DNA of 32,767 bases from positions 1 to 32,767 of the forward strand of contig JASJEA010000009.1 of the NCBI GenBank assembly GCA_030064935.1. The letters run 5' to 3'. The position numbers were made by a program, and so were the translations under genes. Below the pieces are notes generated by a model. It was given only the letters and a program-made list of their open reading frames with translations. It did not search any database and was not told the DNA's origin. Of this stretch, positions 1 through 32,767 are shown in pieces (position 1 is the stretch's first letter; every line of letters starts with the position of its first letter). Source of the DNA: Crocosphaera sp. Lineage in GTDB: Bacteria > Cyanobacteriota > Cyanobacteriia > Cyanobacteriales > Microcystaceae.

Positions 1-199
1 TCGAGCCGAAATTCAACAACCCTAACTTACTTCGTTTCACTACGTTGAAGGCGCGGGATTGCTACTCCCAAAAGTGCGACGCAAGAGTTGAATAGCCCAT
101 AGAGCCTAATTTTGGAACACACTCTCAAATACTTGTCTAGTTTGAGTTATCTGTAACAGTCAAAATAATCGTTCAAGATTTTTCAGCTAGTTAAAAATT

Positions 200-1150
200 C
201 TACAAATCTTCTTCCAACAATTCGCTGAGTTCTAACTGGTCGTTATTTCTGTTATCATCATAGATCATCAATGTGTTAAGGTTCTTATGCCTTGATAGTT
301 TTTGAACCTTGCGAACATCACCATCGCTTTTATCCAACGCTGTTGTAATGGATGAATGGCGAATCCTGTGAGGGCTCATCAACTTATCAATCCCTGCATC
401 CTTACAATAACAACGAACAATCTTATAGAGGCCATCCCCACTCAAACGACTTCCTCTGGAACGAGAATCCAGTGAGATGAACAAGGGTGAAGATGACTTA
501 ATCGCGAAACTCCCCCGTTCAGCCAACCAATCACAGATCGCCTTGATGGTTTTCGCCGACAAATCCACTGGTTCCTTCTCAGTTCTTCCTTTGCCTTTCA
601 CCCACAGTATGCGCCTCGATGGAATGAAATCCCCGATATCCAATAAACTCACCTCATTGCGTCGTAGAGCATTGGACCAAAATAACATCAACAACGCCCG
701 ATCTCGTTTACCCTTGAGAGTGGTTAGCTCACACAAAGCTAACACTTTCTTGAACTCAGCTAAGGGAATCCCGGATGTATCTCGATATGGTTTTAGTTTT
801 TCACTACTAACAGCATCTTTCAAGGAATATTGGCATAATCCTAAGCGATTCGCCGTACTGACAAAAGATTTAACCGAGCTAATCTTACGGTTAATGGTGG
901 TTGGGGCTAATCCCCGTCGCTTCAAAATCCCCTTGTAGGCCATTAACGCTGCGTTGGCTTGTGCTTGAGATACCATCAGAAAAGCACGGACTAAATCTTC
1001 GGTGACTTCTTTCCCAGACATCTGCTCAAAAAAATACCGTAAGTCCTTCTCGTATTCTCGGCGCGTCATGGCTGATGATTTATCCTCTAACCATAAGGAG
1101 ATCGCCTTAGCTATGGGGGATGAGTCTGAGTTAAAACGGGTTAGTTTCAC
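200..1150 (-). CDS. Tyrosine recombinase (phage integrase family, XerC/D-like)
   Basis: This 316-residue protein is a site-specific DNA recombinase that cuts and rejoins DNA through a covalent phosphotyrosine. Residues 10-110 look like the N-terminal SAM-like core-binding domain and 125-316 the catalytic domain. All expected catalytic residues are visible: Arg163 in ALRRNE, Lys185 or Lys187 in the WVKGKG hairpin, His261 and Arg264 in HRIRH, His288 in LSRH and nucleophile Tyr297 in LMIYDD. The length is normal for the Xer/integrase family and nothing looks broken. No excisionase or phage gene is next to it, so it may be a remnant of an integrated element or a solitary recombinase. The upstream gap holds two inverted repeats that could be binding or crossover sites. 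The family is clear; the substrate is unknown. Confidence 0.93.
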   Translation of the reverse strand: MKLTRFNSDSSPIAKAISLWLEDKSSAMTRREYEKDLRYFFEQMSGKEVTEDLVRAFLMVSQAQANAALMAYKGILKRRGLAPTTINRKISSVKSFVSTANRLGLCQYSLKDAVSSEKLKPYRDTSGIPLAEFKKVLALCELTTLKGKRDRALLMLFWSNALRRNEVSLLDIGDFIPSRRILWVKGKGRTEKEPVDLSAKTIKAICDWLAERGSFAIKSSSPLFISLDSRSRGSRLSGDGLYKIVRCYCKDAGIDKLMSPHRIRHSSITTALDKSDGDVRKVQKLSRHKNLNTLMIYDDNRNNDQLELSELLEEDL

Positions 1151-1167
1151 AACGTTCTAGCTATTGA

Positions 1168-1286
1168 AAAGCTTTATTTTCGTTACCACTAACCCCAATA
1201 TTATCACAATCTCTTTTAATCTAATAAAGAACACACTAATCCAAATGTAATTCAATTAAACTTATTTTTTTTTGAAATAAAGCTTT
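1168..1286. repeat. 12-bp inverted repeat upstream of the recombinase
   Basis: AAAGCTTTATTT at 1168-1179 is the exact reverse complement of AAATAAAGCTTT at 1275-1286, 95 bp apart. The first arm lies 18 bp upstream of the recombinase start codon. It could be an operator or recombinase arm site. The sequence is AT-rich, so chance is not excluded. Confidence 0.4.
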
Positions 1287-1356
1287 CTCTTGTGCTGATT
1301 TTCTCTACTTACTACTTCTTTCTGACAACGATTTGTTGCTATTGCTACTATCCTCA

Positions 1357-1380
1357 TGGCATAATTCCAATAATATGCCA
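1357..1380. repeat. Palindrome TGGCATA-N10-TATGCCA
   Basis: Two perfect 7-bp inverted arms flank a 10-nt AT-rich centre about 210 bp upstream of the recombinase gene. The layout, short arms around an AT-rich spacer, is that of a tyrosine-recombinase core or dif-like site. Equally it could be a small hairpin. No second copy was seen in the window. Confidence 0.35.
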
Positions 1381-1757
1381 CAAATTGCCCTAAATAGCCG
1401 ATTTTACCTTTTTTTTAATCATTTCTGGCTCAACAATATCATCGACGCTCCTGCGATCGCTGTTTAGTTTCTCAGAAATTTGGGAATAGTAGTTATAGGA
1501 ATGAATGCCGCACTCATTATGAATGGAACCTTTGCCCTGTAAGTCTTTAAATTACACCATACGCAAGGGCGATATTCAGAAGTAGAACCCCTTTATCTAA
1601 GCACTTCATAAAAAACTATTAGGAAAAGACCATCCTAATACAAGAACTGTTAAGCAAAACTATGAATTGCTAAAACAATAAATCAAATAAACACTCAATG
1701 CAGCGTTCTCACGTATTAAATAGTCCCCATAAGCTAAACTCGTAACAACTGCGACTT

Positions 1758-3128
1758 ATGTACATCTCCCAGTTTCCATTTCTTCGTTCCCTGCTAAAAA
1801 AACGAAAGAATAGCGGTTTTATTACACCTTATATTTTGGGCTTAGGCATGATCATGTCTATAATTGGTAGTACCATGATAATGAAAGCTATTAATCAACA
1901 AAAAAGCACTCAAATACAACAAGAAATATTCCAATTGCGTGGTATTTCTGATGCTGTATTTACTCGTTTTAAACATTTTTTTTTACAGCATCCTTCTTCT
2001 TATTTTTTATCATTTGATTTGAAAAAATGGACAGAACACATTAATGACTATGAAGCTAGATTATGTCGTTCTAATCAAGAATATAATCCCATTGTACAAC
2101 AAATTTTGTCTTTTAGTAAACAAGAAAAAGTAAAGATAGAAGATCAAAAATTTTTTGTATCTGATTTCACCCATATTACTGAGAATAATGCCTTGCTCAC
2201 AGCTACTATAGAATCAGCTAATGGAGCTACATCTAATGTTCAAATTGATATTTTTTGGGAATTTGTTTATATTAATTCTGACAAAAAAGTTCCTGCTTTG
2301 TGGATAAATAAGGGGGATTTATCACGAACACAATTTTATGGAGATGTATGGTTCACGAATCCTGATTGTGATTATATTCTTGATAATATTATGATATTGA
2401 ACGAAAGTCTTTATCAAGCAAAATACGTCCCTTATAGTTTTCCTAATTTACTTGATATTAATGATGTTAAAGATAATTTAGACAGTTATAATCAAGTAAC
2501 TCTAGATAATAGTTTTGATGAAACAAATATTACATTACCTAGACAAGAAGAGAAATCAACAAGAACGGAAGGTATTTACCAATATTATGAATATATTTTA
2601 TCAAATGTTAAAAGTAAATCAATAAATATTGAAACAAGACCTAATAGTATTGTCATACTTCATATTGAAGGAGATGTTACTGAAACTAACATAACCCATA
2701 CTTGTGGCTCATCAAAAAAATGCCCGGCACAAAATCTAATTATTTTAGGTCATGGAAATTCAGAATTTTGCTTTGTTTTTGATGAATTGAATGCTTTAAT
2801 CGTTGCTCCTAATGGCCAAGTAGGAATTAAGTCTAAAACTCCTTATCAACCGGCTACTGTTACTGGAAGTGTTTGGACAAAAAACTTAGACACCACAGGA
2901 AGTTGTGGAAATAAAAAACTTCACTTTGTTCAATCTTTAACTTTTCAAAATATGCCACGGGAGTTACAAATTCTTTTGAAATATCCCAAAACCTATATTT
3001 TGTTTAAAAGCACAGCAGAGACCGTCAAGAGTCAAGATCAACAACCATTACCTCCACCAGATATTATCCCTCCAGCACCTATGATCCCAATTTCTATTGA
3101 GCCTTCGCTGAAAAATTTTTATAAATAA
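1758..3128 (+). CDS. PilX-like / DUF7305-like type IV pilus-associated protein
   Basis: I recognise the architecture rather than a named gene. The N-terminus has a basic stretch (KKRKNSG), then a hydrophobic helix at about residues 21-45, as in type III (prepilin) signals, but Glu at +5 after the Gly-Phe junction is missing. Residues 295-400 follow the pattern of the C-terminal beta-rich domain of PilX/HpsA-type proteins: VILHIEGDV, then NLIILGHGN, LIVAPNGQV, TGSVWTKNL and LHFVQSL. The last 30 residues are proline-rich. A surface or pilus-tip role is inference. The gene converges with the next one and their 3' ends overlap by 35 bp. The ATG at 1758 has no strong Shine-Dalgarno. Confidence 0.6.
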   Translation: MYISQFPFLRSLLKKRKNSGFITPYILGLGMIMSIIGSTMIMKAINQQKSTQIQQEIFQLRGISDAVFTRFKHFFLQHPSSYFLSFDLKKWTEHINDYEARLCRSNQEYNPIVQQILSFSKQEKVKIEDQKFFVSDFTHITENNALLTATIESANGATSNVQIDIFWEFVYINSDKKVPALWINKGDLSRTQFYGDVWFTNPDCDYILDNIMILNESLYQAKYVPYSFPNLLDINDVKDNLDSYNQVTLDNSFDETNITLPRQEEKSTRTEGIYQYYEYILSNVKSKSINIETRPNSIVILHIEGDVTETNITHTCGSSKKCPAQNLIILGHGNSEFCFVFDELNALIVAPNGQVGIKSKTPYQPATVTGSVWTKNLDTTGSCGNKKLHFVQSLTFQNMPRELQILLKYPKTYILFKSTAETVKSQDQQPLPPPDIIPPAPMIPISIEPSLKNFYK

Positions 3129-3906
3129 GATAACCACCTATCACTAAAATTCCCAAAAGAGAAGATGATTCAGAAATTGATTCTGATTCATCAGTAGCGA
3201 TAAACTCTACAGTTAAATTTGTTGCTTCAGGCCAACCTCCAGCTTGAGAAGGAGCCGTTGTATAATTGAAACCGTTATATCCAATTAATCCCTCTCCAAA
3301 AGGAGAAATTAAAACACCTGTGGAATCTTGTTCAATAGAATTGGAAAGGTTGTCATAAAAGCTAATACTACCTTCTGGTAATGAAGAAATGCTTAGGGGA
3401 CTAAAAAAAGCAACTGCTGGTACGTTTGGCGGACCTAACTGAAAAATAGTTCCTTCTGCATTAATAGTATTTAAAAATAATGAACCTCCAAAAAAGTTTG
3501 TCGTCAAGGAAAATCCGAACAATCCATTTAGTAGTTCTATTGCTGTAGTAGGCTCTCCTAATGTGAATAAACCACCACCATTGCTAACATAATCTCGAAT
3601 GACATTTCTAGTAGGCTCGGATAAGGCTTGAAAAAGAGACTGTCCTTCAATAGAAGGAATTGCTATGACTTGATTTTGATTAGCTATTTCTTGCCAAGTT
3701 TGAGGCTCTAATCCTGAAAATTCGGTAACGATATTTTCTAATTCTAAAACTTCAATTAAATTATTAGTTTCATCGGGAGTAGTAAATGAAAATTGATTAA
3801 ATAATCCAATATTAACTGCTCTCATAGATGAAGAACTTGTTAATACAATAGATGCGGAAATTACTGATTTAACTAATAGTTTTTTAAAATTAATTACGGT
3901 GTTCAT
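3094..3906 (-). CDS. Secreted protein with PEP-CTERM-like C-terminal anchor
   Basis: This 270-residue protein begins with a signal peptide (basic NFKKLLVKS, then a hydrophobic run to about residue 28). It ends with a hydrophobic helix and short basic tail, SSLLGILVIGGYLIYKNF. This has the layout of cyanobacterial PEP-CTERM sorting tags, but the Pro-Glu-Pro signature is replaced by Ser-Glu-Ser. The middle (about 30-200) contains a glycine-rich segment, DYVSNGGGLFTLGE, reminiscent of ThuA/glutamine-amidotransferase-like folds, without a catalytic Cys-His pair I can identify. It is convergent with and overlaps the PilX-like gene, and is divergent from the CHASE2 kinase with under 90 bp between them. 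Function unknown; probably extracytoplasmic. Confidence 0.6.
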   Translation of the reverse strand: MNTVINFKKLLVKSVISASIVLTSSSSMRAVNIGLFNQFSFTTPDETNNLIEVLELENIVTEFSGLEPQTWQEIANQNQVIAIPSIEGQSLFQALSEPTRNVIRDYVSNGGGLFTLGEPTTAIELLNGLFGFSLTTNFFGGSLFLNTINAEGTIFQLGPPNVPAVAFFSPLSISSLPEGSISFYDNLSNSIEQDSTGVLISPFGEGLIGYNGFNYTTAPSQAGGWPEATNLTVEFIATDESESISESSSLLGILVIGGYLIYKNFSAKAQ

Positions 3907-3993
3907 TGATTGACTTTGTAAGATAGAATATTTTTATATTCTCTATAGGCTAATTCATAATCTACATCTTTTTCAAGAAGTACATTGGTATTG

Positions 3994-6234
3994 ATGAACC
4001 AACAATCTTGGTGGCAGAAAAAACGCATAATTCTGGGAGCAATAACAATCAGTATAACTACATTGATTACACTGATGCGCTTTGTAGGATGGTTTCAAGG
4101 GTTAGAATTGGCTATCTATGATCGTTTTTGGTCAATGAAAGCGATCGCACAATGGGATAACACAATTGTTTTAGTGGGCTACGATGATGATGACGAGGCG
4201 AAGTACGGACATTACATTCCAGATCATGTTCTCACACAAGTTTTAAAAAAAGTGGAACGGGGTAATCCTGCTTTGGTAGGTTTATCATTGACACGACGAG
4301 ATGCTCCTGAAAATATTAATGATAGACAACAATTAGAAGCTCAAATGGAGGCAATGGGAAATTTTTCTGATCCCCTTAAAGAAAAACTTTATAAAACTAA
4401 GTGTATTCAAGAGAAAAAAAAATGCTCACAATTATTATTTCAAGTATCAGAAGAAGAAACTTTTCCAAAAGAGCCTGATAGTGTTCAGCGAAAAGCCAAG
4501 CTTTACAGAGATGATGATTATTCTGGATTTAGAATTAATCCGAATAGAAATCGTCATTTTGCATGGGAACTTGTTTTTCAATACTTGAAAAATAAAGAAG
4601 CTACTATCAATGAACCTGCCTCCATTTACAGTCCTATTACTATTACTTACCCCAAAGGAGATACTTCCCCCAAAGAAGAAACTGTCAAAATTTATCCTTT
4701 ATCACCCAGAAAAGACGGTGGATATAATGCCAATTTTTTAGATTTAAAGAATTTTCAGGTTCTAATATCTTGGATTAAAGAATCAACTCCTGAGTTGAGG
4801 TACTTTTCCTTTAAAAAAATACTTAATAGTCCTCCTAAAGATTTTGAAGGAAAAATTATCTTAATTGGACCTATAGCTCAATCATATCAAGCCAATGCTG
4901 ATTTGCCTGTTTATGGACAAAAAGATGTCTATACAAAACGTTATCATACTGAAATTATTGGGATTGTCGTTGGTAATTTACTGAATCAAGCAGAAACTCC
5001 ATTTGTACAAGTTTGGAATGATGAGCAGGAATATTTATTTTTGTGTTTATGGATGATAATATCAGGAATATTAGTAGAATTTATAGGAAAACAGTTAAAA
5101 TCAAAATATAATTGGTTAAAATTCACGTTCAAAATTATTATTGTTTGGTTTATACTGATTGGATTAATAGGTTTTATTAGTTTTAGAGCTTTCCCTTACT
5201 GGTGGATACCTCCTGGTTTTATCTGGGTTGGACTAACGGCTAATATAGTTTTATGTGGTATGACAAATTTAGGTATACAATTAGGGATCGAGCAGCAAAA
5301 CACTTTGGATGAAAAAAATAAAAGAATTAAAGAACAAGAGAAAAGACTCAAACAAAAAGAAATTTTAGAACAAGAAAAAGATAGAGAAATTGCTGAACTT
5401 AAAGAAACTTTGCTGGCGAAAGAAAGATTAGCTTTTTTTGGTAAATTAGCTCCTTTCATCCAACATAGAACATTAGGACTTTATGATTTATTTGCTTTAA
5501 ATATTACTGCTCAAAATAAAAAACTAACTAACCTAGAAGTTGAATTTGATACAATTCTAGAAATTTTAGAAGAACAAAATACTATTAATGAAAATGAAAT
5601 AGAGAATTATAAAAGTGAAATTTTGAATTTCATCAATTATGTCAGAGACAGAGGAAAAGATCAAAGAGATATTCTCAAACGAGGTAGTGAACTATTAAAT
5701 AGATTTCTTCCAATTTTTCGTCATAATAACGAACGGTATATAAACCCAGAAACAATAGATTTTAAAGAAATCGTCAAAGAGAGCATAAGAATTAATAAAT
5801 ATGATTTTGATCTCAATAAACAAAATTTTAATGTTAAACTAGAAATTGATACAGACGAGGAATTACCATCAATAAGAGGAATTCCCTCGGAATTAGAGTT
5901 TGCTTTGATTAATGTCATTGAAAATGCTTATTATGCCGTTTGGGAAAAAAGTAACACAGAACAAGACAACTACGAACCTACAGTTAAAATTAAAACTGAG
6001 AGATTTAAAGAAAATAAAATTCAAGTAATTATTATGGATAATGGAGTTGGATTACCTAAGAACAAAGACAAAGTTTTCTTGCCTTTTTATTCTACTAAAC
6101 AGAAGTTTCAAAAAACAGGTTTAGGACTAACTTTAACTAAAGATATGTTAGTAGAAAACTATCAAGGTAATATAAAATGTGAAACAATTGATGATTGGAC
6201 TTACTTTATTCTGGAATTGGGTTCCTCTCAATGA
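3994..6234 (+). CDS. CHASE2-domain sensor histidine kinase
   Basis: This membrane sensor kinase has about 746 residues from the ATG at 3994; an in-frame TTG at 3985 is an alternative. Order of parts: TM helix near residues 12-32, an extracytoplasmic CHASE2 domain to about 345 (early motif AIYDRFWSMK), three TM helices between about 350 and 435, a Glu/Lys-rich coiled coil to about 485, a dimerisation region, and a C-terminal HATPase_c. The N box (NVIENAYYAV, near 640), G1 (MDNGVGLP), F box (FLPFYSTKQ) and G2 (GLGL) are intact. The H box is odd: the candidate His (about 491) sits in PFIQHRTLG, without the usual His-Glu pair. The response-regulator gene follows 77 bp downstream on the same strand and is the likely partner. 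Confidence 0.88.
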   Translation: MNQQSWWQKKRIILGAITISITTLITLMRFVGWFQGLELAIYDRFWSMKAIAQWDNTIVLVGYDDDDEAKYGHYIPDHVLTQVLKKVERGNPALVGLSLTRRDAPENINDRQQLEAQMEAMGNFSDPLKEKLYKTKCIQEKKKCSQLLFQVSEEETFPKEPDSVQRKAKLYRDDDYSGFRINPNRNRHFAWELVFQYLKNKEATINEPASIYSPITITYPKGDTSPKEETVKIYPLSPRKDGGYNANFLDLKNFQVLISWIKESTPELRYFSFKKILNSPPKDFEGKIILIGPIAQSYQANADLPVYGQKDVYTKRYHTEIIGIVVGNLLNQAETPFVQVWNDEQEYLFLCLWMIISGILVEFIGKQLKSKYNWLKFTFKIIIVWFILIGLIGFISFRAFPYWWIPPGFIWVGLTANIVLCGMTNLGIQLGIEQQNTLDEKNKRIKEQEKRLKQKEILEQEKDREIAELKETLLAKERLAFFGKLAPFIQHRTLGLYDLFALNITAQNKKLTNLEVEFDTILEILEEQNTINENEIENYKSEILNFINYVRDRGKDQRDILKRGSELLNRFLPIFRHNNERYINPETIDFKEIVKESIRINKYDFDLNKQNFNVKLEIDTDEELPSIRGIPSELEFALINVIENAYYAVWEKSNTEQDNYEPTVKIKTERFKENKIQVIIMDNGVGLPKNKDKVFLPFYSTKQKFQKTGLGLTLTKDMLVENYQGNIKCETIDDWTYFILELGSSQ

Positions 6235-6311
6235 TTTTAAGCTTTTGAAAATCGTATTTACGAGCAACTAAAAGTTTAAGAATCAAGATAAAATCATTAT
6301 ATAAAAATAAA

Positions 6312-7196
6312 ATGGCTAGCAAAATCCTAATTGTTGAAGATATAACAGAATACCAAGATTTATATAATGATCTTTTTGCTGACTCAATACAAAAAAAATG
6401 GTATTCTATAAAGTATGCAGTAACCGGAGAAGAAGCTTTAGAATTAATAAAAAAAGATAGAAAACAAGAAATTGCTCTAATAGTTTTAGATCTACGTCTA
6501 GAGAATGCTCTCATTGACGGAGTTGCATTAGCTAATGTATTGGCTGAGAACCATATAGATAAAAAAATTATTATTTGGACAGGTTTTCCACAGTGGAAAA
6601 CAGGATTTACAGAAGAAGCTGAAAAAAATATTATTAAACTTATCAAGCGTACTGAATATCCTCATGAATTTTTAAAGGATCTCTGTGATATCTTTATGAT
6701 AGGTAATCAATTTGAAGTACCTGGTTCACAAGCTATTGATAAGGACTCTAAATTATTGGGCTATCCAACAATCCGAAAATTGGTAAAAACGCTTCCGTCT
6801 GAATTCCGTTATCAGTTAATTGAGGAGATTCTCCCTTTTTTTCCTGTATATATGTTACTAGATATGGAGAAAACTTTACCCTCAAAAATAAGAAAAATTC
6901 TTGAGGAAGCCACTGAAAGAGATACATTAAAACAGTGGATAATAAAAAAACAACAAGCAGGTTTTTTTTCTGATATTCCCCCCGCAGCAGAAGTAGATGA
7001 CTTTATGATTGAAATTGTTGAAAAAATCAAAAAGAAAACTGGAAGGTATTATGAAGATTTCTTTTTAAGAGGTTCACATTATGGGAAAAGATTCTCTAGA
7101 TATATTGCTAAAGATTTAGTGAAAGAACTTCCTCCTGAATTTAGACAAAGGAATGGGGCTAAAGTAATCTATAAATCTGCTCCTAGAGAAATTTAA
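6312..7196 (+). CDS. Response regulator, receiver domain with unrecognised C-terminal region
   Basis: Residues 1-130 form a CheY-like receiver: acidic pair Glu9-Asp10 (LIVEDIT), phospho-acceptor Asp60 (IVLDLRL), Thr90 (IIIWTG) and a candidate Lys112. Residues 145-294 match no output domain I know; there is no HTH, GGDEF or HD motif. This part contains two related segments, LVKTLPSEFRYQ (157-168) and LVKELPPEFRQR (269-280), suggesting an internal helical repeat. The gene starts 77 bp after the CHASE2 kinase, with an AT-rich inverted repeat (6237-6279) between them, so the two probably form one two-component system. The output could be protein-protein rather than transcriptional. The 3' end overlaps a small minus-strand gene by 14 bp. 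Confidence 0.85.
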   Translation: MASKILIVEDITEYQDLYNDLFADSIQKKWYSIKYAVTGEEALELIKKDRKQEIALIVLDLRLENALIDGVALANVLAENHIDKKIIIWTGFPQWKTGFTEEAEKNIIKLIKRTEYPHEFLKDLCDIFMIGNQFEVPGSQAIDKDSKLLGYPTIRKLVKTLPSEFRYQLIEEILPFFPVYMLLDMEKTLPSKIRKILEEATERDTLKQWIIKKQQAGFFSDIPPAAEVDDFMIEIVEKIKKKTGRYYEDFFLRGSHYGKRFSRYIAKDLVKELPPEFRQRNGAKVIYKSAPREI

Positions 7197-7419
7197 GATC
7201 AATAGCAATTGTTAGAACTGTATGAAAATCTTCATGAAGTTTCTGAAAACAAGATGCTAACGGAGCCTTAAAAGCATCTAAACCTCCAATAATTTTATAA
7301 TTTGTACCATCAAATATTACTTCAACTATAGGAATTTCTTGTGAATTAGTATGTTCAATTTCAGATGTATTTAAAAAAACAACTTGAATTAAGGGCAATG
7401 AAGATTCATTAGTAGACAC
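7183..7419 (-). CDS. Small hypothetical protein, 78 aa, GTG start
   Basis: I do not recognise this protein. It starts with GTG at 7419, preceded by a strong Shine-Dalgarno (AAGAGGA, 7 nt before the start), which is the main reason to call it real. The segment IPIVEVIFDGTNYKIIGG resembles the strand-turn-strand of ParB-like domains in a loose way only. It lies 135 bp downstream of the XRE-type regulator on the same strand, so both may be co-transcribed. Its end overlaps the 3' end of the receiver-domain gene on the other strand. Confidence 0.5.
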   Translation of the reverse strand: MSTNESSLPLIQVVFLNTSEIEHTNSQEIPIVEVIFDGTNYKIIGGLDAFKAPLASCFQKLHEDFHTVLTIAIDLKFL

Positions 7420-7554
7420 AAATTATTCCTCTTAATACTACTTCAGTTGGTGTTTAATAGCAATTGCTATAAAAGTTCCCTGTTTTACAAAATATCTAGA
7501 ATGGGAAATTTACATTAACGGGTTATAGCTTTTTAGAAACCCTCTAAATTCTGT

Positions 7555-7797
7555 TCATTGATCTTCAGAAGGTATTTCATCTAGTTGGCATTGTAACAAC
7601 TGGCAAAGTTTTTTAGTTTGACCAATTGTTAAGGTAGGTATGGCTTTTGACGTTTCCCAATTAGACACTGTTTGACTGGTAACACCTAACTCACTAGCCA
7701 GTTTTTTTTGAGTTAAGCCTAGCGACCTTCGCCTTAACAATAGCCACTCACCTAAACCAACTTTCAATCTCAATACCCAATTCAATAGATTAATCAT
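7555..7797 (-). CDS. XRE-family helix-turn-helix regulator, 80 aa
   Basis: Almost the whole 80-residue protein is one Cro/C1-type DNA-binding domain. LTQKKLASELGVTSQTVSNW is the HTH with recognition helix, followed by ETSKAIPTLT as in many XRE proteins. There is no extra effector domain. The ATG at 7797 follows a good Shine-Dalgarno (TAGGAG). It is transcribed away from the structured leader at 8064-8189, so the shared gap 7798-8189 could hold its operator. It could be an antitoxin or autorepressor paired with the next small gene; this is inference from gene order. Confidence 0.85.
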   Translation of the reverse strand: MINLLNWVLRLKVGLGEWLLLRRRSLGLTQKKLASELGVTSQTVSNWETSKAIPTLTIGQTKKLCQLLQCQLDEIPSEDQ

Positions 7798-7914
7798 AAT
7801 CTCCTACGGGTACTAAATTACGTTTGGTTGACTAAAATAAGAATAGCATAATAAAAATGAAATTGATAATCTAAAATAGATTTATACAAAATCGATATTT
7901 TTTATTGATACAAA

Positions 7915-7950
7915 TAGCACCTCTGCCTAGTTTAAGGGGCAGAGGTGCTA
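7915..7950. repeat. 13-bp perfect hairpin without T-tract
   Basis: TAGCACCTCTGCC (7915-7927) is exactly complementary to 7938-7950, with a 10-nt loop. Neither strand has a following T-run, so a Rho-independent terminator is unlikely. It may be an operator, a mobile-element end or part of a structured RNA. Confidence 0.6.
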
Positions 7951-8028
7951 CGACTGGGAAGAATTATTATAAGCTTCTCAAGAATAATCGAGTTTACTTC
8001 GTGTATTTCACAGGGAAGTGGTGTATAA

Positions 8029-8057
8029 TTACCACTGTGAAAGTTTAAATGTATAAT
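8029..8057 (+). promoter_or_regulatory. Candidate sigma70-type promoter for the coiled-coil gene
   Basis: A perfect TATAAT at 8052-8057 is 17 bp from TTACCA at 8029-8034 (4 of 6 to consensus). Transcription would begin near 8064, just before the run of hairpins. The -35 box overlaps the right arm of the hairpin at 8007-8041. Confidence 0.45.
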
Positions 8058-8063
8058 AGAAAT

Positions 8064-8189
8064 GATAGCACAAACGATGTCGTTTGCTGCGCCTAATTTG
8101 TATGGCGCAGAAATGCAGCCCTGTAAAGACTGCATTGCCGGAACCGTCCTCAAAAACGATGCTGTAAAACAGCTTGAGGAGGTGTAGTG
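8064..8189 (+). promoter_or_regulatory. Structured 5' leader: four tandem hairpins, last one covers the SD
   Basis: Four hairpins follow one another with almost no spacer: 8071-8086 (7-bp stem, 2-nt loop as drawn), 8087-8110 (CTGCGCC/GGCGCAG), 8112-8136 (AATGCAG/CTGCATT) and 8148-8179 (CCTCAA/TTGAGG outside GCTGT/ACAGC). The right arm of the last one includes the first half of the Shine-Dalgarno GAGGAGGTG (8176-8184), so folding would hide the ribosome site of the gene starting at 8190. This suggests a translational switch, protein-binding leader or autoregulatory RNA. It fits no riboswitch class that I recognise. Confidence 0.55.
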
Positions 8190-9005
8190 ATGTTTCCAAA
8201 GTACAGCATTGTTAATTACGTCGAATTTGGCCGTGATTGCCGCGAAAAGAAAGCCACCTTACCAAGCAAGGAATGGAAGCAATTCAAAGACCGTTGGGGG
8301 GACTTAGTGGAGCAATCCATAAAAATAGCAGATTGGTGGGAAAGGTTAACCAAGGAGTGGCGAGAAAAAATCTCAGAACTTCCCTTCGACATCATTGATA
8401 GAAGTGGTTTGTCGAAACTAACGCAAGTGCCCTTCGATGCCATCAACGAATGGTACAGTAACATTAAGGCATCCTTAGACGAACAGGGATATCTTCGTTG
8501 CAAAGATTTAGGAGGCATGGCCTCAGAGTTCATATTCAAACCCATTACCCACCTCAAACTAGGTGACACACTCACAGAAGAGGATTTGAGCTTCGTTAGT
8601 GAAAAATATCAGTTAACCCCTGAACAACTCGATACCTTAAAAAGTGAAATCTCAGAACTGGATTCTAAGCCTCTGGTTGAACATCTGCTCAAAGCATTGA
8701 AAAAGATGCAATTAGATCCGTTCCTTATTCTATTAAAAGGAGATCGCCAAATTTGGAAGCTAACCTTGCAACTTGAAGAGGAGCAATCTCAACGAAAGCA
8801 ACTAGAACAAAAGTATCAACAATACCAGGAAAAGGTAAGCCAAGAAATAAAACAAGCTTTACAACAACAAGCACAATTCTATGAGTCCAAACTCCGAGAG
8901 CATGAGCAAAGGATAGCCCAATTAGAAAAGTCGAAGCAAAAAGCCAAGAGTAAGAACAGAAATGCTCTTGCAGTAGTACAAGGACTAGAAAAGTTGACGG
9001 GGTGA
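8190..9005 (+). CDS. Unrecognised protein with C-terminal coiled coil (possibly 3'-truncated)
   Basis: I do not recognise this family. From the ATG at 8190 (excellent Shine-Dalgarno GAGGAGGTG, 5 nt spacing; the GTG at 8187 is too close) the product has 271 residues. The N-terminal 90 residues are rich in Trp, Lys and Glu (DWWERLTKEWREKI); 90-185 looks helical; about 190-258 is a Gln/Glu/Lys-rich coiled coil. The tail is GLEKLTG. The last codons and the TGA stop fall within the 26-bp inverted-repeat arm 8994-9019 next to the IS4 transposase. The natural C-terminus may therefore have been cut off by an insertion, or the repeat may be a native part of the gene end. The leader is highly structured. 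No function is proposed. Confidence 0.75.
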   Translation: MFPKYSIVNYVEFGRDCREKKATLPSKEWKQFKDRWGDLVEQSIKIADWWERLTKEWREKISELPFDIIDRSGLSKLTQVPFDAINEWYSNIKASLDEQGYLRCKDLGGMASEFIFKPITHLKLGDTLTEEDLSFVSEKYQLTPEQLDTLKSEISELDSKPLVEHLLKALKKMQLDPFLILLKGDRQIWKLTLQLEEEQSQRKQLEQKYQQYQEKVSQEIKQALQQQAQFYESKLREHEQRIAQLEKSKQKAKSKNRNALAVVQGLEKLTG

Positions 9006-9019
9006 CAAGAGTTGGAAAA
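8994..9019 (+). repeat. 26-bp inverted repeat, left arm
   Basis: TTGACGGGGTGACAAGAGTT plus GGAAAA is repeated exactly in inverted orientation at 10588-10613. It holds the last codons and the stop of the coiled-coil gene. Similarity ends abruptly on both sides of both copies. Confidence 0.9.
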
Positions 9020-9190
9020 AACGGATCAAATAACGGTTTCAGAATCTGAGTTGACTAAAAAATCAACCCTCTTAATAAGTAGTGATGATAATTAAGCGGT
9101 TTATGATAATCTAGCTTGATATAATGATGGCGAAGATTATCGACTTAATTTCTATCAGTTTTTAATTTCAAAAATTGGACATAACAAACT

Positions 9191-9221
9191 GAGCAATTAG
9201 TCTTGATTGCTCCCCTTTTTT
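9191..9221 (+). terminator. Rho-independent terminator
   Basis: GAGCAAT (9191-9197) pairs with ATTGCTC (9206-9212) around an 8-nt loop, and a run of six T follows at 9216-9221 after CCC. It would stop plus-strand transcription from the coiled-coil gene before it runs antisense through the transposase. Confidence 0.75.
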
Positions 9222-9250
9222 AGTATATAATTAGGACAGAAACTAAAAGA

Positions 9251-10405
9251 TTAACTAATAGCAGTTAAAGCTTTTAATCCTTGTTTATACTCATTGGTTT
9301 TATGCCAATTTAATTTCATCAATTCTTCGGTTATACCAGAACAAAAATCCCAAGCTAATACCCAACTCTGTCCATACAACCCCACCCAGAAGTCGCTATG
9401 TCGTCTTACCTGTCTTTTCGGTTCAGTTAGCCTAGAAATATATTTTTGATAGCCTTTATTCTTGATTGACTTACCTTTTAAAGCTGAGGCTGTGTAAGCG
9501 ATCGCTATTAATAAAATTAGGTTAGTAAGCCTGTGGGTATTCGCTTTGCTCCCTTCAAGGTTATAGCCACCACTTTTATAATCTCGGAACATGGCCTCAA
9601 TTCCGCCCCTCATTTTATAATAGTTTATTACTTCTGATGGGTCATCTAAATTGGTGATAATAAACCAAGGTTCTTCTTCACTATGGTTTTTATATTTCCT
9701 CTTTTTATAAGCTAATACATTGAAGCGACCAAACCCTTTCTTTTTGGTGACAAAAATGTTTTTTTCAAAAACTTTTACTCCTGGGGTTAGTTCTAAATCT
9801 TGAAACCGTTTCTCGTTTTTCTTACTCCTTCTAATATAGACATCTTTGCGCTCTCGAAAAGCAAAGTAGATGGGATTTTTAGCTGTTCGATTTCGTTGCT
9901 TTAACCAATATGATAATTCTACCCCATGAAATTCTCTATCTCCTAAAATTAATAATTCATAGTGAGAAAATAATCTCAAGACTGGTCGAATTAAAGCTAT
10001 TTGTTCTTTAAGGTTGCTGCTACCTTTTTTCTCTAAAATTTGCCAGTAAATAGGTAGCGATCGCTTTCTCCAAACAACACTAATCATGAACACATTTTTG
10101 TCTTGCCACTGAGTTCTATCTAAAACTAAAGTTAATCGACTTCCTGGTTTAAACTCCCGTTCTACTATTAATTTTATTAGAGGAAACCAAAATAAGACAA
10201 GGCTTAAGCACGGTTCAACTAAAAATCTTTGAATCTTTTTTCTTCGACTTTGATGTAAAATAGGAATAGGAAGATAAGCTGCTAACCTTTCTATTCTAAC
10301 CTGTTTATGAACTTGTAAAAGCCATACTAATATACGTAAAAGTAAGAACTTACTTTTTGATAATGCGTTCTGTAAATAGTCCTGATAGAAGGGCAAAAAG
10401 TCCAT
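9251..10405 (-). CDS. IS4-family DDE transposase
   Basis: This 384-residue transposase moves the IS by cut-and-paste. Catalytic Asp residues are in VLDRTQW and ILGDREFHG. The family signature Y-x2-R-x3-E-x6-K is exact in YYKMRGGIEAMFRDYK and supplies the catalytic Glu. The N-terminal 90 residues are basic and probably bind the terminal repeats. The frame is open throughout and the length is normal, so it could be active. It is transcribed against the coiled-coil gene. Closely similar copies are likely elsewhere in such genomes; this cannot be seen here. Confidence 0.95.
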   Translation of the reverse strand: MDFLPFYQDYLQNALSKSKFLLLRILVWLLQVHKQVRIERLAAYLPIPILHQSRRKKIQRFLVEPCLSLVLFWFPLIKLIVEREFKPGSRLTLVLDRTQWQDKNVFMISVVWRKRSLPIYWQILEKKGSSNLKEQIALIRPVLRLFSHYELLILGDREFHGVELSYWLKQRNRTAKNPIYFAFRERKDVYIRRSKKNEKRFQDLELTPGVKVFEKNIFVTKKKGFGRFNVLAYKKRKYKNHSEEEPWFIITNLDDPSEVINYYKMRGGIEAMFRDYKSGGYNLEGSKANTHRLTNLILLIAIAYTASALKGKSIKNKGYQKYISRLTEPKRQVRRHSDFWVGLYGQSWVLAWDFCSGITEELMKLNWHKTNEYKQGLKALTAIS

Positions 10406-10918
10406 AGTTTATGATAAAAGATAATTATGTAGAACAACTCTTTTTATCATTTTTCTGGAGATAATTGCTGTTCATTTCTAACCATTAGAGATTTTCTGCT
10501 CTGCCTAGACTATTTGTACTATTTACTCTAGGGGCAAAATTCATTTTAAAAAGCGATCGCTGATCTCTAAATCCCTCATGGTGAGCCTTTTCCAACTCTT
10601 GTCACCCCGTCAAGATAATTGCTTAGAATTCAGTTCAAAATTAGTTAACCCTCACTCTTTTATCTTTTCAGGTTGAGATTATGTCTTGCAACCCCGTTAT
10701 AAGTTCATTTGTTTGCTCAATTGGTTCTAGGGGTTTTCCAAGTCATAATCTTTTATGCTACAAAAAATTTCAGCAATGTGGGTTGAAAAATAATAATCCC
10801 CACACCCTGTATCAAATCTAAAAATTGCTTGGTGCAAGATGTGAGTTATATCTATTATTTTGTTTTTGTTCTAGTAGGATGCAAATAATGAACAAATAGT
10901 AGATTGATGAGCTAGTGC
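10406..10918. other. 513-bp gap downstream of deoC
   Basis: It holds the transposase upstream region with a HIP1 site near 10554, the right 26-bp repeat, and about 300 bp with no gene. A weak hairpin on the minus strand (TGTGGG/CCCACA, about 10779-10806) could be the deoC terminator but lacks a clean T-run. An 11-bp direct repeat AGATAATTGCT occurs at 10459-10469 and 10613-10623. Confidence 0.5.
10588..10613 (-). repeat. 26-bp inverted repeat, right arm
   Basis: This is the exact reverse complement of 8994-9019. It lies 183 bp upstream of the transposase start codon. Outside it, no continuation of the coiled-coil gene could be found in the next 300 bp. Confidence 0.9.
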
Positions 10919-11584
10919 TCAACTATTTTGACTGTTAACTAAAGCCACCCCATGAGAAGTTCCTAATCGAGTGGCACCTGCTTCTATTAAAGCGTAAGCC
11001 TGCTCTAAAGTTTTAATGCCCCCTGATGCTTTAATACCGACTCTACCCTCAGCAATGTTATTAAGATAGCGGACATCAGATACCGTTGCCCCTCCAAACC
11101 ATCCACTACTGGTTTTCAAATAATTTGCCCCTGCATCCATAGAGATTTCTGCGGCTAACTGCTTTTCTGTATCCGTTAATAAACTGGTTTCTAAAATAAC
11201 TTTAATGGTTTGTCTGGTTGCTTCACAAATGGCTGAAATTTCGTTATAAACGGCCTCAGAATTTCCTGCTTTTAATAAGCCCAAATTGATCATCACATCT
11301 AGTTCCCTTGCACCATTTTCGGTTGCTTCTTGGGCTTCATATAGCTTCACAGCAGAGGTATTTGCACCAGTAGGAAAGCCAATAACAGTACAAACAGTAA
11401 TTTTTTGGCCATGAAGCAACTTAACTGCTTGAGAAACAAAACTGGGATAAACACAAACCCTTGGGAAGCCAAACTGTTGTGCTTCATAACAACATTTTTC
11501 TATCTCTTCTGGTGTAGCAGTGGGTTTGAGTAAAGAATGATCAATATAAGTAGCAATATCAATGGTGAAATCTTTTTCTATCAT
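10919..11584 (-). CDS. deoC: Deoxyribose-phosphate aldolase
   Basis: The enzyme splits 2-deoxy-D-ribose 5-phosphate into glyceraldehyde 3-phosphate and acetaldehyde, in deoxynucleoside salvage. From the ATG at 11584 it has 221 residues, the usual bacterial length. A longer frame to 11653 would run into the upstream gene and add a non-family extension. Schiff-base Lys157 is in YLKTSSGW, Lys185 in [10 protein letters not shown] and the catalytic Asp96 in ELDVMINLG. The start of the barrel, [11 protein letters not shown], is typical. It lies 57 bp downstream of the GT2-TPR gene and is probably the last gene of that run. Confidence 0.96.
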
Positions 11585-11640
11585 GTTACTTGTTAAATAG
11601 GAATAACTTATAATTAAGGACTGAACAAATAATGACTTGA

Positions 11641-12840
11641 CTATTCTTCCCAAATTCCTAATTCCTTTAAGCCATTACGTAAATTATCGGCTGCAACTTG
11701 ATTATTTTGTGATTCATATAAACTGACAGCTTTCTTAAACGCCTCGTTACTTTCAGGAAGTTTTTTCAGCTTAAATAAAACTACGGCTAAATTTTGATAA
11801 GCAGCCGCATAATTGGGACTTAAAGAGATTAATTTCTCATAGATAGCAGCAGCATCGGCTAACCTTCCCATACCACTCAAAGTCATAGCAAAATTATAAT
11901 AACCTGTGATAAAACTAGGGTCAATTTTTAGGGTCGTTTCATAAGCTTGCGCTGCACTTTTTAAGTCTCCCATGCTTTGGAGAACAACACCAAGATTATT
12001 ATAGGAACCTAATTTTAAAGGACCCATAATAGGTTGCTCAATGGCTTTTTGATAATGTTTAATTGCTTTCTCTTGTTCCTGCTGTTTAGTCAAGAGATTC
12101 CCTAAATGATAATGCAGTTCGTATATAACATGACTATCAGCTTTGTTAGATTTTAAGCCCTGTTTTAATAACTTCATCCCTTGTTTTTCCTTACCGATTT
12201 GAGCATATAAGGCCCCCAATTTACTACAGGTATAGGGATCATTGGGATTTTCTTTAAGAAAGCCCTCCATCACTTTTTGTGCCCTTTCATACTTATTTAA
12301 CGAAGCGATCGCTCCTGGTGTATAACCATAATGAAACACGGTAATGGCAGGAAGATCAACAATTTTCCAATGGGTTTCTTTTTTCAATAAGTTGGCGACA
12401 CTATCATCAATGATGGCATGGTAGGGGCGTGAAAAATTAACCTCTGGATGCTTGCGAAATAAACGAGAAACTAAAGAATAAGGGGACTGAGATGATCCGA
12501 TCTCATGGCGTATTAAGTTAACTACTAAATTCTCATCTTGGGCGATTGCTTCTTTGATTTGCGGAGCAACTTTTTTATTTAAAACTTCGTCGGCATCGAG
12601 AACTAAAACCCAATCTCCTGTTACATACTTTAACGCTTCATTGCGCACCTCTGCAAAATCGTTAGTCCAGGCAAAGGTAGGAACAACAGCCCCAAATTGT
12701 TTAGCTATTTCAACGGTTTTATCCTTTGAGCCTGTATCCATAACCACCATTTCATCAACAATGCCTTGGACACTTTCTAAACATTTGGATAGGATTGCTT
12801 CTTCATTTTTAACGATCATGCAGAGGCTAAGTTTGGCCAT
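11641..12840 (-). CDS. GT2-family glycosyltransferase with TPR repeats
   Basis: Residues 1-195 are a GT-A (family 2) glycosyltransferase: start [10 protein letters not shown], nucleotide-binding Asp35 in VMDTGS and the DxD metal site at 82-84 (VLDADE). Residues about 195-395 are tetratricopeptide repeats with typical units such as [24 protein letters not shown] (quoted in part: [17 protein letters not shown]). This GT2-TPR arrangement is common in cyanobacteria and is thought to act on glycans or proteins at the cytoplasmic face. The ATG at 12840 is chosen because TGGGAG lies at the right distance; the in-frame codon 12 nt upstream is TTG. It follows the DUF2993 gene by 20 bp. Confidence 0.9.
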
Positions 12841-12860
12841 ATTAACTCCCAATATTTCGC

Positions 12861-13619
12861 TTACTTACGTTGGGGAAAGCGATCAATTTTCGCCATACCA
12901 TAAAAAATTAGTTCTTTTTTACGGATACGAACTCGATCCACTCTCAATTGTGTTCCATCCAACGCAAATTTATCTAAGTCTAACAAGTTATTTACATGAT
13001 CAATCAAAGCCTTTCCTAAATCTTTTGCTTTTTCGTCTCCCTTATAAGTGACATTAATAAATCTAATCTTGCGACGTTCCTCTACATCGACTTCTGATGT
13101 CATATCAAGGTTAATGGTTTCATTACTGTTGCCTAACTTAATTTGACTTCTAATGGTTAAGGATTTGTCGTCGTTGACTAACATTTCTGTATTCTCGAAG
13201 TTCAAGGCTTGTCCTTCGTACTCCAAACGTTGTAGCTTTTCCACCACAAAGGGGGTATTAAAAGACGTAGTTAAATCATCTTCTGTGAGAACAACCCGCA
13301 TAGTCGCTTGAGTGGGTTGTCTAAGTTTAACTTGTCCTTTGAAAATGGCACTGAAGTCGATGGAAACTGCTTGCACATAAAGTTCCATCCCTTCGATGCG
13401 TAGGCCATTGTACATCAACATTCCATTGCCAATGAAGTCAAAACCGTCCACACTGCCTTGTAATAACTTGGCAACCGGCTCGGCTCTAACCATCGCTTCT
13501 ATTTTACCGGTTCGCTTGAATAAAGCGGCGATCGCCGTACTAACGACTTTGCTGACGATTTGATCGCCACCTTGATTGGGGAAGGGAAGGGTTCCAAACA
13601 CAACTGCTGTCATTTCCAT
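12861..13619 (-). CDS. DUF2993 family protein
   Basis: This 252-residue protein matches the cyanobacterial DUF2993 family (related to LmeA of actinobacteria), through features such as KVVSTAIAALFKRTGKIEA near the start, ...GLRIEGMELYVQAVSIDF in the middle and the RVRIRKKELIFYGMAKI end. DUF2993 proteins are beta-rich and thought to handle lipids or envelope components. There is no clear signal peptide in this frame. It is the first gene of an apparent run with the GT2-TPR gene (20 bp gap) and deoC. The biochemical role is not known. Confidence 0.85.
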   Translation of the reverse strand: MEMTAVVFGTLPFPNQGGDQIVSKVVSTAIAALFKRTGKIEAMVRAEPVAKLLQGSVDGFDFIGNGMLMYNGLRIEGMELYVQAVSIDFSAIFKGQVKLRQPTQATMRVVLTEDDLTTSFNTPFVVEKLQRLEYEGQALNFENTEMLVNDDKSLTIRSQIKLGNSNETINLDMTSEVDVEERRKIRFINVTYKGDEKAKDLGKALIDHVNNLLDLDKFALDGTQLRVDRVRIRKKELIFYGMAKIDRFPQRK

Positions 13620-14000
13620 TATTTGGTGGTACGCTATCTCATCTTAACATTAAGAAATATTAAGTGCCGTTATATTTCTTTACATTATCAAAACTAGATA
13701 GCCATTACGTGATAGTCATTTTGTATTATATCAGAGTTATCACCTAGAACAAAAATCATCAAAATCGGTAATTTTAATCTTTATTTTCCCAAGCTTTTGC
13801 AATAGCTAAATGAATTTTTAAAAACTGTTCTAAAACTTCAAAATGATCATATTTTAAAGATGCAAAAAATATCACTCGATAGTTACAAAACTATAATAAA
13901 ACCACAAAAGAGACGCATCTTCTTAAAGATAAATTGGAAAAGTTTACGATGATAATTATGATCTGTTATGAAGAATATTAAAGACAAGGTATCGGTTGAT
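13620..14000. other. 381-bp gap with a short protein-like minus-strand remnant
   Basis: Mostly AT-rich. On the minus strand from 13890 to 13774 there are 38 open codons ending in TAA. They encode a protein-like helix-rich tail (FASLKYDHFEVLEQFLKIH is part). A GTG at 13875 could start it but no Shine-Dalgarno is seen. It looks like the end of a decayed small gene. No clear terminator for thrB was found. Confidence 0.35.
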
Positions 14001-14915
14001 TTAACGATTTACCTTAGCACCATCTGTATCGATAGAAAGCGAGCGCACATCTGCTACTATATTCAGTTGACTCCAAGCATTTTTCATGGCATTTTCAACC
14101 GCTTGAATGTTTTCCGCACTGGTTAACGCTAACAGGGTTGGGCCTGCTCCACTAATGACCATACCATAAGCCCCTGCTTTTAGGGCTGATTCTTGAACAA
14201 ACTCATAGCCTTCAATGAGTCCTTGGCGATAGGGTTGATGGAGTTTGTCCCTCATGGCTTGGTTTAGCCAGTTTCCGTTCCCTGTTTCTAAGGCCCTAAT
14301 TAACAATCCCATACGGGCAATATTAAAAATAGCATCCTCACGAGGTAGGCTTTTTGGCAGGATGGTTCTAGCTTCTTCAGTGGATAATTCAAAATTTGGG
14401 ATGGCGACAATGGGAACAAGATCACAATGCCAAGGAATTTGGCATATTTCCCAGTTTCCAGGTTTTCCCACCGATAATTGACAGTTGCCTAGTAGGGCGG
14501 GAACCACATTATCAGGATGGCCTTCTAAATCAATAGCCATTGCCATTATTTCTTTGATAGAAAAAGGTTGCTCGATTAATTGATTAGCTCCCATCAGCCC
14601 GCCAACAATAGCAGTTGCAGAGCTCCCCAACCCTCTGCCTAGGGGAACCCCTAACTTAATGTTGATAGCAATGTTAGGTAGCTTTTTGTCTAAGTGGTGG
14701 TACAAATGAGCAAAGGCTTGATAGATTAAATTGTTGCGATCGCAACTGACTCGATGGGCTTCTGTTCCTGCCACTGTAATTTTGAGATCGGCGTCAACCC
14801 CTTCTAGTCGAGTAAATTGGAATTGATTATAGAGGGTGAGGGCTGCACCAATACAGTCAAACCCTGGTCCCATGTTAGCAGTAGTTGCGGGGACAGTAAT
14901 GGTAATAGTGGACAT
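14001..14915 (-). CDS. thrB: Homoserine kinase
   Basis: The enzyme phosphorylates L-homoserine with ATP, the step before threonine synthase. The 304-residue protein shows the three GHMP-kinase motifs: PATTANMGPGFDCIG (residues 9-23), the ATP loop PLGRGLGSSATAIVGG (91-106) and a glycine-rich C-terminal motif VISGAGPTLLAL (near 255). The start ATG at 14915 gives the family's usual N-terminus, with the first strand ITITVPATT. It stands alone here, with gaps of 380 bp and 235 bp on either side. Confidence 0.97.
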   Translation of the reverse strand: MSTITITVPATTANMGPGFDCIGAALTLYNQFQFTRLEGVDADLKITVAGTEAHRVSCDRNNLIYQAFAHLYHHLDKKLPNIAINIKLGVPLGRGLGSSATAIVGGLMGANQLIEQPFSIKEIMAMAIDLEGHPDNVVPALLGNCQLSVGKPGNWEICQIPWHCDLVPIVAIPNFELSTEEARTILPKSLPREDAIFNIARMGLLIRALETGNGNWLNQAMRDKLHQPYRQGLIEGYEFVQESALKAGAYGMVISGAGPTLLALTSAENIQAVENAMKNAWSQLNIVADVRSLSIDTDGAKVNR

Positions 14916-15150
14916 AGGAAGGGACGACTTTCAAAATTATCGCTTTATCTTATCGTAATTATCAACAATTTTGCCAAATTTTAATTATTTTTACTGTTTT
15001 AAGGAACCTTTGGTAATCTTACTTTAGATAAATTCAGGGGATCACCTAGAAAAATTCAGACTATTTTTGAGGATATTATAACTCAGTTTTATCCTGAGTA
15101 AATTGATCAAACTTTGGTATAATCACCGAATACATTTCAAGGGAATCATC

Positions 15151-15387
15151 ATGAAAAAACAGTCACCATGTCATTACTGCGAAGGAAAAGGATATATAGA
15201 AATCCGAGATTGTACTGGAGAAATTCAAAGAGAAGAAACCTGCGTTTTTTGTGGAGGAATGGGACAAGTAGATTCCCAAAAAGTTGCTCATGATAACCTA
15301 GGGAAATCAATTAATTCTCCGCAGAATTTATATACCGCAAATAAGCTTCAACAAACGAATCTAAATCTCCATCCATCACCCCAGTAA
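15151..15387 (+). CDS. Small DnaJ-type zinc-finger protein
   Basis: From the ATG at 15151 (preceded by AAGGG) the product has 78 residues; an upstream in-frame ATG at 15103 would add 16 residues without family similarity. It carries two CxxCxGxG knuckles, CHYCEGKG and CVFCGGMG, the half-module of the DnaJ cysteine-rich zinc finger, and no J domain. Such mini proteins are common in cyanobacteria and may bind zinc and protein or RNA partners. The last 77 bp overlap the 3' end of prfB on the opposite strand, and the C-terminal 30 residues, rich in Asn and Gln, may owe their sequence to that overlap. Confidence 0.75.
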
Positions 15388-16424
15388 TATCAGTAGTTTC
15401 TATATTGGTTCGTAAATCTTTGACCATTTGATAGGGATGGAAAACATAATTACGAATTTGGTTTCCCCAAGCAGCTTCTACAATATCCCCACGGATTTCA
15501 GCAATCGCTTGCGCCCGTTGTTCTTGGGCGATAATTAACAATTTTGCTTTTAATAAAACTAGAGCTTTCTCTTTATTTTGAAGTTGAGAACGTTCTTGGG
15601 TACAACGCACAGCAATACCAGTGGGAAGATGAACAATACGCACAGCAGTTTCTACTTTGTTAACATTTTGACCGCCTTTTCCTCCGGAACGAGAGGTGGT
15701 AATTTCTAAATCTTTATCAGGAATATCTACTTTAAGATCGTCTTCCTCTAATGCTGGCATCACTTCGACTCCAGCGAAACTGGTTTGACGTTTTCCATTG
15801 GCATTAAAGGGAGAAATTCTTACCAGTCGGTGGGTTCCTTTTTCTCCTTTTAAATAACCAAAAGCATAACGGCCTTCTATTTCCAGTGTAGCTGACTTAA
15901 TTCCTGCTTCATCTCCTTCAGAAAGTTCTGACAAATGGACTTTATACCCTTGTTGTTCTCCCCAACGAGTGTACATTCTTAAAAGCATTTCGGCCCAGTC
16001 TTGAGCATCGGTTCCCCCGGCCCCTGCATTAATAGTCAAAACTGCTCCTTTTGCATCATAAAGACCAGATAATAATTGCTGTAGTTCCCAACGATCTAAA
16101 TGATGGTTTAATTGGATGATATTGTTTTTTGCCTCTTCACGGAGGGTACTATCGTCTTCTAATTCTAATAATTCGGCGATGGCTCTGGTATCTTCCAATT
16201 GAGCACACCATTGTTGATACTGCTCTAGTTGTGACTTAAGATCATTTAATTGTTGTAGAGTAGCCTGTGCTGTTTCCGAGTTATCCCAAAACTCAGCTTG
16301 GGCCGCAGTATTTTCCAGGTCTTGAACATTGGCTTTTAAGGCAGGTAAGTCAAAGGTAGTCCTGGGTTTTTCCCAGGCGCGAACCAATTAATTCAATTTC
16401 TCGTTTGAGTTCTGTTGTTTCCAT
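15311..16424 (-). CDS. prfB: Peptide chain release factor 2, with programmed +1 frameshift
   Basis: RF2 recognises UAA and UGA and triggers peptide release. The gene has two frames. Frame 1 starts with ATG at 16424 ([14 protein letters not shown]) and reaches an in-frame TGA at 16352-16350 after 24 codons. The classical shift site CTT TGA C is intact, and AGGA lies upstream as a weak Shine-Dalgarno-like stimulator. A +1 shift continues with Asp at 16351 to give 370 residues. The anticodon-mimic SPF is at 204-206 and the catalytic GGQ at 250-252 of the full product. Low RF2 would raise frameshifting, giving autoregulation as in E. coli. It begins 20 bp after the OPX gene. Confidence 0.97.
16350..16355 (-). 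promoter_or_regulatory. prfB +1 recoding site CTTTGA(C)
   Basis: CTT (16355-16353) followed by TGA (16352-16350) and C, exactly the RF2 autoregulatory recoding site. The upstream purine motif is AGGAC rather than the stronger AGGGGG of E. coli. Confidence 0.93.
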
Positions 16425-16444
16425 AAAATTCTGGTAAAAATTGT

Positions 16445-17680
16445 CTAGAATCTATTGTTACGACGACCACCACCACTACGAAAGAGACTATTATTGGGTA
16501 AGTTAACAACAAAGCTACTCAAGCCTAGCACATCTCGAATCGGCTGAGTAATGACCCTAAAAGCGGCCAAAACCTTACCCAATAGAGTACGACTGACAAC
16601 AACCACATCCTCATTCCGTAGGGTAACATATTGGGTCACGTCTAAGTTTTCTACCGTCTTAATGGCATTTAATCCCTGTGTTACTACTCTACCCTGTTCA
16701 GGGTCAAATCTAAGTAGGGTTACTTCTTCTTTGGTGATTAAGGGAATACTTGGGGGTAAATTAGCGGCCAAATCTAAAAAGGTACTCCCAGTCCTTAAAG
16801 TTACAGTCCGAATGGCCAAACCGATCGGATTAGTAGGGGTCAAGACTCGCACGGTAATCGTCTGTTCGACTAGGTTAGTTTGACCTATCAAGGTACGATC
16901 ATAGTCTTTTTGTCTTGGATCTAATCTAGAGACAATAATAGTGTCTCCTCCCTGTAAACGAAACTCTGGTAAGCGTGTTCCTGCAATCAAGGGGGTATAA
17001 AGATCGACTCGTTCTTCAAGCACGGTTCCATCCACTAGAGGACGACGAACAATGATTGACCTTAAGTCTGCTTCAGGGGTACTTCCTCCTACCCCTGCGA
17101 TTACGTTGTTGAGTGTAATCCCCGGTCCAAAAAAGTAATACCCAGGGCGGCTAACTTCCCCTAAGATGGTCAGTTGAACAGGACGAGCTTGGGCTAAACT
17201 AGCTATGACTTCTGGTGTTTCTTGTAGGTAACGTCTTCCCAATTCATAGGCGACTTTGGTTTCCACTTCATCTAAGGTGAGTCCAACAATGGAAATTTCT
17301 CCCAGAAAAGGAACACGAATTTTACCTTCGGCATCAATTAAACTTGAAAAATTAAATTCAGGAAAGTCTGTTACACCTACACTGACACCATCTCCAATGG
17401 CTAAACGATAAAGATTAAATTGTTCTGATGTTCTTACATCAAACAGAGGGGGTTGAGCATTTCCGGGAGGGATATCGGTTTCTCGAAAAGTTGTCGGTGG
17501 AGACTGAGAAAGAATCAAAGGTTTTTTATTACCTTGAGCTAAACTAGGGGAGACCAAAACTCCTTGTATTAAACCCCACAAAAAAATGCTTTGAGAGCAA
17601 CCATAAAACACTGAGGCTAACAAGGATAAGCTAAACCTTGTGTTTAGGAATAGTTGGCCTTTCTTTTTGCTAGTTACCAT
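16445..17680 (-). CDS. Polysaccharide export protein, OPX/Wza family (SLBB domains)
   Basis: About 411 residues from the ATG at 17680; an in-frame ATG at 17716 adds 12 residues and is also possible. A long signal peptide ends near VSPSLAQG. Then comes the poly-export domain (NLYRLAIGDGVSVGVTDFPE, then GKIRVPFLGEISIVGLT), and SLBB-like repeats (VQLTILGEVSRPGYYFF and the later VTLRTG...DLAANL region). Proteins of this family form the outer-membrane or periplasmic channel for exopolysaccharide or capsule. No cysteine lipobox is seen after the signal. The C-terminus is Arg/Asn/Gly-rich. It precedes prfB by 20 bp; no other export genes are adjacent. Confidence 0.9.
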   Translation of the reverse strand: MVTSKKKGQLFLNTRFSLSLLASVFYGCSQSIFLWGLIQGVLVSPSLAQGNKKPLILSQSPPTTFRETDIPPGNAQPPLFDVRTSEQFNLYRLAIGDGVSVGVTDFPEFNFSSLIDAEGKIRVPFLGEISIVGLTLDEVETKVAYELGRRYLQETPEVIASLAQARPVQLTILGEVSRPGYYFFGPGITLNNVIAGVGGSTPEADLRSIIVRRPLVDGTVLEERVDLYTPLIAGTRLPEFRLQGGDTIIVSRLDPRQKDYDRTLIGQTNLVEQTITVRVLTPTNPIGLAIRTVTLRTGSTFLDLAANLPPSIPLITKEEVTLLRFDPEQGRVVTQGLNAIKTVENLDVTQYVTLRNEDVVVVSRTLLGKVLAAFRVITQPIRDVLGLSSFVVNLPNNSLFRSGGGRRNNRF

Positions 17681-18209
17681 AGCTTTCTCTTTGAAACACT
17701 CTTGACTACACCACATAACCTATAACTAGAGGATTGATTTGACCTTTCCAAGCCTTACAATAGCGAGGATTCTTTAAGAAGGTAAAACCAGCAAACAGTA
17801 AAAAACTAACGCACCTTGGGAGATGTTCATTGCCCTAACTCTCTCGCCTCCAAAGAGGTTTGAGTATACTTTTGTGGCAACTTAATTGTTAGCTGTCTTT
17901 ATTTGTTTTATTTAGCTCATTCTAAACCCATTGCTTGTAGAGGCTAGAACTAGAAATTTAACTAGGGCCTCCTGCTACTGGGAGTTTCACCCAGGTCTAG
18001 AAGTCACTGCGATTTGCGAACGTAAACACCCTAACACAATCTCAAGTCCTGCTGCCAGGAAGGGATTTGGGTTCCAAAATTTCTGACTTACGTATATCAC
18101 TAAAAGCTATTATTGTCAAATACTTGCAAAAATAATTTACATTTGTTAACATAATTTTGTAAAGGTTATCAAAAAACCTTTGTTACCAATGCTTGTGGAG
18201 TGATAAGCC
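17681..18209. other. 529-bp gap containing a HEARO-like RNA
   Basis: The gap has no ORF of note. It holds the OPX promoter region, the HEARO-like segment (listed separately), and just before the next gene a 7-bp hairpin AAAGGTT/AACCTTT (18161-18181). Confidence 0.5.
17930..18075 (+). ncRNA. HEARO / IscB omega-RNA-like conserved segment, no IscB nearby
   Basis: The stretch has the look, from memory, of the 3' half of RNAs found upstream of cyanobacterial IscB (RRXRR-HNH) genes: CCTGCTACTGGGAG at 17971-17984, CGTAAACACCCTAACAC at 18021-18037 and CCTGCTGCCAGGAAGGGAT at 18048-18066. Visible structure supports an RNA: CTGGG/CCCAG hairpin (17978-17994), and AATCTC/GGGATT (18038-18067, one G-U) enclosing TCCTG/CAGGA. 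No IscB ORF follows; a 76-codon ORF does. The 5' limit is uncertain. No covariance search was possible. Confidence 0.45.
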
Positions 18210-18440
18210 ATGAATAACAACAAATACATAAAGAGAAATGCTTCAAGCAAGAAGCAAGATGAAGGAATGAGTTTATTAGCCCTGTTGTTTTTTATGATGG
18301 GAGCAGTAAATGTTTATGGACATTTACAAGGTAGTGATAATCAAGTCACTACTAATTCCAATAACGATATGGGCAGTTTGTTCAAAATTGCTGTCTTTGC
18401 GATGTTTCTAGCGGCAATAATTGAAGTTTTTGTCATTTAG
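18210..18440 (+). CDS. Small hypothetical membrane protein, 76 aa
   Basis: I do not recognise this family. The protein has a basic, Asn/Lys-rich N-terminus, a hydrophobic segment at about 21-37 (LLALLFFMMGAVNVYG), a polar Asn/Ser/Thr loop and a second hydrophobic segment at about 57-76 (LFKIAVFAMFLAAIIEVFVI) that runs to the C-terminus. It is therefore probably a two-helix membrane protein. A GGAG lies 10-12 nt before the ATG. It stands between a HEARO-like RNA and a TnpB fragment, so it may be an orphan gene or cargo of debris. Confidence 0.5.
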   Translation: MNNNKYIKRNASSKKQDEGMSLLALLFFMMGAVNVYGHLQGSDNQVTTNSNNDMGSLFKIAVFAMFLAAIIEVFVI

Positions 18441-18603
18441 TATTATATCTAAGCTTAAATTACTTGGTATTCTCTAGTAACAAGGTAGTAGATAACAGGA
18501 TGTATTTTTTGATTATTTTTCAAGATTAAAACCGATAAGCTTAACCTTAAAAACACTGTTAGATAAGTTACATGGACGACAGTAGAACCTGTAACTTGTT
18601 GAA

Positions 18604-18714
18604 ATAATTGTCGTACAAAGCCTCAAAAAAGTTTTGCTTAATGATGCTATTTGGCATCAATTTACGGAATGGTTAGAATATTTTGGGGTAAGAATGGGCA
18701 GGTTAGGGAAGTAA
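18604..18714 (+). pseudogene. Fragment of an IS200/IS605 TnpB (OrfB)
   Basis: The 36 codons before the TAA at 18712-18714 encode DAIWHQFTEWLEYFG, which matches the conserved SI(N/S)DASWYQFRQWLEYFG region of TnpB. IVVQSL just before it resembles the IVVEDL motif that carries a catalytic Glu, with the intervening part shortened. The C-terminal zinc ribbon and the last RuvC motif are gone. It is a dead relic. Confidence 0.6.
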
Positions 18715-18754
18715 GAAGTTTCTCGCTAAGCTTCGGTGCCATAACACAGAAGTT

Positions 18755-18791
18755 GTTTTTGAGACAGAAATTTATAGGCCGTCTCAAAAAC
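18755..18791. repeat. 11-bp inverted repeat GTTTTTGAGAC
   Basis: Perfect 11-bp arms with a 15-nt loop. The T-run is inside the stem on both strands, so it is not a standard terminator, though the hairpin could still affect the end of the ferrochelatase-family transcript. It may be an element end. Confidence 0.5.
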
Positions 18792-18815
18792 TATGGTTTC
18801 CTTTAATTAATAAAA

Positions 18816-19970
18816 CTAATGATGATGATGACCATTTCCATGATCATGATGATGATGGTTAACGTCCAGATTCCCAACTGCTAAAGAAGGATTAACTGTT
18901 AAAGCTGCGGCTGATAATAACTCGGCAATATGAGAATCTGCCCATTTTGCAGCCATTTCACAAAATTCTGGCTCATCATTAACACAAGGCATTTGTACAT
19001 AAGTTATATCAGAATGTTTCTTATGCAAATGATGGATAATGTGTTCCACATCTAGAAGGGTTTCATGATTTTCTGTCGCAAACCCAATGGGCATAAAAAT
19101 AATCGCTTTTGCCCCTAATTCCATTAGATTTTTAGCTGCTAATTCTGCATTGGGTTGTGTCCATTTTATTAAAGGAGTTTGATGATTTAACCAACCCACA
19201 GAAATTAAAGGGTAACGGTGAATTAGTCTTTCTCTGACCAATTCATATAATATCTGACTTTCATCAATACCAGAGGTAAATCCTTTAGCTTCATGAGGAC
19301 AACCATGATTTAATAAAATAATACCAATTTGTGACGGTAGATATTTATCAGCTAAATCTTTAGCAATTTTTTGCTCTACTAATTTAGCCATTAAATCTAA
19401 ATAGGCAGGTTCGTTATAAAAAGAAGGAATATAACGTAACCCTTTTAACCAATGTTGTGAACCTTCAGTTAAAGATTCTAAAGATTTATTCACCTGTTCA
19501 ACGGCAATTCCACTGGTAAAAATAGAATCAACTACTAACAAAGGATAGATTAAAATTTTATCAAATCCTTGGTCTTTAATTTCTGTTAACACTTGTTCTG
19601 GTAGAAACGGTTTACAGAAGTTAAATGCCTTAAAGACTTGAATGCGATCGCCCCATTTTTCCTGTAATTTCTTTTCAATGGAAGCCCTTTGATGCTCAAA
19701 AATATGATTATGAGGGGAAATAAAATGATCGTGTTGATGTTGCCATTCATGAAGATCAAAAATGGCTAATAATTTCGCTAAAGGAGGATAGATCCAAGTA
19801 GGAACTGGAGCAAATTTAGCGGTTAATAAATTTAATGCTTGTTCATTATAATTAGCAAAATCTTCGTAACTTTCTACTTCACCATAACCCATCAATAAAA
19901 CAGCAACGCGATCGCTTTTATTAATGGCTTCTTTCGTGTGAAGATGTTGTGTTTCTGGTGTTGCAACCAT
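18816..19970 (-). CDS. Ferrochelatase-family protein with His-rich C-terminal tail
   Basis: This 384-residue protein belongs to the class II chelatase/ferrochelatase fold. The early VAVLLMGYGEVESYEDF matches the HemH start, KILIYPLLVVDSIFTSG and GIILLNHGCPHEAKGF lie in the middle, and AIIFMPIGFATENHETLLDVEH matches the C-terminal ferrochelatase motif with the metal-site Glu-Asn-His-Glu. It is not the standard cyanobacterial HemH, because the C-terminal chlorophyll-binding-like helix is absent. Instead it ends in a His/Asp tail (HHHHDHGNGHHHH), as in CbiX-type cobalt chelatases and metal chaperones. Substrate metal and tetrapyrrole are unknown. The ATG at 19970 is preferred (TTGAGG upstream) over a GTG at 20021. 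Confidence 0.85.
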   Translation of the reverse strand: MVATPETQHLHTKEAINKSDRVAVLLMGYGEVESYEDFANYNEQALNLLTAKFAPVPTWIYPPLAKLLAIFDLHEWQHQHDHFISPHNHIFEHQRASIEKKLQEKWGDRIQVFKAFNFCKPFLPEQVLTEIKDQGFDKILIYPLLVVDSIFTSGIAVEQVNKSLESLTEGSQHWLKGLRYIPSFYNEPAYLDLMAKLVEQKIAKDLADKYLPSQIGIILLNHGCPHEAKGFTSGIDESQILYELVRERLIHRYPLISVGWLNHQTPLIKWTQPNAELAAKNLMELGAKAIIFMPIGFATENHETLLDVEHIIHHLHKKHSDITYVQMPCVNDEPEFCEMAAKWADSHIAELLSAAALTVNPSLAVGNLDVNHHHHDHGNGHHHH

Positions 19971-20275
19971 GCTTGTTACCTCAACTAGAGTTTCATAATC
20001 AGGGGATACACCTTGAAGCACACATCTTGTGATGCTTCATACTAACGGGATATCTAGACAAAAGCCCTTAACTCTCAGTATAAGATACCTTCCCCTAGGG
20101 GGGGATAATCATAGGGATCTTAAGATTTGCTATAGAAAATCCTTGCGGGAAAAGAAATGATAGGATGAACAAGATTAGGCATTATTATTGTGGCTGAATA
20201 AAGTGCCAACTTGTTAAATTGTAGTCCATCTGAAGTAATCTTAACCTGAGTAAATATAGGGGTTTTAAATACATC
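19971..20275. promoter_or_regulatory. Divergent intergenic region with two short palindromes
   Basis: 305 bp between divergent genes. It holds CCCCTAGGGG (20092-20101), which runs into a tract of seven G (20098-20104), and ATCTTAAGAT (20117-20126). Both could be operator half-sites for the flanking genes. No tRNA or ORF was recognised. Confidence 0.35.
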
Positions 20276-21442
20276 ATGTCCAACAATAAAGTGGTTCCAA
20301 CTGCCGAACAAGTTAACCAATGTAAGCAGAAAATTGATGCTTATATTGCTTCGATTGATCAAGATCCAGAACATCGAGATGGGGCTTATCCTTATTACCA
20401 ATTTCATGAACCTGAAAAACCGATTTATGGCACTGTGATTATGTTTCATGGCTTCAGTGCCAAACCAGAGCAAATGTGGCGTTTATCAGATTATTTATTC
20501 CGTAATGGTTTTAATGTTTATCAGGCGGCTTTAGCGGGTCATGCTTTCATTAACCCAGGCAAAAACTGGCCACAAATAGATCTCAAGCCAGAGTATAAAG
20601 CTCCTTTAATTGACGAGGTAAGAAAAGACCCGATCTTATCCCAATTATTATCCAATCTTGGTGGACAATCTCAACCATTAAGTTTGCTTCAGAGAATCGG
20701 CATTTTTCGACGTATTCTAAGGCTCAATCCTCTACTTTTGAAAGATATGATCGATGCTTTATCTTCCAATAAAGATCCCGATTTTGATAAATATTTTATT
20801 TCCTCTCATATGGAGTATTTAAATAATGCCCGTCAACGGCTCGAAGATTTAGCAACTATGCCTGGAGATATCTATACTGTAGGTTTATCGACGGGAGGCT
20901 CGGCTGCTTTGGCTTTAGCGGCAGATCAACCAGAAAGAGTCAAGAAAGTTGTTGCCTATGCCCCCTTATTAAACCCTGTAGAGGATCAAGGAAAAGAGTG
21001 GCAAATTAGTTTAATTGGGACTTTAGATGTTAAAGAACTTGGTTGGGACCCTAATCTACAATTTCCTCTAGGTTGTTTTAGTGCAGTTAATCGTTTTGGA
21101 GACTTTGTCCGTAGTGCAGAGAATGTTAATAAATTTAAAAAAATTCCTACTTTTCTTGTGTTAACGGAAAATGAAGATGCTGCGGATCTAAAAACCAATC
21201 AAGACTTTTTTCAAGAAATAGGAGCAGAAGCCAATGGACATTGTTATTTCTTATACGATCAAAGCGATTTAGTTCCTCATCCTATGGTTAGTCCGACAGA
21301 AGTTAGTCAAGGGATGACTAACTATTTTTGGCAAAGCTTATATCAAGAAACCTATCGTTTTCTGACTACCGGAGATATTAAGGCTAGTAGTATGGATAAA
21401 CTAGAACAATCTACCGATCTACCTCTGGTTCCCCCTGTTTAA
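20276..21442 (+). CDS. Alpha/beta hydrolase (lipase/carboxylesterase-like)
   Basis: The 388-residue protein has the alpha/beta-hydrolase core. The oxyanion strand and loop are TVIMFHGFSAKPEQMW (near 63-78), and the nucleophile elbow GLSTGG places Ser205 in GxSxG. A late His in DLVPHPM (near residue 340) is the likely catalytic base, and Asp in the ENEDAADL region a candidate third member. An insertion between about 105 and 190 (LLSNLGGQSQPLSLL onward) forms a cap. There is no signal peptide, so it is probably cytoplasmic. No Shine-Dalgarno is obvious at the ATG. Substrate unknown. Confidence 0.85.
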   Translation: MSNNKVVPTAEQVNQCKQKIDAYIASIDQDPEHRDGAYPYYQFHEPEKPIYGTVIMFHGFSAKPEQMWRLSDYLFRNGFNVYQAALAGHAFINPGKNWPQIDLKPEYKAPLIDEVRKDPILSQLLSNLGGQSQPLSLLQRIGIFRRILRLNPLLLKDMIDALSSNKDPDFDKYFISSHMEYLNNARQRLEDLATMPGDIYTVGLSTGGSAALALAADQPERVKKVVAYAPLLNPVEDQGKEWQISLIGTLDVKELGWDPNLQFPLGCFSAVNRFGDFVRSAENVNKFKKIPTFLVLTENEDAADLKTNQDFFQEIGAEANGHCYFLYDQSDLVPHPMVSPTEVSQGMTNYFWQSLYQETYRFLTTGDIKASSMDKLEQSTDLPLVPPV

Positions 21443-21459
21443 TCCCCTGAAAACAAGTT

Positions 21460-21479
21460 ACCCGCCTACGGAGGCGGGT
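21460..21479. repeat. GC-rich hairpin ACCCGCCT-ACGG-AGGCGGGT
   Basis: 8-bp perfect stem with a 4-nt loop, 18 bp after the hydrolase stop. There is no T-run on the plus strand (TAATCAG follows). It could be a weak terminator. Hairpins of this kind also sit at the ends of IS200/IS605-type elements, and a decayed ORF points toward it from the right. Confidence 0.55.
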
Positions 21480-21550
21480 TAATCAGTGTACAAAGGATAT
21501 GGACTCCTAGAAATCTAAACGGACTCGGTTAGATAGTGACTAACTAAAGT

Positions 21551-21781
21551 TTATACAACCCAACAATGCTTATAAATACCATCAACATCCTCTTTCCGAC
21601 TCAGGCGTTGATCATGGCTATCACCCTAACACCCCCTTAGAAAACTGACCTAAAAAGCTGCGGGCAACACCATCGTGTCTCTTAGGATGCTGGAATCAAA
21701 GACATTGCATTGACCGAAGTAGCTGGCACAGACTCCAATCAATTCCTTTTTAAGAAGCTTGGTGTACTTCCTTGTGCCTAC
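21551..21781 (-). pseudogene. Decayed ORF with two in-frame TAG stops
   Basis: One frame from 21781 to the TAA at 21551 reads as protein-like sequence except for TAG at 21652-21650 and 21628-21626. Its first part (KYTKLLKKELIGVCASYFGQ, then CNVFDSSILRDTM) has good hydrophobic spacing; the second part ends in DGIYKHCWVV. I do not recognise the family. Its position before a GC-rich hairpin suggests a mobile-element relic. Confidence 0.4.
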
Positions 21782-21925
21782 TCATATAATAGCACTTACC
21801 TTAAAAAACTTGACTATTTTTGTTACAAAACTTGATAATTGGTTGAGGATTGGGATGGAAGTGGAAACAATTTACCTTTTAAAGAAGTAAGTAGGTAGGC
21901 ATGAATAAAGAAAGCAGAGATAATT

Positions 21926-22855
21926 TTATTCAAAAGTAACAATGACTGTTTCTTTTTCGGTTTTGGGTAATCCTTCATATTCAGCTAGAATAGTTTTTCC
22001 TGTTTCTACTGGTAGCAAAGGTGTAATACTTCCTAATGACAATAAATCCCCTTTTTTCAACATTTTCCCTTGAGATTCTAATTTTTCTTTAATCCAAAAC
22101 ACTACATTCAAAGGATCACCTAGCAAAGAATTACTATTACCTTGAGCAATTATTTTTCCCGACTCATCTTTTAAGGTAACAACAATATTTTTAAGACTAT
22201 TGTTTTGAATTGTTTTTTTATTTAAGGGTATTACATCACCTACGACACCCAATCTAGCACCGACATTAATAGCAATCAACATTTTTCCATTGAGTTGAAT
22301 ATTTTTATCATAAACTAAATCAGGTAATTCAAGAAAAGGAATAATAGCATCCAAATACTTTAACGTTTCTTCAGGGGTTTTAGCTTCATTAATTTTTTCA
22401 CTGCTTACTCTTACCATTAAATCTCCTTCTATCCTGGGAATACATCCAAAATTTGCTGGAACTTTTATTCCTGATGGCAATAACATATTTTCTAATAAAG
22501 TTCCTAGTACAGGTTGATTTGTTTTAAAAATATCCTGCGTTTTTTTATTAGTTAATCCAGCTTTATAACCTATCAATTCACCTTGATAAGAACTTAGATT
22601 ACTTATAAATTTTTCTTGTATTATTTGTGCTTCTTCAGATGTAAAGTTATAGTTTAACTCCTTAATTAATCGCTTATTTATGTAAGAGTTGGTAATTTTT
22701 TTAGCAATATTTTCAAGAGTAATAGAAGGTAAATTAGTTAGTAAAATAGATAAATTTATGTTACTTTTATTATCAATATTTTTGGGTTGTGCTGTAACCT
22801 CAACAAAGGGAAAGAAAATAATAGCCAAGAGAAATAATAACTGTATTTTTTTCAT
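21926..22855 (-). CDS. Exported 2-keto-4-pentenoate hydratase / FAH-family-like protein
   Basis: The 309-residue protein begins with a typical signal peptide (MKKIQLLFLLAIIFFPFVEV, cleavage likely after VTAQ). The rest follows 2-oxopent-4-enoate hydratase (MhpD) of the fumarylacetoacetase-like superfamily: IGYKAGLTNKKTQ, then PRIEGDLMVRV at the metal-site position, a middle ...AINVGARLGVVGD and a C-terminal KKGDLLSLGSITPLLPVETG. Known hydratases of this family are cytoplasmic and act on aromatic breakdown products, so export is unusual. The metal motif reads Glu-Gly-Asp where the family has Glu-x-Glu. It may be a non-catalytic or new-function relative. It is divergent from the GT39-type gene. 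Confidence 0.8.
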   Translation of the reverse strand: MKKIQLLFLLAIIFFPFVEVTAQPKNIDNKSNINLSILLTNLPSITLENIAKKITNSYINKRLIKELNYNFTSEEAQIIQEKFISNLSSYQGELIGYKAGLTNKKTQDIFKTNQPVLGTLLENMLLPSGIKVPANFGCIPRIEGDLMVRVSSEKINEAKTPEETLKYLDAIIPFLELPDLVYDKNIQLNGKMLIAINVGARLGVVGDVIPLNKKTIQNNSLKNIVVTLKDESGKIIAQGNSNSLLGDPLNVVFWIKEKLESQGKMLKKGDLLSLGSITPLLPVETGKTILAEYEGLPKTEKETVIVTFE

Positions 22856-22979
22856 AGATAAGGATTAAAATTGAGACATTTGATACATGAGATAAGATTA
22901 AACAGAACAATTATACCTAAACTATCGTCTATAATTGAGTAACTTATAATTTAACATTCTCTAATTATAACCATTCCCT

Positions 22980-25454
22980 ATGTTAAGTAAAAAATTCTCT
23001 TTCATTCAAGGTCGTAGTTGGATAATTTTAGCATTAATCTGGTTAGGGACGAATTTCTGCGATCGCTTGTGGTTAAGTTTAGATAATTCTCTTCCTGCTT
23101 GGGATCAAAGTAATCACTTAACCAAATCTCTGCAATATTTTTATAGCTTAAATTCACCAGAAATATTCAATCTAGAATGGTGGCGTAATTTTTGGATGTT
23201 ATCGACAAAATACCCTCCTGTAACCTATATTATTGGGTCATTTTTTCAACAGCTATTTGGCTTAGGTAATGATCAAGCTCTATTATCCAACCTATTGTAC
23301 AACGCAATTTTAATTATTTCCATTTATACCCTTGGTAAGACCTTATTTAATGCTCAAATTGGCCTATGGAGTGCAGGGTTATCCATGTTATTTCCTCGTT
23401 TATACCAGACTAGATTACAATTTTTACTTGACACACCTTTAATGACTTTAACCGTGGCTTGTTTTTGTTGCTTAACCCTTTGGAAACTGCAACACCTGAG
23501 AAAAAAGCAATGGTTATGGACTATCATTTTTGGTGTGTTTTGGGGGTTAGCTTTGCTGACGAAACAAAGTGTTATGTTTTTCTTGATAACTCCCTTAGTT
23601 TGGCTAGGCATTCATTATTTATGGCACCAAAAATGGGAGAGAATTATACAATTATTGGCCAGCTTTTTATTGTCCAGTTTACTTTGGTTCCCTTGGTATC
23701 GAACTAACTGGATTTATTTATTTAGCACCGTTCAAAATTCTAATGGCATTCCTGCAACTTATGAAGGTGATCCCCCCCTTAATACTGTAGCTGCTTGGAC
23801 TTATTATTGGCAAGATTTACCCTTAGCGATTGGTTGGGTTTTATTGTTAGTTCCTTTAGTTGGTTTCCTATTAAATTTACTGGGAAGATTTCCTACAAAG
23901 AAGGAAAATATTGATCATAAAAAATTCATACAAAGCTTTCAGTGGTTAGGAATTTATTTTATCGGCTCTTATTTAATTTGTTCGGCAATTTTTAACAAAG
24001 ATACTCGTTACATTATGCCTTATTTACCTATTATAGCTATATTTTTAAGCTATGGTTTGGTTCAATGGCGAGGAAAATGGCAACCGATTCGATGGGTGAC
24101 AATTGTAGTTGCTATTTTAGTGATGATTACTAATTTATTTCCCATTCCTGGAACAGAAAAAATATCTTTGTTATTAAGTCCTGGGGTTTCTTTCCGTCCT
24201 CATTTAAATCAAGACATTCCTGTTGAAGATATGATTGAAACTGCCCAAAAAATCACCCCTTATCAAATTGCAAATTTAGGAGTAATTGCTAATACTGATA
24301 GTGTCAATCATAATACCCTCAATTATTATGGACAATTGGCTGATTTTCAGGTCTATGGGAGAGAATTGGGAAATAAACAAGACTATATTCAACAAGATAG
24401 TCAATCTTTTGATTGGTTTATTAGCAAAACAGGAGACAATGGTTTTGCTAGAGAAAATCAATTAAAATTTGCTGAAACTTTAGATAATAATTCTAACTTT
24501 AAGGTAGTAAAAACCTGGGAAATGCCAGACCAAAGTATTGTTAAACTATATCATCGTCAAACCCCTTCAGTAATTATTAAGCCTTTGCAGCAATCTTTTA
24601 GTAAAATTCAGTTAGATAAGATAATAATACCTGAAAAAGTTTCTTCACGATTTCCGATTCCTATTACTTATAAATGGTCAGGAAATTGGCAAGATTTAGA
24701 ACAAGGATTAGTTTTATTATCTTGGTATCCCAAAGAAGTAAATAATAATGATATTACTTGGATACATGATCATGGAATTGGACAAGGAATGTTATGGAAT
24801 AAGTCATCTGAAAATCTAGGATTTCAAGTAACTGAAAACATGGCCATGCTTCCTAATAAAATTGTGCAAAATGGAGAGTATATTTTAAAAGCAACTTACC
24901 TTAATCGGAAGACAAATGAAAATTATAGTATTCCTGTTCCTGATGTAACTTTAATCATTGATAATACTCTCGATAAAAAAGCATCCCCCCAATTAGATTT
25001 AGGGACTCAATTGCGTAATGTTTCCACTTATTTAGGACAAGGAATATCCGGATTGGATATGATCTTTAGTAAAGTAGGACGTTTTAATCAATATGATCCC
25101 ATTCAAGACTATCTCAAACAAACAGAAATAGCCCTAAAATACCGTTTAGATAACTCTCCTAAAAACCAGCAATTAAATTGGACTTATGGGTTAGTATTAT
25201 CCCAAGTTTTACAAGAAGATCCCCAAGAAGCGATCGCCGCTTTAAAACAACTGATTTATATTGATGCTAATAACCCTTATCATCATGCTTATCTGGCTTT
25301 TGTTTATCTTTATAATTGGCAACCAAAAGCAGCAGAAATTGCCTTAAAACCTGCCCTAGAAATGGAGCCGAATCTCAAAGAATTTAAAGCCTTACAAGGT
25401 GTTTCTTTCCTCATGCAAGGTAATTTCATAAAAGGTTGGAAACTGTTATCTTAG
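22980..25454 (+). CDS. GT39/PMT-type membrane glycosyltransferase with C-terminal TPRs
   Basis: The 824-residue protein has about ten hydrophobic helices in the first 400 residues. The first luminal loop carries an acidic residue (Asp42 in LPAWDQSNH), as in the GT-C superfamily of lipid-phospho-sugar mannosyltransferases. The part at about 400-690 is soluble and beta-rich. The last 120 residues look like tetratricopeptide repeats (EAIAALKQLIYIDANNPYHH, AEIALKPALEMEPNL). It probably transfers a sugar from a polyprenyl-phosphate donor onto protein, lipid or polysaccharide at the outer face of the plasma membrane. The neighbouring genes give no target. Confidence 0.85.
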   Translation: MLSKKFSFIQGRSWIILALIWLGTNFCDRLWLSLDNSLPAWDQSNHLTKSLQYFYSLNSPEIFNLEWWRNFWMLSTKYPPVTYIIGSFFQQLFGLGNDQALLSNLLYNAILIISIYTLGKTLFNAQIGLWSAGLSMLFPRLYQTRLQFLLDTPLMTLTVACFCCLTLWKLQHLRKKQWLWTIIFGVFWGLALLTKQSVMFFLITPLVWLGIHYLWHQKWERIIQLLASFLLSSLLWFPWYRTNWIYLFSTVQNSNGIPATYEGDPPLNTVAAWTYYWQDLPLAIGWVLLLVPLVGFLLNLLGRFPTKKENIDHKKFIQSFQWLGIYFIGSYLICSAIFNKDTRYIMPYLPIIAIFLSYGLVQWRGKWQPIRWVTIVVAILVMITNLFPIPGTEKISLLLSPGVSFRPHLNQDIPVEDMIETAQKITPYQIANLGVIANTDSVNHNTLNYYGQLADFQVYGRELGNKQDYIQQDSQSFDWFISKTGDNGFARENQLKFAETLDNNSNFKVVKTWEMPDQSIVKLYHRQTPSVIIKPLQQSFSKIQLDKIIIPEKVSSRFPIPITYKWSGNWQDLEQGLVLLSWYPKEVNNNDITWIHDHGIGQGMLWNKSSENLGFQVTENMAMLPNKIVQNGEYILKATYLNRKTNENYSIPVPDVTLIIDNTLDKKASPQLDLGTQLRNVSTYLGQGISGLDMIFSKVGRFNQYDPIQDYLKQTEIALKYRLDNSPKNQQLNWTYGLVLSQVLQEDPQEAIAALKQLIYIDANNPYHHAYLAFVYLYNWQPKAAEIALKPALEMEPNLKEFKALQGVSFLMQGNFIKGWKLLS

Positions 25455-25654
25455 AGTTAAAGTGATGGGTTAGGGTGCGGATAAACAGTTATGATGTTTG
25501 TATCAAAGTTGACTCTGTACCTAGCCCCCCTACTGGACTTTTTCAACTAAAATGAGCTAATAGGAATTTAAGCATCTTGCTCACTCGCTGTAAAAAACAT
25601 TAAGCAGTATGCTTGCAGTTTGTGAAATCTAATGCACTAAATTAGTTGAAATTG

Positions 25655-28600
25655 TCAGTATTGAGTAAGCCATTGTAATACTGTCTCTGCTAAGTGAGGA
25701 TCATCAGGGGAAAAAACCGATAAACCTGATGCTTCTTGTGTAGTAATAACACCAATAACACCCTTAAATTTGGTTAAACTTCTTAAAAGATGAGGGGATA
25801 AATTAGACTTACCAGTATCAGAAGCAGAGTCATAAAATAGTAAAATTAAGGTTTTCTCAGAGTAATTCCGTTGCAGTAAATGCCAGTATAAACGAAGTTT
25901 GGCTAGGGTTTCTGGTAATCCATGCTCAAACGCTAAATAGTCTTGTTCTAATATTTGATCGTAAATATCAATAGCAGGGGTTTCTGTATCAATAAAACGG
26001 CTGCTATCAATGAAAATAATTTCTTTTGATTCTAATTGAGAACTCTGTTTAATTTGTTCTTTAAATTGGTAAAATTTGCTTACAATTTCATTGGTTTTGC
26101 TTTTAGTTTGTTCAGGAAATGATGAAGAATTATTAGATAAATCTCGCTGATACCAAGCTTCCTTAAAATTTTCATAGGATAAATGTTGTACACAATGCCA
26201 AAGGACTCGATAACTAGGAGAAATGTCAGTTAATGACCTTTCATCAAGGCGATCTCTTAATTGAGTTACCACCTGTTTCATCTGTTGTATGGGTAGTGTT
26301 TCAATTAAACTATCAGCAATTTGTTGCCCTAATTTATCACTTTTTTCTATTGGTAACAATTTTATAAAAATTGCAACTGCTTCCTTATTGCCTACTGCAA
26401 TTTTGCTTAAACTCTTAGCTGCACAACGTCTATTTTCTGAGTTAGAATTGGTTTCTAAAAATCGAATTAAAGCGGCGATAGCTGCTGGATTATCCATGCC
26501 GATCTCCCCTAAACTTTCGGCTGCTAAACGACAAATGTCTGGAGAACTATCATCTTGAATTAAATTAATGAGAACGGTTAATGCGTCTAAATTACCTGGG
26601 TCTATTTTTCCCAAACTAACGGCGACTTGACGTAAAACAAATTTATCGTTTGATGTTTTTAAAACTTGAGTTAAGGCATTAATAGATGTTGTATTACCTG
26701 GATCAATTTTACCTAGGGTTTCTGCTATTTCTCTATAAGCTTCATCATTTTTAAACTCTTCCATCAATTCTCTAGAAATTTTAATAAGTGCTGGATTATC
26801 TGGAGCAATTTTCCCTAAACTATCTAAGGCTTCCTTGCGAATTAATAACGGCTCTTCTGGATTAAGTAGTTGTTGTAAAATGGCGATCGCTTCTTCATTA
26901 TTTGTGCCAATTTTGCCTAAGCTACTAATAGCAATCCAGCGCATATAAATGTCATCGTTTTCCTTGAGCAGATGCACTAAAGCCTTAATAGCCTCAATAT
27001 TTCCTGGGAAAACTTCTCCTAAACTATAAACTACTTCTTGACGAATGCTTTTACTGGTTGCTGTTTGCATTAACTTAATTAAACCGGCGATCGCTGTGGG
27101 ATTTCCTGGGTCAATTTTTTCTAAACTTTGTGCTGCCTGTCTTCTAATTCCCTCCTCTTTCGTTGTGCGAATTAACTGCACTAAAATGGCGATCGCTGTT
27201 GCATTTTCCTTGCCAACGATTTCTAAACATTCAAAAGTCCGTCGAAGCAAACTGGGTTCTAGTTGACGATGTAATAAACGTATTAATGCTTTGATACCTC
27301 GTCCCTGCCCTGGGGCAATTTTTTCTAACCCCAAAAATGCTTTTTGGTATTCTTGATCTGTTGTAGCTGCTTCTAGCCCTTCAACGATGGTACTAATGGC
27401 TTTGGCATTGCCGAGATCAATTATGCCTAAGGTTTGTGCTAGTTGCCAACGAAGGGATTGCTTCTCAACCCTTTCAAGATATTGGGTTAAGGCAACTGTA
27501 GCTATTTGATTGCCTTTTGCTAAACGTTCTAAATAGGATAACGCTTGTTGTTGTTCTGGGGTTCCCTGATAGTTTTTAAGCAGATTAATGAGATGGTTAA
27601 CAGCTAGGGGCCGATAGAGATCATTTAAGGCTTTTCTAGCGGCTATGGTACGTAATTTAACCCCATTACCATTGTCTAATACCCATCCCCACAATTTTTC
27701 AATGATCGTTTTTGCCAAAGAAGAATTAGGAAAGCTGCATAAGCCTTTAACTGCAGTTAAATGAGCTTTAAACCCATAAAAATTTTCCGGACTGCAGCCA
27801 TCTTCAAAGGTAACTAAGGCTCTCATTAAGGCTTCTTTGTCCTCTGAGGTAACATCTTCTCGTCCCAACCAAAACAGCAAAATTTGCTGCCATTGATGCT
27901 GAAACATCCCTAAATTCCCTTCTTCTCGAAGAAAATACTGCCATTCGTCAATGGCTAAGGCCGCAAAATAATCCTCAAAGGTAGGATCTGAAAATTGATA
28001 GTAATTATCTTGATCTTCTTGAGTGCTTAGGCCAACTCTTTTCAACCAATTGAGTTGCAAAGCTAAAGAGAGTAAAGAATCTTGATCTTCAATCAAGCTT
28101 TGGGAAATCGCAGACTCCCTTTCCCCTATTTGGCGATGGCTCAAGGCTAACTGAGATAAAAACTGATTTAATTCTTCTTGTTGTTTGGGGTTGGTACTAA
28201 TGGTTTCTGCTTGCCATTGATAAAATTCATCAACGAGAACACTATAAAGGTTAGCTACTGTGTCTGGTAGAGTTTGGGTTTTTTTTTGCCAGAGACGACA
28301 TACCAGGGATAAACGCAAAGGATTCGTCAGCCATGACTGAAGATTTTGTTTCTCTGGCTGTTGTAAAAGACGACATAATTTTTTGTTAAAGTCTTCCTCT
28401 GTTGGGAGTTTTTGTGACCATGGATAATGGAGACTAAACCATTGTTGAATAAACTTTTCGACTCCAGTTTCCTTTGCTAGAGGGCGTGTTTGATAAATAT
28501 CAAACTGGGATAAGTCTTGAGGCTGTTTTTTCCAGGTCAAGGTTTGACAAGTTAGGATGATATGTGCATTTCCGATTTCCTGTTGTTGTATCAGTAAGTT

Positions 28601-29263
28601 TAGGGGAGATACATATTTACGAGGTATTGATTCTACTAACCAATAATCAATGCCATCCGCTAGTAACCAAACTTGCCCATTTTCTAACAAGGCTTTAAAG
28701 GAAGCTTGCCATTGCTCTAGGGGTATCTCTTTCTGACTTCGGTAACCTTTAGCGGCCTGATTTAGCCATTTTTTGTGTAAATATTCTTCTACTGTTAGGG
28801 TTTTGATCTGACTGGGAGAAACCCAAATAGGTATTTGTTTGGTGTTTTCTAATATCCAATGGGCAATCTTTTGCAAACAAAGGCTTTTTCCTGTTCCTGA
28901 GTCTCCAACAATGGCAATTTTCCGTGTGTTGTTAGGATCATTCACCTGAGAAATTGTCTCAAACCATGACTCTTGCAGGTACTCTTCCCCGCTCAATGAA
29001 TTATATTGACTCATGGGGAGCCCTTGTCTATTCAAATCACTGGTTTTCAAGCTAACACTGCTATGGTTAGCTAACTGGAGACACTCTAAAGAGATATGTA
29101 GCTTTTTTGCCTCTTCCTCCCTATGATTCGGTTGGGTACTCATAGGATTAATGGGCAAAGAATACTTCAGCATTCGACGGCTAACTTCTTTCCAGTCTAT
29201 GCTGAGGGTGAGAGGAGATTCAGAGGATATATGTTGAGTAGCAGGTAAGTGACCTTGGGACAT
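25655..29263 (-). CDS. NACHT-domain STAND NTPase with HEAT repeats
   Basis: The 1202-residue protein has a short N-terminal region, a NACHT-type NTPase (about 113-430; Walker A GDSGTGKS at 120-127, Walker B VWLLADGID with Asp203 and Asp206, then ILTCQTLTW) and a helical winged region. About 12 HEAT/PBS-lyase-like repeats of 37-39 residues follow between about 580 and 1040, with the recurring linker IDPGN (SLGKIDPGN occurs more than once). A C-terminal alpha/beta domain (about 1095-1202, IIFIDSSRF to GVIGVITTQE) closes it. STAND proteins are ATP switches that oligomerise upon ligand binding; some bacterial NACHT proteins defend against phage. No nuclease or protease effector is visible at the N-terminus. 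No partner gene is adjacent. Confidence 0.88.
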   Translation of the reverse strand: MSQGHLPATQHISSESPLTLSIDWKEVSRRMLKYSLPINPMSTQPNHREEEAKKLHISLECLQLANHSSVSLKTSDLNRQGLPMSQYNSLSGEEYLQESWFETISQVNDPNNTRKIAIVGDSGTGKSLCLQKIAHWILENTKQIPIWVSPSQIKTLTVEEYLHKKWLNQAAKGYRSQKEIPLEQWQASFKALLENGQVWLLADGIDYWLVESIPRKYVSPLNLLIQQQEIGNAHIILTCQTLTWKKQPQDLSQFDIYQTRPLAKETGVEKFIQQWFSLHYPWSQKLPTEEDFNKKLCRLLQQPEKQNLQSWLTNPLRLSLVCRLWQKKTQTLPDTVANLYSVLVDEFYQWQAETISTNPKQQEELNQFLSQLALSHRQIGERESAISQSLIEDQDSLLSLALQLNWLKRVGLSTQEDQDNYYQFSDPTFEDYFAALAIDEWQYFLREEGNLGMFQHQWQQILLFWLGREDVTSEDKEALMRALVTFEDGCSPENFYGFKAHLTAVKGLCSFPNSSLAKTIIEKLWGWVLDNGNGVKLRTIAARKALNDLYRPLAVNHLINLLKNYQGTPEQQQALSYLERLAKGNQIATVALTQYLERVEKQSLRWQLAQTLGIIDLGNAKAISTIVEGLEAATTDQEYQKAFLGLEKIAPGQGRGIKALIRLLHRQLEPSLLRRTFECLEIVGKENATAIAILVQLIRTTKEEGIRRQAAQSLEKIDPGNPTAIAGLIKLMQTATSKSIRQEVVYSLGEVFPGNIEAIKALVHLLKENDDIYMRWIAISSLGKIGTNNEEAIAILQQLLNPEEPLLIRKEALDSLGKIAPDNPALIKISRELMEEFKNDEAYREIAETLGKIDPGNTTSINALTQVLKTSNDKFVLRQVAVSLGKIDPGNLDALTVLINLIQDDSSPDICRLAAESLGEIGMDNPAAIAALIRFLETNSNSENRRCAAKSLSKIAVGNKEAVAIFIKLLPIEKSDKLGQQIADSLIETLPIQQMKQVVTQLRDRLDERSLTDISPSYRVLWHCVQHLSYENFKEAWYQRDLSNNSSSFPEQTKSKTNEIVSKFYQFKEQIKQSSQLESKEIIFIDSSRFIDTETPAIDIYDQILEQDYLAFEHGLPETLAKLRLYWHLLQRNYSEKTLILLFYDSASDTGKSNLSPHLLRSLTKFKGVIGVITTQEASGLSVFSPDDPHLAETVLQWLTQY

Positions 29264-29355
29264 TCTTGTCGCCTAGTTTTATTACTATTTTACCCTTTGC
29301 TGTAGTCTTTATTAACATTCATCAAAAGATGGATACACTAAACTAAAAACTGCTT

Positions 29356-30612
29356 TTAAGCGACAGCTTCAGTGGGTATATGTAGAAAGATTATATTTAA
29401 GATTTCTTGTTTATTAAAGGGTTTACTAAGTAACCCAGCCCCCCCAACTACTTTGGTTTGTAAGCGTTCAAACATACCTTGGTTTTGAACCAACAAAATC
29501 GTAGGAGATGTTTCTGGAGCAAGAATTTTCCGCAAACGACGACAAATTTCCCAACCATCAATATTGGGCATTTCTAAATCAACAAAAATCAAGTCTGGTT
29601 TGTAATGGACTAAGAGGGGGATGGCTTTGCGACTATCGTGAATACCTAGAAATTTATACCCTTGTTTTTCAACAATGTCTTTAAACAACTGACAAGTTTT
29701 GGGATCGTCATCAACACAAGCAATTAATTTCTCCTGTGTCTTGACTGCGGTTTTTTTGCCTGATAATGCTAAGGGTTGGGGTAAATCTTCAATTTTCACT
29801 AATCCAATCAAATCCAGTTGGACATATAAGCTTAAGGATGAGGTTAACCTTAATAAGTCTTGATTCATGTGAACGGATAAGTCCCTTAAACTCCGATTTC
29901 CCTGAATATTTTTGCTTAAAACATCGTATGTTTTTGGGGATGTTCGTTGCTTTAATTCTTCTATACTTTTGATTATCGGTGCTTCGTTAGGAGAGCGATC
30001 GCCTAAAGTGGAGCGATGCCAATTTTGCCACATTTTCCAAGTTGCTACAATCATTTGTTGGGGATCAAAAAATACAAAGGGAGAGGAACAAGTTTGCTCT
30101 AGATCAAAATGACAAGTAACTTCTCTACTTTGCATTAAGTCAAATAAAATCTCGATGACGATACTGTTAATAATTTCTAATAATTGGGTACGATTAATTT
30201 TCTGTTGTTTAAACCAACTACAGAGTACATCGTAATCCCAACCAATGGGGTGATCTTGAATCAAGGAAGCAGCGATATCTCTTTGAATGGGAATGGATTG
30301 GAATCCTGAAGCTTTGATTTTGGGACAAAATTCTAAAACCGTTCTTCTCCATCTTCTAACAGGATGAGTTCCCCCATTAGCATAAATAATTCTTCCTAAA
30401 TACCAATAAATATTTGATTTTTCCCCTTGTGGATTTTGACAAGATATTTTCCCACTAAACTGACTATTCCTTAATTCTTGAAATAATTTTGCTTGTTGAT
30501 ATGTTGCAAAATTATTGAAGTATAAAGGGGCATAATTACAATTTCCCTGTGTCATGGATAGATTGTTTAAAGATGATGAGGTTTTTATTTTTTCCCGCTT
30601 AACATAAACCAT
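29356..30612 (-). CDS. PatA/PixG-type response regulator (DUF4388 + receiver)
   Basis: From the ATG at 30612 it has 418 residues (an in-frame GTG is 6 nt upstream). Residues about 30-290 are the PatA-type N-terminal domain: FSGKISCQNPQGEKSNIYWY, then LGRIIYANGG and HPVRRWRRTV. Residues 295-418 are a receiver with acidic cluster VDDDP, phospho-acceptor Asp345 in FVDLEMPNIDGW and Lys397 in LLSKPF. The conserved Thr/Ser of the fourth strand is replaced in ILLVQNQG. In cyanobacteria this class regulates phototaxis, pili and heterocyst pattern, working with CheW/CheA-like partners. The SigF gene lies just upstream on the same strand, which also fits pilus or motility control. Confidence 0.88.
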   Translation of the reverse strand: MVYVKREKIKTSSSLNNLSMTQGNCNYAPLYFNNFATYQQAKLFQELRNSQFSGKISCQNPQGEKSNIYWYLGRIIYANGGTHPVRRWRRTVLEFCPKIKASGFQSIPIQRDIAASLIQDHPIGWDYDVLCSWFKQQKINRTQLLEIINSIVIEILFDLMQSREVTCHFDLEQTCSSPFVFFDPQQMIVATWKMWQNWHRSTLGDRSPNEAPIIKSIEELKQRTSPKTYDVLSKNIQGNRSLRDLSVHMNQDLLRLTSSLSLYVQLDLIGLVKIEDLPQPLALSGKKTAVKTQEKLIACVDDDPKTCQLFKDIVEKQGYKFLGIHDSRKAIPLLVHYKPDLIFVDLEMPNIDGWEICRRLRKILAPETSPTILLVQNQGMFERLQTKVVGGAGLLSKPFNKQEILNIIFLHIPTEAVA

Positions 30613-30793
30613 TAACACGAACCCTTGAATTCATTTGATATCTGTTAGTTAACTTTATCTTGTCATAATTTTGATGCTAACTCGGTGATTTTGATCACAC
30701 CTTACTAACTCACCGCTAATTATTAATCAAAAGCCCTATTCATGAATAAATAGGGAATCAATTAACTTATTTTTTCCTTTGATTACTCATTAA

Positions 30794-31570
30794 TTAACAA
30801 ACTTCTGTGTTCATATTTTTCTTGAGAACTTCTAATCCTTTTTTAACCCGACGAGAAACTGTAACTACACTAATACCTAATTGCTCGGCTGTTTCTTTTT
30901 GGGTTAAGTCTTTGAGAAAAACAAATTCAAGAATATTTCTCGTCCGTTCTTCTAATTGTTCTAACGCTTGTTGTAGACGAATTTGATCTTCTTGAGCCAG
31001 TTGAAAACTACGATAGTTGGCATCAGGAACTAAGTCAGCTAAACTGGTTTGTCCTTCTCCTTCATTACTAATTTTAACGTCTAAACTCATTGGTTCTCTA
31101 TTCTGAAAAGCAAGTTTTATTTCTTGCCATTGTTTTAGGGGAATTTCTAATACTTGAGCAATTTCTGAATCCGTTGGTTGTCGGTTAAATTTTTCTCTAA
31201 ATTCTTGGCGAATATTCATCGATTGACGACCTAATTCTAGCCAACGTCTGGGGATACGAACGGTGTATTTTTTGTCCCGTAAATAATGCTGAATTTCTCC
31301 CCTAATATAGGGAATAGCAAAGGAACTAAAGGCATGACCTTTCTCAAGATTAAATCTTTCGATAGCACGAATTAGTCCTAAACTACCCACTTGTACTAAG
31401 TCTTCATAACTTTCTGGACACTGGTTAACCCAGTGATGTGCTTCTTTGCGAACCAGCCCAAAATTTAATTCTAAAATCTTGTTACGTAGTCTCGTTTGAC
31501 CTGTTTTTTGATACTCTTGAAACAAATTAAGGGTTTGAAGTTTGACGTTTTCTTTGGTAGTGGTGTACAT
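30794..31570 (-). CDS. sigF: Group 3 RNA polymerase sigma factor, SigF-like
   Basis: 258 residues from the ATG at 31570; an upstream TTG frame extension is unlikely. Region 2 is clear (ESYEDLVQVGSLGLIRAIER, then FNLEKGHAFSSFAIPYIRGE), followed by region 3 (IRQEFREKFNRQPTDSEIAQ) and region 4 with HTH (LTQKETAEQLGISVVTVSRR). It matches the cyanobacterial SigF (group 3, SigB/SigF-like), which in Synechocystis controls type IV pili, motility and salt-stress genes. No anti-sigma gene is adjacent. The next gene downstream is the PatA-type regulator, 181 bp away. Confidence 0.92.
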   Translation of the reverse strand: MYTTTKENVKLQTLNLFQEYQKTGQTRLRNKILELNFGLVRKEAHHWVNQCPESYEDLVQVGSLGLIRAIERFNLEKGHAFSSFAIPYIRGEIQHYLRDKKYTVRIPRRWLELGRQSMNIRQEFREKFNRQPTDSEIAQVLEIPLKQWQEIKLAFQNREPMSLDVKISNEGEGQTSLADLVPDANYRSFQLAQEDQIRLQQALEQLEERTRNILEFVFLKDLTQKETAEQLGISVVTVSRRVKKGLEVLKKNMNTEVC

Positions 31571-31837
31571 AGCAAATAAGCACCGTGTTACTGTTGTTGG
31601 CAACCAATTGACTATCTTTAGCCTAAAATGAGGGGGATGTTGCTTACAACGGCATTTACACTACTCTTTATCAATTCCTTTAACTACAACTTACTTAGTT
31701 ATACGGAGAGAAAGAGGGAAATAATTAAAGAAATATTAAGGAATAAATAGTTCTGTCAAATAGCTGTGTTTTTAACTCGGCAAAACCCCCTACTTATGTG
31801 GCTTTGCAGTTTGTTAAGTTAGTTGACAAACAAGGGC

Positions 31838-32590
31838 TTAGTCCAATGATAACAGATGATATTGTACCCCTGTTTCAAAGATTCTCACTCCTCCCCCTTC
31901 AGCAATAGTTTGTTTTAAAGCGGGAACATTACTGATGGTAACACCCGCTAAGTAATTAACCCCAAAATCGGCTAATTCCTCTAACCAAGGTAAAGTTGGC
32001 CCCATTAATACCACAGTGGCATTTTGAGACAATTCGACGAGACGGGGAAAGGTTTTATTGGGAATGGAGGTAGCGGTTAAGAATACCCAGTCGGACTCAG
32101 GTAGCAAATATTCTGAAGCAGTAGCGGGAAAGTCTCCAGGGATGGGGTTCAGTTCAATGACATTAATCTTCATGTCTTTTTCGTATTGTTTTAACCCTGG
32201 ATAACGACCAATGACGGACACTTGTTTTCCTTGCAGTTGAGGGAGAAAATACTCAAAAACCGATAGGTTAGCTGAAGTGGCCCGAGGAAGGGCGATCGCT
32301 TTTTGTATGAGGGGAGAGTTATGATTGATGATAGCGTTGATAGTGGCCATGGCAACGGTTGCTTCATAAGCATCCCAGGATCGCAACCATGATGATAGGT
32401 CTTTAACAGGTTTATTAACCAGAGTTCCTGACCAAGATAGGGTACGAGTCGGAATCGCTGGACTCATACATAACCCCATTCCTTCGGCTTTACACAAGGT
32501 CCAAGTTAGACCAATGATAATTTCTTCAATGGAGGTATTGGTTTGTCCATAATCTATTAATAAGTTATAAATTTCTTTAGGGTTGATCAT
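31838..32590 (-). CDS. DUF4213/DUF364 family protein
   Basis: The 250-residue protein matches the two-part DUF4213 (about 5-95, with GLCMSPAIPTRTLSW) and DUF364 (about 110-245, Rossmann-like: VSVIGRYPGLKQYE, then LMGPTLPWLEEL and ...GVTISN) architecture. These proteins are suspected to bind heavy metals or metal chelates, but their biochemistry is not known. The start ATG at 32590 lies within the 3' end of the upstream gene (14 bp overlap), a sign of translational coupling and a shared transcript. Confidence 0.88.
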   Translation of the reverse strand: MINPKEIYNLLIDYGQTNTSIEEIIIGLTWTLCKAEGMGLCMSPAIPTRTLSWSGTLVNKPVKDLSSWLRSWDAYEATVAMATINAIINHNSPLIQKAIALPRATSANLSVFEYFLPQLQGKQVSVIGRYPGLKQYEKDMKINVIELNPIPGDFPATASEYLLPESDWVFLTATSIPNKTFPRLVELSQNATVVLMGPTLPWLEELADFGVNYLAGVTISNVPALKQTIAEGGGVRIFETGVQYHLLSLD

Positions 32591-32767
32591 TATTTTTTGT
32601 TTGTGTAAATGATTGATTACGAAGTCTTTTTGATAGAGGGGAAATACCTGATTCTAGGCGTTTTTTTTCTGCATATTCAAAGCGTCTTTTTACATCCTCA
32701 TCAATCTCTTGTTTATGTTCCCAATAATAAGCTAATGCTGAATAAATTTGACTCATACTTAAATGAG
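32577..32767 (-). CDS. C-terminal end of a DUF433-like protein (partial)
   Basis: The gene enters from the right edge; 62 codons are visible before the TAA at 32579-32577. LSMSQIYSALAYYWEHKQEI followed by DEDV closely follows the helical end of DUF433 proteins, which are often antitoxin-like. The tail is basic and longer than usual. Its stop overlaps the start of the DUF4213/DUF364 gene by 14 bp, so the two are likely to be coupled. Confidence 0.75.
   Translation of the reverse strand, partial: HLSMSQIYSALAYYWEHKQEIDEDVKRRFEYAEKKRLESGISPLSKRLRNQSFTQTKNNDQP

Follow-up and report, generated by a model that had tools for sequence, protein, structure and literature searches.

The leader that separates a kinase/response-regulator pair from a coiled-coil protein gene in Crocosphaera sp. 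is spanned by an open reading frame (ORF). We tentatively propose, with confidence that falls just short of even, that it is a regulatory upstream ORF (a leader cistron) of 41-51 codons, which belongs to the kinase/regulator cassette and is translationally coupled to the next gene. The ORF is present in three species, where its position and its bases are conserved, and in two of the three computed folding occludes the Shine-Dalgarno (SD) sequence of the next gene. That the ORF is translated, that coupling takes place and that its conserved 5' block acts as the control point is what we infer from this arrangement. Throughout, the window is the whole 32.8-kb stretch (32,767 nt) of Crocosphaera sp. 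DNA that was analysed.

An open reading frame spans the leader

The frame, the SD sequence and the gene that follows are placed as listed here.

8062-8187, plus strand: upstream ORF, MIAQTMSFAAPNLYGAEMQPCKDCIAGTVLKNDAVKQLEEV, of 41 codons and a TAG stop codon (8185-8187), with homologous frames in genomes G002 and G003
8176-8184, plus strand: SD sequence, GAGGAGGTG, coinciding with the final three sense codons of that ORF
8187-9005, plus strand: coiled-coil protein gene, starting at GTG 8187 or at ATG 8190

The stop codon of the ORF shares one base with GTG 8187; relative to the alternative start, ATG 8190, it lies two bases upstream. The homologous frames have 51 codons in G002 and 47 in G003, and in both a GTG lies one base past the leader stop (TAG-N-GTG). 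All three frames terminate in (G/A)AGGAG(G/A)TGTAG, and each ends at or near the downstream start, as translational coupling demands. The frame is conserved as an open frame in all three leaders, with lengths of 123, 153 and 141 nt (window, G002 and G003), every one a multiple of three. Because the window frame stays open in 10% of dinucleotide shuffles, the single sequence proves nothing by itself; for the three leaders in turn, the fraction of shuffles that stayed open was 0.10, 0.07 and 0.11 over the whole frame and 0.36, 0.25 and 0.30 over its non-conserved middle. The start codon and the next three codons are identical in all three leaders, and nine of these 12 nt lie outside predicted stems. 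No SD sequence was visible by eye before ATG 8062.

The original prediction had described this leader as a hairpin RNA. Its four stems are there, but the leader is not plainly non-coding, as 8062-8184 is a single open frame. That frame had been overlooked, and it makes unfolding driven by ribosomes the likelier mechanism.

The leader is found in three genomes of the genus

A search with the 41-residue leader protein matched G002 at 65% identity over 20 residues, directly upstream of a coiled-coil homologue (E 0.06), and G003 at 57% identity over 21 residues (E 0.11). Since these E-values are weak, the case for homology is built on the full frames, on synteny and on a later profile search. The leader protein profile gave strong matches in three of 388 genomes of the order (E <= 1.2e-22); the next match had an E-value of 0.0068, and at E <= 0.5 matches were found in 103 of the 388. 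An RNA model of the leader gave three strong and 16 weak matches in 50 genomes of the family. Five of the weak ones were examined, of which three lay inside long forward ORFs and two were dismissed by eye. The leader DNA pattern was present in three of the 50 family genomes. The leader was thus found in three Crocosphaera-type genomes of the same genus: the window genome (G000), G002 and G003.

Searching a contig collection with the DNA pattern returned four matches, namely the Crocosphaera MAGs L039 and L040 and two unrelated bacteria; the G002 and G003 leader loci recur letter for letter in Crocosphaera sp. MAG contigs. Viral contigs gave no match to the pattern. An origin as a mobile element or repeat was considered and rejected, as the leader is single copy in the genome and, in each of the three species, sits at an equivalent position behind the regulator. 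An Rfam scan of the window, L036 and L035 yielded no match at or above the curated threshold, the one sub-threshold match scoring 15.9 bits against a cut-off of 34.5. This agrees with the earlier statement that no riboswitch with such a layout is known.

The bases of the leader are conserved beyond its codons

Within the cassette, the highest conservation was found at the start of the ORF.

8062-8109, plus strand: 5' block of 48 nt with a three-way identity of 0.77

The identity of the 5' block (77%) exceeds the maximum of 75% reached by 393 overlapping ungapped windows of the regulator and kinase genes, whose mean three-way identities were 0.41 and 0.40, the G002 kinase being partial. Across the leader ORF, three-way identity at codon positions 1, 2 and 3 was 0.53, 0.55 and 0.65, and the pairwise values were 0.68/0.68/0.73, 0.62/0.65/0.70 and 0.66/0.68/0.70. 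In the regulator gene conservation is highest at the second codon position and lowest at the third (pairwise 0.52/0.74/0.45, 0.55/0.73/0.48 and 0.49/0.66/0.41). The leader ORF therefore lacks the substitution pattern of a protein-coding gene, a pattern that short regulatory upstream ORFs need not show.

Invariant residues keep an identical codon in 10 of 13 cases in the leader, compared to 61 of 160 in the regulator and kinase (p 0.0075). Within the first 16 leader codons, a range chosen post hoc, 8 of 9 invariant residues keep their codon (p 0.004) and 4 of 5 fourfold sites are identical, compared to 6 of 43 (p 0.005). This excess shows that bases, besides residues, are under selection in the leader. 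Selection at the protein level alone is unlikely from these comparisons.

Four hairpins in the window leader and their conservation

The hairpins of the window leader are as follows.

8071-8086, plus strand: hairpin 1 (H1), stems 8071-8077/8080-8086, an exact inverted repeat that is also in the minimum free energy (MFE) fold
8087-8110, plus strand: hairpin 2 (H2), stems 8087-8093/8104-8110, an exact inverted repeat that is also in the MFE fold
8112-8136, plus strand: hairpin 3 (H3), stems 8112-8118/8130-8136, an exact inverted repeat
8147-8180, plus strand: hairpin 4 (H4), stems 8147-8153/8174-8180 and an inner stem 8161-8173, overlapping part of the SD sequence

The four consecutive hairpins of the original prediction are real, both as exact inverted repeats and in folding. 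The MFE fold of 8050-8200 consists of the same four (-46.2 kcal/mol, z -3.52), and none of 200 shuffles was equally stable. An inverted-repeat search placed the H2 stems within a 90% repeat (8084-8093/8104-8113). Against dinucleotide shuffles the window leader had a z of -3.77, within a range of -3.5 to -3.8 for the window. When both strands of the 32.8-kb sequence were tiled into 467 segments of 140 nt, with 30 shuffles each, the leader ranked seventh by fold z, and seven of the 467 had z <= -3.5. Three of the six segments that outrank it fall in 7897-8176. The fold of the window leader is unusual, yet it was selected out of many segments.

A separate, perfect 13-bp hairpin, TAGCACCTCTGCC/GGCAGAGGTGCTA, was observed at 7915-7950, between a small HTH gene and the leader. 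It lies within the most stable of the 467 segments (z -5.7 and -5.9 on the two strands) and occurs as a single copy across nine genomes of the genus, in the window's own genome.

The four-hairpin architecture did not hold up well in the homologues. H2 is best conserved, with 20 of 21 pair cells formed and two C-G to U-G changes. H1 forms 15 of 18 pair cells; four of its six pairs are formed in all three leaders, none covaries and the stem shrinks. The outer stem of H4 keeps 16 of 18 pair cells, with one change on both sides, and its inner stem is lost. H3, which overlaps the length-variable part of the leader, is not kept. The original prediction was to be refuted by stems that neither covary nor are conserved among homologues, and the architecture largely fails by this standard. 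Covariation did not support the stems: the one pair that changed on both sides was equalled in 337 of 500 shuffles, at the low power of only three sequences. The two homologous leaders had shuffle z-scores of -0.55 and -0.99, about the level of the shuffles themselves. The named stems pair in 89.5% of cells, compared to 35-47% when slid, a comparison that favours stems derived from one of these sequences. Collectively, these results indicate that the four-hairpin look is largely a property of the window species, and that H2 and some SD pairing are shared.

The SD sequence is occluded in computed folds of two species

The counterparts of the window SD are GAGGAGGTGTAG in G002 and AAGGAGATGTAG in G003. 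In the computed ensemble the six-base SD core of the window is about 4% unpaired on average. We compared each leader with 500 synonymous recodings, applying the codon usage of 19 window ORFs to all three. The unpaired fraction of the SD was 0.04 in the window, 0.01 in G002 and 0.28 in G003, and the means of the recoded versions were 0.32, 0.22 and 0.17, respectively. Burial of the SD was significant in the window (p 0.006) and in G002 (p 0.022); in G003 it was not, since 81% of the recoded versions were at least as closed. Stability relative to the recodings had a z of -3.04 in the window (p 0.006), -1.21 in G002 (p 0.12) and -1.38 in G003 (p 0.10). The computed cost of forcing the SD open was 3.7 kcal/mol in the window and 5.2 kcal/mol in each of G002 and G003. 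In these models the SD is specially hidden in two of the three species, the window and G002, and not in G003. The earlier claim that the leader hides the SD is thereby supported, by computed folding, for these two, where occlusion goes beyond the synonymous-codon null.

The window fold around the SD depends on how much of the next gene is included. In RNA from 8036, the probability of H4 was near 1 with an end at 8190, 8196, 8204 or 8210, and fell to 0.76 with an end at 8214 and to 0.36 with an end at 8230. Region 8155-8166 is complementary to 8202-8213 at 11 of 12 positions. This pairing crosses H4 and wins in the longer RNA, where 8155-8165/8203-8213, joining the loop side of H4 to the start of the next gene, rises to 0.64 at end 8230. 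The SD core (8178-8182) nevertheless stays 85-97% paired in RNA to 8230, its partner in the second fold being 8193-8197. The SD is therefore predicted to be hidden in either window fold, through different partners. We considered the 8155-8165/8203-8213 pairing as an 'on' state and rejected it: although real in the ensemble, it leaves the SD core engaged with 8193-8197. By eye, no counterpart of this pairing was seen in G002. Two competing folds, as the originally proposed on and off states would call for, were recovered in the window, but both leave most of the SD core paired and so do not clearly represent an on and an off state.

These folds bear on the possibility that the leader is a non-coding structured RNA, in which H1 and H2 bind a protein or ligand, the SD region shifts between folds and the open frame is incidental. 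The two competing folds around the window SD, the exceptional stability of the window leader, the retention of H2 and of the named stems, the flat codon-position pattern and the kept synonymous codons would all suit such an RNA. It is contradicted by homologous leaders that are not unusually stable, by the loss of H3 and inner H4, by covariation no better than in shuffles, by the invariance of the unpaired ATGATAGCA and by three open frames whose lengths are multiples of three. We regard this explanation as unlikely, with a real chance of being right.

A recurring dyad lies upstream of the leader start

Two promoter-like features precede the ORF.

8017-8036, plus strand: inverted repeat AGTGGT-GTATAATT-ACCACT of 20 nt, enclosing a TATAAT box at 8024-8029
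8052-8057, plus strand: second TATAAT box, which with TTACCA at 8029-8034 scores 10/12 in a consensus scan

The dyad at 8017-8036 may be an operator or promoter element, or a fifth hairpin if it is transcribed from upstream or the cassette is one transcript. A perfect dyad of 6-7 bp is present in all three genomes, with its 3' arm ending 23-26 nt before the leader ATG. Equally long stems arose at this position in 55, 12 and 92 of 2000 shuffles of the three genomes. When aligned by the dyad, the G002 arms differ symmetrically from those of the window; MAFFT puts them out of register, and we therefore did not count the difference as covariation. Among nine genomes of the genus, the operator pattern matched in the window and G003 and once, imperfectly, in G001, and a backward control matched once, in G003.

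Near the leader, the consensus scan reports only the 8029-8057 site and not the 8024-8029 box, and promoter-like sites are no more numerous than in shuffles (2 compared to 2.8). The TATAAT-type promoter of the original prediction is uncertain, with two boxes as candidates. Use of the 8052-8057 box would put the start of transcription at or after the ORF ATG; this poses the chief challenge to the interpretation as an ORF.

A small HTH_3 protein gene (7555-7797, minus strand) lies between the regulator and the leader in the window and is not so placed in G002 and G003; it has one distant second match in the genome. Its product could act locally to repress the dyad promoter.

Conservation might instead act only on the DNA and on initiation, through an operator or promoter dyad and a conserved start, with chance hairpins in one species and an ORF without regulatory role. 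We find this rather unlikely. That each of the three genomes carries a dyad at roughly equal distance from the ATG fits it, as do the confinement of exceptional folding to the window species and the seven of 467 segments that reach the same z. It leaves the conserved 48-nt block, which lies downstream of the dyad and includes the ORF start, unaccounted for, together with the SD burial that, in two of the three species, goes beyond that of synonymous recodings.

The leader peptide and the coiled-coil protein

The three leader peptides share 14 invariant residues, including one Cys, and those of G002 and G003 are 49% and 40% identical to the window protein. They could constitute a functional small protein, MIAQT[ML]xFA...YGA...C..., coupled to the next gene, with the RNA folds as by-products. 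Survival of the ORF in G003, a genome that yielded no match to the coiled-coil gene, is in keeping with this idea. We nevertheless consider it improbable, as the third codon positions are no more variable than the other two, the middle of the peptide varies in length and sequence, no Pfam match was obtained and strong matches occur in only three genomes.

The coiled-coil protein was matched in nine of 148 relatives, counting its own genome, and coiled-coil-protein queries of genome contigs, plasmids and viral contigs gave no further homologues. No Pfam family was found above cut-off, no RNA-binding domain was found and no solved structure matched the family. A structural model built from two sequences (mean pLDDT 70.6, pTM 0.36) contains helices and a long C-terminal helix at residues 183-270. 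The original description of a coiled coil without known family is borne out by the Pfam result and, in this low-confidence model, by the long helix. PADLOC gave one weak LeoA match (E 0.002) that ends in the coiled-coil stretch, and we did not count it as evidence.

The leader and the coiled-coil protein do not always occur together. G003 has the leader and no match to the protein, and G005 and G006 have a homologue of the protein, with neither the leader pattern nor this regulator found. The frame after the G003 leader begins VIFTIHQ, which can be compared with VIFTIDQ of the G002 downstream gene, and is only 23 codons long; coupling would thus lack an evident downstream gene in this genome. 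The leader thus appears to follow the regulator rather than the coiled-coil protein. This weakens the earlier suggestion of autoregulation, in which the protein would repress its own synthesis by binding to the leader, a very improbable reading that position alone favours and that this distribution and the lack of a detected RNA-binding domain oppose.

Several features of these loci were noted by eye. The G002 post-leader gene resembles a fusion of the N-terminal part of the coiled-coil family with another C-terminal part (L036/L040), and the latter is shared with an ORF located some 290 nt past the leader ATG in G003 (L035/L039). Upstream of the G005 and G006 homologues, a different stretch, TATGGTTGCGATA, is common to both and lies within short ORFs (L005, L006). 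The homologues in L007, L008 and L011 have N-terminal extensions (MITHT..., MLAQSQ...) slightly like the start of the leader ORF; these short extensions are possibly a fused leader.

The leader accompanies a kinase and a response regulator

Two genes accompany the leader.

3985-6234, plus strand: CHASE2 histidine kinase with CHASE2 and HATPase_c domains (Pfam)
6312-7196, plus strand: response regulator with a receiver domain and a C-terminal part without assigned domain

The gene order kinase, response regulator, leader is the same in all three genomes. The G003 kinase has CHASE2 and HATPase_c; the G002 kinase shows HATPase_c only, its stretch starting after the CHASE2 region. The distance from the regulator stop to the leader ATG is 83 nt in G002, 87 nt in G003 and 865 nt in the window, where the gap includes the small HTH gene on the opposite strand. 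The regulator was found in four of nine genomes of the genus at E <= 1e-10 (the window genome, G002, G003 and G008). The G008 match breaks off at residue 227 of 294, at the first bases of the contig, so the leader there cannot be judged. The distribution across these few genomes is suggestive of a leader that goes with the regulator, not with the coiled-coil protein. By eye, the G006 coiled-coil homologue follows a different receiver-domain-like gene.

Pfam gave only the receiver domain, and no ANTAR domain, in the window and G002 regulators. In a fold search with the regulator, the best 50 matches listed were nearly all receiver domains or receiver-containing proteins, and the C-terminal part was not identified. 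The C-terminal part might bind the invariant 5' block (start codon and H1-H2) and so set leader translation, in which case the two-component system would gate the coupled upstream ORF and its output gene; we judge this quite improbable.

The stretch that carries the cassette is flanked by a DDE transposase gene (9251-10405, minus strand; Pfam DDE_Tnp_1) and, on the other side, by a tyrosine recombinase gene (200-1150, minus strand; Pfam Phage_integrase).

Proposed mechanism and relation to known systems

In the coupled upstream ORF that we propose, RNA at the 3' end of the ORF would fold so that the SD of the next gene, which is made of the last codons of the ORF, is paired. A ribosome reading the ORF to its stop would open this structure, and at the adjacent start codon the same ribosome would re-initiate or a new one would take over. 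If the leader were not translated, expression of the next gene would stay low. The conserved 5' block (start codon, H1 and H2) probably sets how often the leader is translated. Counting against this proposal, H4 ceases to be the preferred fold of the window RNA when this extends 40 nt into the next gene. We lowered our confidence because H4 is conditional and because G003 has no evident downstream gene.

Control by translation through a coupled leader ORF is a known kind of regulation. Coupling with hidden start regions is established, with RNA-unfolding and scanning/reinitiation models described (PMC12548453, PMC6728339). The Crocosphaera leader resembles those gene pairs in having the SD inside the upstream ORF, here predicted to be paired, and in its adjacent or overlapping stop and start. 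It differs in that the partner is an ORF of 41-51 codons that is conserved at the nucleotide level and is not protein-like, and in that coupling is predicted.

Short regulatory ORFs in structured leaders are likewise known (PMC12121999, PMC8092293, PMC11260477, PMC10272879). The toiL upstream ORF of E. coli topAI is also short, and its leader is proposed to fold so as to block the ribosome-binding site downstream (PMC12121999). Derepression there is proposed to act via ribosome stalling, whereas the Crocosphaera leader has no known stalling signal or Rho step. The metE and ppe2 upstream ORFs of Mycobacterium tuberculosis, which are translated, are short ORFs in structured leaders with B12 riboswitches (PMC11260477); no riboswitch family was detected in the Crocosphaera leader. 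The Corynebacterium ilvB-II motif is similarly a candidate structured RNA that was re-read as a conserved leader upstream ORF (PMC10272879). For ilvB-II, transcription attenuation and a peptide rich in branched-chain residues are proposed. In contrast, the Crocosphaera leader has no plus-strand terminator-like site in 7900-9200, as an attenuator would need, and inspection of its peptide by eye revealed no branched-chain amino acid enrichment.

Together, these observations add a compact candidate from cyanobacteria to the cases of control through upstream ORFs and tie it to a two-component pair; they also illustrate how a reading frame can go unnoticed where hairpins are closely packed. If the leader is indeed the target of the regulator, the output of a CHASE2 system would become testable with one reporter.
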